Source: Acidithiobacillus ferrooxidans ATCC 23270 (GTDB taxonomy: Bacteria; Pseudomonadota; Gammaproteobacteria; Acidithiobacillales; Acidithiobacillaceae). From it: a stretch of 64,000 bases of DNA. Below the pieces are notes generated by a model. The model searched no databases. It was not told the DNA's origin and saw only the letters and a program-made list of their open reading frames with translations. The position numbers and the translations under genes are program-made. Below are positions 1-64,000 of this stretch, piece by piece (within the stretch, counting starts at the first letter, position 1; each line of letters begins with the position of its first letter). The stretch is from assembly GCF_000021485.1 (NCBI RefSeq), contig NC_011761.1, forward strand, positions 1,642,001 to 1,706,000, written 5' to 3'.

Positions 1-520
1 GCGCAGAATCGTCGAGCATCTTGCTGGTCACGAAAATGCGGCGCAGGGCATGGAGGACCGTTCGGCGCTTGGACTCCGTGGGGTGTGCCGTGAATACCGG
101 CAGATAACGGATCTGATCCAGGAGAAATTGCAATTGTCCGGGGTTGATACCCTGGCCTTGCAATTCGCGGAAGGTTTCCTCGAAGGACCCTGTCCACAGC
201 ATGCTTCCCTTTTGGAGCAGACGGCGGCGGTGCAGGTGCTGGAACTCCTCTTCGGCGATGTTGACCAAGCTGAAATAGGTGTTAAACGCACGGATGACCA
301 GGACCAGATCGTCCTGGGGAAGGGCGTCGATAAAGCGGGCGAGTCGCTCCCGGAGGCGAAGGTCCTCCCGCTTGTGGAGGCGAATGTATCCCTGACGCAG
401 TTGCTCCACGGCGTTGAATACGCGATGCCCGGCCTGTTCGCGCAGAACCTCTCCCAGCAGGTTGCCGAGCAACTTGACGCGGTTACGGAGCGCTTTACCG
501 TTGAGGGCCTTTTTTTCCAC
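1..520 (-). CDS. ppc: Phosphoenolpyruvate carboxylase, N-terminal part (runs off left edge)
   Basis: PEP carboxylase makes oxaloacetate from PEP and bicarbonate, the anaplerotic step that feeds the TCA branch in autotrophs. About 173 codons are visible. The translated N-terminus (RNRVKLLGNLLGEVLREQAG) matches the start of the PEPC family. Around residue 140 the catalytic signature FTAHPTESKRR appears, corresponding to the VLTAHPTE motif with its essential His. The start is a GTG at 518-520, preceded by AAGGAG about 10 bases upstream. An ATG-only ORF search misses it, and an ATG-started frame over the same DNA gives a composition-biased shadow. The C-terminal four fifths lie outside the window. 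It is transcribed away from hfq. Family assignment is firm. Confidence 0.9.
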   Translation of the reverse strand, partial: MEKKALNGKALRNRVKLLGNLLGEVLREQAGHRVFNAVEQLRQGYIRLHKREDLRLRERLARFIDALPQDDLVLVIRAFNTYFSLVNIAEEEFQHLHRRRLLQKGSMLWTGSFEETFRELQGQGINPGQLQFLLDQIRYLPVFTAHPTESKRRTVLHALRRIFVTSKMLDDSA

Positions 521-854
521 GTATTTCGTCTCCTTTGAGGCTGATCTGCCCGGAAACCGCCTGGCAAACCCCCTGTTGCCGCTTTCGGCTCCGGGCGGGC
601 GGAGCCGAACGGCACGCGAGATCACTTTTGACGGCTGGCTTTGCATCTAACGTAATGGCAAGTGCGCGACAGGTCAATTCACAGTGAGGCTGGTCTCCGC
701 AACCCTCGCCCCGAGGCCGCGTCCCGATGTCGCGCAATGCATGGTATTCGGATTGTTTTTGCGGTAGGCTGATGGCCTCGAAGTGGAAGGAGGCCCGCAG
801 GCTTTTTCACTACATCTAAAAGCGCCATAAAGCGACAGTCTTAAGGAGATAAAA
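521..854. other. Divergent ppc/hfq intergenic region with a GC-rich inverted repeat
   Basis: This stretch of about 330 bases separates ppc (-) from hfq (+) and must hold both promoters. A perfect 9-bp inverted repeat, TTCGGCTCC (584-592) and GGAGCCGAA (601-609), encloses an 8-base loop and would form a stable hairpin in the ppc leader. I see no convincing small ORF, and no -10/-35 pair good enough to name. The SD for hfq is TAAGGAG just before its ATG. Confidence 0.5.
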
Positions 855-1121
855 ATGGCCGGACAACAAAAAGGACAGGTCCTTCAGGATCCTTTTCTCA
901 ATCTTTTGCGTAAAGAACATGTTCCTGTCGCCATCTATCTGGTGAACGGCATCAAGCTGCAAGGTTTCGTGGAGTCCTTCGACCAGTTTGTCGTGCTACT
1001 GCGCAATAACGTCAGTCAGATGATTTATAAACACGCCATTTCCACGGTGGTTCCTGGTCGCGATGTGCGTTTGCCCTTGCCGGAAGCTGAAGGTGAGAGC
1101 AGCACCGAAGAAGAGGCCTGA
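855..1121 (+). CDS. hfq: RNA chaperone Hfq
   Basis: Hfq is a hexameric Sm-like RNA chaperone that pairs small RNAs with mRNAs. The 88-residue protein has the QDPFLN N-terminal segment (residues 11-16), the Sm1 fold with [13 protein letters not shown] (31-43), and the Sm2 signature YKHA at 58-61, whose Lys-His pair binds uridine in the proximal face. Rim residues R19-K20 replace the usual Arg-Arg patch. The acidic tail (SSTEEEA) is short. AAGGAG lies 7 bases ahead of the ATG. hflX follows after 23 bases, as in many proteobacteria. The usual upstream partner miaA is absent here and sits about 37 kb away. Confidence 0.97.
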
Positions 1122-1144
1122 TTCTGGCGAATACCGCAGTCGCT

Positions 1145-2443
1145 GTGGCCGCGCCCCGGGAGAGGATTCTGCTCGTCCATGTGGTATTACATGGAGAGGC
1201 GGATCCCGACGCCGGGGCGGAGTTTTTCCATCTGGCCACCGACAGTGGTGCGGATGTGTTGGAACTGCTTTCCGTTCAGCGCGGACGTCCCGATCCTGCG
1301 ACCTTTCTGGGGCGTGGCAAGGTGGCGGAACTGGCGGAGCGAGTTGCAGCATTGTCCGTGGATCTCGTTCTTTTCGACCGGGTTTTGAGCCCTGTGCAGG
1401 AGCGCAATCTGGAGGGCGCCCTCCACTGCCGGGTTGTCGACCGGGTAGGTCTCATCCTCGATATTTTTGCGCGGCGGGCGCGGACCCATGAAGGCAAACT
1501 GCAGGTGGAGTTGGCGCAACTGACGCGCCTTCGTACCCGCCTTGTCCGCGGCTGGACCCATCTGGAGCGCCAGCGCGGCGGCATCGGATTGCGGGGTCCG
1601 GGTGAAACGCAGCTGGAAACGGACCGCCGTCTCATCGGCGAACGCATTCTTTCCCTGCGCGGGCGCCTGATCAAAGTGGCTGCACATCGGGCAACACAGC
1701 GGCGGGCGCGGCAGCGGGCACCCCTGCCGACGGTCGCCTTGGTCGGTTATACCAATGCCGGCAAATCCTCCCTCTTCAATACCCTCACCAAAAGTTCCAG
1801 CTACGCCGCGGACCGTCTTTTCGCGACCCTCGATCCCGCCATCCGGCGTTTGCAGATAGAGGGGCATGAAGCCATTCTCCTGGCCGATACCGTCGGTTTC
1901 TTGCGCGACTTGCCGACCGACTTGATTGCCGCTTTTCGCGCGACACTGGAAGAGGTAAACCAGGCGCAATTACTTCTTCATGTGGTGGACAGCAGCGCGC
2001 CTGATCGCGATGCCCAGATTGCCGCGGTAGATGCGGTGTTGAGGGAAATTGGCGCGGAGGATATTCCCCGCCTGCTGGTACTGAACAAGGTGGAGCTCAC
2101 CGGAGATATGCCGGGAAACGTGTATGAGAGCTCTGGCAAACTGGCAGCGGTGCGTGTCAGCGCGCACTCGGGTATCGGCATACCCGAGTTGCTGCAGGCC
2201 GTGACACAGCGTGTGGGGCGCTCCATGTTGCGCGCTGATCTGACGCTGATGCCTGAAGAAGGAGCCCTGCGTGCGCGGATACATCGTCTGGCCAGTGTTA
2301 TCGCTGAGCGTTTCGATGAGCAGGGCAGGACACATCTGACTTTTGACATTGATGGTCTCAACTGGCGGCGCCTGCATACGCAGATGCGCGATAGCGGTTG
2401 TCAGGCGATGGACGCGCCCCCTACAATACCGGTTGATGGCTGA
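1145..2443 (+). CDS. hflX: Ribosome-associated GTPase HflX
   Basis: HflX is a 50S-binding GTPase that splits or rescues stalled ribosomes under stress. The 432-residue product carries the glycine-rich HflX linker GGIGLRGPGETQLETDRR before the G domain. The G domain shows G1 GYTNAGKS (about residue 201), G3 DTVG (about 248) and G4 NKVE (about 313). The start is GTG (1145), set by the frame after hfq; no other good start lies nearby. It is followed by hflK after 14 bases, the conserved hfq-hflX-hflK-hflC order. Confidence 0.95.
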   Translation: MAAPRERILLVHVVLHGEADPDAGAEFFHLATDSGADVLELLSVQRGRPDPATFLGRGKVAELAERVAALSVDLVLFDRVLSPVQERNLEGALHCRVVDRVGLILDIFARRARTHEGKLQVELAQLTRLRTRLVRGWTHLERQRGGIGLRGPGETQLETDRRLIGERILSLRGRLIKVAAHRATQRRARQRAPLPTVALVGYTNAGKSSLFNTLTKSSSYAADRLFATLDPAIRRLQIEGHEAILLADTVGFLRDLPTDLIAAFRATLEEVNQAQLLLHVVDSSAPDRDAQIAAVDAVLREIGAEDIPRLLVLNKVELTGDMPGNVYESSGKLAAVRVSAHSGIGIPELLQAVTQRVGRSMLRADLTLMPEEGALRARIHRLASVIAERFDEQGRTHLTFDIDGLNWRRLHTQMRDSGCQAMDAPPTIPVDG

Positions 2444-2457
2444 GGAAGGAGAGCAGT

Positions 2458-3651
2458 ATGCCGTGGAGTGATCCGGGCGGGAACGGAAACAAAAACGATA
2501 ACAACCCCTGGGGACGGCGTCCTGGTGCGCAAAAGCCGGTTTTCGATATTCAGAAAATTACCCGGGAGTTGAAAAAGCTGGGCGGTATTTTCGGCTCGGG
2601 CGGTGGGCGCAGCGGTGGGCCGAAGATGGATTACAAGTGGCTGCACCTCCTGCCTTTCCTGGTGATTGCCGTGCTGATCCTGTTCTGGTTTGCTTCCGGC
2701 ATTTATGTCGTGGGACCGGGTGAAGAAGGCGTGGTACTGCGTTTTGGCAGAGAGGTCGGTATCAGTCAACCCGGTTTACACTACCGCCTCCCTTTCCCCT
2801 TTGAGAGGGTATACTTGCTCAAAGTAGCGCAAAGCCGGCGTCTGGTTCTGGGCTATAGCGGTGCTGCCGACACCCGGAATCCCGGCATGATGCTGACCGT
2901 CGATGAAAGTGTGGTGGATGTCCGTTTCGCTGTGCAGTATCGCATCGCCAATGCAGGAGATTACCTATTTGCTACCGCAAATCCGGATCAGTTGATTTCC
3001 TTCTGTGCGGAATCCGCCATGCGGGAGGTCGTGGGACGCAGCAAAATCGACAGTCTGCTCACTTCCGGCAAAGGCGACATTCAGCAACAGGTGCAGCAAA
3101 TCACCCAAAACCTGCTGAGCCGTTATCACGCGGGCGTGAGCGTTGATTCGGTCCAACTGTTGGAGGTGACGCCTCCCAAGGTCGTCCAGCCGGCGTTTGC
3201 GGATGTGGTAAAGGCGCGTGAAGACATGGAACGGACGCGCGATGAAGCGCAGGCCTATGCGAACGCAGTCGTTCCCAAAGCTACGGGGGAGGCCGCCGCG
3301 ATGGTGACGAACGCCGAAGGTTATAAACAGCAGATGGTCGACCGGGCCAAGGGGGACAGCGCACGCTTCACCGACATTCTCCAGGCCTATCAGAAAAATC
3401 CGAAAGTGGTGAGTGAGCGCATGTACTTGCGCACCATGCAGGACATTCTGAGCCATACCCCGAAAGTGATTGTCGAGAGCAAGGGACAGCCCGTGATAAA
3501 TCTCCATATGCCTGCCAGGAGTCCTGCGGCGGTCAGCAGCCCGACGAGCTCAGCGGCAGAAACCGCGCCGACCGTATCTGTGGCCCCGCCGGTCGCACCG
3601 ACGATCAGTCCGGTGGCGCTGCCGGCCGCTGTGTCAGGAGCCAGTTCATGA
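2458..3651 (+). CDS. hflK: FtsH protease regulator HflK
   Basis: HflK is a SPFH/prohibitin-family membrane protein that forms the periplasmic HflKC cage around FtsH and modulates its proteolysis. The 397-residue protein starts with a Gly/Asn-rich cytosolic stretch (MPWSDPGGNGNKNDNNPWG), then one transmembrane helix near residues 63-82, then the band-7 domain beginning VGPGEEGVVLRFG. A coiled-coil rich in Ala/Glu follows, and the last 45 residues or so are a low-complexity Pro/Ala/Ser/Thr tail. AAGGAGAGC precedes the ATG. Its stop overlaps the hflC start by 4 bases. Confidence 0.95.
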   Translation: MPWSDPGGNGNKNDNNPWGRRPGAQKPVFDIQKITRELKKLGGIFGSGGGRSGGPKMDYKWLHLLPFLVIAVLILFWFASGIYVVGPGEEGVVLRFGREVGISQPGLHYRLPFPFERVYLLKVAQSRRLVLGYSGAADTRNPGMMLTVDESVVDVRFAVQYRIANAGDYLFATANPDQLISFCAESAMREVVGRSKIDSLLTSGKGDIQQQVQQITQNLLSRYHAGVSVDSVQLLEVTPPKVVQPAFADVVKAREDMERTRDEAQAYANAVVPKATGEAAAMVTNAEGYKQQMVDRAKGDSARFTDILQAYQKNPKVVSERMYLRTMQDILSHTPKVIVESKGQPVINLHMPARSPAAVSSPTSSAAETAPTVSVAPPVAPTISPVALPAAVSGASS

Positions 3652-4520
3652 AGAACTGGGCCTGGAGTGTGATCATTGCGGTATTGGCGCTGGTGCTGCT
3701 GGCGTCGGCAAGCTTTTATTCCGTATCCATGACCCAGACCGCCGTGGTGCTGCAATTTGGTAAGGCAGTGCGCGTGGTGGAATCCCCCGGGCTCTATATG
3801 AAATGGCCCATTGCGCAGAATGTGGCTTTTGTCAATAAGAGTCTGTCCAGCTATAGCACGCAGCCGGAATCCTTCTTGACGGTAGGGAAAAAGCCGGTGC
3901 TTATCAGCCTTTTTGCCGAATGGCGAGTAACCGATCCACTGGTTTTCTACGCCCGCCTGCATAACGACGGAGCCGCAGGGAGCCGGATTGGTGATGTGCT
4001 GCGTTCTGCGTTGCGGAGTGAAGTCGGCAAGATGACGCTGAAGTCGGTGATACAGGGCCAACGCAGCAAAATGATGGATCCGGTGCTGGCGGAGGCCAAT
4101 AAGCGTCTTCAGCCACTGGGCGTGCATCTGGTCGATCTGCGTATTCTGCAGGTGGGTTTGCCCACGGATGTGCTGCAAGCCGTCTATAAACGGATGGAGG
4201 CCGAGCGTGCGGAGGAGGCCAATGCCTACCGCTCCGAGGGGGCTGCGGATGCTGCCAAAATCCGCGCTGAGGCGAATAAGGAACAAACCCGGATTATGGC
4301 GGATGCCTACCGGCAGCAGGAAGAGCTGAAGGGGCAGGGAGATGCCGAGGCGGCGTCTATTTATGGTGCCGCCTATGGCAAGGATCCGGCATTTTACTCG
4401 TTTTATCGCAGCCTGGAGGCGTACCGCCACAGCCTGAGTGACAAAGACGTGCTGGTGCTCAGTCCGGATGCGCCATTCTTCCGGTATTTCCGTCACTCGT
4501 TGGAGCCGGCGGGCAAATGA
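3648..4520 (+). CDS. hflC: FtsH protease regulator HflC
   Basis: HflC is the partner of HflK in the membrane HflKC complex. The 290-residue protein has an N-terminal signal-anchor (residues 5-24), the SPFH domain starting MTQTAVVLQFGKAVRV, and a C-terminal helical segment (AERAEEANAYRSEG, EANKEQTRIMADAY) typical of HflC. The ATG overlaps the hflK stop as ATGA, so the two are translationally coupled. Its own stop overlaps hisZ in the same way. Confidence 0.95.
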   Translation: MKNWAWSVIIAVLALVLLASASFYSVSMTQTAVVLQFGKAVRVVESPGLYMKWPIAQNVAFVNKSLSSYSTQPESFLTVGKKPVLISLFAEWRVTDPLVFYARLHNDGAAGSRIGDVLRSALRSEVGKMTLKSVIQGQRSKMMDPVLAEANKRLQPLGVHLVDLRILQVGLPTDVLQAVYKRMEAERAEEANAYRSEGAADAAKIRAEANKEQTRIMADAYRQQEELKGQGDAEAASIYGAAYGKDPAFYSFYRSLEAYRHSLSDKDVLVLSPDAPFFRYFRHSLEPAGK

Positions 4521-5719
4521 CGCGTACCGAAAGCCACCCGGCCTGGTTGCTGCCCAGCGGATTTGAGGATGTTCTCCCCGCACGAACGGAGGCGCTGGAG
4601 CGCTGCCGCCGTGCGTTGCTCGATCTTTACGCGCAATGGGGTTACCGTCAGGTCATCCCCCCCCTCGTAGAACATCTGGAGAGTTTGCTGACCGGGAGTG
4701 CCGCAGACCTCGACTTACAGACCTGGAAACTGTTGGATCAGGATAGTGGCCGGTTGGTGGGGTTGCGTTCGGATATGACGCCGCAAATGGCTCGCATAGA
4801 TGCCCAGACATCTTCTGCAAAGGAGGTCCGGCGTCTGTCTTATGCGGGTACGGTGCTGCGCGCCCGCCCCGATCTGCTCGGTGGGAGCCGTGCCCCTTTT
4901 CAGATGGGCGCCGAGCTCTTCGGGGTGGAGGGGGCGGAGGGAGATCTGGAGGTCCTTTCCCTGATGGTGGAGAGCCTCATCCACTGTGCCGTACCGGATT
5001 TGTTGCTGGATATCGGCCACGTGGGTATTTCCCAAACGTTGGCCGATGCGGCAGGCCTGGAAGGCGCTTTACGCGCTGATCTGTTGCGGCATGTCGAGCG
5101 CAAGGCGTGGTCGGATGTACGGACGTGGCTGCGGGAGCATCATTGCGGTATGGAACTGACCGCCGATTTTGATGCCCTGTCCGGCCTGCAGGGGGATTTC
5201 GACGTATTGGAGCAGGCTCGGCGGTATCTGGGGCATTACCCCGCCGTTCGTGCCGCCCTGGATGACCTGCAGCGCGTATGGTCGGTATTACGGGCACGTT
5301 ATCCAGACCTGGCGATTCAATGCGATCTCTCGGAGATTCACGGACATCGCTATCATACGGGCCTGCTGTTTTCGCTGTTCGGTCCGCAGCGCGGTGAGGC
5401 GTTGGCCAGTGGCGGGCGCTATGATGACATCGGTGCCGCCTTCGGGCGGCGACGGGCGGCGACGGGCTTCAGTCTGGATATCAAACCACTGCTACTGGGA
5501 CTTCCGGATTCGGGGAGAATAGGGCGGATTTGGGCCCCGGCTGGCATGGACGATCTGTTGTGGCAGTCGATACAGGAACACCGCCGAGCTGGTTTTGTGG
5601 TTTTACAGGATCTGCTGCGTCAGGATGCGCCGAGTCCGCAGATCTTGCGGGCACAGGGATTTGACGCCGTCCTGATCCAGGAAGCAACGGGTTGGAAAGT
5701 ACAGCGTCTCGACTCGTGA
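4517..5719 (+). CDS. hisZ: ATP phosphoribosyltransferase regulatory subunit HisZ
   Basis: HisZ resembles histidyl-tRNA synthetase but works with the short form of HisG in the first step of histidine synthesis. The 400-residue product shows the class II core: GFEDVLPARTEALE, the motif-2-like region RRLSYAGTVLRARPD, and motif-3-like GEALASGGRYDDIGAAFGR. It lacks a HisRS anticodon-binding domain. The genuine hisS is elsewhere in the window (43492-44811), which supports the HisZ call. The 4-base ATGA overlap with hflC and the position before purA match the common hflC-hisZ-purA order. Confidence 0.92.
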   Translation: MTRTESHPAWLLPSGFEDVLPARTEALERCRRALLDLYAQWGYRQVIPPLVEHLESLLTGSAADLDLQTWKLLDQDSGRLVGLRSDMTPQMARIDAQTSSAKEVRRLSYAGTVLRARPDLLGGSRAPFQMGAELFGVEGAEGDLEVLSLMVESLIHCAVPDLLLDIGHVGISQTLADAAGLEGALRADLLRHVERKAWSDVRTWLREHHCGMELTADFDALSGLQGDFDVLEQARRYLGHYPAVRAALDDLQRVWSVLRARYPDLAIQCDLSEIHGHRYHTGLLFSLFGPQRGEALASGGRYDDIGAAFGRRRAATGFSLDIKPLLLGLPDSGRIGRIWAPAGMDDLLWQSIQEHRRAGFVVLQDLLRQDAPSPQILRAQGFDAVLIQEATGWKVQRLDS

Positions 5720-7057
<1,338 letters not shown>

Positions 7058-7071
7058 CGCAGCCGGGCAAT

Positions 7072-7108
7072 AAAAAAGGGCAGACCGTTTGGTCTACCCT
7101 TTGTTTTT
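7072..7108. terminator. Bidirectional rho-independent terminator between purA and tRNA-Leu
   Basis: A 12-bp stem (7075-7086 with 7091-7102, one C-A mismatch) encloses the loop GTTT. It is followed by GTTTTT on the plus strand and, read in reverse, by TTTTTT. It can end purA transcription rightward and the tRNA-Leu transcript leftward. It abuts the encoded CCA of the tRNA. Confidence 0.8.
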
Positions 7109-7194
7109 GGTACCGGGGACTGGATTCGAACCAGCACAAGCTTTCGCTCACTAGGACCTGAACCTAGCGCGTCTACCAATTCCGCCACCTCGGC
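7108..7194 (-). tRNA. tRNA-Leu (anticodon CAG)
   Basis: The minus strand reads a class II tRNA starting GCCGAGGTGGCGGAATTGG. The anticodon stem-loop is CTAGG-TTCAGGT-CCTAG (anticodon CAG). The long variable arm is GAGCGAAAGCTT-like, the T-loop is TTCGAAT, and the CCA is encoded. The discriminator is A, as needed for LeuRS. The acceptor stem has a G1-U72 wobble and an apparent A5-C68 mismatch. The gene lies antisense to the purA-rnr direction. Confidence 0.95.
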
Positions 7195-7203
7195 GTGGAT
7201 GGA

Positions 7204-7232
7204 ATCATCATTTATTAAGGAGCATTTGTCAA
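7204..7232 (-). promoter_or_regulatory. Sigma-70 promoter of tRNA-Leu(CAG), overlapping the rnr start codon
   Basis: On the minus strand a perfect -35 TTGACA (7227-7232) is followed by a 17-base spacer and GATGAT (7204-7209; four of six to consensus). The start point falls just before the tRNA 5' end at 7194. The -35 box shares a base with the rnr ATG on the other strand. Confidence 0.65.
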
Positions 7233-9472
7233 TGCCGGAAACACAAGAACCCTCGTCGCTGAGTGACCGCGATCCCATGTTCGACCGGGAAAAGGAAAAA
7301 TATGAGCGACCCATCGTCAGCCGGGAGTACATTCTCAGCTATCTGGAAAGTGCCGGTCAGCCATCGACTCTGGAGGATATCATCGCCGATCTGGAAGTGT
7401 CCGAAGAGGACCAGGAAGCCCTGCGGCGGCGTCTGCGGGCCATGGAACGGGATGGGCAATTGGTTCGTAACCGTCGCGGCGCTTACGGAATCGTTGAGGC
7501 GATGGAGTTGGTGCGCGGTACGGTCAGTGCTCACCCCGATGGCTTTGGTTTTCTGATCCCGGAGGGAGGTGGGAAGGATCTTTTCCTTTCCCCGCGGGAA
7601 ATGCGCAAGGTATTTCACGGTGATACGATTCTGGGCCGAGCGGTCGGAGAGGACCGGCGCGGCCGTATCGAAGGCGCGATCGTGCGTATTCTGGAACGCG
7701 CGCTCAAACAGGTTGTGGGGCGTTACTACGCGGAAGGTGGGGTGCGCTACGTCGTCCCCGAAGATCGTCGCATTCCCCAGGAATTTGCGGTGGTGGAAGG
7801 GGGTGAGCTGGCACCCGTACACGGACAGATCGTGACGCTGGAAATCACTCAGTACCCGGATGGGCGCAATATGCCCCAGGGCTGCGTGGTCGAGATTCTG
7901 GGTGAGCACATGGCCCCGGGCATGGAAGTGGAAATCGCCGTCCGTAACTATGGCTTGCCCCATCAATGGCCGGACGAAGTGCTTGCGGAAATTACGCATT
8001 TCTCCGAGACCGTCCCGGAAGCGATCAAGGAAGGGCGCCGCGATCTGCGCGCGCTTCCCCTGGTGACCATCGATGGCGCCGATGCCAAGGATTTCGATGA
8101 TGCCGTCTATGCTGAAGAGATCGAAAACGGCTTCCGACTGATCGTTGCGATCGCTGACGTGGCCACTTATGTACGACCGGACTCTGCGCTGGACAAAGAG
8201 GCCGCGACTCGTGGTAATTCTGTCTATTTCCCGCGGCGGGTGATTCCCATGCTGCCCGAGATACTGTCCAACGGACTTTGCTCCCTCAATCCCCATGTGG
8301 ACCGCCTCTGCATGCTTTGTGAGATGGAGACGGATCTGACCGGTGAGGTGCAGCGTTTCCGCTTTGCCCGGGGTGTCATGCGCTCCCAGCGCCGCTTCAC
8401 CTATGACGAAGTGGCCGCCATATTGGCGGGTGATGAGGATTTGCGTACACGTGATGCAGCCATGGTTCCGCATCTGGAGGTGCTGCACCGACTTTATGAA
8501 AGTTTTGCCAAGGCCCGTGAGCGGCGGGGCACCATCGAGTTCGATTCGCAAGAAAGCCGCATTATCTACAATGAACAGGCGCGCATTGAAAAGATCGTCG
8601 CAGTGACGCGCAACGTAGCCCACCGGATCATCGAAGAGTGTATGCTCGCGGCCAACGTGTGTGCAGCGCAATATTTCCGTATCCACGAACTGCCCATGCT
8701 ATATCGGGTGCATCCGGAGCCATCCGGCGACAAGCTGGAAGATTTGCGCCGCTTTCTGGGGGAGCTCGGTGTGCCGGTGCGTCTGCCTACCCACCCCCGC
8801 AGCGCCGATCTGGCCAGCATCATTGAGGACACTCGTGAGCGCAGTGATTCCAGTCTGATCCAGACGGTTATTCTGCGCAGCCTTTCGCAGGCCTATTATA
8901 CCGTGGATACGGGCATGCATTTTGGTCTGGCCTTCCTGGCCTACACGCACTTTACCTCTCCCATCCGTCGTTATCCGGACCTCGTCGTGCATCGTGGCAT
9001 TCAGGCTTTGCTGGACGCAGCCGGCGCGGAACCTCGGTGGTTCCCCCAAAAGGTATTGCAGGAGCTTGGTCAGCACTGCTCCATGACCGAGCGGCGGGCT
9101 GACGAAGCCAGTCGCGAGGCGGTGAATTGGCTCAAGTGCGAATTCATGATGGATAAGGTAGGCGAGACCTATACTGGCATCATTACGGGCGTTACCGGGT
9201 TTGGTCTCTTTGTGGCACTGCGGGAGATCTACGTGGAGGGTCTGATCCATATCAGTACCCTCGGTGAAGACTACTTTCACTTCGATGCTCAGCATTACCG
9301 GATTATTGGTGACCGGACCAAGGAAACATTCCAACTGGGAGACGAAATCCAGATCAGGGTTGCGAACGTCAATCTGGATGATCGTAAGATTGATTTCGAG
9401 CGGGTAATGCCGGAGGGGCAAAGTGGCGCGGCGAAGAACCGGCGGAATCGGCGCAGCAGGAAAGACGCATAA
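7232..9472 (+). CDS. rnr: Ribonuclease R (3'-5' exoribonuclease)
   Basis: RNase R degrades structured RNA processively and acts in rRNA and tmRNA quality control. The 746-residue protein has an N-terminal winged-helix segment (about residues 20-85) and cold-shock folds. The RNB catalytic domain carries DGADAKDFDDAV near residue 282, whose Asp residues bind Mg2+. A C-terminal S1 domain (about 644-720) precedes a basic tail (NRRNRRSRK). The ATG at 7232 is preferred over an in-frame ATG at 7199 because TAAGGAG lies 9 bases ahead of it and the upstream start would sit against the tRNA gene. Confidence 0.95.
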   Translation: MPETQEPSSLSDRDPMFDREKEKYERPIVSREYILSYLESAGQPSTLEDIIADLEVSEEDQEALRRRLRAMERDGQLVRNRRGAYGIVEAMELVRGTVSAHPDGFGFLIPEGGGKDLFLSPREMRKVFHGDTILGRAVGEDRRGRIEGAIVRILERALKQVVGRYYAEGGVRYVVPEDRRIPQEFAVVEGGELAPVHGQIVTLEITQYPDGRNMPQGCVVEILGEHMAPGMEVEIAVRNYGLPHQWPDEVLAEITHFSETVPEAIKEGRRDLRALPLVTIDGADAKDFDDAVYAEEIENGFRLIVAIADVATYVRPDSALDKEAATRGNSVYFPRRVIPMLPEILSNGLCSLNPHVDRLCMLCEMETDLTGEVQRFRFARGVMRSQRRFTYDEVAAILAGDEDLRTRDAAMVPHLEVLHRLYESFAKARERRGTIEFDSQESRIIYNEQARIEKIVAVTRNVAHRIIEECMLAANVCAAQYFRIHELPMLYRVHPEPSGDKLEDLRRFLGELGVPVRLPTHPRSADLASIIEDTRERSDSSLIQTVILRSLSQAYYTVDTGMHFGLAFLAYTHFTSPIRRYPDLVVHRGIQALLDAAGAEPRWFPQKVLQELGQHCSMTERRADEASREAVNWLKCEFMMDKVGETYTGIITGVTGFGLFVALREIYVEGLIHISTLGEDYFHFDAQHYRIIGDRTKETFQLGDEIQIRVANVNLDDRKIDFERVMPEGQSGAAKNRRNRRSRKDA

Positions 9473-9489
9473 AAGCAGGTGTATCCGGC

Positions 9490-10275
9490 TTATGCCTTGA
9501 TCATTCCGTTCTCCAGGCAGAGTGGGTCATAGCCGAAGATGATGGTCTGATCGGGTAAGGTCAGGCTGACATCCTTGCCTGCATAATCCAGGTGGCTCAA
9601 CAGCCATTTGATGATCTGTAGGCGCGCGACTTTCTTGTCGTCTGCGGTTACAATGGTCCAGGGCGTGAAGCTGGTATGGGTGCGCGCAAACATGGCATTG
9701 CGCGCACTGCTGTAATCCTTCCAGTGTTTCACCGCCTGCGCATCGATAGGGCTGGTTTTCCACTGCTTGAGCGGATCGTCTTTGCGTGCCTCCAGGCGCT
9801 TTTTTTGCTCATTCCGGGAAATATCCAGGTAAATTTTAAAAAAATGGATACCCGAGCGCACCAGCATGCCCTCATAATCTGTCACTTCAGAAAAAAATTC
9901 CTCGTATTGCGCATCGGTGCAAAATCCCATGACCTTTTCCACGCCCGCGCGGTTATACCAGCTCCGGTTGAAAAACACGATTTCGGCAGCGGAAGGCAAA
10001 TAATGGGTATAGCGCTGGAAATACCACTGACTTTCTTCGCGGTCCGAGGGTTTATTTAGTGCAACGACACGGGTTTCGCGAGGGCTGAGATGCTGCGTAA
10101 TGCGCTTGATGGTGCCATCCTTGCCAGCGGTGTCGCGGCCTTCCAGGATAACCAGGATTTTTTCATTCTTGCTGATGATGTGCCGCTGCAGTTTGACCAG
10201 CTCGATTTGCAGTTGGTGTAACTCTTCCTTGTAGCGTTGTTTTTCCGTGATCTTCTCTTCTTTGCACTTGGTCAT
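9490..10275 (-). CDS. ppk2: Polyphosphate kinase 2 (PPK2 family)
   Basis: PPK2 enzymes transfer phosphate between polyphosphate and nucleoside di- or monophosphates. The 261-residue single-domain protein has Walker A GRDTAGKDG at residues 46-54, Walker B-like EIVFFNRSWYNRAG around residue 98, and the lid region EARKDDPLKQWKTSPID. The size matches the one-domain class I enzymes (NDP substrates), but the substrate cannot be read from sequence. It follows the flavoprotein gene on the minus strand, with that gene's terminator between, and converges with rnr. Polyphosphate is abundant in acidophiles and linked to metal resistance, so a stress role is plausible. Confidence 0.9.
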   Translation of the reverse strand: MTKCKEEKITEKQRYKEELHQLQIELVKLQRHIISKNEKILVILEGRDTAGKDGTIKRITQHLSPRETRVVALNKPSDREESQWYFQRYTHYLPSAAEIVFFNRSWYNRAGVEKVMGFCTDAQYEEFFSEVTDYEGMLVRSGIHFFKIYLDISRNEQKKRLEARKDDPLKQWKTSPIDAQAVKHWKDYSSARNAMFARTHTSFTPWTIVTADDKKVARLQIIKWLLSHLDYAGKDVSLTLPDQTIIFGYDPLCLENGMIKA

Positions 10276-10309
10276 GACGCGTACCTCTTGATGGTGAATA
10301 TCGTAGTAT

Positions 10310-11698
10310 CTAAAAAAGGCTGCGCGCAGCCTTGCCGATGCCTTCCGCGCTCATTGGATGCTGGTCCGCAAAGCGGGCCAGATCGTAGGCGGTGAGGCCA
10401 TGGGCGGCCGCCGTGCCGATCTGGCCGATGAGAGAACCGGCATCGATCCCCACCACCCAACCGCCTAGAAGGCGCAGGCTGTCCGCAGCGAAAAACAGTT
10501 GAATGCCACCTTCCATGCGTTCCAGAATCTGCGCCCGGGAATCTTCCTCGAAGTCATAGCGGCCAGTCTGTAACGGTATACCCTGTGCTTCCGCGAGGGC
10601 AGGGGTAATGCCTACATAGGCGGCCGCTGGCAGGGTGAAGATGGTGGTGGGTATATGACGGAAGTCGGCATAATCCATGGGAATATTGCCACCGAGAATA
10701 TTGTGTGCAGCGACCATGGACTGGCGCACGGCGGCGTGGAATAAAGGTACGCGGCCGTTTACATCACCACAGGCATAAATATGCGGATGGACCGTCTGCA
10801 GGTCCGGTCCCACGGCCACACCTTTTCGGGTCACGGTAATGCCGATTTCGGCAGCGCCCGCAGGAATGACGGGACGCCTGCCCACGGCCATCAGCACTAC
10901 GTCGCCATCGAGGGTGTCGTTCTCTTCTCCGTGGGTGTAATGTACGCGCCGCCCTCCCTCAGGGGTTACCTCGACTGCCGTCACGTCTACACCGGTGAGA
11001 ATACGAATAGACGGATCCAGCAACGGCGTCAGCAGTGCCACCATACCCGGATCCATACCGTTGAGAAGTTGCCTACCTTTCTGAAGCAGCGTGACCCTGG
11101 TGCCCAGGGCGGCGAAGAACGTGGCCGTTTCCAGACCGATATAACCGCCACCGATGACAATCATCCGCTCCGGCAGGGTTTTGAGGGTGGCGTCAGGTTT
11201 ATACAGATCATGGCTGGTAAGGCAGAACTCGGCTCCCGGAACTGGGGGAACGAATACATCGGAGCCGCTGGCAATGATAACCTGGGCGCACCGGAATCGC
11301 CGTTCGCCGTCCGCCGTATCGACGGCCACTTCGTGAGGCGTGATAAACCGTGCTTCTCCCTGAATCAACTGAATATTCGGTGTGGCGGCCAAGTCTGCGG
11401 CGTGTTGCTGATAGCGCCGCGCCTGGATGCTGTCCTTGTGCGCCATGATTTTTGCGAAGTCGACTGTAATGGTCCCGGGCAGACCTCGTTCGGCAAAGCG
11501 TCGCTGCGACTGGTAGATTTCGGCGGTTTCCCGAACGGCTTTAGAGGGTATGCAACCCTCGTAAAGGCAGTTTCCGCTCATCAGCCCCTTGGGATCCACC
11601 ATGACTACAGAACGCCCCGCCCTGGCCAGCCGAAATGCGGCGGGATAAGCGCCGCCTCCGGCACCGATGGTCAACAGATCAGCATATTGAATGGTCAC
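10310..11698 (-). CDS. Dihydrolipoamide-dehydrogenase-like flavoprotein disulfide reductase
   Basis: This is a pyridine nucleotide-disulfide oxidoreductase of 462 residues. It has an N-terminal FAD site (IGAGGGAYPAAFRLARAG), the redox disulfide CLYEGCIPSKA near residue 44, and a second dinucleotide site VIGGGYIGLETATFFAALG. It also has the FAD-binding ACGDVNGRVPLFHAA and a C-terminal dimer domain ending in HPMSAEG, which keeps the His...Glu pair of lipoamide dehydrogenases. The usual GxGxxG glycine pattern is altered (last Gly is Ala). No 2-oxoacid dehydrogenase subunits are adjacent, so the partner could be another disulfide or a quinone. The stop codon is embedded in a terminator hairpin. 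lpd is possible, but I leave the symbol blank. Confidence 0.85.
   Translation of the reverse strand: MTIQYADLLTIGAGGGAYPAAFRLARAGRSVVMVDPKGLMSGNCLYEGCIPSKAVRETAEIYQSQRRFAERGLPGTITVDFAKIMAHKDSIQARRYQQHAADLAATPNIQLIQGEARFITPHEVAVDTADGERRFRCAQVIIASGSDVFVPPVPGAEFCLTSHDLYKPDATLKTLPERMIVIGGGYIGLETATFFAALGTRVTLLQKGRQLLNGMDPGMVALLTPLLDPSIRILTGVDVTAVEVTPEGGRRVHYTHGEENDTLDGDVVLMAVGRRPVIPAGAAEIGITVTRKGVAVGPDLQTVHPHIYACGDVNGRVPLFHAAVRQSMVAAHNILGGNIPMDYADFRHIPTTIFTLPAAAYVGITPALAEAQGIPLQTGRYDFEEDSRAQILERMEGGIQLFFAADSLRLLGGWVVGIDAGSLIGQIGTAAAHGLTAYDLARFADQHPMSAEGIGKAARSLF
10312..10333 (-). terminator. Terminator overlapping the 3' end of the flavoprotein gene
   Basis: Read on the minus strand, AAGGCTG-CGCG-CAGCCTT folds into a 7-bp hairpin followed by six T residues. 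The last T belongs to the TAG stop codon of the flavoprotein gene, so the final codons form the terminator. It isolates the gene from ppk2 downstream. Confidence 0.75.
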
Positions 11699-11799
11699 TG
11701 GATACCTCCATATGGGAAAGTCTAGTTCATTATGATGGTGGTCTCCCCAGTTTGCAGTTAGCTGTCAGCAAAACCACCAGAAGGCCCTCGTCTGTTTGA

Positions 11800-12552
11800 T
11801 TACGATTCCGGGAGGGCCAGATCCCGGACTTCGAGGCCCATCCGTTCCAGACGGGCCTTCAGGTCGCGGGTGGCGGCCTGAACATCCTGCTCCCATCCTG
11901 CCACACCTAGCTCGATTTGCGGACCATCCGTCTTGAAACTGGGTAGGCTGGAGAAACGAACTTCCGGATGGGTAACGCAGAAACTCTCCATGAGGGGGAC
12001 CAGATCGCCCTCCCGCGCATGGGGCAACAGAATCCGGGCCTCCACGTCAGCCACTACGGGCGGAAAATACTGCTCGAGCACCCAATCGCTCATAGGTTCT
12101 GCCATCTGCGGAAATCCCGGAAAGAAATGCCCGTTACCCACGGAAAATCCAGGCACATTATTGACGGGGTTGGGGATCAGCTTTGCCCCGGCGGGCAGAT
12201 CTGCCATTCGGATCCGTACCGGCTCTGCCTTTTCGCCATACTGCCGACGGATCCATTCTTCCGCTTCGGGGTGCCGGGACAAGGTAACGTCGGCCGCCGC
12301 CGCGGCGCAATCGCGGGTCAGGTCATCGGGTGTTGCCCCCAAACCTCCGAAGGAAAAAAAAGGCAGGGATTGTGCCATGGCCCAGCGCAACTGGCTCAGC
12401 AGGATATTCCGGATATCGGGTACGATCAGGCACCACGCTATGCCGTAACCACGTCTTGCCAATTGCCGGCGGCTGCGGTCAACATGACGGTCTTCCCGTT
12501 TGCCGGAGAGTATCTCCGTGCCGATGATCACCAAGCCAACATCTTTGCTCAT
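11800..12552 (-). CDS. CinA/MoaB-like molybdopterin-binding-fold protein (short CinA)
   Basis: The 250-residue protein contains the MoCF/CinA N-terminal domain: IIGTEILSGKREDRH at the start (family GTEIL.G...) and GGLGATPDDLTRD near residue 69 (family GGLGPT.DD.T). PNPVNNVPGFSVGN follows near residue 126. The deamidase domain of full-length CinA is absent, giving the short form often named competence/damage-inducible protein A. Its role could be nucleotide pyrophosphatase or cofactor recycling; this is inferred from the family only. An insertion sequence ends about 14 bases upstream of its start, so its own upstream region has been displaced. AAGAG sits 6 bases before the ATG. Confidence 0.85.
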   Translation of the reverse strand: MSKDVGLVIIGTEILSGKREDRHVDRSRRQLARRGYGIAWCLIVPDIRNILLSQLRWAMAQSLPFFSFGGLGATPDDLTRDCAAAAADVTLSRHPEAEEWIRRQYGEKAEPVRIRMADLPAGAKLIPNPVNNVPGFSVGNGHFFPGFPQMAEPMSDWVLEQYFPPVVADVEARILLPHAREGDLVPLMESFCVTHPEVRFSSLPSFKTDGPQIELGVAGWEQDVQAATRDLKARLERMGLEVRDLALPES

Positions 12553-12565
12553 GAGAAACTCTTAT

Positions 12566-12577
12566 ATGGATGCCTCC
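12566..12577 (+). repeat. Right-end sub-terminal inverted repeat of the IS
   Basis: ATGGATGCCTCC, identical to the complement of 13968-13979. It lies beyond the 3' side of the recombinase gene and 14 bases before the start of the cinA-like gene. Confidence 0.85.
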
Positions 12578-12827
12578 ATGTGTGCAAGAGGATTGCGATG
12601 TCTGACATGTTGAGGTCGGGTTGCAGTCTTATATCCGGCCTTTGATGCAGGACATTAAGCCTGCTGGCCCTGATGAAATCCGCCAGGAAAGTCCTCATCT
12701 CTAAAGCGTCCTTATTAGGACAGAGAGCTTCCAGGTTCCCTTTCCTGCGGTCTGACCTGTTTTGCCATCAATCGTGTACCGCCTGCGCAACTCCTTTTGC
12801 TGAACGTCAACAATCCTGTAACTGTTA
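12578..12827 (-). ncRNA. Candidate guide RNA (seekRNA/bridge RNA) region of the IS right end
   Basis: These 250 bases inside the IS, after the recombinase stop, have no convincing ORF. In the IS1111 group a structured guide RNA that directs target choice is encoded downstream of the recombinase gene, which is this position and strand. Several short stems are visible on the minus strand, for example GCAGG...CCTGC (about 12645-12664) and GTCC-TAATAA-GGAC (12708-12721). Two 8-mers (12627-12634 and 12696-12703) repeat the right and left insertion junctions. Boundaries and promoter are not defined. Confidence 0.45.
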
Positions 12828-13856
12828 CTATAGGGCGGCCGCATTCCTAGCGTGATTGGCCACATATTCTGTGTTTTTCACCAGCAGCGCCCAGATGGTT
12901 CGCGCCATCTTGTTGGACTGTGCCACGACCACCACATTATGGGGTCGCCGACTGAGCAGTTTGTCAATCCAGGGATTCCGATTCTTGATCTGGAAGTTCA
13001 CCACCGCCCTGGCTCCATGGGTCAGCAATGTTCGGAGATAGGTATCCCCCCGTTTGCTGATCCCCAGTAATCGGACCTTGCCACCGGTCCCACTCTGGCG
13101 GGGAACCAGCCCCAGAAACGCCGCAAACTCCCGTCCTGAACGAAAGGACTTCATATCTCCCACGGTGGCGATAATGGCAGTTGCCGTAAGTAGCCCCACG
13201 CCGGGGATAGCCATCAATCGAGTCACGGCCTCTTGGCCTTTCTTCCACAGCGTCAAACGCTTTTCGATATCCGCAATATCCTTGTCCATCTCTTCAAGAC
13301 GTTTTAATTGCTGACGAACCGTGTCCCGCAGCATGGGCGATATCGATTTTTCCAGGTCGGCCAAAGCATCAGGAACCTCTTTCAGCCCCCGCTGGCGGCC
13401 CTGCGGCAGATCAGCACCAAATTCGTAGAGCAGGCCCCGGATCTGGTTCACCTGCATAGTGCGCATCTTGATCAATTGCTCCCGCATACGGTGCAGCGAC
13501 AGAACGGATTGCTGTTCCTCACTCTTGACCGCCACGAAGCGCATATCAGGCCGCTGTACGGCTTCCCAGATCGCTGCCGCATCGGCCGCATCGTTCTTGT
13601 TGGTCTTCACGAAGGGACGCACAAACTGGGCAGCAATCAAGCGGACCTCATGCCCCAGCTTACGCAATTCCCGTCCCCAATAGTGGGCGCTACCGCAAGC
13701 CTCCATCGCCACGATTCCCGGTTGGCGGTTGGCGAAAAACTCCAGGAGTGCACGGCGCTTCAACTGTTTGCGGTGAATCTCGCCGGTCTCCAGGTTTACC
13801 CAGTGCAGTTGCATGACCCTTTTTGCCAAATCCAATCCGTATGTTGTAACCTGCAT
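12828..13856 (-). CDS. IS110-family transposase/recombinase (IS1111 type)
   Basis: DEDD recombinase of 342 residues. The N-terminal RuvC-like domain shows D9 (YGLDLAK), E52 (AMEACGS) and D89/D92 (KNDAADAAAI). A coiled-coil (about 125-215) is followed by the C-terminal transposase_20 domain with AIPGVGLLTATAIIATVGD and the QSGTGGK segment that carries the proposed Ser nucleophile. The segment GHEVRLIAAQFVRPFVKTNK is typical of the IS1111 branch. The ATG at 13856 is chosen because AAGGAGG lies 8 bases ahead; an upstream in-frame ATG at 13895 has no SD. The frame is intact and looks active. Confidence 0.93.
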   Translation of the reverse strand: MQVTTYGLDLAKRVMQLHWVNLETGEIHRKQLKRRALLEFFANRQPGIVAMEACGSAHYWGRELRKLGHEVRLIAAQFVRPFVKTNKNDAADAAAIWEAVQRPDMRFVAVKSEEQQSVLSLHRMREQLIKMRTMQVNQIRGLLYEFGADLPQGRQRGLKEVPDALADLEKSISPMLRDTVRQQLKRLEEMDKDIADIEKRLTLWKKGQEAVTRLMAIPGVGLLTATAIIATVGDMKSFRSGREFAAFLGLVPRQSGTGGKVRLLGISKRGDTYLRTLLTHGARAVVNFQIKNRNPWIDKLLSRRPHNVVVVAQSNKMARTIWALLVKNTEYVANHARNAAAL

Positions 13857-13967
13857 GACGAGTCCTCCTTGTCCTTTACGTGGATAAATTTCCACCTTGG
13901 CACCTTGATGCCGTCCGGATCAAGCGGGGACTCCCTTCTGAAGCACCCCGCTGCCGGTCCTGTAGGG

Positions 13968-13979
13968 GGAGGCATCCAT
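13968..13979 (-). repeat. Left-end sub-terminal inverted repeat of the IS
   Basis: On the minus strand this reads ATGGATGCCTCC. Position 13979 is also the last base of the purN stop codon, so the element touches the purN coding sequence. Confidence 0.85.
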
Positions 13980-14638
13980 TACATCTCTAGAGAAGGGGCA
14001 ATGGCCTCGCGCATGGCCGTCTCTGGCGGATCTCGCCACTGGGCGCGCCCTGCGGCGTAAGCTACCCGGCCGGCCAGCAACCACGCCAGCGCCTGCGGAT
14101 AAATACGATGCTCCGCATCAAGCACGCGGGCAGCAAGAGATTGCTCGTCGTCTTCCGGCAGTACGGCTACCGCTGCCTGAATGATGGCCGGACCGGCATC
14201 TAGTGCGGATGTCACAAAATGGACGCTGGCACCATGCCATAACACACCCTGCTCCAGCGCCCGGGCATGGGTATGCAGGCCGGGAAAGGCAGGAAGAAGG
14301 GAAGGATGAACATTCAGCATCCTGCCCTCGTAATGCTGAACGAAGGCGGGCGTGAGTTGACGCATGAATCCCGCCAATGCCACTACATCCGGGGCGTAGT
14401 CGTCAATCCGTCTTTGCAGTGCGGCATCGAAATCCACCCGGGCTCCATAGTCGCGATGGTCGACCGTAAGGGCGGGAATGCCTGCCAGCACCGCCAACTC
14501 CAGCGCGCCGGCGGCTGGACGGTTACTGATGACGGCAACGACCTGGGTGTCCGGTATCTGCCCGCTACGGCAAGCTGCAAGGATGCTTTGGAGATTGCTT
14601 CCCCGGCCGGAAACCAGGATCACCAGCCTTTTAGTCAA
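13979..14638 (-). CDS. purN: Phosphoribosylglycinamide formyltransferase
   Basis: PurN adds a formyl group from 10-formyl-THF to GAR in purine synthesis. The 219-residue protein has the N-terminal [16 protein letters not shown], the catalytic region [31 protein letters not shown] with the active-site His, and [19 protein letters not shown]. The start is a TTG at 14638 that overlaps the purM stop, with GAGGGAG 9 bases upstream; a GTG five codons further in (14623) is an alternative. The last base of its stop codon belongs to the inverted repeat of the adjacent IS, so the extreme C-terminus may have been altered by the insertion. Confidence 0.93.
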
Positions 14639-15668
14639 GAAAACGTACTCCCTCACCGTCCCGGCGTGGCACCAGCTGCCCGGCAACGAAGGCCTGCTCG
14701 CCATGCTCTGCCAAAGACTCTATCGCCGTCTGCCTGGAGTTCCAGGGTACGATCGCTACCATGCCGATACCAATGTTGAAGACCCGTCGCATCTCCTCCG
14801 TGGAGACCTGTCCCTGTTCCTGCAACCATTGAAAAATGGGCGGCATTTGCCAGGTTTTGGGGTCGATATGGGCGGCAAGCGCCGCAGGCAGTGAACGGGG
14901 CAGATTTTCCACCAGTCCGCCGCCGGTGATGTGGGAGAGGGCGCGTATGGTAACTGCCTGATGCAACGCCTGAATGGCCTTGACATAGATCCGGGTCGGC
15001 TGTAACAGCAGATCCACCAGCGGTTCACCATTGATCTGGACATGGGCGTGGGCACCGCTGCGTACCAGTATTTCCCGAATCAGTGAATAACCATTACTGT
15101 GTGGCCCGGACGACGCGATGCCGATTACCGCATCGCCTTCCTCGCAATCGGCACCCGTCAGAATGGCGGACTTCTCGACGATACCCACCGCAAAGCCCGC
15201 AAGATCATAATGTCCGGCCGGGTACATGCCGGGCATTTCCGCCGTTTCGCCGCCCAGCAGCGCGCAGCCAGCCTGGCGGCAGCCTTCAGCCACCCCGGAA
15301 ATGACCGCTTCAGCCACGGCATTGTCCAACTGCCCGCAGGCATAATAATCGAGAAACCAGAGGGGTTCGGCACCGGAAACAAGGATATCGTTGACACACA
15401 TGGCGACCAGATCGATACCGATATGATCATGTCGGTTGGCTTCCAAGGCCAGCAACAGCTTGGTACCCACCCCATCGGTACCCGACACCAATACCGGTTC
15501 ACGATAACCGCCGGGCAGGGCGAATAATCCGCCGAAACCACCGATACCGCCCAGTACACCGGGGCGGTGGGTACTTCTGGCAAGAGGTTTGATACGGTCC
15601 ACCAATGTGTTGCCAGCGTCGATATTCACTCCAGCACTGCGATAGGTCAAAGGTTTTGGGGTGTCCAC
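14631..15668 (-). CDS. purM: Phosphoribosylformylglycinamidine cyclo-ligase
   Basis: PurM closes the imidazole ring to make AIR with ATP. The protein has [53 protein letters not shown] and [11 protein letters not shown], all core AIR synthase motifs. GTG at 15668 gives 345 residues, the usual length, with GAGGAAG 6 bases upstream. An ATG at 15710 in the same frame has no SD. It overlaps purN by 8 bases, the common purM-purN pair. Confidence 0.95.
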
Positions 15669-15764
15669 GGTGACTTCCTCAATGGGGTTTGGCTCATGGT
15701 ATGAGGGCATCTGGCGCCTGTCAAAGGCAGAGGCGGGGAATCCTCACCCCAGGCGCGACCCAAT

Positions 15765-15790
15765 AAAAAAGAGCGGCGAACCGCTCTTTT
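15765..15790 (-). terminator. Rho-independent terminator of the superoxide dismutase gene
   Basis: A perfect 10-bp stem AAAAGAGCGG / CCGCTCTTTT with a TTCG-type tetraloop on the minus strand, running into TTTTTT. It lies 22 bases after the sod stop and before purM. Confidence 0.9.
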
Positions 15791-15812
15791 CGGACCGGGT
15801 TCCTGCCGGTGG

Positions 15813-16430
15813 TCAGAAGCGCTTGAAAATCTGACCACTTCGGGCTGCCTGGAAGCGCGCTTCCACCACGCCCCAGTTCATGTTTTTGTGAACGGCTGCC
15901 AGGTAATCCGCGCGGCCAAGTGCCTTCCAGTCCACCATATAGGCGTGCTCGAAGACATCGACGATAACCAGCGGCACGAAACCACCCACGTTACCGTCTT
16001 CGTGGAGTTGAACGAAGTGGTTGTTGATCTGACCGGTAGTACCATCATAATAAGCGATGGCCCAACCCACGCTCCGGCTCTTGGCCGCAGACACCAGATC
16101 TTCGTGCCATACCTCAGCGCTGCCAAACTGTTCCGTGACCGCTGCCTTGAAGCCGGGTGCCTGATCGATACTGCTGCCCGGCTTCAGTTGCGCAAAATAA
16201 TACTCATGTAAAACCATGCCGTTATACTCAAAGCCAAAGCGCCTGCGGCGATCTGCATAGGCGAGGGAACTGGTTTTACCCGCCGCCCGCATTTCTGCAA
16301 GCTCTTTGTGCAACGCATTGCTCTGGTTGACATAACCTACATAAAGGCCCCAGTGATCCGTAATTTGGGCATCGGAGATGCCATCCAGGCCGCTGGGCTT
16401 CAATTCTTCGCGCACGCTATATTCGGACAT
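15813..16430 (-). CDS. Superoxide dismutase, Fe/Mn family (divergent subgroup)
   Basis: The 205-residue protein keeps the C-terminal metal signature DVFEHAYMVDW (canonical DVWEHAYxxDY) and the central ligand His in NGMVLHEYYF. It also has the VNWE-like NMNWGVVEARF. The N-terminal helix reads DHWGLYVGYVN, where classical enzymes have HxGKHHxxYV. The first His ligand is therefore probably the His of DHWG, with a one-residue shorter spacing. This pattern is shared with a divergent branch of Fe/Mn SODs. AGGAGA lies close to the ATG. It is monocistronic with its own terminator. Metal preference is not readable. Confidence 0.88.
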   Translation of the reverse strand: MSEYSVREELKPSGLDGISDAQITDHWGLYVGYVNQSNALHKELAEMRAAGKTSSLAYADRRRRFGFEYNGMVLHEYYFAQLKPGSSIDQAPGFKAAVTEQFGSAEVWHEDLVSAAKSRSVGWAIAYYDGTTGQINNHFVQLHEDGNVGGFVPLVIVDVFEHAYMVDWKALGRADYLAAVHKNMNWGVVEARFQAARSGQIFKRF

Positions 16431-16550
16431 TCGTCATTCTCCTGATTTCAAGTTTAGAACTGAACCAATACTGCCCTGATTGTAGTCAGTGGGCGTTCCG
16501 TCTGCAAATGACCTGCCAGTCGTTTGCACCTGTATTGCCCCCGATTATTC

Positions 16551-16579
16551 TTGACAGCCGCCGCCCCCTTGCCTAGCTT
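16551..16579 (+). promoter_or_regulatory. Promoter of pgsA, placed for a leaderless mRNA
   Basis: A perfect -35 TTGACA (16551-16556), a 17-base spacer and TAGCTT (16574-16579) end 7 bases before the pgsA ATG at 16587. Transcription would begin at or within two bases of the start codon, and no SD is present. Confidence 0.5.
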
Positions 16580-16586
16580 CACGGTC

Positions 16587-17135
16587 ATGAACCTTCCGAA
16601 CCTGTTGACCTTGCTGCGGCTCTTTCTGGTGCCTGTAATTTTCTATGCACTGGCGAGGGGATTTTTTGCCGTGGCATTGGTCATTTTTTTCGCAGCGGCG
16701 ATTACCGACGCGTTGGATGGCTGGATAGCCCGCCATTACCATCTCCAGACCCGTCTGGGTGCCGTTCTCGACCCGGTGGCGGATAAATTACTTGTAGTCA
16801 CGACGGTTATCACGCTGACCTGGTTGCAGCGCATTCCGTTGTGGCTGACAGTCGCCGTTATCTCCCGGGACCTGTTGATCGTCGGTGGCGGTCTGCTCTA
16901 CCTGCTGTTGATCGGAAAATTCAGTATCCACCCGACGCTGCTGTCGAAATGGAACACCGCGTTACAATTCGTCGTCATTGTGCTAGTGCTGTTAGAGGCG
17001 TCCAGCCGCTGGCAGATGCCGCTGCTGCCGGTTTTTATCCTGGTATTCGTTACGGCCGTTGCATCGGGGGGGCAATATGTCTGGGTCTGGAGTCGCAAGG
17101 CCATTGCCCAGGACAGGGCTTCCGGCCAATCATGA
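16587..17135 (+). CDS. pgsA: CDP-diacylglycerol--glycerol-3-phosphate 3-phosphatidyltransferase
   Basis: PgsA makes phosphatidylglycerophosphate, the committed step to acidic phospholipids, in the inner membrane. The 182-residue protein starts MNLPNLLTLLRLFLVPVIF and carries the CDP-alcohol phosphotransferase signature DALDGWIARHYHLQTRLG followed by AVLDPVADK (D-x2-DG-x2-AR-x8-G-x3-D-x3-D). Five or six membrane helices are evident. The ATG at 16587 gives the typical family length. A longer in-frame non-ATG start at 16524 would cross the promoter. It overlaps hda by 4 bases. Confidence 0.95.
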   Translation: MNLPNLLTLLRLFLVPVIFYALARGFFAVALVIFFAAAITDALDGWIARHYHLQTRLGAVLDPVADKLLVVTTVITLTWLQRIPLWLTVAVISRDLLIVGGGLLYLLLIGKFSIHPTLLSKWNTALQFVVIVLVLLEASSRWQMPLLPVFILVFVTAVASGGQYVWVWSRKAIAQDRASGQS

Positions 17136-17845
17136 TGGGGAACCGACAGCGCATTCTCCCCTTGGGTGTGCAGGCGCCCGCAACACTGGAGGGATATTAC
17201 CCCTGTCCCAACGCGGCGGCACTGCACGCAGTGTTGAAGCTGGTGGCTGAACCACAGGGCCTATGTCTCTACCTTTATGGCCCGGGCGGAGTCGGTAAAA
17301 GTCATTTGCTGCTGGGGGCGGCTTCGGCACTTGCCGGCTGGACCCCGTATATGGATTGTGGAGATGTCCCTCAGCTATTCAACAGGATAAAGGATTTGGA
17401 GGGGTTCTCCAGCCTCGTAGCGGCGCCCCTGTTGTGTCTGGATAATATCGAGGTCTGGGCAGGTCAGCGCGATAAGGAAACTTTTTTATTCGACCTGTAC
17501 AATGAGCGCATGAGTAACGGGCGGCCGATGCTCCTTGCCGGTCGGGCGGCACCCCGGTTCTTGGACTGGGCGCTTCCCGACTGGGCCAGCAGGGCGAGCG
17601 CCTGCCTGCAAGTCGCACTGCGTCTGCCCGATGACACGGAAAGAATGGCTATTCTGCAGGAAATGGCGCAGCGCCGGGGTCTGCAGATAGGTGTAGAGGC
17701 AGCGCATTATCTGTTACGTCATCATGCTCGCGATCCCCGTACACTGGATGGCTTGTTAACTATACTGGACGCCGGAAGCTGGGAGCATCAGCGGGAAGTG
17801 ACCATTCCTTTCATACGCCTTTGCCTGGGTGCAGAGAAGCCATGA
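17132..17845 (+). CDS. hda: DnaA regulatory inactivator Hda-like AAA+ protein
   Basis: This is a 237-residue DnaA paralogue without the DNA-binding domain IV. It contains Walker A GPGGVGKSHL, a Walker B-like LLCLDNIEVWAG, and the ALRLPDDTERMAILQEMAQRRG region typical of DnaA/Hda. The N-terminus holds QRILPL, close to the QLxLPL sliding-clamp-binding hexapeptide of Hda. Hda with the clamp converts DnaA-ATP to DnaA-ADP; the role here is inferred from the family. The true start is the ATG overlapping the pgsA stop (ATGA); a longer in-frame extension runs back through pgsA and is spurious. Confidence 0.85.
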   Translation: MMGNRQRILPLGVQAPATLEGYYPCPNAAALHAVLKLVAEPQGLCLYLYGPGGVGKSHLLLGAASALAGWTPYMDCGDVPQLFNRIKDLEGFSSLVAAPLLCLDNIEVWAGQRDKETFLFDLYNERMSNGRPMLLAGRAAPRFLDWALPDWASRASACLQVALRLPDDTERMAILQEMAQRRGLQIGVEAAHYLLRHHARDPRTLDGLLTILDAGSWEHQREVTIPFIRLCLGAEKP

Positions 17846-18726
17846 CAGCGAGGAAAATGCCCGTGCGCCGGTGCTTTCGTCAGAAGAATCAAGCGCTGCA
17901 CCCGGTCCCCGCAGAGCAAAACGGTTGCTGGCAGCGTATGTTCTACCGGATATTCAGAGCATGGCACGGTTTCTGGAACGATGACTGTATCGACCGCGCG
18001 GGGTTGCTGGCGTATACCACGCTTTTTGGCCTGATACCTTTGGCGGTGCTCGGATTCAGCCTGTGGAACCTGGTAGGATTCAGTCTGCTCCACCGCGCTC
18101 AGGTTGATGATCTGGTTTTACGCAGTTTTGTCCCCCAAACTGGAGGGGCGATTCTGCGTCAGGTAAACAGCATCGCGGCGCGTGGCGCGCAAATGGGTTT
18201 GTTTGGGTTGCTGGGATTGGGCATCACCGCGATTTTGCTGCTGCATGCGGTGGAGCGGCATTTTAACGCCATCTGGGGGGTCACGCCGACCTGCCTGTGG
18301 TGCCGTATTTTGCGTTACATGGCGATGCTTGTGGCCGGTCCGCTCGGTATCGCGCTCATTCTGCCTCTCTTGGGCCCCCTGCAACCCCTGCTGGTCTACC
18401 TGGCGCATATTCCTCTTCTGCCCCCCGTTCTGAGCCATGTACTCACCTTTCTAGTGGTTACAGTGATGATGGGGCTACTCTACAAAATACTGCCCTCAGC
18501 GCCCACGCGCTGGCAGGATGTTTTTCTCGGCGGTGTGTCCACAGCCATTCTGTTTGAGATTTCAAAGATGGTGCTGGCTGGTTACCTGCAATTTTCAACC
18601 TTCGAAACTCTATATGGTGCACTCGGCGCTTTTCCCGTATTTCTCCTCTGGTTGTACATGGCCTGGGCGAGCGTTCTGTTTGGCGCCGAAATGGCAGCGG
18701 CTGGAATGACGCATGGTGACCATTAG
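17842..18726 (+). CDS. yihY: YihY/BrkB (UPF0761) family inner membrane protein
   Basis: The 294-residue protein has six predicted membrane helices. It shows family features: RAGLLAYTTLFGLIPLAVLG in the first helix, NAIWGV in the cytosolic loop, and the C-terminal LYGALGAFPVFLLWLYMAW. The ATG at 17842 overlaps the hda stop by 4 bases. The family was once annotated as RNase BN, which is wrong; its true role is not established. pgsA-hda-yihY appears to form one transcript. Confidence 0.88.
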   Translation: MTARKMPVRRCFRQKNQALHPVPAEQNGCWQRMFYRIFRAWHGFWNDDCIDRAGLLAYTTLFGLIPLAVLGFSLWNLVGFSLLHRAQVDDLVLRSFVPQTGGAILRQVNSIAARGAQMGLFGLLGLGITAILLLHAVERHFNAIWGVTPTCLWCRILRYMAMLVAGPLGIALILPLLGPLQPLLVYLAHIPLLPPVLSHVLTFLVVTVMMGLLYKILPSAPTRWQDVFLGGVSTAILFEISKMVLAGYLQFSTFETLYGALGAFPVFLLWLYMAWASVLFGAEMAAAGMTHGDH

Positions 18727-18820
18727 GGAAGATGCGTTCTATTCATTAAAATCAGGAAGAGGCACGGAGGGCTGACAAGGTCTTTACTTGCAGCGCGGTG
18801 ATCGCTAATATCCCGCGCTT

Positions 18821-19282
18821 ATGTTTTCCGCCAAAGCGTCCAGCCTGCCGATTGCCCGGGTGTCTGTCCATGGTGACCGGCTGGATGGCGATGTCGATCT
18901 TCGCGTCTGGTTGCGCTTGGGTGAGGCACTGGCTAGTGTGCAGGCTGTGCGTGTATGTCTTGATCTGGTCCGCAGGGGACAGGTGGTTACCGCCGATGGC
19001 CGTATAGAGTTGCGCGGTGAAATCCGCTGCGAACGCTGCATGGGTGCTATGCCCTTGCAGCTTTCCGTAATGGTACACAGCGGATTGGCAGAGCAAGAGT
19101 CTGCGGTGATCGCGCTGGACCCTGATCTGGAAGTGGTCCTTGCGGAAGACGGGGTTGTCGCCCAGCAAAGCTGGCTGGAGGACGAAGTGCTGTTAGCCCT
19201 GCCCATGATTCCGCGCTGTGAGGATTGGAAGTCGGGTGTTTGTCCGGTTACCGGGCTTGAGCCGTCAATGGTTGTAAAGTGA
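18821..19282 (+). CDS. yceD: YceD (DUF177) family protein
   Basis: The 153-residue protein precedes rpmF, as yceD does in most bacteria. It has the CERCMG motif near residue 69 (family CxRCL) and a C-terminal PRCEDWKSGVC segment. In plants and E. coli the family is linked to 23S rRNA processing, but a molecular role here is inference. It begins the rpmF-plsX-fab gene string. The 94 bases before it hold nothing I can name. Confidence 0.85.
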   Translation: MFSAKASSLPIARVSVHGDRLDGDVDLRVWLRLGEALASVQAVRVCLDLVRRGQVVTADGRIELRGEIRCERCMGAMPLQLSVMVHSGLAEQESAVIALDPDLEVVLAEDGVVAQQSWLEDEVLLALPMIPRCEDWKSGVCPVTGLEPSMVVK

Positions 19283-19321
19283 AGTGCAGTACATCTTGAA
19301 TACAGATTGGAGAATTGAGTC

Positions 19322-19507
19322 ATGGCCGTTCCACAAAGTAAAACTTCCCGTTCACGTCGTGATATGCGGCGCGCCCACGATTTTTTGGTAACGGTAAACC
19401 GTTCCGTATGCGCCAACTGCGGAGCAGCCAAACTGCCCCATCATGTATGCCCCGAATGTGGTTTCTATAAAGGTCGCGAGATCGTGAAGAAGGCGGTCGA
19501 AGCCTGA
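19322..19507 (+). CDS. rpmF: Large ribosomal subunit protein bL32
   Basis: A 61-residue ribosomal protein with the N-terminal [20 protein letters not shown] and four cysteines in CANC and CPEC, the zinc-binding C+ form of L32. TTGGAGA lies 8-9 bases ahead of the ATG. As in many bacteria it is directly upstream of plsX. Confidence 0.96.
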
Positions 19508-19544
19508 CCAGGCTGCCGCGCCAGAGCGTCCCGGAGACTTCGCG

Positions 19545-20570
19545 ATGCCGCATATTGCGGTAGATGCCATGAGTGGCGATTCCGGCCCGTCGACAGTGGT
19601 GCTTGCCATCCGTGATCTGCTCGAGGATCACCCCGATGTCATATTTCACCTGGTCGGTGATACGGTTTCCCTTCAGACGGAGCTGGAGAAAGCACACCTC
19701 CACGGATCGGATCAGGTCGTCGTGCACCACGCCAGCCAGGTGGTGGCAATGGATGAGACGCCGTCCCAGGCCCTGAGGGGCAAAAGGGACTCGTCTATGC
19801 ATGTCGCCATCAGTCTGGTGCGGGAAGGGCATGCCGATGCTGTAGTCAGCGCAGGCAACACCGGTGCCCTTATGGCACTTGGAAAAGTGTTTCTTCGCAC
19901 CATTCCCGGAATTGACCGGCCAGCCATTGCCGCTTTTCTGCCGACGACCACAGGGCGTTTCCTCGCACTGGATCTGGGTGCAAATGTGGATTGTCGCCCG
20001 GAACATCTCCTGCAGTTCGCGGTAATGGGCTCGATACTCGCTGAGCGGGTCATGGGTGTGACCAAGCCCCGCGTCGCCCTGCTCAACATCGGCTCTGAAG
20101 AGATCAAGGGCAATGAGCAGGTCAAAGAGGCGGCACTTCTGTTGCGTGCCGCCAGGCTGAATTTCATCGGCAATGTAGAAGGTTCAGATATTTACAAGGG
20201 AGTCGCGGATGTGGTGGTTTGTGACGGCTTCGTGGGTAATGTGGCGCTCAAGACCTCAGAGGGACTGGCAACGATGATCAGTCACGAACTGCGCGCCAGC
20301 TATACCCATGGCTGGTATGGGCGCATTGCTTATCTGATCAATCGTCCCATTCTGCAACGCCTGCGTCGCCGCCTGGATTCCCGTCAATACAACGGCGCCA
20401 CGCTGCTGGGATTGAACGGGATCGTCATCAAGAGCCACGGAAATGCGGATCGTTTTGCCTTTGCCTGCGCAGTGAAAGTGGCGATCACTGAGGCCAAACA
20501 CCGCCTGACCCTGCGTATTGCGGAAGTGATCCAGGAGAATCTCGATCCGGCGGTGCGAAACAGCGCGTGA
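19545..20570 (+). CDS. plsX: Phosphate acyltransferase PlsX
   Basis: PlsX makes acyl-phosphate from acyl-ACP, feeding phospholipid synthesis through PlsY. The 341-residue protein opens [16 protein letters not shown] (family AxDxMGGDxxP). It contains [31 protein letters not shown] and [14 protein letters not shown], all family motifs. The GTGA overlap couples it to fabH. Confidence 0.96.
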
Positions 20571-21511
20571 AACCTATTTACAGCCGTATTGTCGCCACTG
20601 GCGGCTATCTGCCGGAACGTATTCTCAGCAACCGCGATCTGGAACAGATGGTAGAGACCAGTGATGCCTGGATATTCGCCCGTACCGGCATCCGCTCCCG
20701 GCATATCGCCGCTCCCGGCGAGAAGACCGTAGACATGGCGGAAGCGGCTGCGCGCCAGGCGCTGGCCGACGCAGGTCTGAACGCGGCAGATCTGGATCTG
20801 ATTATCGTGGCGACGACCACTCCAGATCAGATATTCCCCAGTACCGCCTGCCTGCTGCAAGCCCGCCTGGGCAACCGGGGGGCGCCGGCCTTCGACATCC
20901 AGGCGGTTTGCACAGGCTTCATCTATGCGCTGGCAACCGCCGATCGCTTCATTCGCAGCGGTGGGGCTAGGCATGCGCTGGTGGTCGGTGTGGAGAGCAT
21001 GTCCCATATCGTTGACTGGACGGATCGCGGGACGTGTATTCTTTTTGGGGATGGCGCCGGGGCTGTGGTACTCAGTGCCGGTGACCAACCCGGTATTATC
21101 TCCACACACATCCATGCCGACGGTGCTTATGCCGACTTACTGCAGGTCCCCGGCGGGGAGACACGGATCGCCATGCAGGGTAATGCAGTATTCCGCGTGG
21201 CGGTGCGTACCCTGGGTGAGATTGTACAGGAAACGCTCGCGGCAAATGCCTTGACACCTGCAGAAATTGACTGGCTGGTTCCACATCAGGCCAATATCCG
21301 CATTATCGAGGCAACGGCCGACAAGCTGGGCCTGCCTATGGAGCGGGTGGTGACGACGGTGGAACATCATGGTAATACTTCTGCGGCTTCGGTACCTTTA
21401 GCCTTGGATGAAGCAGCGCGACGCGGTTGTTTTCAGCCGCGGCAACGGCTTCTGCTGGAAGCATTCGGGGGTGGTTTTACCTGGGGATCCGCACTCCTGC
21501 GTTGGGGCTGA
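20567..21511 (+). CDS. fabH: 3-oxoacyl-ACP synthase III (KASIII)
   Basis: FabH condenses acetyl-CoA with malonyl-ACP to start fatty acid synthesis. The 314-residue protein has the catalytic Cys115 in [10 protein letters not shown], His in VPHQANIRI and Asn in [10 protein letters not shown], giving the Cys-His-Asn triad. The start is GTG at 20567, overlapping the plsX stop. The C-terminal [13 protein letters not shown] is typical. Confidence 0.96.
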
Positions 21512-21549
21512 AAGCCCTGCATACCAATTTGTATCGAGAGGAGGTTCGC

Positions 21550-22485
21550 TTGCACGGCTCTATCGCCTTTGTTTTTCCGGGTCAGGGTTCGCAGTCTTTG
21601 AATATGCTGGCCGACCTGGCTAACAGTCATCCGTTGGTCAAAGAGGTTTTTGAAGAAGCTTCCGCGCAGTTGGGCGAGGACCTGTGGCGGCTCACGCAGG
21701 AGGGGCCCACCGAAAAACTGAGCCAGACCCGCTGGACGCAGCCGGTGATGCTGACTGCCGGATATGCCGTATATCGGGTATGGGAAGAGGAAGGCGGCAT
21801 CTTTCCCGATTTTGTCGCCGGGCATTCCCTGGGAGAATATACCGCTCTGGTGGTTGCGGATGCGGTGGATTTTGTGGACGCTGTACGCCTGGTCGCGGAA
21901 CGAGGCCGCCTGATGCAGGAAGCGGTGCCGGAGGGGGTGGGTGCCATGGCAGCCATCATCGGCCTCGGCGACGATGAGGTGAAACAGCTCTGTGCTCAGG
22001 AGGCAAGGGGTGAAGTGCTGGCTGCGGCCAATTTCAACGCGCCGGGACAGGTGGTGGCTGCAGGTCATCAGGCGGCCGTCGAGCGGCTGGTGGAGTCGGC
22101 ACGTGCGGCCGGGGCCAAACGTGTTGTCCTGCTTCCGGTCAGCGTGCCCAGTCATTGCAGCCTGATGGAGCCGGCCGCTGAACGTTTCCAGTCTGCGCTG
22201 GAAGCCGTGCAGTTCCGTAGCCCTAGGGCGATGGTGGTACATAACGCCGATGTGCAAAGCCACAACACGCCAGACTCCATCCGTGCCGTACTTGCCAGGC
22301 AGTTATATTCGCCGGTGCGCTGGACGGACACGATTCGCCACCTCGCCCGGCAGGGAGCCATGACCTTTGTGGAAATGGGCCCGGGGCGCGTACTGTCGGG
22401 CCTGGGGAAACGTATAGAGCCCAGCCTGACCATGCTTCACGTCGAAGATGGCAAAAGCCTCAAGGCTGCCCTGGAGGTGATCTGA
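21550..22485 (+). CDS. fabD: Malonyl-CoA--ACP transacylase
   Basis: FabD loads malonyl groups onto ACP. From a TTG at 21550 the protein is 311 residues and begins HGSIAFVFPGQGSQSLNML. The nucleophile Ser93 lies in GHSLGEY, followed by ALVVADAVDF; the catalytic His is in VSVPSHCSLM. AGAGGAGG (21537-21544) sits 5 bases before the TTG. The in-frame ATG at 21427 would extend it back inside fabH and add an unrelated 41-residue tail, so it is not used. Confidence 0.94.
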   Translation: MHGSIAFVFPGQGSQSLNMLADLANSHPLVKEVFEEASAQLGEDLWRLTQEGPTEKLSQTRWTQPVMLTAGYAVYRVWEEEGGIFPDFVAGHSLGEYTALVVADAVDFVDAVRLVAERGRLMQEAVPEGVGAMAAIIGLGDDEVKQLCAQEARGEVLAAANFNAPGQVVAAGHQAAVERLVESARAAGAKRVVLLPVSVPSHCSLMEPAAERFQSALEAVQFRSPRAMVVHNADVQSHNTPDSIRAVLARQLYSPVRWTDTIRHLARQGAMTFVEMGPGRVLSGLGKRIEPSLTMLHVEDGKSLKAALEVI

Positions 22486-23234
22486 TGGCAGGATCTTTGG
22501 AGGGCCAGCTAGCCCTGGTCACAGGTGGCAGCCGCGGCATCGGACGGGAGATCGCGCACGTACTCGGCAGACAGGGTGCGCGGGTCGTTGCCACGGCAAC
22601 GACCTCTGCCGGTGCGGAACGGATCAGTGCCGATCTGGCGGCGCAGGGCATCCACGGCGCCGGGATGGCACTGGACGTGACTGATGACGCGGCCATGTCC
22701 GCAGTACTCGCGCAGATACAGGCATCCCATGGCGCGCCGGCCATTCTGGTGAACAATGCGGGAATCACCCGGGATCAACTGCTCCTGCGGATGAAGGATG
22801 AGGATTGGGATGCTGTCATGGCGACCAATCTGCGCGCGGTATACCGCTTGAGCAAGCTATGCGTGCGCGATATGCTCAAAGCCCGTTTTGGCCGTATCAT
22901 CAACATTACTTCGATAGTCGGGGTGATGGGGAATGCCGGGCAGACGAATTATGCAGCCGCCAAGGCAGGGGTCGCGGGTTTCACCCGGGCCATGGCGAGG
23001 GAGGTGGCGGCCCGGCAGGTGACCGTCAATTGTGTGGCACCAGGCTTTATCAGCACGGACATGACCGAAGGGCTGAATGAAGCGCAGCGCGACACTCTGC
23101 TGCAGCAGATTCCTGCGGGAAGGCTGGGGACGGTGGCCGACGTGGCTGCTGCAGTCGCTTATTTGGCGAGCCCGGAAGCAGGTTACGTAACCGGACAGAT
23201 TCTGCATGTCAATGGTGGCATGTGGATGGGGTAA
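22485..23234 (+). CDS. fabG: 3-oxoacyl-ACP reductase
   Basis: FabG reduces 3-oxoacyl-ACP with NADPH. The 249-residue short-chain dehydrogenase has the cofactor site TGGSRGIGREIA near residue 13, VNNAGITRD, and the catalytic Ser-Tyr-Lys set in NITSIVGVMGNAGQTNYAAA followed by KAG. The C-terminus has PEAGYVTGQILHVNGGMWMG. The ATG overlaps the fabD stop by one base (TGATG). Confidence 0.96.
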   Translation: MAGSLEGQLALVTGGSRGIGREIAHVLGRQGARVVATATTSAGAERISADLAAQGIHGAGMALDVTDDAAMSAVLAQIQASHGAPAILVNNAGITRDQLLLRMKDEDWDAVMATNLRAVYRLSKLCVRDMLKARFGRIINITSIVGVMGNAGQTNYAAAKAGVAGFTRAMAREVAARQVTVNCVAPGFISTDMTEGLNEAQRDTLLQQIPAGRLGTVADVAAAVAYLASPEAGYVTGQILHVNGGMWMG

Positions 23235-23318
23235 TGCATTCGTAGCTTTACAGGACTGTATGCCCTGTGGTCCAATCTCGCCGACAATAATTTTTCACCG
23301 ACAGAGGAGCTTCTCCTA

Positions 23319-23567
23319 ATGGATAATGTGGCAGATCGTGTAAAGAAGGTCGTAGTAGAGCAGTTGGGCGTTAATGAGGACGAAGTCACCAATGAGGCGT
23401 CCTTTGTTGATGATCTGGGTGCCGACTCGCTGGATACCGTGGAGCTGGTGATGGCGCTGGAAGAAGAATTCGATTGTGAAATCCCCGACGAAGAAGCGGA
23501 AAAGATTGCGACCGTGCAACAGGCCATCGACTATGTGTCTGCGCATATTCCAGCCAAGGATGCCTGA
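23319..23567 (+). CDS. acpP: Acyl carrier protein
   Basis: An 82-residue acidic ACP. Ser37 in GADSLDTVE is the 4'-phosphopantetheine attachment site, and helix II ([20 protein letters not shown]) is the partner-recognition helix. GAGGAG lies upstream of the ATG. An 84-base gap from fabG suggests an internal promoter for higher acpP expression, but no clear boxes are seen. Confidence 0.97.
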
Positions 23568-23603
23568 GTATTTCCTGACCGGGACGATGAGGAGATCGGG
23601 CGT

Positions 23604-24845
23604 TTGAAGAGACGTGTAGTGATTACGGGTTTGGGGATTGTGTCACCCGTCGGTGTGGGTATCCCGGCGGCGTGGAATTCGATAACCCAGGGACGCAGCG
23701 GTATCGGTCGGGTGACCCGACTGGATCCTGCCTCCTACAGTTCCCAGATTGCAGGAGAAGTCCGTGGCTTCGATATTGGTCAGTACATTCCGATCAAGGA
23801 AGCCCGCAAGATGGATTTATTTATCCATTACGGCCTCGTGGCGGCTATGGAAGCGGTTGCAGACTCTGGTTTACAGATCGGAGCAGATATTGCAGATCGG
23901 GTGGGCGTATCCATCGGCAGTGGTATCGGTGGTCTGCCGGGCATCGAATCCGAGCATCAGGTCGTCACGGAAAGCGGCCCCCGCCGGATCTCGCCTTTCT
24001 TTATTCCACGTTGCATCGTCAATATGGTGTCGGGGCACGTTTCCATTATGTATGGGGCCAAAGGGCCCAACATCGCCATGGCGACGGCATGTTCCACCGG
24101 CACACATTCCATCGGCGAGGCGGCGCGGCTCATCGAGTATGGCGACGCCGACGTCATGATCGCCGGTGGTGCCGAGGCGGCCGTCAGCCCTTTGGGGTTG
24201 GGTGGGTTTTGTGCGGCGCGGGCGCTCTCTACGCGCAACGCCGATCCTGAGAAGGCGAGCCGCCCCTGGGATAAGGATCGGGATGGTTTCGTGCTGGGCG
24301 AGGGTGCGGGTGTTCTCATTCTCGAAGAGTATGAATTTGCCCGGCGTCGTGGGGCACGGATCTACGCAGAGTTGGCCGGCTACGGCATGAGCTCCGATGC
24401 TTACCATATGACCCAGCCCGCCCCGGGTGGGGAAGGGGCCGTCCGTTGCATGCAGGCCGCGCTGCGTAACGCCTCGGTGTCGCCCGAAATGGTGGGTTAT
24501 ATCAACGCGCACGGGACATCTACCCCGCTGGGAGATCGGTCGGAGACCGATGCGGTACATACCGTATTCGGCGAACATGCACAGCGATTGGCCATGAGCT
24601 CCACCAAGTCGATGACAGGTCATCTTCTGGGTGCCGCGGGGGGGGTCGAAGCCATTTTTACGGCGCTCGCGCTTTATCACGGCATTTTGCCGCCCACGAT
24701 CAATCTGGATCAGGCCGACGAGGGCTGTGACCTGGATTATGTGCCCCTCAAAGCACGAAAAGCGTCCGTAGAAGTTGCTTTAAGCAATTCCTTTGGATTC
24801 GGCGGCACCAATAGTTCTCTGGTTTTCCGCCGCTTCCACGACTGA
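23604..24845 (+). CDS. fabF: 3-oxoacyl-ACP synthase II (KASII)
   Basis: FabF elongates acyl-ACP chains. The 413-residue protein begins [16 protein letters not shown] from a TTG start. It has the nucleophile Cys163 in [14 protein letters not shown] and the two His in [11 protein letters not shown] and [24 protein letters not shown] precedes the start codon. The usual fabF C-terminal NSFGFGGTN is present. Confidence 0.96.
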
Positions 24846-24853
24846 TTCGCCAA

Positions 24854-25708
24854 TTGGGGGTGATTGTCGCCACCATGGATGGAGATCCCCTCGTGGCGGG
24901 GGCGTGCGATGCTACCCTGGACCGTGCGTTACATTACGGCGACGGGCTTTTTGAAACCATTGCAGTGATCAGGGGTGTCCCCCTGTTTTGGGAGGAGCAT
25001 CTGGCGCGACTCGAGCGTGGCGCGACCATTCTGAATATTCCGGCACCTCATCCGGAAGTCTGGCGCGAAGATTTACGGACGGCGCTGGATGCTATCCCGG
25101 CGCAGCCGCGCCTTCTCCTTAAACTGACCCTCGGTCGTGGACCAGGGCCGGGGTACGGCAGCGCCGGCGCGGGCCCTCCCCGCCGCTATCTGTGGTTGTC
25201 CCGGTGGCCGGAGCGAAACCCGCACTACTGGAACCCCGGCATCTCCGCCGCAGCCTGCGAGGTCGCCTTGCTCACCGGCGCGCCGTATCTCGGCGTCAAA
25301 TCTCTCAATCGCCTGAACCAGGTTATGGCCCGGGATGCCCTGGCCCCCGAATATGCCGAGGGGGTCATGATGGACCAGTCGGGACTGTTGCGCGAGGGCA
25401 TCATGTCCAATCTGTTTTGGGTAATGACTGGTGTTGTCCATACTCCGGAGCTGGAAAACGGCGGCATCGCTGGTGTTCAGCGGGCCGCCATTCTGGCATG
25501 GTTGCAGGCCCATGGCGTGCCGACCCGCTTGGGCCACTGGCCACTGACGGTGCTTCAGGATGCTGACGAAATATTTTTCAGCAACAGTCTCATCGGTGTC
25601 TGGCCCGTGCGCTACTTCATGGGGCGCGAATTACCCGGGCATGACGGACCTATAACATCCGTCCTCCTCGCATGGACTCGGGAAATGGGTCTGGGGCCAC
25701 AACCGTGA
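24854..25708 (+). CDS. pabC: Aminodeoxychorismate lyase
   Basis: PabC is a PLP-dependent fold IV enzyme that makes p-aminobenzoate for folate. The protein (up to 284 residues) has the fold IV segments RALHYGDGLFETIAV, GVKSLNRLNQVMARDALAPE with the PLP lysine, and EGIMSNLFWV. The start could be TTG (24854) or GTG (24860), with no clear SD. Position between fabF and mltG matches the E. coli fabF-pabC-mltG-tmk-holB order. A branched-chain aminotransferase is less likely because of this context. Confidence 0.9.
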   Translation: MGVIVATMDGDPLVAGACDATLDRALHYGDGLFETIAVIRGVPLFWEEHLARLERGATILNIPAPHPEVWREDLRTALDAIPAQPRLLLKLTLGRGPGPGYGSAGAGPPRRYLWLSRWPERNPHYWNPGISAAACEVALLTGAPYLGVKSLNRLNQVMARDALAPEYAEGVMMDQSGLLREGIMSNLFWVMTGVVHTPELENGGIAGVQRAAILAWLQAHGVPTRLGHWPLTVLQDADEIFFSNSLIGVWPVRYFMGRELPGHDGPITSVLLAWTREMGLGPQP

Positions 25709-26718
25709 CCCGCAGACGTATGGTGGTTCTGCTCATTCTTCTGACCGTATTATTTCCTGTCGGATTTTACGGCATCGGCATGTATTGGCCGAAAACTCTA
25801 CCGGCGAAGGGGGTGACGGTCCCTATCCCCCTTGGCGCCAGTGACGCGCAGAGTATCGCCAGCCTGGCGCGTTCCGGGGTGCTGCCATACCCGCGCCTGT
25901 TTCATCTGGCTTGGGCGCTGGCCGGGCATCCGGCCATGCAGGCCGGACTGTATGAGTTCAGGGGCAGCATTAACCAGGAACAGGTGCTGCACCGCTTGAT
26001 TGCCGGTCGGTCCACGCCCCTTAATCTGCTGATTGTGCCAGGCTGGCGTTTGCAGGACGTGGTCCGGGAAATACGGGACAGTGCCCCCTATCTCAACCGG
26101 CGGGATCTGCCTCAGGAGGAAGGGGTAGCAACGCGCCTGGCGCAGCGGGGCATCGGCGCAGAGGGCAGTGCGGAGGGCTGGCTTTTCCCGGATAGCTACC
26201 GTTACGTGCCGGGCACCACGGCGCTGAGTGTGCTGCGGCGCGCCTACGTGCGCATGCAGCACGAATTGCAGACCCTGTGGGCCGGGCGCGCTCCCGGACT
26301 GCCGCTCCATGATCCCTACCAGGCACTGATTCTGGCTTCCATCGTACAAAAGGAGGGGGCACCCCCGGCAGAGCAGGCACATATTGCGGCCGTGTTTCTC
26401 AATCGCTTGTGACACGGGATGCCTTTGCAATCCGATCCTACCGTGATTTATGCTTTGGGCGGGCGCTATACCGGGCTTTTGACAGCACAGGAGATGCATG
26501 TGGACAGCCCTTATAACACCTATCTGCATGCCGGATTGCCGCCTACACCCATTGCGATGCCAGGATTCACCAGCCTGATGGCCGTGTTGCATCCGGCGAA
26601 CAGTACCGACCTCTATTTCATTGCTCAGGGAGATGAGTACCATTATTCCGAGAGTTACGCGCAACACCTCAAGCAGATACGACGTTATCTCCAACATGCG
26701 GGAGGAGCGGATCAGTGA
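25705..26718 (+). pseudogene. mltG: Endolytic murein transglycosylase MltG, interrupted by an in-frame TGA
   Basis: MltG cuts nascent glycan strands in the inner membrane. The full frame from GTG 25705 (GTGA overlap with pabC) to the stop at 26716 is 338 codons, the family length. It is broken only by TGA at 26410-26412. Before it are the membrane anchor (residues 5-25), SAEGWLFPDSYRY, the catalytic region LASIVQKEGA and AAVFLNRL. Directly after it, in the same frame, comes HGMPLQSDPTVIYALGGRY and the rest of the YceG domain (ATG-started piece 26419-26718). Homologues read NRLRxGMPLQSDP, so TGA replaces the conserved Arg, most simply a CGA to TGA change. It could be a nonsense mutation, a sequence error or readthrough (TGA-C context). 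Confidence 0.85.
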
Positions 26719-27359
26719 AGGCGACCACACGAAAGAGCGGATTTTTCCTTACCCTGGAGGGTATTGAGGGTGCGGGGAAAAGTTCAGCCCTGCCGGTGCT
26801 GGCGGAACTTTGCCATCAGCAGGGTTATGCCGTTGAAGTTACCCGGGAACCGGGCGGAGGGCCACTTGGGGAGGCGTTGCGCACCATTTTTCTGGACGAT
26901 AGCCTGCACCTGGATGCGGATGAGGAACTGCTTCTGCTCTATGCCGGACGCCGGAACCACTGGCGGACACGTATCGCGCCTGCGCTGGCCGCCGGGAAGG
27001 TGGTCATCAGTGACCGCTATGAAGACTCCACTTACGCTTATCAGAGCGGCGGAAGGGGAGTCCCTCCCGCGCACATTGCGGCGCTGGCACGCTGGGCGGG
27101 AATCACCCGCCGTCCAGACCTGACGTTTTGGTTCGATATAGCGCCGGAGTTGGGTGCAGCACGTATCCGCATGCGCCGCCCGGATCGGCTGGAACAGGAA
27201 GACCAGGCCTTTTTCCGCCGCGCTAGGGCGGTCTTTGCGGAGCGTTGCGCGGCCGAACCACAAAGAATCTGGCGCGTCGATGCGAGCCTGCCCCTGGCGA
27301 TGGTGCATGACGCTGTGCGGGCAAGGCTCGCCGCCGGCCTGGCAGCCTTTTATTCATGA
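26715..27359 (+). CDS. tmk: Thymidylate kinase
   Basis: Tmk phosphorylates dTMP to dTDP. The 214-residue protein has the P-loop EGIEGAGKSS, the DR(Y/H) motif in VISDRYEDSTYAYQ and a lid segment RRPDRLEQEDQAFF. The start is GTG overlapping the mltG stop (GTGA), so its translation is coupled to the distal part of the broken mltG. The stop overlaps holB by 4 bases. Confidence 0.95.
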   Translation: MKATTRKSGFFLTLEGIEGAGKSSALPVLAELCHQQGYAVEVTREPGGGPLGEALRTIFLDDSLHLDADEELLLLYAGRRNHWRTRIAPALAAGKVVISDRYEDSTYAYQSGGRGVPPAHIAALARWAGITRRPDLTFWFDIAPELGAARIRMRRPDRLEQEDQAFFRRARAVFAERCAAEPQRIWRVDASLPLAMVHDAVRARLAAGLAAFYS

Positions 27360-28357
27360 ACATGCCGCGCCCGACGCCTGCGGAGTGGTCGCCGATATGG
27401 AGACTGGTGCAAACCGGTCTGCCCCAGGCGATGCTTGCCGCAGGCGAGTCGGGAACGCTGGTCGCACAGTACTGCGATGATTTGCAACAGGTGGCGCTGT
27501 GTTTTGCGCCAACGGCGCAGGGGCTGCCCTGTGGAACCTGCCGTTCCTGCCGTTTGTTGGCGGAGGGCAATCATCCCGATCTGCTGATGATCACTCCCGA
27601 AACCGGAAAACGCATCACCATTGAGGCGGTGCGCCATGCCAACGAGTTCCTCGCCTTCACCCCGCAGGTCAGCGCGTGTCGCTGGCTGCGCATCGCGCCG
27701 GCCGAGGCGATGACTGCGGCGGCGGCCAATGCCCTGCTTAAAACCCTGGAGGAACCTGCGGCGCGTGCCCATATTCTTCTGCTCAGTGAACACCCGTCAC
27801 AGCTTATTCCCACCATCCGATCCCGTTTGCAGAGATTGCCGTTCCCGACGATGCTTCCGGGGCAGTGCGTGAACTGGCTGGAAGGTCTCGGCATACCGCC
27901 TGCGGAGGCGCTCTCGTTAAGTCGGCAGTTTGCGAACCGGCCATTGCGTGCCTGGCAACTTTGGGAATCCGGATGGGTCACGCTGCGCCGAACCTGGATC
28001 GAGACGCTGTTGAACCTTCCTCGGCAAGGGCCTGTCGCCGCTTTGCGGCTGGCAGACAACTGGGCCAAAGACACCGACTTGCTGCTGCTGCGCGAACTGG
28101 TTCTAAGCCTGTTGGCGGATTTGCTGCGTCTTCAAGGCCATCGCCTGGACAACGTCGTGCATTTAGACTATCTGCAATCGCTGGAGGTTATGGCGCAATC
28201 GGCCCGGGTCGCGTGCCTCTGGCCGGCCCTGGAGGGGTGGGCGCGGCTGCCTGAGTCGCTTGCGCAGAATCGCAATGTGGGGATGACACTGGAAACGTTA
28301 TTGTTGAATTGGGTAGGCATTTGGTCAGGACAGGTGGCGCATGGAATTACAAGCTGA
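27356..28357 (+). CDS. holB: DNA polymerase III delta-prime subunit
   Basis: HolB is the clamp-loader delta' subunit. The 333-residue protein contains the zinc-binding cysteines of CGTCRSCRL, the DnaX-like region [20 protein letters not shown], and the SRC-like sensor IPTIRSRLQRLPF. The P-loop Lys of DnaX is missing, as expected for delta'. tmk-holB-pilZ is a conserved string in gammaproteobacteria. Confidence 0.93.
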   Translation: MNMPRPTPAEWSPIWRLVQTGLPQAMLAAGESGTLVAQYCDDLQQVALCFAPTAQGLPCGTCRSCRLLAEGNHPDLLMITPETGKRITIEAVRHANEFLAFTPQVSACRWLRIAPAEAMTAAAANALLKTLEEPAARAHILLLSEHPSQLIPTIRSRLQRLPFPTMLPGQCVNWLEGLGIPPAEALSLSRQFANRPLRAWQLWESGWVTLRRTWIETLLNLPRQGPVAALRLADNWAKDTDLLLLRELVLSLLADLLRLQGHRLDNVVHLDYLQSLEVMAQSARVACLWPALEGWARLPESLAQNRNVGMTLETLLLNWVGIWSGQVAHGITS

Positions 28358-28697
28358 AGCGGGGGGTGCGGCAAAGGCGCTGTCCGTCGTGTTACGGGAT
28401 GCCACCGCAGTGCAGCGTTACTACATGCCCAACATCAAAGGGGGCGGGGTACTGGTAGAGACAGCGAACCTCCTGCCCATAGGTACCGAGGTGCTGCTCA
28501 TGATCACCCTCCCCGACGGTCAACCGCGTGCACCGGTCATGGGAAAGGTGGTGTGGGTGACGCCACCCGACAACCGTGAGGGTCGTCCTCCCGCCATCGG
28601 TGTCCAGTTTGTCAATGACCGCTCCGGGGTCCTGATCCGGATTCAGAACGCGCTGTCCGGCCTGCCAAGGAACGATGGTGAGGTGCTGAGTTTTTAA
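28341..28697 (+). CDS. pilZ: PilZ domain protein (type IV pilus biogenesis PilZ-like)
   Basis: The 118-residue protein has the PilZ fold region YYMPNIKGGGVLVETANL, PIGTEVLLMITLP, GKVVWVTP and IGVQFVND. It lacks the RxxxR and D/NxSxxG c-di-GMP-binding residues, as in the pilus-assembly PilZ. It overlaps holB by 17 bases. Together with pilF at 40.5 kb it suggests type IV pili. Confidence 0.9.
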   Translation: MELQAEAGGAAKALSVVLRDATAVQRYYMPNIKGGGVLVETANLLPIGTEVLLMITLPDGQPRAPVMGKVVWVTPPDNREGRPPAIGVQFVNDRSGVLIRIQNALSGLPRNDGEVLSF

Positions 28698-28745
28698 AAT
28701 GCCGCTTGGGCGCAGGCCCCGCACGGGTCACTCCGCACGGGGTCA

Positions 28746-28775
28746 TTGCCCTGATGCTGGCGTCTGAGGTACACT
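28746..28775 (+). promoter_or_regulatory. Candidate promoter of tRNA-Ser (and 4.5S RNA/dnaX)
   Basis: TTGCCC (28746-28751), an 18-base spacer and TACACT (28770-28775, four of six to the -10 consensus) end 11 bases before the tRNA 5' end. Just upstream is a short imperfect direct repeat CCGCACGGGTCA / CCGCACGGGGTCA (from 28720). Confidence 0.45.
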
Positions 28776-28786
28776 TCGTCCCCTCA

Positions 28787-28877
<91 letters not shown>

Positions 28878-28914
28878 ATCATCGTCCGTCAGTGGACAGT
28901 CTCAGGTTTTCTAT

Positions 28915-29026
28915 GGCGACAAAGATCGGTCCCCTCGCAGTGGTAACTGGTGAACCCCGTCAGGCCCGGAAGGGAGCAGCGGCAGCCGGTGATCCAGGTG
29001 CCGGGGTGCGGCTGATCGGCGTCGCC
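28915..29026 (+). ncRNA. ffs: Signal recognition particle 4.5S RNA
   Basis: The domain IV signature GTCAGGCCCGGAAGGGAGCA, with its symmetric and asymmetric loops that bind Ffh, lies in the centre (about 28959-28978). The ends pair as GGCGAC (28915-28920) with GTCGCC (29021-29026), and inner GATCGG pairs with CTGATC. Length about 112 bases, close to E. coli 4.5S (114). Precise ends could differ by a few bases. Confidence 0.95.
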
Positions 29027-29046
29027 ACCCTATATTTCAGAGCCGC

Positions 29047-30765
29047 ATGAGCGCCTATCTCGCGCTGGCCCGCCGCTGGCGACCCCAACATTTTGACGAT
29101 TTTGTCGGGCAGGAGGCCGTCGTCTCCGCCTTGCGCCATGCCCTGGATTCCGGCCGCATCCATCATGCTTTTCTGTTCACCGGCACACGGGGCGTCGGCA
29201 AGACGACTCTGGCGCGGCTGCTCGCCAAGTGTCTGAACTGCGAGCGAGGCGTGAGCAGCAACCCCTGCGGAGAGTGCAGCGCCTGCCGCAGTATTGCTGC
29301 AGGGAACTTCGTGGATCTGCTGGAGGTGGACGCGGCAAGCCGTACCCGGGTGGATGAGACCCGCGACCTTCTGGACAATGTCCAGTATGCGCCTACGGCT
29401 GGTCGCTACAAGGCGTACCTCATTGACGAGGTGCATATGTTATCTGCGCACAGCTTCAATGCGCTGCTGAAAACCTTGGAAGAACCGCCGGAACATGTCA
29501 AATTTCTGCTGGCGACTACGGACCCACAGAAGCTGCCGATAACCGTGCTCTCCCGCTGCCTGCAGTTTAATTTACGTCGCCTGGATGTTCCCCAGATTCA
29601 GGGAAGATTGCGGCAGATCATGTCGTTGGAACAGGTGCCGGCGGAGGACGCCGCCCTGCAGATACTATCGCGCGCTGCCGACGGGAGTCTGCGTGACGCC
29701 TTGAGTCTGCTGGATCAGGCTATTGTCCACGGTGGTGGCGCGGTGCGGCGCGACGGCGTGCTCGCGATGCTGGGGCGCAGCGGCGATGACGCGGTGCTGG
29801 GTCTGATCGCCGCGCTGGTGGACCGAGATGCTGCACAGGTATTCGCCATAGTGGGTGATCATCTGGCGCGGGGCATGGACGGGCCCGGCCTGCTGGACCT
29901 GGTCATAGAAGGCCTGCATCGCATCGCTCTGGCGCAATTTCTTCCAGCCGATCCGGATGACGATGGCGCCGAGGCGGTCGTGCATCTGCGCGGGAGAATC
30001 AGCCCGCTTACCCTGCAGTCCTGGTATTTTTTGCTCCTTTCGGCACGACGTGACTTTGCGCTTTATCCAGATGATCGCATGGCGCTGGAGATGGCCTTTC
30101 TGCGGGTGTTGAGCTTTTCCGGTTCAGCATCGCCCGACTCGCCGCCAGCGGCCCTCCCGGGCGGGGAAAACCGGCATCCTGGCGAGTCACTTCCCCCGAC
30201 GCGCGAATTCGTTATGCCCGAGGCAACTTCACCGCTATCGGATCATTCGGTTCCCCTGCTCTCCATCCGTTCACGGGATGAAGTCCGGGAGCCGTCGCCG
30301 GTAGCGACGTCCGGTCAGCGCGATGCGGATGCCGGGACCGCGCCAGCAGCAGACTGGCGTCGCGTACTGGCATCGCTGGCGGTGTCGCCGATGATTGCCG
30401 AGTACCTGCGCTACGGACAAGCCCTGCGCTGCGATCCGGAGGCGGTGGAGTTGGCCGTGGAGCCCAATTATTTGCCGTTCCTTCTCAAGACCGAGGCCCG
30501 CCGGGCGTTACATCAGGCGCTTACGGCATATTACGGCCGGGAGCCCAGGCTCAGCATTGTTGCTCTCACCATAGAGACCGGGGTGGGCAGCCTGGTGCAG
30601 GAAGACCGGGCGCAGCTGGCGTCCCGGCAAGCTGCAGCAGAGGCACGTGTGGCCGCGGATCCGCGCATCGGCGCGTTCCTCGAAGCCCTGGATGCCCGCG
30701 TAGAATCCATTGAAATCGTGGCGGCATCCTCAAACGATATGCCGTCAGCTCACAATGAAACGTAA
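29047..30765 (+). CDS. dnaX: DNA polymerase III gamma/tau subunit
   Basis: DnaX is the clamp-loader ATPase. The 572-residue protein has P-loop GTRGVGKTT near residue 45, four zinc cysteines ([19 protein letters not shown] region), [20 protein letters not shown] and SRCLQFNLR. The C-terminal third carries a variable Pro/Ser-rich linker (about 360-440) and the tau domain. No A-rich slippery site with a following stem is apparent, so a separate gamma form by frameshifting is not supported. It begins 20 bases after ffs. Confidence 0.95.
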
Positions 30766-30784
30766 ACAGGGAGGTAAGGAAAAG

Positions 30785-31108
30785 ATGAAAGGTGGACTGG
30801 GGAATATCATGAAGCAGGCGCAGCAACTCCAGGAGCGTTTGCAAAAGACGCAGGAAGAACTTGCCCAGGTAGAGGTGCAGGGCCACGCGGGTGGCAATCT
30901 GGTGGAAGTCACCATGACCTGCCGACATGACGTGCGGCGAGTTCGCATCGACCCCTCTCTGCTGACCGACGGCGATCAGGAGATGCTCGAAGATCTTGTG
31001 GCAGCGGCCATCAATGACGCCGTGCGCACTGCTGAGAAGGTCAGCGCGGAGCGGATGTCGGAAGTGACTGGCGGCATGAATATTCCGGGCATGAACCTGC
31101 CTTTCTAG
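30785..31108 (+). CDS. ybaB: Nucleoid-associated protein YbaB/EbfC
   Basis: The 107-residue protein starts [20 protein letters not shown] and continues [19 protein letters not shown], typical of YbaB, which binds DNA as a dimer. The C-terminal Met/Gly-rich tail ([10 protein letters not shown]) is also typical. The ATG at 30785 follows GGAGGTAAGGA closely; an in-frame ATG at 30710 would overlap dnaX. dnaX-ybaB-recR is a conserved triplet. Confidence 0.95.
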
Positions 31109-31114
31109 GCACTT

Positions 31115-31714
31115 ATGGCAGACGTTCCGAGTATGGACGCCCTGGTGGCACTGCTACGCCGCCTACCGGGTATTGGCCCGCGTTCGGCGCAACGGATCAG
31201 CTATGAGTTGCTGGTGCGTAAGCGCGATCTCATGCCGCAACTCGCCGCAGCCTTTCAGCAAGCCCACGCGGTGGTCCGTTTTTGTGAGCGCTGCAACAAC
31301 CTGAGCGAAGCGCCATTGTGTGCCGTCTGTCGTTCCGAACACCGGGACCGTTCCATTTTGTGCGTGGTGGAATCGCCCGCTGATCTGCGTGCAATCGAGG
31401 ATACGGGGGTGTTCGTCGGCGAATTTTTCGTATTGATGGGGCATTTGTCGCCCCTGGACGGCATCGGTCCCGAAGCCCTGCATATCGACCGCCTCAGCGC
31501 GCGACTGGGTGAAACAGACTTGCAGGAAGTGATTTTTGCGACCAATCCTACCCTGGAAGGAGAGGCTACAGCCCAGTTTCTCGCTGGACTGGTTCCTGAC
31601 GGTGTCACCATCAGTCGTATCGCGCGGGGGGTGCCGGTGGGTGGTGAACTGGAATATGTCGATCGCAGCACCCTCGGGCGCGCCTTGCATGGTCGTCGCT
31701 TGCTCGACGAATAA
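31115..31714 (+). CDS. recR: Recombination mediator RecR
   Basis: RecR acts with RecF/RecO to load RecA at gaps. The 199-residue protein has the HhH motif RRLPGIGPRSAQRIS, the zinc finger CERCNNLSEAPLCAVC, and a Toprim domain with VVESPADLRAIE and ATNPTLEGEATA. The start ATG follows ybaB by 6 bases. Confidence 0.96.
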   Translation: MADVPSMDALVALLRRLPGIGPRSAQRISYELLVRKRDLMPQLAAAFQQAHAVVRFCERCNNLSEAPLCAVCRSEHRDRSILCVVESPADLRAIEDTGVFVGEFFVLMGHLSPLDGIGPEALHIDRLSARLGETDLQEVIFATNPTLEGEATAQFLAGLVPDGVTISRIARGVPVGGELEYVDRSTLGRALHGRRLLDE

Positions 31715-31773
31715 GCACTTACCCATCGTTTCGTAAAGATAAAAGCCATCAATTTCGAGAGGAAGCAGCCATC

Positions 31774-32991
31774 ATGATACCCACAGGAGTCACGCCTCCA
31801 GGCGGAAATGTGTTTTTTTTGCTGATGGGCGCCATTCTGGTGTTTGCCATGCATGGCGGATTCGCCTTCCTGGAACTGGGTACGGTACGACGGCGCAGCC
31901 AGGTAAATGCGCTGGTGAAGATTCTCAGTGATTTTGGTATATCCACCATCGTCTATTTTTTTGTGGGTTATCATATCGCCTATGGCATCAGCTTTTTTGC
32001 CGATGTAAAGGCTCTGACCGCAAGCAATCATGGTTTTCAGATGGTGCGGTTTTTTTTCCTGCTGACCTTCGCTGCTGCGGTGCCAGCCATTATCTCCGGT
32101 GGTATTGCCGAACGGGCACGTTTTTATCCCCAATTGCTGGCGACTGCCTTTCTGGTGGGACTGGTTTATCCCTTTTACGAAGGGATCGTCTGGAATGGTC
32201 ATTATGGTATTCAAGCCTGGTTTACCAGCGTTTTTGGTGCACCTTTCCACGATTTCGCAGGCTCGGTGGTAGTGCATGCCATGGGTGGATGGATGGCGCT
32301 GATGGCGGTCTGGCTGCTGGGTTCGCGCAAGGGGCGTTACGGGAAAGATGGTGCGGTACACGCCATGCCGCCTTCCAACATTCCCTTTCTGGCGCTGGGC
32401 TCCTGGATTCTGATCATCGGCTGGTTTGGTTTTAATGTGATGAGTGCACAGCAAATTGCCGCTGTGCAGGGTCTGGTGGCACTCAATTCGCTTATGGCAC
32501 TGGTGGGCGGCATGCTGGCGGCGCTGGCGGTAGGGAAGGGCGATCCGGGCTTCGTTCATAATGGCGCTCTGGCAGGTCTCGTGGCCATCTGCGCCGGTTC
32601 CGATGTGGTGCAACCCATTGGGGCTTTGGCCATCGGTGCCATTGCCGGCATTATTTTTGTCTACCTGTTCACCTTTGTGCAGCATCGCCTGCGTCTGGAT
32701 GACGTGCTGGGTGTCTGGCCGCTCCATGGTGTTTGCGGGGTGTGGGGTGGACTGGCCGTCGGAATTTTTGGACATCAGTTCCTCGGCGGCGCCGGTGGGG
32801 TCAGTTTCTGGTCTCAGTTGCTGGGCACCGCACTAGGCGTCCTGGTCGCCCTGGCGGGCAGTGGTATCGTCTACGGCAGCATCAAGTACTTTATCGGGAT
32901 TCGTCTGGATCCCGAGGCGGAGTATGCGGGGGCGGATTTGAGCTTGCACCATGTCAGCGCGTATCCTGAAGAGGATATCGAGAGGGCGTGA
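31774..32991 (+). CDS. amtB: Ammonium transporter AmtB
   Basis: This Amt channel of 405 residues has 11 membrane helices. The twin pore histidines are visible in SVVVHAMGGWMA and WPLHGVCGVWGG, and the periplasmic NH4+ site Trp/Phe lies in the expected segments. There is no cleavable signal peptide, and the N-terminus is shorter than in E. coli AmtB. GAGAGGAAG lies ahead of the ATG. The usual glnK partner is not adjacent: upstream is recR, downstream nnrD. The 3' end overlaps or abuts nnrD. Confidence 0.94.
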   Translation: MIPTGVTPPGGNVFFLLMGAILVFAMHGGFAFLELGTVRRRSQVNALVKILSDFGISTIVYFFVGYHIAYGISFFADVKALTASNHGFQMVRFFFLLTFAAAVPAIISGGIAERARFYPQLLATAFLVGLVYPFYEGIVWNGHYGIQAWFTSVFGAPFHDFAGSVVVHAMGGWMALMAVWLLGSRKGRYGKDGAVHAMPPSNIPFLALGSWILIIGWFGFNVMSAQQIAAVQGLVALNSLMALVGGMLAALAVGKGDPGFVHNGALAGLVAICAGSDVVQPIGALAIGAIAGIIFVYLFTFVQHRLRLDDVLGVWPLHGVCGVWGGLAVGIFGHQFLGGAGGVSFWSQLLGTALGVLVALAGSGIVYGSIKYFIGIRLDPEAEYAGADLSLHHVSAYPEEDIERA

Positions 32992-32993
32992 CC

Positions 32994-33845
32994 ATGACAG
33001 AACCTTTTGCTGCCCTGAACTGGCAGGCCATGCCGGGCCTGCCGGTGCGCAGCCCGCAGGCGCACAAAGGAAGCTTCGGCCACGTTTTCGTAGTAGGCGG
33101 AGGGCCGGGCATGGGCGGGGCACTGGCGCTGGCCTCTGCCGCCGCCTATCGGGTGGGCAGCGGATTGGTGACGGCGGTGGGGCATCCCTCGGCGATCCCA
33201 TACTTGGCAGCACACCTGCCGGAAGCGACCTGGCGGGACTGGCCTGCGGCTTTTGGAGATTTGCCGGACCACGCCGTCCTGGCTGTTGGCCCTGGCTTGG
33301 GTCAGGGCCTGGCCGCCCATGATCTGTTGCTGGAAATCGGTACACTGTCCTGTCCCCAGGTATGGGACGCCGATGCCCTGAACATTCTCGCGCGTTTTGG
33401 TCCGAAACTGCTGACCACCGACGCACTTCGTCTGTTTACCCCACATCCGGGCGAAGCGGCCCGCCTGCTGGGGATAACGGTCGCCGCTGTACAGGCAGAC
33501 CGTATCGCGGCGATTGTTCGGTTACGTGCCCGCTATGGCGGCTACTGGGTCCTCAAGGGCCACCATAGTCTCCTGCTAGGATGCGCTGTCCGGAATCTCT
33601 GTACTTTGGGCAATCCCGGCATGGCCACGGGCGGCAGCGGGGACGTGCTGACCGGCCTGTTGGCCGGTCTGCTGGCGGTCGGTCTGGACGCCGACCGGTC
33701 GCTGTCCCTCGGCGTGTGCCTGCATGCCCGCGCGGGCGATATCGCGGCCGCGGAGATGGGCGAGGCCAGCCTGCTGGCCGGGGACATCCTGGCGGCAGTG
33801 CCCCGCGCTTTACAGGAGTTGACGCAACGTCATGACGGAAACTGA
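32994..33845 (+). CDS. nnrD: ADP/ATP-dependent NAD(P)H-hydrate dehydratase (stand-alone)
   Basis: NnrD repairs hydrated NAD(P)H. The protein of about 283 residues has the ribokinase-fold signatures HKGSFGHVFVVGGGPGMGGA at the N-terminus, FTPHPGEAARLLG, and the conserved NPGMATGGSGDVLTG. The epimerase domain (NnrE) found fused in E. coli Nnr is missing. AGAGGG at 32981-32986 fits the ATG at 32994; a GTG at 32988 overlapping the amtB stop is an alternative. The 3' end overlaps bioA by 14 bases. Confidence 0.92.
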   Translation: MTEPFAALNWQAMPGLPVRSPQAHKGSFGHVFVVGGGPGMGGALALASAAAYRVGSGLVTAVGHPSAIPYLAAHLPEATWRDWPAAFGDLPDHAVLAVGPGLGQGLAAHDLLLEIGTLSCPQVWDADALNILARFGPKLLTTDALRLFTPHPGEAARLLGITVAAVQADRIAAIVRLRARYGGYWVLKGHHSLLLGCAVRNLCTLGNPGMATGGSGDVLTGLLAGLLAVGLDADRSLSLGVCLHARAGDIAAAEMGEASLLAGDILAAVPRALQELTQRHDGN

Positions 33846-35181
33846 AGTATTGCGGGAATGGGATCGCCGTTATTTCTGGCATCCCTTCACCCAGATGCAG
33901 TGTTACGGGGATGACGACCCGTGGATCATCGACCGTGCAGAAGGCAACTACGTGTATGATACGCAAGGTCATCGCTGTCTGGATGCGATCGCCAGCCTGT
34001 GGTGCAATGTTCACGGCCACCGTCATCCCCGACTGGATGCCGCCCTGATCGGGCAGTTGGGCAAGGTCGCACACAGCACGGCCCTGGGTGCGGGCAATGC
34101 TCCGGCCATTCGTCTCGCCAAGGCGCTGGTAGAAATTACCCCGCCTTCCCTGCAACATTGTTTTTTTTCGGAGGACGGCGCCGAGGCGGTCGAGGTCGCC
34201 ATCAAGATGGCGGCCCAGTACTGGTGTAATCTGGGCCGCCCCGAAAAACGCCTCTTCCTGACCCTGGACAATGCCTATCATGGGGACACCGTTGGCGCCG
34301 TTTCGGTGGGCGGCTTCCCCCTGTTTCACGAGGTATACGGGCACCTCCTGTTCCCCACTTTACGCTTGCCGAGCCCCTATGTATTGCAGTGGGAAGACTG
34401 CGAGGGGGATCCGGAGCAGGCAACAGCCGTATGGCTGGCAGTGCTGGAAACGACGCTTCAGAAGCAGAGCGGCGAGATTGCGGCCGTGATCCTGGAGGGC
34501 GGGGTGCAGGGCGCCGCGGGCATATTGCCTTTCCCGCCCGGCATTCTGGCCGGTGCGCAACATCTGTGCCGGGCCTACGAGGTCTTGCTGATCATTGATG
34601 AGGTCGCGACCGGCTTCGGCCGCAGCGGCAAGCTTTTTTCCTGTGAGTGGGAGTCTGTCGAACCAGACCTGTTGGCCTTGGGTAAGGGGCTGAGTGGTGG
34701 TTACTTGCCGGTGGCTGCGACCCTCGCCGCAGAACATGTTTATGCTGCCTTTCTTGCGCCTTTCGGGGAAACCCGGCAGTTTTACTACGGGCATACCTAC
34801 ACCGCCAATCCTCTGGCCTGTGCGGTAGCGCTGGAGAACCTGGCACTTTTTGCGGAAGGTGGTGTGCTGGCTGCTTTGCCCGAGAAGATCGCCCGGTTGC
34901 GAGCCGGGCTGCAGCGTTTTCACGGCCAGTCGTGGGCAGGGGAGGTCCGCCAGTTCGGTTTGATGGCCGCCATCGCGTTGCGCGACCCCGGGACGAATGC
35001 GCCTTATCCCTACGGAGATCGCGTCGAATACGCAGTGTGCCGGAGAGCACGGGAAATGGGCGTTTACAGCCGTCCCCTCGGTGATCTCCTCACCATAGTT
35101 CCGCCGCTGTCGGTGACAGCAGCGGAAATAGACACTATCCTCAACGTATTATATGACGCCATGGCGGAAGGACGATCCTGA
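33832..35181 (+). CDS. bioA: Adenosylmethionine--8-amino-7-oxononanoate aminotransferase
   Basis: BioA makes 7,8-diaminopelargonate for biotin, using SAM as amino donor. The 449-residue class III aminotransferase has WHPFTQMQCYGDD at the N-terminus (BioA hallmark), FFSEDGAEAVEVAIKMA, LIIDEVATGFGRSGKLF and the PLP lysine (about K285) in LALGKGLSGGYLP. No other bio genes are in the window. Confidence 0.93.
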   Translation: MTETEVLREWDRRYFWHPFTQMQCYGDDDPWIIDRAEGNYVYDTQGHRCLDAIASLWCNVHGHRHPRLDAALIGQLGKVAHSTALGAGNAPAIRLAKALVEITPPSLQHCFFSEDGAEAVEVAIKMAAQYWCNLGRPEKRLFLTLDNAYHGDTVGAVSVGGFPLFHEVYGHLLFPTLRLPSPYVLQWEDCEGDPEQATAVWLAVLETTLQKQSGEIAAVILEGGVQGAAGILPFPPGILAGAQHLCRAYEVLLIIDEVATGFGRSGKLFSCEWESVEPDLLALGKGLSGGYLPVAATLAAEHVYAAFLAPFGETRQFYYGHTYTANPLACAVALENLALFAEGGVLAALPEKIARLRAGLQRFHGQSWAGEVRQFGLMAAIALRDPGTNAPYPYGDRVEYAVCRRAREMGVYSRPLGDLLTIVPPLSVTAAEIDTILNVLYDAMAEGRS

Positions 35182-35636
35182 TGAAAACGGCCCAAGATAT
35201 CATGAACCGCGAAGTTGTTACGGTGCTGGCCGATGATCCGGTCGATAAAGTGGGAGATGTGCTCCTCAGTTCCGGGCACCACAGCCTGCCTGTGGTGAAC
35301 AGCGAGGATCATCTGGTCGGAATGATCGGCGAACGGGATCTGATCGACGCCCACCGCAAGGTGCATCTGCCGACCATGCTTACTATCCTGGATGGTCTGA
35401 TCCCTCTGGGCGGTATGCATGAATACGAGGAAGAGCTACGCAAAGTCACGGCGGTGACCGCCGGTCAGTTGGCGAGCTCCCACGTCATTACCGCCGCCCC
35501 CGATGAAGATACGGACGCGGTGGCCGAGAAGTTGCTGCGCAAGGATGTACATGCCGTGCCGGTGGTCGATAACAGCGGTTTATTGCTGGGTATCATCAGT
35601 CGCTCGGATATTCTTCAGCATCTGCTAAAACCCTGA
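35181..35636 (+). CDS. Tandem CBS-domain protein
   Basis: This 151-residue protein consists of two CBS motifs, at about residues 7-60 (AQDIMNREVVTVLADD, LPVVNSEDHLVGMIGERDL) and 92-148 (VITAAPDEDTDAVAEKLL, VPVVDNSGLLLGIISRSDI), joined by a helical insert. It has no catalytic domain. CBS pairs bind adenosine nucleotides, so it may be a sensor; the partner is unknown. Its start overlaps the last base of bioA (TGATG), so it is likely co-transcribed. Confidence 0.88.
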   Translation: MKTAQDIMNREVVTVLADDPVDKVGDVLLSSGHHSLPVVNSEDHLVGMIGERDLIDAHRKVHLPTMLTILDGLIPLGGMHEYEEELRKVTAVTAGQLASSHVITAAPDEDTDAVAEKLLRKDVHAVPVVDNSGLLLGIISRSDILQHLLKP

Positions 35637-35648
35637 ACCTGGTATCGG

Positions 35649-36134
35649 ATGCACTGGGATTTCGCAGATGCAGAAGCCTGCCGGGACTGGGGGCGACAGC
35701 TTGCCCAGCGCATTCATATCCCTGCGGTTATTTATCTTGAGGGCGATCTGGGGGTCGGTAAAACCACTCTGGCCCAGGCCATCTTAAAGGCGCTGGGCGT
35801 TACCCGGAACATCAAAAGCCCGACCTATACCCTGATGGAACAGTATCCGACCCGGATCGGACCGGCTCTGCATCTTGATTTGTATCGTCTGCAAGAGCCG
35901 GAGGAGCTGGAATTCATCGGTATCCGTGATTATCTGACAGAACCTTCCCTGTGGTTGGTGGAATGGCCGGAGCGAGGTGCGGGTTTCCTGCCCCCTGCCG
36001 ATTTGTCACTCACCCTCCGTATTCTGGACAACGGCAGTCACCGTCTGGAATGGCTGGGGCATCAGCCCCATGTTCAGGACTGGACCATTTTCTTGACGCC
36101 CGCATCCACCCGGAAAATCTGCCATGGGGAATGA
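35649..36134 (+). CDS. tsaE: tRNA threonylcarbamoyladenosine biosynthesis ATPase TsaE
   Basis: TsaE is the ATPase of the TsaBDE complex that makes t6A37 in tRNAs. The 161-residue protein has the P-loop [28 protein letters not shown], the HLDLYRLQEPEELEFIG segment and LVEWPERG, all family hallmarks. It overlaps mutL by 11 bases. Confidence 0.94.
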   Translation: MHWDFADAEACRDWGRQLAQRIHIPAVIYLEGDLGVGKTTLAQAILKALGVTRNIKSPTYTLMEQYPTRIGPALHLDLYRLQEPEELEFIGIRDYLTEPSLWLVEWPERGAGFLPPADLSLTLRILDNGSHRLEWLGHQPHVQDWTIFLTPASTRKICHGE

Positions 36135-37911
36135 ACAGGCACCCCGCGTTCACCGCCTGAATGCAACGTTGGCCAATCAGATTGCCGCCGGTGAGGTGGT
36201 GGAACGTCCTGCCTCCATCCTGAAAGAGCTTCTGGAAAACAGCCTGGATGCCGAAGCCACGCGGATTACCATCCATCTGGAGGGTGGTGGGATGGATTTG
36301 CTCAGTGTGGAAGATGATGGTGTCGGCATCCTGGCCGAGGATCTGCCCCTCGCCCTGGAGCGCCATGCCACCAGTAAAGTGGCGACCTGGGAAGACCTCC
36401 AGGCGATCCAGACCATGGGTTTTCGCGGTGAGGCCTTGCCAGCGATCGCTTCCGTCTCGCGCCTGGAACTCCTCTCGCGGGCGCGCAGCCAGAATCAGGC
36501 GGTGCGGCTGCAGGTAACAGGGGGCACGGCTGCCGCTCCGGAGCCCGCAGCCAGGGCACCAGGAACCACGGTGCGTGTGGCTGATCTTTTTTTTAACGTG
36601 CCCGCACGGCGTAAGTTCCTGCGTAGTCCGGCCACCGAGTTGTCGCGCAATCAAAGGGTGTTGCGTCAGATTGCGCTAGCCAACTTCCCGGTGGCTTTTC
36701 AGCTCATCCAGAACGGCCGTTCTCTTGTGCAATTTCCTACGGCTACGGATGCAGAAAGTCGGGCAGCGCGAGTGGCCGCCATAATGGGGGAAGGCTTTCT
36801 GGCCAATGCACTGTATATCGAACAGGAGGATCAGGGCTTGTCTCTCAGCGGCTGGCTGGGCCTGCCCACCTACAACCGCGCTCGCGGAGATGAACAGTAT
36901 TTTTACGTGAACGGTCGTCCGGTGCGTGATCCGGTGGTTACCCATGCCCTGCGTGCGGCTTATAACGATGTGCTTTTTCAGGATCGTCACCCTCTCTATG
37001 CGCTTTACCTGAAGCTGCCGCCCGGGCGGGTAGATGTTAATGTACATCCCGCCAAGGCGGAGGTACGTTTTCGCGACGGCCGCGAGATACACGATTTTCT
37101 TTTTCATACTCTGCGACGGGTGATCGCGGAGCAGGGTGGGGCGCAACCCCGGGTTACCGTTCCGGTCCAGCCTTTCTCCCAGGGCCCGACCGCTACCAAA
37201 AGTCCTGCTTACGTCCCGACTCAGCGGTCGCTGAGCGCTGCTGTGCAGGAGAGTGCCGGGGCCTATTGGGAACATCTCGTGGCGCCGGTGATGACTTCCG
37301 TACCACCCCCTGATTTGCCAGCGGCGCCTACCCACGAACTGGCCCCGAACTACCCCCTCGGACAGGCCATCGGGCAGATTCACGCACGTTTCATCCTCGC
37401 CCAGAACAGCGAGGGGATGATTCTCATCGATCAGCACGCAGCTCATGAACGCATCCTCTACGAGAAGATGAAGAATATGTCTCAACAGAATGAGAAGCAG
37501 GTGTTTATTATTCCTGAATACGTGCATGTAACTGCGGCGCAAATGGCGCATTTCGGCAAACGACAACCCGATTTGCAAGCCGCCGGGCTGGACATCAGTG
37601 TCGCCGGTCCCGGTACCCTGGCCATTCATGCGGCCCCCAAAGCCATCGCGGCCGCCACCTATGGGCAGATTGTCGCTGATCTTCTTGCGGAAGAGCCTGC
37701 CTGGGCCGAGGGAGATGGTGACGCCGTCCTCGCCGACATGGCCTGCCGTGCCGCCATCAAGACAAACCATCGCCTCAGCCTCGAAGAGATGAACAGCCTG
37801 TTGCGCCAACTGGAGGCCACTCCGCGTTTCGGGCAGTGCAATCATGGGCGACCGACGGTAGTGTATTTTTCCTTGGCCGATCTCGACCGCCTCTTTCTCC
37901 GCGGGCGATGA
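36124..37911 (+). CDS. mutL: DNA mismatch repair protein MutL (with endonuclease motif)
   Basis: The 595-residue protein has an N-terminal GHKL ATPase: IAAGEVVERPASILKELLEN, VEDDGVGI, LERHATSK and TMGFRGEALPAIASVSRL. The C-terminal domain contains DQHAAHERILYE (residue 436 onward), matching the DQHA-x2-E-x4-E metal site of nicking MutL proteins, and CNHGRP near the end. It therefore probably incises DNA itself, as expected where MutH is absent. The linker is short. It overlaps tsaE upstream and miaA downstream. Confidence 0.94.
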   Translation: MGNEQAPRVHRLNATLANQIAAGEVVERPASILKELLENSLDAEATRITIHLEGGGMDLLSVEDDGVGILAEDLPLALERHATSKVATWEDLQAIQTMGFRGEALPAIASVSRLELLSRARSQNQAVRLQVTGGTAAAPEPAARAPGTTVRVADLFFNVPARRKFLRSPATELSRNQRVLRQIALANFPVAFQLIQNGRSLVQFPTATDAESRAARVAAIMGEGFLANALYIEQEDQGLSLSGWLGLPTYNRARGDEQYFYVNGRPVRDPVVTHALRAAYNDVLFQDRHPLYALYLKLPPGRVDVNVHPAKAEVRFRDGREIHDFLFHTLRRVIAEQGGAQPRVTVPVQPFSQGPTATKSPAYVPTQRSLSAAVQESAGAYWEHLVAPVMTSVPPPDLPAAPTHELAPNYPLGQAIGQIHARFILAQNSEGMILIDQHAAHERILYEKMKNMSQQNEKQVFIIPEYVHVTAAQMAHFGKRQPDLQAAGLDISVAGPGTLAIHAAPKAIAAATYGQIVADLLAEEPAWAEGDGDAVLADMACRAAIKTNHRLSLEEMNSLLRQLEATPRFGQCNHGRPTVVYFSLADLDRLFLRGR

Positions 37912-38855
37912 TTCCTGCTATTTTTCTGATGGGTCCGACGGCCAGCGGCAAGACCGAACTGGCCGTAAGACTTGCCGATGCGTTGCCCATAGACATTATC
38001 AGCGTCGATTCGTTGCTGGTATATCGTCATTTCGATATCGGCAGCGCCAAACCCAGCCTTGCCCTGCGCCAGCAATATCCCCACGCGCTGGTCGACATCC
38101 GGGAGCCCGACGAGCCCTATTCGGCGGGCCTGTTTCGGGAAGATGCCCTGCACTGTATTGCTCTGGCGCGGGAACGCGGCCGCATCCCGTTGCTGGTCGG
38201 CGGCACGGGCCTGTATTTTCGCGCGCTGGAGTGCGGTATTGATACCTTGCCCCCCGCCAATCCCGCCTTGCGCCAGAGTCTGATGGCGTTAGCAGAGACG
38301 GCGGGATGGCCCGCACTACACCAGCGCCTCGCGACCCTGGATCCGGAGGCCGCCGCGGGTATCGCCCCCCATGACCGGCAACGCATTCAACGCGCCCTGG
38401 AAATCATCCTCGGTTCGGGGCAGACGATCAGCGGGGCACGTCACTGGCAAGGTACATTCCCCGGTCCGCTCTACAAAATCATCCTGCGTCCGCCTAGAAG
38501 CTGGTTACATCAGCGTATCACGCAGCGCTTTGACGTCATGCTGAACGAGGGATTTCTGGACGAAATCGCCGACCTGAGCGCGCGTCACTACGCGCCCGAG
38601 TTACCCGCCATGCGCGCCGTGGGTTACCGCCAATACTTCACCTGGCATGACGGCCTCTGTAGCGCCGCAGAGGCTTACCAAGCCGCACTGGCGGCGACCC
38701 GCCAACTGGCCAAGCGTCAGGATACCTGGTTTAAGAGGGAATCAGCGCATTATTATCTTGATCCATCCCGCGACGACGCATCATCCCTGCTATTGCAGAT
38801 GGCCACCCGACCCCGGCAGGGCGAGGTGCATTCCATCGGATGGGACAACGGGTGA
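37908..38855 (+). CDS. miaA: tRNA dimethylallyltransferase
   Basis: MiaA adds the dimethylallyl group to A37 of tRNAs reading UNN codons. The 315-residue protein has the P-loop LMGPTASGKTELAV, the DSLLVYRHFDIGSAKPS region (DSxQVYRxxDIGTAKP in others), LLVGGTGLYFRAL and AVGYRQYF. The ATG overlaps the mutL stop as ATGA; a start at 37836 inside mutL is rejected. Elsewhere miaA is usually followed by hfq, but here it ends the mutL operon. Confidence 0.94.
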   Translation: MIPAIFLMGPTASGKTELAVRLADALPIDIISVDSLLVYRHFDIGSAKPSLALRQQYPHALVDIREPDEPYSAGLFREDALHCIALARERGRIPLLVGGTGLYFRALECGIDTLPPANPALRQSLMALAETAGWPALHQRLATLDPEAAAGIAPHDRQRIQRALEIILGSGQTISGARHWQGTFPGPLYKIILRPPRSWLHQRITQRFDVMLNEGFLDEIADLSARHYAPELPAMRAVGYRQYFTWHDGLCSAAEAYQAALAATRQLAKRQDTWFKRESAHYYLDPSRDDASSLLLQMATRPRQGEVHSIGWDNG

Positions 38856-38949
38856 TGGGCTGGAATGTCGAGGATGTCGACAAGCCTTTCGTCGCCCAGT
38901 TGCAGACTTAAAGTTGGCGCAGTCCAGACATCAACGCCGACGCGCCGGA

Positions 38950-38978
38950 TTGCCAGCGAATACGCAGAATGCTAGCCT
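38950..38978 (+). promoter_or_regulatory. Weak candidate promoter upstream of ndk
   Basis: In the 159-base gap between miaA and ndk, TTGCCA is followed after 17 bases by TAGCCT, with a TG one base before it (extended -10 type). The match is weak at the -10. Nothing else is evident in the gap. Confidence 0.3.
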
Positions 38979-39014
38979 ATGGCCACTCTGACTTTTACCC
39001 CCATTGAGGATCTT

Positions 39015-39440
39015 ATGGCTGTTGAGCGCACCCTTTCCATCATCAAACCCGATGCCGTTCAGAAAAATGCCATCGGTGCCATTCTTGGTCGCTTCGAGAA
39101 GGCGGGGCTGCGCATCGCAGCCGCCAAGATGTTGCACCTCAGTCGCGATGACGCGGGTGGGTTTTATGCGGTACACCAGGCCCGGCCTTTTTACGGCGAG
39201 TTGTGCGACTTCATGAGCAGCGGTCCGGTATTGGTCACGGTGCTGGAGGGTGAGGGTGCCATCGCCAAAAACCGTGATCTGATGGGCGCTACCAACCCCA
39301 AGGATGCCGCTGCAGGAACGATTCGTGCGGACTTTGCCGACAGTATTGATGCCAACGCCGTGCATGGTTCAGACAGTGCCGAGACTGCGGCATGGGAAAT
39401 CAGTTACTTTTTTGGTCAGCGGGAGATTTTTGCGCACTGA
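39015..39440 (+). CDS. ndk: Nucleoside diphosphate kinase
   Basis: Ndk equilibrates NTP pools by phosphohistidine transfer. The 141-residue protein begins [18 protein letters not shown] and holds the active-site His in [29 protein letters not shown] is also present. The ATG at 39015 has GAGGA 5 bases upstream and gives the standard length; an ATG 12 codons earlier is not used. rlmN starts directly at the next base. Confidence 0.96.
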
Positions 39441-40532
39441 ATGATGGGCGATTTTTTGGTGGTTGCTCCGGCCGAAAGGCCACACCTGCTGGGACTGGGT
39501 CGCCAGTCCCTCGCTAAGTTATTGCGTACCTGGGGAGAGTCCCCCTTTCGTGCCAACCAGATTTTGCAATGGCTGCATACCCGTCAGGTAACGGATTTCG
39601 CGGCCATGACCGACATCAGTAAAACCCTTCGCGCTCGCCTCGCCGCAGAAACCCGCATCGACATGCCGGAAATTATCGCCGATCAGACAGCGGCGGACTG
39701 CACTCGCAAATGGCTGCTCCGGTTGCCCGATGGCAATGCCATAGAAACGGTTTTCATTCCTGGAGAAGATCGTGGTACGCTGTGCATCTCTTCGCAGGTA
39801 GGCTGTTCTCTGGCCTGCAGTTTTTGTGCTACTGGTGCGCAGGGGCTCAGCCGCAACCTCGAAACCCATGAAATTATCGCACAGGTGCGGGTGGCACGCG
39901 ATTTTTTAGGCCTGGATGCGATCACCAATATCGTTTTCATGGGCATGGGCGAACCGATGCTCAATTTGCGCGAGGTATTGCCGGCGCTGGATTTGTTGCG
40001 CGACGATTATGCCTACGGCTTTGGCGCGCGGCGCATTACCGTCAGCACCGCAGGTGTGGTGCCTGGTATGGATCGACTGGGTGCCGAAAGCCCGGTCAAT
40101 CTCGCGATCAGCTTGCACGCCAGCCGTGATGAAATCCGCGACATTCTCGTGCCGGTAAACCGCCACTACCCGCTGGCGGAGCTGCTCGCCGCCTGCCGCC
40201 GCTATCCTTTGCCGCCCCGGCGCCGCATCACCTTCGAATATGTGATGCTGGAAGGAGTCAATGACGCCGACTCCCATGCGCGGGAACTCCTCCGCCTGTT
40301 ACGAGACATCCCGGCCATGGTGAATTTGATTCCCTTCAATCCCTTTCCCGGCTCAGATTATAAACGGTCGCCACAGGTGCGCATCGATGCTTTTCGCGAT
40401 ATCATCCTGCGCGGTAACGTAATGACGGTTACGCGCCGGCCACGTGGTGACGACATCGCCGCCGCCTGTGGTCAGTTGGCCGGACAGGTACGCGCGGGTC
40501 GTCGCAGTATTCCCTTGGCAGTGCATTCATGA
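39441..40532 (+). CDS. rlmN: Dual-specificity 23S rRNA/tRNA adenine-C2 methyltransferase
   Basis: RlmN methylates A2503 of 23S rRNA and A37 of some tRNAs. The 363-residue radical-SAM enzyme has the cluster motif CSLACSFC, the GMGEPMLN motif and [12 protein letters not shown]. The C-terminal [16 protein letters not shown] holds the Cys that takes part in methyl transfer. The conserved FxHxR-like N-terminal helix domain is present. It precedes pilF with a 4-base overlap, as in Pseudomonas. Confidence 0.95.
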
Positions 40533-41374
40533 AAAGACTTCTGGGACTAGGGGCTGGTGTACTTTTGCTGAGTGGCTGTGGGCTTTTCGGTGGCAAAGGA
40601 GCAGGATTGACGCCCGATCAGCAAATGGCTGCGTATATTGCCCATGAACACAAGGCCAACGCTTCTGCTTCTGGCTTCAGGCCGACATCCGCCAACAGCG
40701 ATAAAGCCAAAGCCGGTATCTACACGTCTCTCGGGACCGCTTATTTGCAGGATGGCCATCCTCGACAGGCGATCCGGGAACTGCAATTGGCGATTGCCGC
40801 TAACAGCCGTTATGCCGATGCGTACAATGTCATGGGTCTGGCCTACGAACAGTTGCAGCAGCGTGATCTGGCCCGCAACGCCTTTCGCCGGGCGCTCTCC
40901 TTAGATGCAAAAAACCCAGAATACCTCAATAATTACGGCGCATTCCTCATCAACTCCCGTAACTATGGCGAGGCGGTTATCGAGCTGAAACGGGCCACGT
41001 CCGATCCGCTATACAGCACGCCGCAGTTCGCGTGGACCAATCTCGCACAGGCCTACGCAGGACTCAAGGACTTGTCGGCGGCACGCGATGCCCTGGACCG
41101 GGCACTTTATCTGGTACCGAACTATCCGCCAGCCCTGCTGATGCTTGCCGAACTGGATTACAATGACGGCAAAGCAGATGCCGCTTTCGCCCATTTGCAG
41201 GTGGTTCTGGCGCAGGAGCCGGATAACGCTGACGCGCTCTTGCTGGCGGGGCGGATTGCCGCCCTGCAGGGGCGGACAACACAGGCACAGTCCCTTTGGC
41301 AGCGCTGTGTGACTGCTTCACCTTATTCCGCAGCAGGCAAGCAGGCGCAGCGACTGCTGCTGCGAAACGGTTGA
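40529..41374 (+). CDS. pilF: Type IV pilus biogenesis/stability lipoprotein PilF (PilW)
   Basis: This 281-residue outer-membrane lipoprotein has a lipobox LLLSGC (Cys17). Its tetratricopeptide repeats span about residues 65-245 ([60 protein letters not shown]). In Pseudomonas and Neisseria the protein pilots the PilQ secretin. The ATGA overlap with rlmN and the following rodZ-ispG-hisS order are conserved. Confidence 0.92.
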
Positions 41375-41385
41375 GACGGTAGGCC

Positions 41386-42366
41386 ATGGATATGACAACG
41401 GAAAACGAAATTTCTCAGGACTTGCGGGCGGCAAGGGAGGCACATGGCTGGAGTCTTCGCCAAGTCGCAGAGCGGTTGCATATCACCGAAGCTCAGGTAA
41501 AGGGTCTGGAAGACGGTGATTATACTGCTCTGCCTGGAGCCGCTTTCGCGCGTGGTTTCCTGAAGAATTACGCGCGGCTGCTGGGCCTGGATCCCGAACC
41601 GCTGCTGAAGACGTATGATGCCTCCAATGAAGGATCGGGGTTGCACCCGTCGGAAACGGTGTTGCCCGCCAGCGAAGGGCCGCTGTTGGATTACAGCCGA
41701 CGCGTACTGATTTTTTCCGTATTGATCGTGATCAGCGTTATTGCGGTCGCATGGTGGGTCTGGAGTCATCAGCAGCTGCAGGGCCTGCCTGTCACGGCGG
41801 TTTCGCCTATGGTGGCCAAACATCCGGCGGCTTCCGCTAAGGTAGTCACCATAGCGCCCAGCGTGTCAGCCGCTGCCTCGGTGCCAGCAATCGGGAACCC
41901 GCCAGCGGCACCCGGCCTGCCCGTCGCGCCGGTCCCGGCAACCCGGTCTGCAGCCGTCGCGACGGGTCCTGGGCTGACGTTTCAGTTCAGCGCCGACTGC
42001 TGGGTGCAGGTCAAAGACTCCACAGGAAAAACTCTGCTTGCAGTTTTGGGACATCGCGGCGATGTCCTACGCGTCGATTCCGGTACACCGCCATATAATG
42101 TTCTGGTAGGCAAGGCCAGCGCCATCACCATCAGTTATGATGACAAGTCTGTGCCTTTGCCCGCCAACGCCTTGGGCGTGGCCAGACTGCAGATCGGCGC
42201 CACGCCGATCGTCGCTGGTGTTCCCCCCCACAGTGTCACCCACGTGGTAACCGCCGCTCATGGCCAGGTACCCCCCCCTGCGCTACCGGTAGCCAGCATG
42301 ACTTCACCACCTGTTGCGGTATCTGGTACCGCAGCCGTTTCCAGCGAGGCTTTCCATGCACCATGA
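41386..42366 (+). CDS. rodZ: RodZ-like cytoskeletal HTH membrane protein
   Basis: RodZ links MreB to the membrane and shapes the cell. The 326-residue protein has an N-terminal HTH ([20 protein letters not shown], residues 13-32; whole domain about 10-75) and a transmembrane helix at about 106-126. A Pro/Ala/Val-rich linker leads to a C-terminal DUF4115 domain (about 190-270, [20 protein letters not shown]). A further Pro-rich tail ends the protein. It precedes ispG with an 11-base overlap. Confidence 0.9.
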
Positions 42367-43456
42367 ATCTCCCATTCGGCGTCGTAAGACCCGGCAAATT
42401 CACGTTGGCAAGGTAGCGATCGGCGGCGATGCACCGATCAGCGTGCAAAGCATGACCAACACCGAGACCCGCGATATCGCGGCCACCGTCGCGCAAATCC
42501 GGCGCCTGGAGGCGGTAGGTGCCGACATCGTCCGGATCTCCGTACCCAGCATGGATGCTGCGGAGGCATTCAAGACGATCCGCGCTCAGGTGGAAACCCC
42601 ACTAGTCGCCGACATCCACTTCGATCACCGCATCGCTTTGCAGGTGATGGAAGATGGTGTCGATGGCCTGCGTATCAATCCCGGAAATATCGGCTCTCTG
42701 GACAAAACACGGCTGGTGGTGGAAATGGCCAAGGACAAGGGGATCCCCATCCGTATCGGCGTCAACGCAGGGTCGCTGGAGAAGGATATCCAGGAGAAAT
42801 ATGGGGAGCCGACGCCGGAGGCACTGGTGGAGTCTGCCTTGCGTCATGTGAGCATTCTGGACGAGTTGAACTTTCATGATGTGAAGATCAGTGTCAAGGC
42901 CTCCGACATTTTTCTCGCTGTGAGCGCTTACCGCCTGCTCTCGGAAAAGGTGGATTACCCGCTGCATCTCGGTATCACCGAAGCCGGCGGCCTGCGCTCC
43001 GGCACTGTCAAATCCGCTATCGGGCTCGGCCTGCTCCTGCGGGATGGGATCGGCGATACCATCCGGGTTTCGCTCGCAGCGGATCCCGTCGAGGAGATTC
43101 GTGTCGGCTTCGATATCCTGAAAAGTCTGCACCTGCGTCAGAAGGGGATCAATCTGATCGCCTGCCCGTCCTGCTCTCGTCAGGAGTTTGATGTCATCAC
43201 CACCATCAATGCCCTGGAAGCGCGTCTGGAAGACATCCTCGAGCCCATGGACGTTTCGGTGATCGGCTGCGTGGTGAACGGCATCGGCGAGGCAAAGGAG
43301 GCCGATATCGGTCTGGCGGGCGGTGACAAGCGCAGCATTCTCTACTACCGCGGCAAACAGGTCGACCGGGTGGAGAACAACGATATTGTCGACGTGCTCG
43401 AAAAGCGGATTCGTGCGGAAATCGCTGAACGGCAGGCGACGCGCCATGAGGGTTGA
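42356..43456 (+). CDS. ispG: 4-hydroxy-3-methylbut-2-en-1-yl diphosphate synthase (GcpE)
   Basis: IspG is the [4Fe-4S] enzyme of the MEP isoprenoid pathway. From ATG 42356 it is 366 residues, with [31 protein letters not shown] and [20 protein letters not shown]. Cluster cysteines are in [11 protein letters not shown] and the later [23 protein letters not shown] lies 6 bases before the chosen ATG; a start 14 codons earlier lies deeper in rodZ and is not preferred. Confidence 0.95.
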
Positions 43457-43491
43457 GCACGACCTCCCGGTGTTGCAAGAAGGGAGCGGGC

Positions 43492-44811
43492 ATGGCGGGT
43501 AAAGAGTTGCAGGCGGTACGTGGTATGAATGACATTTTCCCGGAGGAGAGCGCGGGGTGGCAGGCGTTGGAAGGTGACCTGCGGATGTTGCTGGCGCTCT
43601 ACGACTACGGTGAAGTGCGTCTGCCTCTTGTGGAATCGACGGAACTCTTTGCCCGTGCCATTGGCGATGCCACCGATATCGTCCAGAAGGAGATGTACAC
43701 TTTCGCCGATCGCAATGGAGACAGCCTTACCCTGCGGCCGGAGGGCACAGCGGGATGCGTGCGTGCGGCTATTCAGGCCCGGAGCATACGGGGCCAGACC
43801 CCGCGTTATTATTACATGGGGCCGATGTTTCGGCACGAGCGTCCGCAAAAGGGCCGCTACCGACAGTTTCACCAACTGGGTGTGGAGGTTTTCGGGCTGC
43901 CTGCGGCGGGCACTGATGCCGAGGTTATCGTCCTGTCAGCGCGGATTCTACGGACGGCTGGGGTTACCGCTTCGCTGCAGATCAACTCACTGGGGAGCCC
44001 GGCGGCGCGTATCCGCTATCGAACCCTGCTGCTGGACTATCTGCGCCCACGGCGTGGGGAGCTCTGTGCCGACTGTCGGGAACGGATGGAGCGCAACCCG
44101 CTGCGCGTACTCGATTGCAAGGTGCCTGCCTGTCAGGAGATCGCCCGCATGGCTCCGCATTTGGTGGATCATCTGGACGAAGACTCCGCCGCTCATTTCG
44201 CCAGTCTGCAATCGTTGCTGACCGCGCTCGATATCCCGTATCTGGTCAATCACAGCCTTGTACGCGGCCTGGATTATTACAACCGTACGGTTTTTGAATG
44301 GGTGACGGACGCGCTTGGTGCCCAGGGCACGGTGCTGGCGGGTGGTCGTTATGACGGCTTGGTCGCACAGTTGGGTGGCGCTGATACGCCGGCGATCGGC
44401 TTTGCCGTGGGCCTTGAAAGACTACTGGCGTTGCAGGCGCTGCAGGGGAGGGGGATAGAGGCGCCCCATCCTTTACTGTTTATCGGCGCACTGGATGATA
44501 TTGCGGTGGCCCGTGCGTGGCGGATCGCCGAACGGCTGCGGGATGCAGGTATTTCCGTGGTAACCGGGGGCCCCGCTACCTTCAAGAACGTCATGAAGCA
44601 GGCGGAACGTTCTCGCGCCAGATTCCAGGCCCTGATTGGCGCAGAGCAAATCGCCGGTGAGCCGCTGATCCTCAAGGAACAGGCCGGAGAAGGCCGCTGG
44701 CAGGGAGATCCCGAGGCGTTGTACGAGGGTTTGCGCAGCCTTGGCGTTGATTTCCCGCAGCATGCACCCCATACTGTCCCCAATTTTGCCACAGCCAGAA
44801 CCTCATCGTGA
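43492..44811 (+). CDS. hisS: Histidyl-tRNA synthetase
   Basis: HisRS charges tRNA-His. The 439-residue class II enzyme has QAVRGMNDIFPEES, motif 2 FRHERPQKGRYRQFHQLG, the HisA motif LVRGLDYYNRTVFEW and motif 3 AIGFAVGLERLL. A C-terminal anticodon-binding domain (about 335-430) is present, unlike in HisZ. The ATG at 43492 is preceded by AAGGGAG; 13 extra codons upstream have no SD. It is coupled to yfgM by GTGA. Confidence 0.96.
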   Translation: MAGKELQAVRGMNDIFPEESAGWQALEGDLRMLLALYDYGEVRLPLVESTELFARAIGDATDIVQKEMYTFADRNGDSLTLRPEGTAGCVRAAIQARSIRGQTPRYYYMGPMFRHERPQKGRYRQFHQLGVEVFGLPAAGTDAEVIVLSARILRTAGVTASLQINSLGSPAARIRYRTLLLDYLRPRRGELCADCRERMERNPLRVLDCKVPACQEIARMAPHLVDHLDEDSAAHFASLQSLLTALDIPYLVNHSLVRGLDYYNRTVFEWVTDALGAQGTVLAGGRYDGLVAQLGGADTPAIGFAVGLERLLALQALQGRGIEAPHPLLFIGALDDIAVARAWRIAERLRDAGISVVTGGPATFKNVMKQAERSRARFQALIGAEQIAGEPLILKEQAGEGRWQGDPEALYEGLRSLGVDFPQHAPHTVPNFATARTSS

Positions 44812-45419
44812 CCGGTCCAGAACTCTCCGAATTCCTTTATCGCCATCGAGTTTCCGTTATCGCGGGCATCATCATTGTCCTGCTCGCGGCAATGGGCTTT
44901 TTCGGCTACGAAAAATACCAGCGCCATCAGGTGGAGCGTGCTGCCGTACTGTATAACGAACTGGTGGATACCCTCGTCGCGGGGCAGACCAGTACGGCAC
45001 GTGCCAGCGCGGATACGCTGGTGCATCAATATGGACACACACCCTACGCCATTTTCGCCCGTTTTTTTCTGGCCCGCATGGACAGCGAAAGCAACCAGAT
45101 CCCGGCGGCGGAAGCGGAGCTCAACAGTGTCATCCAGGCCAAGAATGCGCCGAGGGGGCTGAAGAGCATCGCAACCCTCAGCCTGGCCCGGCTTTACCTG
45201 GACCAAAAGCAGGCGCAGAAGGCTCTGGATATGCTGAAAGCGCCGGATGCGGCCTTCGCCACCCTGCAGAACGAAATTCAGGGAGATGCCTATGTGGCAC
45301 TTCATCAGGACGGCAAAGCCATGCGGGCTTACCAGGCAGCCATCGCCGCCCTTCCGGCCGCCGATCCTTACCGCAGCTACCTGCAGATGAAGATGGCCAA
45401 TATCGGAGTGGCACCATGA
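44808..45419 (+). CDS. yfgM: YfgM-family tetratricopeptide membrane protein
   Basis: The 203-residue protein has a short cytosolic N-terminus, one transmembrane helix (about residues 16-36) and a periplasmic TPR-like domain (YAIFARFFLARMDSESNQIP, SLARLYLDQKQAQKALDMLK). YfgM in E. coli interacts with SecYEG and periplasmic chaperones such as PpiD. The GTG start overlaps the hisS stop. hisS-yfgM-bamB-der is a conserved string. Confidence 0.92.
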   Translation: MTGPELSEFLYRHRVSVIAGIIIVLLAAMGFFGYEKYQRHQVERAAVLYNELVDTLVAGQTSTARASADTLVHQYGHTPYAIFARFFLARMDSESNQIPAAEAELNSVIQAKNAPRGLKSIATLSLARLYLDQKQAQKALDMLKAPDAAFATLQNEIQGDAYVALHQDGKAMRAYQAAIAALPAADPYRSYLQMKMANIGVAP

Positions 45420-46603
45420 ACCCGCGACATTTCTCCCGCGCTCTCGGGCGCATGGTAGCGCTGGGTGCGGTGGCCACTCTGCTGAATGGTTGTGGTATCC
45501 TGTCCTGGTTTCATTCCACTCCTTCCCCCAAGACTCCGCCGCCCCTCGCCAAAGGGATGGATAAAGTATCCTTCTCCACCGAATGGCAGGCCCGTCTCTA
45601 TGGTATCTGGCAGGTCAATCCCTATCAGGGCACGTTGATTGCCCATGGCAAAGGGCAGATTGTGGTCGCTGACGCATCCGGGCGTCTGGTCAGCTTGACT
45701 GACGGTGGTCACCAGATGTGGACGCGCAGCCTGGATGGCCGGACGGCGCGCGGTCCGACACTGGCAAACGGCGTGGTTTATACCGGTACAGACACTGGAA
45801 AAGTCTATGCGTTTACTGCAAAGGACGGCCATCCGCTCTGGGCCATACAGTTGAGTTCTGAAGTGCTTACTCCGGTAGTGGCGGCGGGTGACCATCTTCT
45901 GGTGCAGACGGTGGATGGGCATCTCTGGGCTCTCGACCCGAATAATGGCAAGGTGCAATGGACATTCTCCATGAATCAGCCGACCCTCATCCTGCGTGCG
46001 GTGGCTACGCCAACGGTGCATGACGGAGTGGTGTATGCCGGTTTTGCGGACGGAACGGTGGTGGCTCTTAGCCTGGGGTCCGGTGCAGAGCTCTGGCGGG
46101 CGCAGGTCGCCTTACCCCACGGCAGCAATGCATTGGCGCGTATGGTGGATGTGGCCGCAAGCCCGGTGGTTGCGGGAGGGCAGGTCATTACTGCAGCCTA
46201 TCAGGGGAATCTGGCTGCTTACGCGTTGCAGGGCGGCACCCAGAACTGGAGTATACCGATGTCCGTCTATCAGACGCCGGTGCTGGAGGACGGCCATCTG
46301 CTCGTCGCGGATGCCGATGGGCGGATATCCTCCGTAGACCCAGCTTCCGGCAACGTGCTCTGGCGCAATGATCGTCTTAGCGGGCATTATTTGACCGGGT
46401 TTGGCCTCTGTGGCGGGAGCCTGCTGACCACGGACAATGCGGGTTATCTCTATGTCATCGATCCACAGACTGGGCACCGCATAGGTCAGACGCGGCTGTC
46501 CGATAGCGGTATTCAAAGTACGCCCGTTTGTCTGGGAAGTGGCCAGATCCTAGCCCTCAGTGATGCGGGCACCTTGTATCGAATCCACCTGGCAAAGCGC
46601 TAA
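45416..46603 (+). CDS. bamB: Outer membrane assembly lipoprotein BamB
   Basis: BamB is a beta-propeller lipoprotein of the BAM complex. The 395-residue protein has a lipobox LLNGC (Cys26) and PQQ-like blades through its length (VYTGTDTGKVYAFTAKDG, LWALDPNNGKVQWTF, VYAGFADGTVVALSLGSG, LYVIDPQTGHRIGQTRL). The start overlaps yfgM by 4 bases. Confidence 0.94.
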   Translation: MNPRHFSRALGRMVALGAVATLLNGCGILSWFHSTPSPKTPPPLAKGMDKVSFSTEWQARLYGIWQVNPYQGTLIAHGKGQIVVADASGRLVSLTDGGHQMWTRSLDGRTARGPTLANGVVYTGTDTGKVYAFTAKDGHPLWAIQLSSEVLTPVVAAGDHLLVQTVDGHLWALDPNNGKVQWTFSMNQPTLILRAVATPTVHDGVVYAGFADGTVVALSLGSGAELWRAQVALPHGSNALARMVDVAASPVVAGGQVITAAYQGNLAAYALQGGTQNWSIPMSVYQTPVLEDGHLLVADADGRISSVDPASGNVLWRNDRLSGHYLTGFGLCGGSLLTTDNAGYLYVIDPQTGHRIGQTRLSDSGIQSTPVCLGSGQILALSDAGTLYRIHLAKR

Positions 46604-46614
46604 GGCTCTATTTC

Positions 46615-47964
46615 ATGACTGCTGTTATCGCCCTGGTGGGGCGCCCCAACGTGGGTAAATCCACCTTCTTCAATCGCCTGACGCGCACCCGCGAGGCACT
46701 GGTGGCAGACCTCCCGGGTCTTACCCGGGATCGCCACTATGGTACCGCGCAGTTTGAAGGGCGCCAGTATCTGGTGGTCGATACCGGTGGTTTTGAACCG
46801 GAAGAGCGGGAAGGTCTGGTAGCGGCCATGGCGGCGCAAACCCGCCTCGCCATCACCGAGGCTGATGCCATTTGCTTCCTCGTGGATGCCAAGGAAGGCC
46901 TTTCCACTCAGGATGCGGAAATCGCTCAGGAGTTGCGCCGCGGGGGTAAACCCATCTATCTGGTCGTAAACAAGATGGATGCGAAAGGCGCCGTGAGCGA
47001 ACTGCCTGAGTTTTATCGCCTTGGTCTGGGTACACCCTATACCATTTCTGCTGCTCATGGGCACGGCGTCGAACCGTTGCTGGAGGCAATCTTTTCCGAT
47101 TTGCCGACTTCTGAGGATGATACCGCAGACGCGGCGAGAAAGGGGCCGCGTATCGCTATGCTTGGTCGACCCAACGTAGGGAAGTCGACGCTGGTCAACA
47201 CCATGCTGGGTGAAAAGCGCGTTCTCGTTTTTGACGAACCCGGAACCACACGGGATAGCATCCGTATTCCTTACGAGCGCCAGGGAAAACCCTATGTCAT
47301 GATCGATACTGCCGGTATGCGGCGCCGCGCGCGGGTCGGCGAGGGACTCGAAAAACTGAGCGTATTGAAAACCCTGAGTGCACTGCGCGAGGCAGATGTG
47401 GTGCTGCTGGTGCTGGATGCGCGTCTGGGCATCGCCGAGCAGGATGCCCACCTGGTGGGTGTCGCGGTCGAACTGGGGCGTCCCATCGTGGTGGTGGTCA
47501 ACAAATGGGATGGCATGACCCCCGAAGAGCGCAAGGCCGTAAAGCAGGAACTGGAAAGACGGCTGGACTTTATTCGCTACGCGCCGGTCTATACCATATC
47601 CGCTTTGCATGGTACGGGTGTGGGTGATCTCTATAAGAGTATCGATCAGCTATGGATTGATTCTCGTCGTCATTTCTCCACAGCCGAACTGAACCGTGCC
47701 CTGGCCGATGTGATCGAGACCCATCAACCACCCATGGTGGGTGGGCGACGCATCAAACTGCGTTACTGTCATCAGGGGGGAGAGAACCCCATCACCCTGG
47801 TGTTTCATGGGAACCAACTGACGCGCCTGCCCGGTACCTACAAACGTTATCTGGAAAGCGCCTTCCGGCGAGCCCTCCATTTGGAGGCTGTACCCCTGCG
47901 TCTGGTCTTCCGGCAGGGAGAAAACCCCTACGATCCGCAACCAAAAAACGGGAGACAACATTAA
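46615..47964 (+). CDS. der: Ribosome biogenesis GTPase Der (EngA)
   Basis: Der has two tandem G domains and a KH-like domain and assists 50S assembly. The 449-residue protein shows GRPNVGKST twice (residues about 9-17 and 184-192), DTGGF and DTAGM G3 motifs, NKMD and NKWD G4 motifs, and the C-terminal RIKLRYCHQGGENPITLVFH segment. Length is typical. Confidence 0.96.
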   Translation: MTAVIALVGRPNVGKSTFFNRLTRTREALVADLPGLTRDRHYGTAQFEGRQYLVVDTGGFEPEEREGLVAAMAAQTRLAITEADAICFLVDAKEGLSTQDAEIAQELRRGGKPIYLVVNKMDAKGAVSELPEFYRLGLGTPYTISAAHGHGVEPLLEAIFSDLPTSEDDTADAARKGPRIAMLGRPNVGKSTLVNTMLGEKRVLVFDEPGTTRDSIRIPYERQGKPYVMIDTAGMRRRARVGEGLEKLSVLKTLSALREADVVLLVLDARLGIAEQDAHLVGVAVELGRPIVVVVNKWDGMTPEERKAVKQELERRLDFIRYAPVYTISALHGTGVGDLYKSIDQLWIDSRRHFSTAELNRALADVIETHQPPMVGGRRIKLRYCHQGGENPITLVFHGNQLTRLPGTYKRYLESAFRRALHLEAVPLRLVFRQGENPYDPQPKNGRQH

Positions 47965-48360
47965 ATGAAGGAGCGCATCCCGGGCTGGTGGCGCTGGGCG
48001 TTCGCTGCGGTGTGCATTTATACGGCGATCCTGGTCGGAAACCGTTATCTGCCCGTTAGTCCCCAGATGCTCTGGATACGCGCCGGCGAGTATGCGCTGT
48101 GGGCCGCCATAACGCTGGGGGCCATCGCCCGATTTTCCCCTGCCTTGACGCCTTACGGCTGGCGGCCGATCACCATCTTCCTGGGCGCGGTACTCTCAGG
48201 ACTGGAAATCTTTATCGGGACGGGGCCTGACACGAAGGTGCGGGTGGATGAATGGATGACGGCGCTGATTGGTATCGCAATCATCACCATCCTGGCGCGT
48301 GTTTTACCCGTTGCTGTTACGCGTTTCTGGTTTGGTCAGGAGGCAGGACGCCGCAGATAA
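47965..48360 (+). CDS. Small integral membrane protein of unknown function
   Basis: I do not recognise this 131-residue protein. It has four hydrophobic segments, at about residues 8-26, 44-60, 70-86 and 98-117, separated by short charged loops. It begins on the base after the der stop, with GGGAGAC inside the der 3' end as its SD, so it is probably the last gene of the hisS-der transcript. It ends where the Pho-regulated pst region begins. Base composition is like its neighbours. Confidence 0.65.
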   Translation: MKERIPGWWRWAFAAVCIYTAILVGNRYLPVSPQMLWIRAGEYALWAAITLGAIARFSPALTPYGWRPITIFLGAVLSGLEIFIGTGPDTKVRVDEWMTALIGIAIITILARVLPVAVTRFWFGQEAGRRR

Positions 48361-48384
48361 TGGTGGATCTGACCTTGGTCCCGA

Positions 48385-48428
48385 TTGTCATAAAAATGAC
48401 ATAAATCTTTCATCAAAGTGTCATACTG
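48385..48428 (+). promoter_or_regulatory. Double Pho box of the pst operon (four 11-base units)
   Basis: Four consecutive 11-base units begin TTGTCAT, ATGACAT, CTTTCAT and GTGTCAT, each followed by four bases that are A/T-rich except in the last unit. This is the PhoB direct-repeat layout (consensus CTGTCAT at 11-base spacing). TATGTT at 48430-48435 can serve as the -10. The 48361-48542 gap has no ORF. It implies PhoB control of pstS by phosphate starvation. Confidence 0.85.
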
Positions 48429-48542
48429 CTATGTTAGATTGCCCTTCGAGTTTCGCTGGTGATAGCACTATCGTGCTGTCTGGATGCGGGATGTTCTGTG
48501 GATAAGCCGTAAATCAACGTATCTGCCATCTTTGGAGGCCTT

Positions 48543-49631
48543 ATGCTGCATCGCTTGAAGAAAGAAGTAACACGTAGTGTCAAAGGTGCCGTAATTCTGT
48601 CCGCGCTGAGCCTTTCTGCCCTGTATGCCCTGCCTGCTTCGGCGGCTCCGACCATCTCGCTGCTGGAAACCGGCTCCACCCTGCTGTACCCGCTCTTCAA
48701 TCTGTGGGTTCCTGTGTACACCAAGATGAACCCCGGTATTCAGATCACCACTCAGGGCACGGGCAGCGGTACCGGCATCGCTGAGGCGATCTCTGGCGTG
48801 GCCCAGATTGGCGCTTCTGACGCCTACATGAGTGATGCTCAGATCAAGCAGCATCCCAATATCCTGAACATCCCGCTGGCCATCTCCATTCAAATGATCA
48901 ATTACAACGTTCCCGGTCTGAATAACGTGCATCTGAAGCTGTCCGGTCCGGTGCTCGCGGGCATCTACTCCGGCAAGATCACCAACTGGGATGACGCGGC
49001 CATTGCCAAGCTGAATCCTGGCATAAAGCTGCCCAACCACAAGATTATTCCGGTGCATCGTACCGATGGGTCCGGTGACACCTTCATTTTCACCACCTAT
49101 CTGTCTGATACAACCCCTGCATGGAGCAATAGCGTGGGTTACAGTACGACGGTGAGCTGGCCAGCAGTCCCCGGTGGCATTGGTGCGGAAGGTAACCCCG
49201 GCATGGTGCAGGCCCTGAAAACGACACCTTACGGCATCGCCTATATCGGCATTAGTTGGAAGAAACCGGTGGAAGAGGCCCATTTGGGAATGGCCATGCT
49301 GGAGAACCGCGCCGGCAAGTTCGTACTGCCGACCGTGGCGAACGCCAAGGCTGCGGCGGGTGAGATGGTCAAAAAGACCCCGGCTGACGAGCGGATCAGT
49401 CTGGTCTACGCCCCAGGCGCCAGTTCCTACCCCATCATCAACTACGAATATGCGATCGTCAGCAAGACGCAGCCCAATGCCGAAGTGGCTACCGCCATGC
49501 GTAAGTTCCTGAACTGGGCTATTGATCCGAAGGGTGGTAATGCGCCACACTTCATTACCGCGGTGAACTTTGTACCACTACCCGATAGCGCTGCGAAGCT
49601 TTCCCGCAAGCAGATCGCGGAAATTCAGTAA
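48543..49631 (+). CDS. pstS: Phosphate ABC transporter substrate-binding protein PstS
   Basis: Periplasmic phosphate receptor, 362 residues. A Sec signal peptide ends PASA before residue 35. Ligand loops are visible: ETGSTLLYP (Ser/Thr), GTGSGTGIAEAI, QIGASDAYM and HRTDGSGDTFIFTTYL. It has TGG...GGCCTT leader bases with GGAGG 5 bases before the ATG. Regulated by the Pho box upstream. It is followed by pstC after 124 bases, with a hairpin between. Confidence 0.95.
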   Translation: MLHRLKKEVTRSVKGAVILSALSLSALYALPASAAPTISLLETGSTLLYPLFNLWVPVYTKMNPGIQITTQGTGSGTGIAEAISGVAQIGASDAYMSDAQIKQHPNILNIPLAISIQMINYNVPGLNNVHLKLSGPVLAGIYSGKITNWDDAAIAKLNPGIKLPNHKIIPVHRTDGSGDTFIFTTYLSDTTPAWSNSVGYSTTVSWPAVPGGIGAEGNPGMVQALKTTPYGIAYIGISWKKPVEEAHLGMAMLENRAGKFVLPTVANAKAAAGEMVKKTPADERISLVYAPGASSYPIINYEYAIVSKTQPNAEVATAMRKFLNWAIDPKGGNAPHFITAVNFVPLPDSAAKLSRKQIAEIQ

Positions 49632-49642
49632 AGATTGTGCCG

Positions 49643-49665
49643 GAGCCGGGGCTGTACCCTGGCTC
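49643..49665 (+). other. Hairpin between pstS and pstC
   Basis: GAGCC(G)GGG - CTGTA - CCC(T)GGCTC forms a 9-bp stem with one G-U pair. It is not followed by a T-run, so it is more likely an mRNA 3' stabiliser or partial terminator. Such an element would give more PstS than PstCA. Confidence 0.55.
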
Positions 49666-49755
49666 TTCCCATATCCAATGCAGGACTCCTCTGTATATTT
49701 TTATGATTATTGATGCCGACTATCCAGATACTCCAGGTGCCGGGAGATTTGTGGG

Positions 49756-50712
49756 ATGAAAACTCCTGTATTCAGGGTAGGGTTGATCGTTACGGCTAGC
49801 TTTTTACCACTTTCATTAATTGCATTGATTGTCTTTTTGGTCATTTATTCATGGCCGGCCATTCAGTTTAATCAGCTTCATTTTTTGTGGACGAACGACT
49901 GGAATCTGGGGAATCTATATGGTAACCCGGTTGAGGTACGCGGCGCGCAGATCATGCCCGGGGCAAAATATGGTATCTGGTTTCTTGTCGTCGGTACCAT
50001 TGTCAGTTCGATACTGGCCATGTTGATAGCGATGCCCGTAGCGATCGGGGCGGCATATTTCCTGAGTGAAGGTGTGCGCAGATCCTGGGCCGGCCCGTTG
50101 TCTCTTTTCGTCGATTTACTGGCGGCCATTCCCAGCGTCGTTTATGGACTATGGGGATACGCCCTGCTGGTACCGCTTTTTGGCCAGACGATTTTTCCCT
50201 TTATGGCCAAGACGTTTTCTTTGATTCCGTTCCTCGGCGGTGAGCCAGGGAGTGGCTATGGGCTGCTTACCTCGGCCTTTGTGCTGGCGGTAATGATCAT
50301 TCCACTGATTTCTGCCACCCTGCGCGAGTCCATCCAGATGACGGAACCGGCTTTGAAGGAAGCGGGTCTGAGTCTGGGCCTGAATCGCCTGGAGGTTTTC
50401 TGGCATATCACCCTGCCCAAATTGAAGACAGTGTTGATCGGAGTGGGTATTCTCGCCCTGGGCCGAGCCCTGGGAGAAACCATGGCGGTTCTGATGGTCA
50501 GTGGCAATGCGTTGAATTATCTGCCCAACAATATTTATGCGCCGATCTCCACCATGGCCGCATTTATTGCCTCACAACTGGATAGCGCACTACAGGATCC
50601 GACGAATATGGCCGTTGAGGCCCTTTCGGAAATTGCCCTGGTGCTCCTGCTCATTACGGTGGTAGTGAACTTTGCAGCGCGTTTACTGCTGTGGATGGCG
50701 AGGGTACGCTGA
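49756..50712 (+). CDS. pstC: Phosphate ABC transporter permease PstC
   Basis: Inner-membrane permease of 318 residues with six helices. Family motifs include AAIPSVVYGLWGYALLVPLF and the EAA-like loop EAGLSLGLNRLEVFWHITLP. GRALGETMAVLMVSGNA is also present. A large periplasmic loop (about residues 40-75) is present. The stop overlaps the pstA start (TGATG). Confidence 0.94.
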   Translation: MKTPVFRVGLIVTASFLPLSLIALIVFLVIYSWPAIQFNQLHFLWTNDWNLGNLYGNPVEVRGAQIMPGAKYGIWFLVVGTIVSSILAMLIAMPVAIGAAYFLSEGVRRSWAGPLSLFVDLLAAIPSVVYGLWGYALLVPLFGQTIFPFMAKTFSLIPFLGGEPGSGYGLLTSAFVLAVMIIPLISATLRESIQMTEPALKEAGLSLGLNRLEVFWHITLPKLKTVLIGVGILALGRALGETMAVLMVSGNALNYLPNNIYAPISTMAAFIASQLDSALQDPTNMAVEALSEIALVLLLITVVVNFAARLLLWMARVR

Positions 50713-51623
50713 TGGCCAGCAAGGCAGTTGAAAACGGCATTACCACCATATCCCGCGCGAAGGGCTTCAAGGTATCTTTATACCGGCGCGCGATGTCCGC
50801 ATTCGCCTGGTTGTTCGTGGTGTTTTCGTTTGTTTTTCTTGCGACAATGTTTATTTCCATTGTTGGGGATGTGGTCGTTCACGCATGGCCGGCGTTGACA
50901 CCAAAATTATTCACGGACATTACCAATGGTATCGGTGGTGGTCTCAAAAATGCTATCGAAGGCTCCGTTGTCATGTCCGTCGGGGCGTTGCTTCTGGCGG
51001 CACCGATCGGCATTTCTGCCGGAATATACCTGAGCGAGCATGGGCAGGGCGGAGCCGGAAAAATGCTGCGTTTTCTTTCGGATGTGCTGGTCGGCATCCC
51101 GTCCATCGTGCTGGGCTATGTCGGCTATATCACCATGGTCATTTATCTGGGTTGGCAGTTCTCAGTAGCGGCGGGAATCATCACCCTGACAGTGATGTTG
51201 CTGCCCTACATCGCCCGCTCCACCGAACTGGCGATGGCCAATATTCCGCTGGCGGTACGTGAGGCTGGTTACGGCCTGGGTGCGGGCGAAGGGCGCGTAG
51301 CGCTGCAGATCCTCCTGCCAGGCGCGGCACCGGCGATCATGACGGGGCTTTTCTATGCCGTCGCGCTGTCCATGGGAGAAACGGCGCCGCTCCTGTATAC
51401 GGCGGGTTGGTCCAACTACATGTGGAATGGACACTTTACCAAAGAACCCATCGGCTACCTGACCTACGTCATATGGACGTTTATCAACGAACCTTTTGCT
51501 GAATCTCATATGCTCGCATTTGCGGCGGCTTTTCTGATTACCGGGGGCGTGCTGATCCTGATCCTGACCGGTCGCTGGTTGCTGATACGCGGACAACGTC
51601 GCATGGGCGTTTATCAGGGATAA
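50712..51623 (+). CDS. pstA: Phosphate ABC transporter permease PstA
   Basis: The second permease, 303 residues, with IGISAGIYLSEHGQGG, LVGIPSIVLGYVGY and the EAA loop REAGYGLGAGEGRVALQILL. SMGETAPLLYTAGW also matches PstA. The ATG at 50712 overlaps the last base of pstC; a start 7 codons earlier is inside pstC. Unusually, pstB and phoU do not follow: the next gene is on the opposite strand 20 bases away. Confidence 0.94.
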   Translation: MASKAVENGITTISRAKGFKVSLYRRAMSAFAWLFVVFSFVFLATMFISIVGDVVVHAWPALTPKLFTDITNGIGGGLKNAIEGSVVMSVGALLLAAPIGISAGIYLSEHGQGGAGKMLRFLSDVLVGIPSIVLGYVGYITMVIYLGWQFSVAAGIITLTVMLLPYIARSTELAMANIPLAVREAGYGLGAGEGRVALQILLPGAAPAIMTGLFYAVALSMGETAPLLYTAGWSNYMWNGHFTKEPIGYLTYVIWTFINEPFAESHMLAFAAAFLITGGVLILILTGRWLLIRGQRRMGVYQG

Positions 51624-51643
51624 GAAGGTTGGGGTGCGACCGC

Positions 51644-52408
51644 TTACCGGGCGCAACCGGGGAAAATCCCGTTGACTTGCTGATCCTCTGCGCCCGCCAG
51701 CACCTCTTTGGAGAGGGCCAGGAACTCGGCAGCGCGACCCCGGTCGCTATTGTCGGTGGTTTGCCAGATAGGGAAGAGGGTGTTTTCTTCGCGGTTTTCA
51801 TGTTTGGCCAGGGATCCGGATAGCACTGCGCAAATGGCGGGCAACATACCATAATCCTTTTCCATCAACGTCTCTTCCACCAGCTTGGACTGGATGATGA
51901 TGCTGTCGTGTTCAAGGAGCATGTCCGCAAGTGGACCTTCTATCTCTCCGCCACCCAAAGTCGGACCGAGGATATTGTTTTCCAGATGGACGTGGCGGCG
52001 GAGACCGATCCAGTAATCGCTGAAGAGGGTTTCTGCATCTGTGATCCGATTTTGGTTGGCGGCAGCCAAAATGTCAGCAAACTGGCGGTCCAGTCGGTAG
52101 TGATCCCAGGTCAGTAGGTCTACCACATCCTTGGCTTCCGCTTCGGCGCGGGGTCGTATGTCTATCTGCCAGAGCTTGCCATCCGTTTCAAAACGCCAGG
52201 AGATGGCGTCACGCAACTGAAAAGCCACTGCCCGCATCATGGCACTGGGATCCGTGTCCGCCAATACCCGTACCCGCTGCCCTATTGCCAGGCGGGTCGT
52301 GGCGGCGTAAATCAGCGGTTGCGCCACCGCGTAAGGCATGCCACATACGTCGATCATGTTCTGGGCCGAGACTGTGGGTGCGGGCGATATTGCTGGTTGA
52401 ATTGACAT
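51644..52408 (-). CDS. DUF2249 (TusA-like) plus hemerythrin HHE domain protein
   Basis: This 254-residue protein has an N-terminal DUF2249/TusA-like domain (about residues 17-87, DVCGMPYAVAQPLIYAATTR, WQIDIRP) and a C-terminal hemerythrin-like HHE domain (about 95-235). Candidate metal ligands are in TWDHYRLDRQF, RRHVHLENNILG, LLEHDSIIIQS and AKHENREENTLFP, the H...HxxxE...H...HxxxxE pattern of di-iron HHE proteins. Such fusions are often tied to nitric oxide, oxygen or iron-sulfur stress; the role here is unknown. AAGGAC lies 10 bases before the ATG. It converges on pstA. Confidence 0.85.
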   Translation of the reverse strand: MSIQPAISPAPTVSAQNMIDVCGMPYAVAQPLIYAATTRLAIGQRVRVLADTDPSAMMRAVAFQLRDAISWRFETDGKLWQIDIRPRAEAEAKDVVDLLTWDHYRLDRQFADILAAANQNRITDAETLFSDYWIGLRRHVHLENNILGPTLGGGEIEGPLADMLLEHDSIIIQSKLVEETLMEKDYGMLPAICAVLSGSLAKHENREENTLFPIWQTTDNSDRGRAAEFLALSKEVLAGAEDQQVNGIFPGCAR

Positions 52409-52599
52409 GGTGTGAAGTCCTTGATAGTAAGTTCGGCGGTGCCTGGGACGGCAACAGGCCCTAACTTATGGTGCGTCTGCAGGGAAAGGCACGCCAGACC
52501 GTCATGATGAAGCCTGGAGACCAGGATTGCAACACGGGTAAGCGCGTCCGTCACCGGACTGCGTTCCCTGAGCGTGAGGAGTGCGGTATATGGCCTCAT
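52354..52599 (-). CDS. Possible small protein upstream of the HHE gene
   Basis: An 81-codon frame overlapping the HHE gene start by 55 bases, on the same strand. The first 45 residues (RSPVTDALTRVAILVSRLHH) look protein-like and faintly recall an ACT-type helix, but I do not recognise the family. No good SD is present, and the C-terminal 20 residues are low-quality (Gln/Pro/Arg-rich). It may be spurious. Confidence 0.3.
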   Translation of the reverse strand: MRPYTALLTLRERSPVTDALTRVAILVSRLHHDGLACLSLQTHHKLGPVAVPGTAELTIKDFTPCQFNQQYRPHPQSRPRT

Positions 52600-52815
52600 A
52601 TGATAGATTACAGCTTAGCAGTTGGCACGTGCCGGGATCCGTAAGGTTGTGTTGGGGCTTCATTCGTACGTTTCTGATTGCGGATATTTCTGTCCGTATC
52701 GTGCCGCTGATGCCTTCGGCCTTTCGGGATCGGGGCCGAGTATGATATTTGAGCGCCAGAAAGGCGCTAAATCAAACTTATTTCGCTTATCTTACCTGAA
52801 ATTAGGCAGAAACTA
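52600..52815. other. Intergenic region with hairpin 52747-52772 upstream of the Dsb-like gene
   Basis: AGCGCC-AGAAA-GGCGCT (52752-52768) is extended by ATTT/AAAT across a bulged G. It lies 43 bases before the Dsb-like gene and would be in its leader or could end upstream transcription. The remainder of the gap shows no convincing ORF, and its A/T content rises toward the gene. Confidence 0.5.
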
Positions 52816-53493
52816 ATGTTTAAAAAGTCACTGGTGATCATGGCTCGTGCATTATTGGCAGCGTGGTTGGTATCGTCTATTTCGGCTTGTGCAAAAAAAA
52901 CACCTGCGTCGTCCACATCCACAGAAAGCGCGGCGACCGCTACTGCAACGTCCAGCATGGCCGCCGTACCCGCTAAAATGACTCCGAGCGATCTCTGGAA
53001 ACTGATGGGGAAAAAACTTACCTATATCCAGGAGGGCCACCATGGACCTGTCGTTTACGATTTTACGGATACAAATTGCCCATTTTGTCATCTTATATAT
53101 GTGGTCGAAGCCCGTCTCATTCGAGAAGGAAAATTGACGGTCCGCTATGTTCCTGTCGCTATAATAAAGCCCAGCAGCATGCCGGAGGCTGCTGCCATAT
53201 TGCAGGCTGATAACCCTGTAGCGGCCTTGCAAAAGGCCGAAGACGCCATTGATAAGGGCATGAAGACAGGCAAGCCAGCCAAGCTCGCACGTGCTACGGA
53301 CGCAATCGGCAAGGCGTCACCAAAAACCATCGAGGCGATCAAAAAGATAGAAGCAAACAATGTGTTCTTGCAGGAAGTGGATATCGACGAGCTCCCGGAT
53401 ATTATCTATCTGCCCAAGAAAGGCAAGCTTGGGCTGATAACGGGATTGATAAGCGAGAAGAAGCTCACGGAACTGCTACCGCAAATGCAATGA
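52816..53493 (+). CDS. Dsb-like thioredoxin-fold lipoprotein (CPFC)
   Basis: The 225-residue protein has a lipobox ending SISAC (Cys25), then a Ser/Thr/Ala-rich tether to about residue 52. A thioredoxin fold follows with the redox motif TNCPFCHLIY (C88, C91), where DsbC/DsbG have CxYC. A helical insert (about 120-175) and a probable cis-Pro in DELPDIIYLP complete the fold. The N-terminal dimerisation domain of DsbC/G is missing. It is probably a membrane-tethered periplasmic disulfide enzyme; substrates are unknown. The SD is weak and local AT content is higher than in neighbours. Confidence 0.8.
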   Translation: MFKKSLVIMARALLAAWLVSSISACAKKTPASSTSTESAATATATSSMAAVPAKMTPSDLWKLMGKKLTYIQEGHHGPVVYDFTDTNCPFCHLIYVVEARLIREGKLTVRYVPVAIIKPSSMPEAAAILQADNPVAALQKAEDAIDKGMKTGKPAKLARATDAIGKASPKTIEAIKKIEANNVFLQEVDIDELPDIIYLPKKGKLGLITGLISEKKLTELLPQMQ

Positions 53494-53633
53494 CCTGAAC
53501 AAAAATGCTGCCATCAGGCTGCCGTCTCCAGATCAAACGCAGTGGGCTCGTGCGTATCGACGTCCGTATGGTGGACTTTGGAATTTGGCGGAATTTCTTA
53601 CGCCATTTTAACCAGGGTTGATATAACCTCACG

Positions 53634-54392
53634 ATGCAATCACTCAGCACAGTATGGTGGGTCCTTCCTGGTTTGTTCCTTGCCGGTATAGGTGCCGGAT
53701 TTATCAATGTTCTGGCGGGGGCGGGGTCCATGCTGACCCTGCCTGCACTCATTTTCGTGGGCCTTGATCCAATCGCCGCAAACGGCACCAACCGCATCGG
53801 CATCCTTTTGGAAAACCTCACCGCTGCGCGCACCTTTTACCACCATAACCTGGTGGATCTGAAAATGGGAATAAAGCTGGCGCTATGGACGTTGCCGGGC
53901 GCCATGCTGGGCGCCATTGCCGGTATCCATATCGGCAATCTCTGGTTTCAGCGTATATTGGTGGTTGTACTGGCAGTTAGCACTGCCACAATGTTTCTTC
54001 CAAAAATTGTTACCGGAGAATCCACACGTCCAGATGGTGATGCGTCGCCCTGGCTCTACCCCACGCTGCTCGCTCTGGGGTTTTACGGCGGCTTTATGCA
54101 GCTCGGTATCGGTTTTCTCTTTATCTTCGCACTGCGCCATTTTCTCACCAGAGATCTCGCACAGGTAGCTGCTTATAAAACCCTAATTATCGCATTGTAC
54201 ACCTTGCCGACTCTCGTTATCTTTGCCTGGATGGGGCAGGTTCACTGGGGTGCGGGCATCGTCATCGGTATGGGTGGTATGATTGGCGCGAGACTGGCTA
54301 CGAGGCTTACCATGAGCCGCCGCGGAAAACTGTGGGTCAAGGTAATAATGGCGATAGTCATACTTGCGATGGCTGCCAGGCTTTGGGTTTGA
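53634..54392 (+). CDS. TSUP/TauE-SafE family membrane exporter
   Basis: The 252-residue protein has about eight hydrophobic helices arranged as two repeats. It shows the family signatures GAGFINVLAGAGSMLTLPAL (first repeat) and GFYGGFMQLGIGFLF (second repeat), plus ANGTNRIGIL. TSUP members export sulfite, sulfoacetate or related organosulfur anions. In a sulfur-oxidising host a sulfur-oxyanion role is plausible but not proven. It sits 140 bases after the Dsb-like gene on the same strand. Confidence 0.85.
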   Translation: MQSLSTVWWVLPGLFLAGIGAGFINVLAGAGSMLTLPALIFVGLDPIAANGTNRIGILLENLTAARTFYHHNLVDLKMGIKLALWTLPGAMLGAIAGIHIGNLWFQRILVVVLAVSTATMFLPKIVTGESTRPDGDASPWLYPTLLALGFYGGFMQLGIGFLFIFALRHFLTRDLAQVAAYKTLIIALYTLPTLVIFAWMGQVHWGAGIVIGMGGMIGARLATRLTMSRRGKLWVKVIMAIVILAMAARLWV

Positions 54393-54422
54393 CAGATTCG
54401 TGTAACCAATTGATTTATAAGA

Positions 54423-54507
54423 TGGTGCCCAGGGCCGGACTCGAACCGGCACGGCATAAGCCGAGGGATTTTAAGTCCCTTGCGTCTACCGATTTCGCCA
54501 CCTGGGC
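54423..54507 (-). tRNA. tRNA-Leu (anticodon TAA)
   Basis: On the minus strand: acceptor GCCCAGG...CCTGGGC, discriminator A and encoded CCA. The D-arm is GTGGCGAAATCGGTAGAC, and the anticodon loop CTTAAAA gives TAA. The long variable arm is class II, and the T-loop is TTCGAGT. All stems pair. Confidence 0.96.
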
Positions 54508-54670
54508 AGGGCCGCGGCAACAGAAAGCAGAATTTGCCTGCTCCCCGTCCGGAGGCCGAAAGGATAGCACAGCCCCAGCGGCTTGGGCAGAGGTTAATTC
54601 TGACATTTGGCGCGTAACCGATTGGCAGTTTAACGGGCTCTGCGTTCTGAGCGGGTGAGTTACCTTATCC

Positions 54671-57600
54671 TCAGTGCAGGCCCAATCGCCGCTTCTGCCA
54701 TAGCGCATAAAGGGCAGGAATCACCAGCAGCGCAAGCCATGCGGCGCTGAACATACCACCCACCATGGGGGCGGCAATGCGCTTCATCACATCGGCACCA
54801 GCACCATGGCTGAACATGATGGGCAAGAGACCACCCACTACCAGGTTGAAGGTCATGGCCAGAGGCCGCAGACGCAGCATGGTCCCCTCGATGACGGCAA
54901 GCCGAAGGTCGTGCCAGGTCTGCAAAGTACCATGTGCCTGCCGCCGGAGGAGGGCCTGATCCAGGTAAAGCAGCATTACCACTCCGAATTCCACCGCCAC
55001 CCCCGCCAGGGCGATAAAACCCACTGCCACCGCCACCGATAACTTGTAGTTCAGCCAGTAGATGAGCCAGAAGCCTCCAACCAGGGACAGGGGCAGGGTG
55101 AGCAGGATGATGGCCACCTCCACCCAGTTCTTGAAGTTGAAGTAAAGGAGCAGGGCGATCAGCAGAATGACGGCGGGAATGACCAGTTCCAGGCGCTTGG
55201 CGGCTCGCTCCATGACCTGATACTGGCCTACCCAGGAGAGTGTGTACGCACCCGGGAGATGAATGTCCTTCGCAATCGCGGCCTTGGCGCGGGGTACATA
55301 GGCACCGATGTTGGTGCCGGGCTTCAGGTCGATGTAGATCCAACTGTTCAGTCGACTGTTGTCGCTGGTGAGCATAGAGGCTCCACCCTCGATATGCAGA
55401 TCGGCGACCTGGGCGAGAGGGATTTGGGCACCGCTGGGTGTCGCGACCCGGCTTTCCATCAATGCGGCCAAGGATTGCCGCAGTGCCCGAGGGTAACGTA
55501 GATTCACCGGGAAGCGTTCCAGCCCTTGTATCGCGGTGGTCAGAACTTCACCGCCAATGGCCGTCTCCACGAAACGATTCACATCCGCCACCGACAGACC
55601 ATAGCGGGCGGCCGCGATGCGGTCGGTATGAACGACGATGTACCGGCCGCCCGTGATTCGTGCCGCATAGGCGCTTTGGGTGCCAGGTACCTTCTGCAAA
55701 ACCGCTTGAACCTCTTGCCCCACGCGGTTCAGAGTATGGATGTTCCGACCGGCCACCTTGACGCCGAGGGGCGTGGTCAGCCCAGTGGTGACCATGTCTA
55801 CCCGGTTCTTGATGGGTTGCGTCCAGACATTGGACAGACCTGGAATGCGCAACGCCTCGTTCATTTTATTTTGCAGTTTGTGCATCGTCATTCCGACAGG
55901 CCACTCATCCGGCTCTTTGAGGGTGACGGTCGTATCAAACATGGACAGTGGTGCCTGATCCGTCGCCGTCTGGGCTCTTCCCGCCTGACCAAAGACCGTT
56001 TTCACCTCGGGAAAGGTCTTCAGGATGCGGTCCGTTTGCTGCAGGATCATGGCCGCCTCGCCGATGGAGATGGCGGGGTCCTGGAATATGGGCATGTAAA
56101 GCAGCGATCCTTCATTCAGGGGCGGCATAAACTGCGAACCCAGACGATTCCAGGGGTAATAGAGGGTCGCGGTGAACAGCAGGGCGATGATCAAAACGGC
56201 CCGGGGTGCGCGCAGAACAGTATGGATCACTGGCCGGTAGATAAAAGTGGAAAGTCTGTTCAGCGGATTCCTGCTTTCGGGGAGGATGCGACCGCGGATG
56301 AACCAGGCCATGAGAATGGGCACTACGGTTATGGAGAGCATGGCGGCGGCCGCCACGGAAAATGTCTTGGTGAAGGCGAGGGGTGCGAAGAGCTTGCCTT
56401 CCTCACCGCCCAGGGCGAAGACCGGCAGAAAGGAAATGGCGATGATGATCAGCGAGAAAAACAGCGCCGGACCAACCTCTGCCGCCGCAGCGGTTGCCGC
56501 CGCCCAGGGATCGACGCCAGGGGTTTGCTCCAGGTGCTTATGCATGTTTTCGATCATGACCACAGGGGCATCCATCATCACGCCGATGGCGATGGCGATA
56601 CCGCCCAGGGACATGATGTTGGCAGGGATGCCCATGGCCCACATGATGAGGAGGGCGGCCAGTATCCCCAGTGGCAGGGCAACGAGGGCCACCAGCGCCG
56701 AACGCGCGCGCAGCAGGAAGAGCAGAGAAATGAGCGCCACCGCCAGGGACTCTTCCAGCAACTTGCCGGTCAGGGTATGAATGCTGCGCTGGATGAGGGG
56801 GGCCTGGCTATAGGTGGTGACGACCTGCACGCCCTTGGGCAGGGAGGGCTGGATCTCTTTCAGCTTGCGCTCGATCTGATGGATGAGGGTATAGGCGTTG
56901 CCACCCTGGTTCATCATCACGATTCCGCCCACCACCTGACCCTGGCCGTTGAGATCGGCGATGCCATTGGGCAACTGTGGCCCCAACTGTACCCGAGCGA
57001 CCTGACGCAGCGTAATGGGCACGCCGTCGCGCACCCCCAGCGAAGCATCCTCCAGGTCTTTCAGGGAGCGAATATAACCAGACGTGCGGACGATATAGCT
57101 CGCCTCTCCCATGTCCACCACCGAGCCGCTGGTCTCCCCATTGGCGGCACGGATGGCGGCCTCCACTTCCGGCAGAGTCAGGTTGTAGGCGAGGAGTTTC
57201 TGGGGGTTCACCACCACCTGGTACTCCTGCACCATGCCCCCTACCGTGGCCACCTCTGCGACGCCGGGGATGCCCTGCAGCTCGTATTTGAGAAACCAGT
57301 TCTGCAAAGTGGTGAGTTGGGCGAGATTCAACGTCCCGCCGGGATCGCTGAGGGCGTATTCGAAGATCCAGTCCACCCCTGAACTGTTCGGACCCAGGGC
57401 CGGTGTGATTCCCGGCGGCAGCTTGGACTGCACCTGGCTCAGGTATTGGAGTACCAGATTGCGGGCTTGATAGATGCTGGTGCCCCCTTTGAAGAGGACG
57501 TAGACATAGGAGTCCCCGAACATGGAATAGCCGCGCACGGCCTGGGCGCCGGGCACCTCCTGCAGGGTGGTCTCCAGGGGATAGGTCACCTGATCCTGAA

Positions 57601-57781
57601 CGATCTGCGGGGCCTGACCCGGATAGGAAGTCTTGACGATGACCTGGGTGGGCGAGATGTCCGGGAGAGCCTCCAAAGGGATATTCATCACTGCCAGCGT
57701 ACCGCCGGCGATCAACACCAGAACGGCGATCACGACCAGCAGGTAGTTGGCCATGCACCAGCGCATAATCGCTTTAATCAT
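54671..57781 (-). CDS. cusA: Heavy-metal RND efflux pump CusA (Cu/Ag type)
   Basis: The inner-membrane proton-driven pump is 1036 residues with 12 helices and two large periplasmic loops. The helix 4 motif GGIAIAIGVMMDAPVVMIEN fits the HME class. The three-methionine relay of CusA is present: LLYMP (M573 equivalent), PLSMFDT (M623) and RVDMVTTG (M672), pointing to Cu(I)/Ag(I) rather than Zn/Co/Cd. It overlaps cusB by 8 bases and is the last gene of the operon. Confidence 0.93.
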   Translation of the reverse strand: MIKAIMRWCMANYLLVVIAVLVLIAGGTLAVMNIPLEALPDISPTQVIVKTSYPGQAPQIVQDQVTYPLETTLQEVPGAQAVRGYSMFGDSYVYVLFKGGTSIYQARNLVLQYLSQVQSKLPPGITPALGPNSSGVDWIFEYALSDPGGTLNLAQLTTLQNWFLKYELQGIPGVAEVATVGGMVQEYQVVVNPQKLLAYNLTLPEVEAAIRAANGETSGSVVDMGEASYIVRTSGYIRSLKDLEDASLGVRDGVPITLRQVARVQLGPQLPNGIADLNGQGQVVGGIVMMNQGGNAYTLIHQIERKLKEIQPSLPKGVQVVTTYSQAPLIQRSIHTLTGKLLEESLAVALISLLFLLRARSALVALVALPLGILAALLIMWAMGIPANIMSLGGIAIAIGVMMDAPVVMIENMHKHLEQTPGVDPWAAATAAAAEVGPALFFSLIIIAISFLPVFALGGEEGKLFAPLAFTKTFSVAAAAMLSITVVPILMAWFIRGRILPESRNPLNRLSTFIYRPVIHTVLRAPRAVLIIALLFTATLYYPWNRLGSQFMPPLNEGSLLYMPIFQDPAISIGEAAMILQQTDRILKTFPEVKTVFGQAGRAQTATDQAPLSMFDTTVTLKEPDEWPVGMTMHKLQNKMNEALRIPGLSNVWTQPIKNRVDMVTTGLTTPLGVKVAGRNIHTLNRVGQEVQAVLQKVPGTQSAYAARITGGRYIVVHTDRIAAARYGLSVADVNRFVETAIGGEVLTTAIQGLERFPVNLRYPRALRQSLAALMESRVATPSGAQIPLAQVADLHIEGGASMLTSDNSRLNSWIYIDLKPGTNIGAYVPRAKAAIAKDIHLPGAYTLSWVGQYQVMERAAKRLELVIPAVILLIALLLYFNFKNWVEVAIILLTLPLSLVGGFWLIYWLNYKLSVAVAVGFIALAGVAVEFGVVMLLYLDQALLRRQAHGTLQTWHDLRLAVIEGTMLRLRPLAMTFNLVVGGLLPIMFSHGAGADVMKRIAAPMVGGMFSAAWLALLVIPALYALWQKRRLGLH

Positions 57782-59093
57782 GAGCCTGCCCTCCCTGACC
57801 CATGTTCATCCCGGCCATGGCACTCTTGGTAGGCGCCGTGTTACCTCCCAGCATACGGGCCTTGACCGACTGGAACTGAGACTCGGAATAAAGCAGGAAC
57901 TGGGCGCTCTCCACCACCCTGTCACCCGTTTTGAGTCCCTTGTCGACGGCTACCCAGCCGTCAACCTCTGGCCCCAGAGCAACCTGGACCGGCAGAAAAT
58001 GTCCATCATGCTCCCCCAGCATCACATAATCCCCCTGAGCGGTATGTAATACGGCACTGCTGGGTACGGCCAGAGCCTCCTCGGGGCTGGCCACGATGGT
58101 GGCGTCGGCGTACATGCCGGGGCGCAGGTTCCCGCCGGGATTGGAAAAGCTCAGCCGGGCCGTCACCGTCCGGCTTTTAGGATCGAGGGTCGGGTAGAGA
58201 AAATTCAGGCGGCCAGCCCAGACTCTGCCGGGATAGGCTGGCAGATGCAGGCGTACGGGATTGCCAGTTTTCACCCAGGGTAACTGATAGGAGTAGAGCG
58301 CCACATTGACCCAGACCCGGTCGAGATTGGCGATTTCATAGACATTGCTCTGCGGTGAGACATAACCACCCTGGCGCACATGGAGGGTCTCGACCACCCC
58401 GGAAGCGGGCGCCAGGAGTGGCACGTCCCGCTCTGCTGTGCCGCGCCGGGCGAGTGCGGCGATTTCGTCTTCGGGCATGCCCAACAGTCTTAACTTAGCC
58501 CTGGCTGCTGCCAGCAATGCCGGGTCTTCCGTCGCTCCGCCCCGGCGGCGGGCAATGAGATATTCCTGTTGCGCACCATACAGTTCGGGAGAATACAGTT
58601 CAGCAAGTACCTGGCCGCGCTGCACGGGGTCGCCTACGGCGCGGACATTCAGGTGTGTCACCCAACCGGAGAAACGTGGAGTAACGGAATAGACGCGATT
58701 CTCGTCCACTGCCACGGTGCCCACGGTGTGGATCGCGTGGCCCATCTGACGGCGCTGGACATTCACGAGGCGCACTCCCAGGTTTTGCGCGAGGCGCGGA
58801 TCGACGCCGAGGCCGGATGTTTTTTGCGCGCTCGGACTAGAGGCGTACACCGGTATATAAGGCATACCCATACTGTCCTTCATGGGGTGATCCGAATGAA
58901 TCTTGGGGTTCATGGGGGCAGCCCAGTAGAGGATACGCCGTCCCTTGAGCGTGCTTTTCGGAGAATGGATTGCATTGGAGTTGTTGACGCCAGGCGCGGC
59001 GGCAGGGACTCGCAGCCACCACACCGCGCCCGCCCCAAGGGCTACGCCAAGGACGAGCAAGCCGACACCGATGATCCCGTTGCGTGACTTCAT
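57774..59093 (-). CDS. cusB: RND efflux periplasmic adaptor CusB
   Basis: The membrane-fusion protein is 439 residues, with an N-terminal membrane anchor (5-26). A short heavy-metal-binding module follows (residues about 54-83, YWAAPMNPKIHSDHPMKD and SMGMPYIPVY). There the usual CPMHP/CPxCGM cysteines are replaced by Met and His, suited to Cu(I)/Ag(I). The barrel-sandwich and alpha-hairpin regions follow (VGDPVQRGQVLAELYSPELY, EYLIARRRGG), then the beta-barrel. It overlaps cusC by 4 bases. Confidence 0.92.
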   Translation of the reverse strand: MKSRNGIIGVGLLVLGVALGAGAVWWLRVPAAAPGVNNSNAIHSPKSTLKGRRILYWAAPMNPKIHSDHPMKDSMGMPYIPVYASSPSAQKTSGLGVDPRLAQNLGVRLVNVQRRQMGHAIHTVGTVAVDENRVYSVTPRFSGWVTHLNVRAVGDPVQRGQVLAELYSPELYGAQQEYLIARRRGGATEDPALLAAARAKLRLLGMPEDEIAALARRGTAERDVPLLAPASGVVETLHVRQGGYVSPQSNVYEIANLDRVWVNVALYSYQLPWVKTGNPVRLHLPAYPGRVWAGRLNFLYPTLDPKSRTVTARLSFSNPGGNLRPGMYADATIVASPEEALAVPSSAVLHTAQGDYVMLGEHDGHFLPVQVALGPEVDGWVAVDKGLKTGDRVVESAQFLLYSESQFQSVKARMLGGNTAPTKSAMAGMNMGQGGQAHD

Positions 59094-60373
59094 GGTCGTG
59101 CCCCCCCTTCGGTGGTGAGGAAATCCAGTTCTGCGGCGCTGAGGGCCAGATCGCGGCGGTATTGCAGGCGGCTGAGGGCGTAGTCCAGCACCTCCTTCTG
59201 GGTACGCAGCACCGCGCTCAGTTCGGCACGTCCTACGGCGTAGGCCGCGAGTGTTGCGGAAAAGGCGTTTCGTGCGGTGGGCAGCAGGCGTTGATCAGTA
59301 CGCTCCAGCTCGGTCTTGAGTGCCACATAACGGGCAAAGTTGGCGCGCACCTGTTGGATCATGGCCAGATGCTGATCGTCGTAGCGATATTGCGCCCGCA
59401 GGGCCCTGGCCCGGGCGGCGGCAACGTCCTGGTCCTGGCGGTTTCCCGGAAATATGGGTAGGCTCAGGTCAACCCCCGCTGACAGCCAGTTGGGACTGCC
59501 GGGGTAGAAATCCTGACCATAATCGACGCTGACCGTGACTTCCGGCCAATAGCCACGTTTGGCCACCTTTACGCCCACTTGCGCCGCGCGGGTTTGCGCC
59601 TGGGCGGCACGCAGGAGGGGTTGGCCGGAGAGGCGGGCTTCCGCCTGAACCAAGGTAATCGGCGGCGACAGGTTCGGCCATTGATGCTCTATGGATGGCG
59701 GTTTCGGGAGGTTCAGGATCTGCGCGATTTGCGCCAGATCGCTCGCCCGCTCCGCTTGCAACTTGCTGATATCATTGGCCAGGCTGTCACGCGCCAGTTG
59801 GGCTCGGAGCACATCGGCCTGGGACCCTTGAGCGGACCGATAGAGCGCCAGCGCCGCCTGTACGCTCTCTGCCTGTAACTGTTCCTGATGCCGGATCGTT
59901 GCCTCGGCATCTTCGGCATAGAGGGCTTGCAGCCAGGCGCGGCGCAGTAACAACACCAATTCGGCCGACTGGCCGCGCAGGGTATCGGCGGCCGCCTGGG
60001 CCTCGACCCCCGCCTGTTGTCCTTTCAGTCCCAGTTTGCCAAAAGAGGGAAAAGTCTGACTCAGACCCACGCTCAGCATGCTCATCTGCTGCTGGTTCAT
60101 GGAGAAGCTGTTGAGGGGTAGGTTCGCAGCGCCGAGATCGAGATGCGGATCGGGTAGTTGGGCTACCGCTACCGCCTGGTGCCGTAATTCCACAACCTTC
60201 TGCTTTATGGCGCCAAGACCGGGATTTTTCCCCAGGGCAATCGCCTCCGCATCCTGCAGGCTCAACGGCGCGGCACTGGCATGCGTCGTCGACAGGAGCA
60301 ATAGCACTCCGGCCAGGAAGCAAATTCCGCCCCACGCAGGTGGGGTCAAACAACCACGAATAGTCGTATACAT
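59090..60373 (-). CDS. cusC: Outer membrane factor CusC-like (TolC family)
   Basis: The outer-membrane channel is 427 residues from ATG 60373. It has a signal peptide (about 35 residues, ending ASA) and two OEP repeats with long Ala/Gln-rich helices (QDAEAIALGKNPGLGAIKQK; QAQTRAAQVGVKVAKRGYWP). GGAG lies 7 bases before the ATG at 60373; the ATG at 60391 is less likely. The Met-rich stretch NSFSMNQQQMSMLSVG is notable. Confidence 0.9.
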   Translation of the reverse strand: MYTTIRGCLTPPAWGGICFLAGVLLLLSTTHASAAPLSLQDAEAIALGKNPGLGAIKQKVVELRHQAVAVAQLPDPHLDLGAANLPLNSFSMNQQQMSMLSVGLSQTFPSFGKLGLKGQQAGVEAQAAADTLRGQSAELVLLLRRAWLQALYAEDAEATIRHQEQLQAESVQAALALYRSAQGSQADVLRAQLARDSLANDISKLQAERASDLAQIAQILNLPKPPSIEHQWPNLSPPITLVQAEARLSGQPLLRAAQAQTRAAQVGVKVAKRGYWPEVTVSVDYGQDFYPGSPNWLSAGVDLSLPIFPGNRQDQDVAAARARALRAQYRYDDQHLAMIQQVRANFARYVALKTELERTDQRLLPTARNAFSATLAAYAVGRAELSAVLRTQKEVLDYALSRLQYRRDLALSAAELDFLTTEGGARP

Positions 60374-60445
60374 GTGATATCTCCATGGCATATCAGTGAC
60401 ATGAATCCCCTGTTCACAGAGGGGTGCCAGCTTGCTCTGGAGATA

Positions 60446-60844
60446 TCAAATGACCAATCGCACCCGGTGGAGCGGTGGGGGATGATGAATATGGTGCGAG
60501 AAGAAAATCGGGTATCGTGCCGGACGGAATATTACCAGACGGGAAAAAGTTACGAAGCCCGTCGTTACCTGGGCTGGGGAAGTCATTTCAGGAAGTTTCA
60601 ATCCGTCTGATGCATGAGCCCCGGCGCAGATCAACATGCACTGACCTTGGGCCGCCCTGGAATGCGTGTTTATATCGGCGGCGCGATCGTTCCGGCAACA
60701 AGCCGGGCCTGTTGCCGACATGCCCGTCACCGCAGCACATGAAAGGCAAGACGGCATACCCACCGCAGCATTGCTCATCCATGCTCCCAGCAGGAACAAA
60801 GCCAGCAACGCAATCAGGGGGAAAGATCGGCTGATTCTCGGCAT
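60446..60844 (-). CDS. Small Cys/His-rich exported protein at the head of the cus operon
   Basis: I do not recognise this 132-residue protein. From ATG 60844 it begins with a signal-like helix (SFPLIALLALFLLGAWMSNA). It then has clustered cysteines MPSCLSCAAV, PACC and QCMLICAGAH, and ends HHIHHPPPLHRVRLV. The pattern resembles short periplasmic proteins (DUF2946-like) that precede Cus pumps. A metal-binding periplasmic role is inferred. An in-frame ATG at 60883 overlaps the -10 box of the promoter below and so is unlikely as the start; AAGGAAG lies 14 bases upstream of 60844. Confidence 0.7.
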   Translation of the reverse strand: MPRISRSFPLIALLALFLLGAWMSNAAVGMPSCLSCAAVTGMSATGPACCRNDRAADINTHSRAAQGQCMLICAGAHASDGLKLPEMTSPAQVTTGFVTFSRLVIFRPARYPIFFSHHIHHPPPLHRVRLVI

Positions 60845-60882
60845 TTCGGTATTCGATGCTTCCTTCCAGAATTCTTTGAACA

Positions 60883-60913
60883 TGGTAAACCCTGAAGTAC
60901 GCTACAGAGTCAA
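60883..60913 (-). promoter_or_regulatory. MerR-type promoter/operator of the cus operon
   Basis: On the minus strand, TTGACT (60908-60913) and TTACCA (60883-60888) are separated by 19 bases, the lengthened spacer that MerR-family activators need. The spacer holds an imperfect dyad, CTCTGTAG / CTTCAGGG arms around CGTA, with outer ACCTTGA / TCAGGGT arms. The dyad sequence is nearer to the ZntR/PbrR/CadR type than to the CueR type (ACCTTCC/GGAAGGT). No merR-family gene is in the window. Confidence 0.65.
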
Positions 60914-61060
60914 GGTGCAAAATTGGACCCTCCGGGCACACCACCGGAACCATGACGCGGACGAACAATCGCCGCACAAAAATATCCAAGAAGCTGGTCG
61001 GTTAGCTGATCTAAAAATCGCTTTCGATCGCTCGATCAGAACATCTCTCCGTATTGCGAC

Positions 61061-61636
61061 TTAACGATCGCCCTTGGCATAGCGTCCCATGAGCGTGGCT
61101 TCGGCCAGCACATGTCCGTGCATGGCCGCCTGGAGGTTATCCTTGTCGGGACTTGGCAACACGGGCAGGGTCGTATCCAGGGCATAGAGCCGGAAAAAGT
61201 ACCGATGTCTACCGATGGGCGGGCAAGGGCCTCCGTACCCTCTGCGTAGCCAGTCATTGATGCCTTCCCGAACGCCGGCCGGAAGGCTTCGCACCCCTGC
61301 AGAGAGTTCCCGAACATGGGGCGGGATGTCATACAGTATCCAGTGTACCCAGATACGCTGGGGAGCTGCAGGGTCTGGAGCATCTGGGTCTTCCACAATA
61401 AGGACCAGACTTCGAGTCCCGGCGGGGATATCCTCCCAGCGCAGGGGGGGCGAAAGGTCTTCCCCCTCGCAGGTGTACTGGCGCGGAATAATGCCACCGC
61501 TGGCAAAGGCACTGGAGTAGATCTGCATGGCTGCCTCCGGGGCGGAAAGTGCAAGAAACGGCCCCGCCACTGCCGAGCCCGCAGGAAGGCTGCCAATTAC
61601 GAGCAGCAGTACAGCCCACCACCAAATTCGGCGCAT
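61061..61636 (-). CDS. PEBP (YbhB/YbcL, Raf-kinase-inhibitor-like) exported protein
   Basis: The 191-residue protein has a signal peptide (MRRIWWWAVLLLVIGSLPAG, cleavage near SAVAG) and the PEBP domain. Domain motifs are YTCEGEDLSPPLRW, VEDPDAPDPAAPQRIWVHWI, GGPCPPIGRHRYFFRLYALD and the C-terminal EATLMGRYAKGDR. PEBP proteins bind small anionic ligands; the bacterial role is unknown. Start choice is uncertain because no strong SD exists; the frame continues open upstream for 139 codons without family similarity. Confidence 0.85.
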   Translation of the reverse strand: MRRIWWWAVLLLVIGSLPAGSAVAGPFLALSAPEAAMQIYSSAFASGGIIPRQYTCEGEDLSPPLRWEDIPAGTRSLVLIVEDPDAPDPAAPQRIWVHWILYDIPPHVRELSAGVRSLPAGVREGINDWLRRGYGGPCPPIGRHRYFFRLYALDTTLPVLPSPDKDNLQAAMHGHVLAEATLMGRYAKGDR

Positions 61637-62167
61637 GTCGGGTTTGGTCCCATCTCTGAAATTCGTGATCAGCAGGATCATACGAATTATAGCTCGTACA
61701 GACGGCTCCACACTGGATATGCCGGATGAGGCCCCAATGCAGAACCGTACGGTTGTCCGCCGTTTTCCGGATGGGCATCGACCTTTCCCAAACTCCGCTT
61801 CGTGGCCATCGCCGAATGTGGCACCCACACCCTGCGCTATACAAGTCGAGCCCTTCTCTGGGCGATCCAGAGGTCCCGCAGTTCCTTCTCGCCGACCCAA
61901 ATTGATGCCCAGCCGTATTTTCACGTTATCCTGGGCACCGATTTCATAAATCGGCAAAAAACGTCCACGATGGCGGGAAATACGCACAGATCTTGGTCTC
62001 GACCGCCTCCTGGCGAAAAAACGGCGGTTGATCACTGAGAGGCAGGACTCCATTGGAGGAAAGCAAAGGTAAAAATTTCTATAGACAAATTAACAATTCT
62101 CAATGCGGTATGGTCCTAGCTGATGTAAAAGAGAATCACTAGCATCCATCAGATAGGGGATATTCCC
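61637..62167. other. 531-base divergent intergenic region with no convincing gene
   Basis: It lies between the PEBP gene (-) and the DUF2202 gene (+). Frames are open on both strands but none shows a family motif, an SD or natural composition. A/T-rich DNA at 62080-62110 (AATTAACAATTCTCAAT) probably holds the DUF2202 promoter, though I could not place boxes at good spacing. Confidence 0.5.
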
Positions 62168-63025
62168 ATGAACAGCAGAGAAGAATTGAGTACCAAGAGC
62201 CGGACCTGTCCCACCTGCGGGGCGGATCTGCCCGGATTTAACAACGTCGGCAACAGTCTGCCCAATAACCAGAACATCCGCGGTGGCCAAGGCAACCGCG
62301 GATGCGGCGTCGGCGGAGGTGGTGGGCGCGGGGCAGGCGGCGGGGGCCGTGGCATGGGCGGCGGCGGCAGAGGCTTGGGCGGTGGCGCTTGGCAGAGCGC
62401 GTTTCCCGCTCAGGTCGGCAGCGACTTCGTCTATCTCGACCGCACTGCGCACCGCAAGGAGCACCTCGCGCAGATCCGCTCCACCGTTGCAGCGCATCGT
62501 CCGGGCGAGCTGAGCGCTGAAGAGCGCGACGACTTGTTGCTGATGCGCGAGGAAGAAAAAATTGCCCGCGATGTCTATCTACGTCTTTATGACCGCTGGG
62601 GAATTCGCCCTTTTGACAATATCAGCGGGGCTGAGCAAGCACATATGGACGCCATCCTGGCCTTGCTGAAACATTACGGCCTTTCCGACCCGGCGCAGGG
62701 ATTGGAAGTTGGTCGGTTCCGCCGCGATGACCTGCAGGATTTGTACGACCGCCTCGTGCAGCAAGGGCTGCAGAGTCGGGAAAATGCGATCCGTGTTGGC
62801 CTGCTGATTGAGGAACTGGACATCGCTGATCTGCAGAATGCGGCGCATCGCACCGTCAAACCGGAGATCCTCGCGGTCTATGCCGAACTCGAACGCGGGT
62901 CACGCAACCATTTGCGTGCATTTTATCGCTGGAAGCAGGGCCTCGGAATCGACTACCAACCGACGCATCTTCCCTCCGACGACTTTGAGCGCATCGCCCA
63001 CTCGGCGCAAGAAGACTGTCAGTAA
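62168..63025 (+). CDS. DUF2202 ferritin-like protein with CxxC and glycine-rich N-terminus
   Basis: The 285-residue protein has three parts. Residues 14-20 hold CPTCGAD, a half zinc-ribbon. Residues 40-75 are almost only Gly, Arg, Ala and Met (GGGGRGMGGGGRGLGGGAW). From about 110 the DUF2202 ferritin-like helices follow: LMREEEKIARDVYLRLYDRW, GAEQAHMDAILALLKHYGL, and EELDIADLQNAAHR. The Glu/His residues of EEEKIARD and EQAHMD could bind iron. Function is unknown. The Gly tract is encoded by imperfect tandem repeats. Ferredoxin and an Irr-like regulator are nearby. Confidence 0.8.
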   Translation: MNSREELSTKSRTCPTCGADLPGFNNVGNSLPNNQNIRGGQGNRGCGVGGGGGRGAGGGGRGMGGGGRGLGGGAWQSAFPAQVGSDFVYLDRTAHRKEHLAQIRSTVAAHRPGELSAEERDDLLLMREEEKIARDVYLRLYDRWGIRPFDNISGAEQAHMDAILALLKHYGLSDPAQGLEVGRFRRDDLQDLYDRLVQQGLQSRENAIRVGLLIEELDIADLQNAAHRTVKPEILAVYAELERGSRNHLRAFYRWKQGLGIDYQPTHLPSDDFERIAHSAQEDCQ

Positions 63026-63062
63026 TCTGCACGAGGGTATTTTATGCCATGGCAATGCTCGA

Positions 63063-63117
63063 AATACCTCCCCGAGTTCCGGCCGCAATCTGGCCGCATT
63101 CCTCGTCGGGAGGTATT
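63063..63117. repeat. Large intergenic inverted repeat with nested hairpin
   Basis: AATACCTCCC (63063-63072) pairs with GGGAGGTATT (63108-63117). CGAG/CTCG extends the stem across a 2-base bulge, and an inner CGGCC...GGCCG (63080-63096) forms a second stem. It lies between the DUF2202 and ferredoxin genes and has no T-run on either strand. It may be an mRNA processing or stability element or a remnant of a small mobile repeat. Confidence 0.7.
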
Positions 63118-63239
63118 GACAGTACCCGCCCAACTCGTTGGACCAGCCCTTCCCACGACCTCTCCGGATCGCCCGGGGAGGCCATGCTTCCCCCATCAGG
63201 GCGGCTCACCTGCATGATGCCAAAGGAGTGCACTCATCC

Positions 63240-63455
63240 ATGGCCTTGTTCATTACCGACGAATGCATCGACTGCGCCATCTGCGTGGCGGAATGCCCCA
63301 ACAATGCCATCTTTTCCGGCGCGAAGCATTGCGAGATCGACCCGGACCGATGCACCAAATGCGAGGGATTTTTCGCCAAGCCCCAATGTCAGGAGGTCTG
63401 CCCGGTGGATTGCATCCTGCCCATTCCACCCAGTTCTCCATGGAGACCAGATTGA
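63240..63455 (+). CDS. 2[4Fe-4S] ferredoxin, YfhL type
   Basis: The 71-residue ferredoxin begins MALFITDECIDCAICVAECP, with the first cluster CxxCxxCxxxCP. The second motif is CTKCEGFFAKPQCQEVCPVD, with the long CxxC-x8-CxxxCP spacing of YfhL/Allochromatium-type low-potential ferredoxins. The C-terminus is shorter than in YfhL (86). AAAGGAG lies 11 bases before the ATG. Upstream in-frame codons from 63138 are not protein-like. Confidence 0.9.
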   Translation: MALFITDECIDCAICVAECPNNAIFSGAKHCEIDPDRCTKCEGFFAKPQCQEVCPVDCILPIPPSSPWRPD

Positions 63456-63505
63456 TATTGTGCGCCGTGGTCAATCTGGACGTTCTTGCAATTACCTGTT
63501 TTATT

Positions 63506-63581
<76 letters not shown>

Positions 63582-63591
63582 GAAGCGCCCC

Positions 63592-63619
63592 ATTATAGGA
63601 ATTTTTGCCAAGAAGGCAA
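63592..63619 (-). promoter_or_regulatory. Promoter of tRNA-Lys
   Basis: On the minus strand, TTGCCT (63614-63619) and a perfect -10 TATAAT (63592-63597) are separated by 16 bases. The -10 ends 10 bases before the tRNA 5' end, and a GC-rich discriminator (GGGGCGC), typical of stringently controlled stable RNA promoters, follows it. Confidence 0.8.
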
Positions 63620-63634
63620 GGGCGACACAGTGTT

Positions 63635-64000
63635 TTAGTGCGTCGCGCGCTGCCGAAGCCGTATCACCACCTCGACTTTCTCCACTTCTGTCTCCGGCGG
63701 CAGGTCAGGGAGTGTGCCGATTTGCAGGGAGGACGCCGGAATATCCACCAGATCTCCCGAATCTACATAGTAGAAATGATGGTGAGGAGACACGTTGGGG
63801 TCATAGAATACCTTACCCGGCTCCACAATCACTTCCCGCACCAGTGCATGTCCGGCGAAGAGGCCCAAGGTGTTGTAAACCGTCGCCTTGGATACTACGG
63901 GATAATCCGCATTGACGCGTTGCATGATCTCTTCGGCGGACAGGTGCGCGCAAGAGGAGAACAACGCGTAACCAATCTCCACACGCTGGCTTGTCGGATT
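63635..64000 (-). CDS. Fur-family regulator, Irr/PerR-like (N-terminus beyond right edge)
   Basis: 121 residues are visible. The reading frame stays open to the window edge with Fur-like NPTSQRVEIGYALFSS, so a GTG at 63982 is internal. The winged-helix recognition segment VVSKATVYNTLGLFAGHALV is followed by VEPGKVFYDPNVSPHHHFYY, whose HHH is the heme/metal site of Irr-type proteins. The CxxC zinc motifs of Fur are missing, and the C-terminus ends EVVIRLRQRATH. This fits an iron- or heme-responsive Irr-like regulator. It is transcribed toward tRNA-Lys. Confidence 0.85.
   Translation of the reverse strand, partial: NPTSQRVEIGYALFSSCAHLSAEEIMQRVNADYPVVSKATVYNTLGLFAGHALVREVIVEPGKVFYDPNVSPHHHFYYVDSGDLVDIPASSLQIGTLPDLPPETEVEKVEVVIRLRQRATH

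Follow-up and report, generated by a model that had tools for sequence, protein, structure and literature searches.

A premature TGA interrupts mltG in Acidithiobacillus ferrooxidans ATCC 23270 and probably marks a recent nonsense allele

MltG (YceG) is an endolytic murein transglycosylase with a PF02618 domain, for which chains 2R1F and 8YQ7 have been solved. In Escherichia coli, loss of MltG lengthens glycan strands. Premature stop codons in the gene have been described: in Enterococcus faecalis a spontaneous one removes the last 57 residues of the protein (PMC11633384), and a mltG stop mutant of Vibrio cholerae is described in a paper that reports no significant consequence in V. cholerae and E. 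coli (PMC8820737). Our literature search found no paper naming mltG together with Acidithiobacillus, and the accessible portions of strain-comparison papers hold no base-level data on this gene.

The mltG gene described here lies in the closed, single-contig genome of A. ferrooxidans ATCC 23270 (2,982,397 bases), within a stretch of 64,000 nucleotides (genome positions 1,642,001 to 1,706,000) that we refer to as the window. The local gene order on the + strand is pabC, mltG, tmk, holB: a pabC-type class IV aminotransferase gene (24854..25708; PF01063) precedes mltG, and tmk (26715..27359; PF02223) and holB, encoding DNA polymerase III delta prime (27356..28357; PF13177), follow it. The interrupted mltG frame opens at ATG 25672 or at GTG 25705, the latter overlapping the pabC stop, and runs to its natural TGA at 26716-26718, which tmk overlaps. 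A second TGA at 26410-26412, in the context TTG-TGA-C, occupies codon 247, at about 70% of the gene length. A first-pass annotation of this DNA had described a single in-frame TGA in an otherwise intact mltG, and our analysis bears this out: both halves of the frame match PF02618, and the base after the stop is C. Counting from ATG 25672, however, residue 246 is the final one ahead of the stop, where that annotation had given 235. The sequence around the TGA (26390-26417, CCGTGTT...GACACGG) can form a hairpin, whose core CCGTG/CACGG is also present in a related complete genome (G003) that has CGG at the site; the hairpin is thus not specific to the stop.

Like characterized members of the family, the A. 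ferrooxidans frame carries the glutamate of an IVxKE motif (IVQKE, Glu228) and an NRL-(R)-xGMPLQ motif, and its two pieces match chains 2R1F and 8YQ7 separately; unlike them, it has TGA in place of a nearly invariant arginine, Arg247, and specifies a product of 246 residues. The 5' part (25672..26412), comprising a membrane segment and the initial two thirds of the YceG domain, Glu228 included, matched positions 2-183 of the 275 positions of PF02618 (E 1.8e-32), and the 3' part (26413..26718), in which the frame is still intact, matched positions 187-274 (E 8.9e-32). Taken as one frame with the TGA inside it, mltG matched with E 2.3e-72. Standard translation therefore yields no complete domain in a single product, as it covers positions 2-183 only. 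Glu228 is invariant in 16 aligned sequences and lies upstream of the stop; the first-pass annotation had called the catalytic glutamate region normal. The product lacks the remaining 102 codons, the last 99 residues of which match positions 163-255 of 8YQ7; missing is the last 30% of MltG, and with it roughly one third of the catalytic domain. A truncated protein of this kind is very likely inactive. AlphaFold, given 16 close sequences, produced a model of poor quality (mean pLDDT 41.6), which we set aside.

No relative carries the stop. All 16 genomes of other Acidithiobacillus species examined have the gene, and none has a stop inside the mltG domain. A sample of the phylum gave the same picture: 144 of its 150 genomes matched, ATCC 23270 included, and the other 143 have no stop inside the domain. 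For two genomes of that sample (G104 and G165) the domain match was split in two, again with no stop. Codon 247 is CGG in the closest two species, Acidithiobacillus ferruginosus CF3 and G003, whose mltG genes differ from that of ATCC 23270 at 37 and 47 of 1047 bases respectively. Elsewhere in the genus it is CGG, CGC or CGT, with CAA (Gln) in one metagenome-assembled genome, and Arg247 is nearly invariant across the 16-sequence alignment. One further record (G013; loci L010 and L018) contains a pair of distinct mltG genes, both intact, whose products share about 82% and 62% identity with the ATCC 23270 protein; this record is probably a mixed metagenome bin. A search of viral contigs for stray sister-strain sequence covering the site found nothing.

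TGA is thus two transitions away from the sister codon CGG. A CGA to TGA transition had been proposed earlier; a point nonsense change, present in no relative, fits what we found, but the sister codon requires two changes rather than one. The ATCC 23270 branch is rich in G to A changes at third codon positions (codons 123, 152, 236, 297 and 341), which makes a silent CGG to CGA change followed by CGA to TGA plausible; the alternative intermediate is TGG.

We counted changes on the ATCC 23270 branch against two sister species and two outgroups, excluding codon 247. The branch carries three non-synonymous and ten synonymous changes in mltG (2:6 before the stop and 1:4 after it), where an unconstrained gene would be expected to show about 70% non-synonymous changes (P about 0.0004-0.0009 over the full gene and 0.02-0.03 after the stop). 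The only non-synonymous change after the stop is D310N, at a nearly invariant residue. Judged from these counts, mltG was under constraint for most of the branch. Such constraint is as compatible with a young stop as with an error in the record or continued use of the frame, and does not distinguish among the three.

Our preferred reading, to which we assign a probability of about 0.68, is that the TGA is a recent nonsense allele of the ATCC 23270 lineage that leaves a truncated, inactive MltG. The arginine codon would have become TGA by the two transitions outlined above, and translation would end at residue 246 to give a membrane-anchored fragment that keeps Glu228 and, having lost its C-terminal part, almost certainly has no activity. 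The loss would be tolerated because those Gram-negative bacteria that have been studied can do without MltG and because other lytic transglycosylases remain; the genome has six SLT-domain loci. The essential tmk gene downstream would be served by its own ribosome-binding site, which is predicted to be strong (duplex at 26715, -10.3 kcal/mol), so that it need not rely on ribosomes coming from mltG. Two observations weigh against a nonsense allele: the frame shows no decay downstream of the stop, with D310N set against four synonymous changes, and the lack of any mltG stop in the other sampled genomes indicates that loss by this route is rare.

The main rival of a nonsense allele is an error of sequencing or assembly, or a variant in the culture that was sequenced, such that a sense codon actually occupies the site and MltG is made at full length. 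We consider this unlikely, yet it deserves the most weight among the alternatives. It would account for a frame constrained on both sides of the stop, for the absence of the stop from every relative, and for mltG being the sole interrupted real gene in the compared part of the window. Had the codon already changed to TGG, or silently to CGA, a single wrong base would be enough. Against it, the codon differs from that of the sisters at two bases, and no single error can turn CGG into TGA; the record is, moreover, a closed single-contig genome. Either way, an ordinary loss of function or a sequencing error, with no new mechanism, is the most likely account of this TGA.

A reassigned or specially decoded TGA was considered as well. 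Most of the window could be set against G003, and 18 kb of it against a second genome, G007; neither comparison revealed another in-frame stop in the body of a real gene. The remaining stop hits fell before normal starts, in overlapping antisense frames or in the frameshifted C-terminus of a phosphatidyltransferase-like gene. The compared part thus shows no sign of TGA reassignment. In the region of that phosphatidyltransferase-like gene (16476-17238, the gene ending at 17135), the frame changes near the C-terminus relative to G003 and the last residues are not shared. We reject decoding as selenocysteine, given the absence from the genome of any match to SelA and of any tRNA-Sec over the cut-off, the best match being a tRNA-Ser with anticodon CGA. 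A suppressor tRNA is rejected too: among the tRNAs identified by ARAGORN at RF00005 places, a survey in which a few weak RF00005 places had no ARAGORN call, none has a UCA anticodon, those of the array at 1.027-1.036 Mb included. This array (genome positions 1027148-1036012; L045 and L046) comprises 34 tRNA genes called by ARAGORN, which between them serve nearly all amino acids and include no stop-codon anticodon; a few weak RF00005 matches within it had no ARAGORN call. One report places a tRNA set in the mobile element ICEAfe1 (PMC10322971), and the array is presumably that set.

Functional readthrough at a low level, with a near-cognate tRNA reading TGA-C often enough, in a few percent of passages, to supply the full-length MltG needed, is improbable. 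In E. coli, a C after the stop reportedly makes for weak termination (Poole et al. 1995), few amino-acid changes have accumulated downstream, and one relative tolerates glutamine at site 247. However, a programmed event might be expected to be conserved among related species, and none of the 16 other Acidithiobacillus genomes shares the stop; neither a suppressor tRNA nor the selenocysteine components named above were found, and release factor RF2 is intact. A young stop explains the whole-branch constraint just as well, and the five changes downstream are not enough for a decision. The first-pass annotation had raised readthrough, for which we found little beyond the TGA-C context itself. Still less probable is that TGA-C is maintained as a leaky stop whose low yield of full-length MltG tunes glycan strand length. 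Least credible is a two-part protein, also suggested earlier, in which a restart at ATG 26419, in frame just after the stop and opening an intact frame of 99 residues, supplies a second piece that assembles with the first into an active enzyme: this ATG is the conserved Met of GMPLQ, lacks a Shine-Dalgarno site (predicted ribosome-binding energy -3.4 kcal/mol, matched or beaten by 56% of + strand ATGs in the window), and would start a piece inside the domain with no membrane segment or export signal, hence cytoplasmic, while MltG works outside.

If the nonsense allele is real, the type strain widely used in biomining is a natural mltG mutant, which would matter when its envelope, osmotic behaviour and antibiotic response are compared with those of other strains. 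It would also provide a natural isolate in which MltG is dispensable, with no new mechanism indicated.

In its form the A. ferrooxidans gene resembles a single-nonsense pseudogene allele of the kind found in strain genomes, having one stop, an otherwise intact frame and no counterpart in relatives; it departs from that pattern in having a TGA that is separated by two changes from the codon of its sister species. The premature-stop alleles of E. faecalis LSL2Imi (PMC11633384) and V. cholerae mltG::stop (PMC8820737) likewise lose part of the catalytic domain or activity. Those stops arose under selection or by design, whereas the one in A. ferrooxidans stands in the genome of a type strain.
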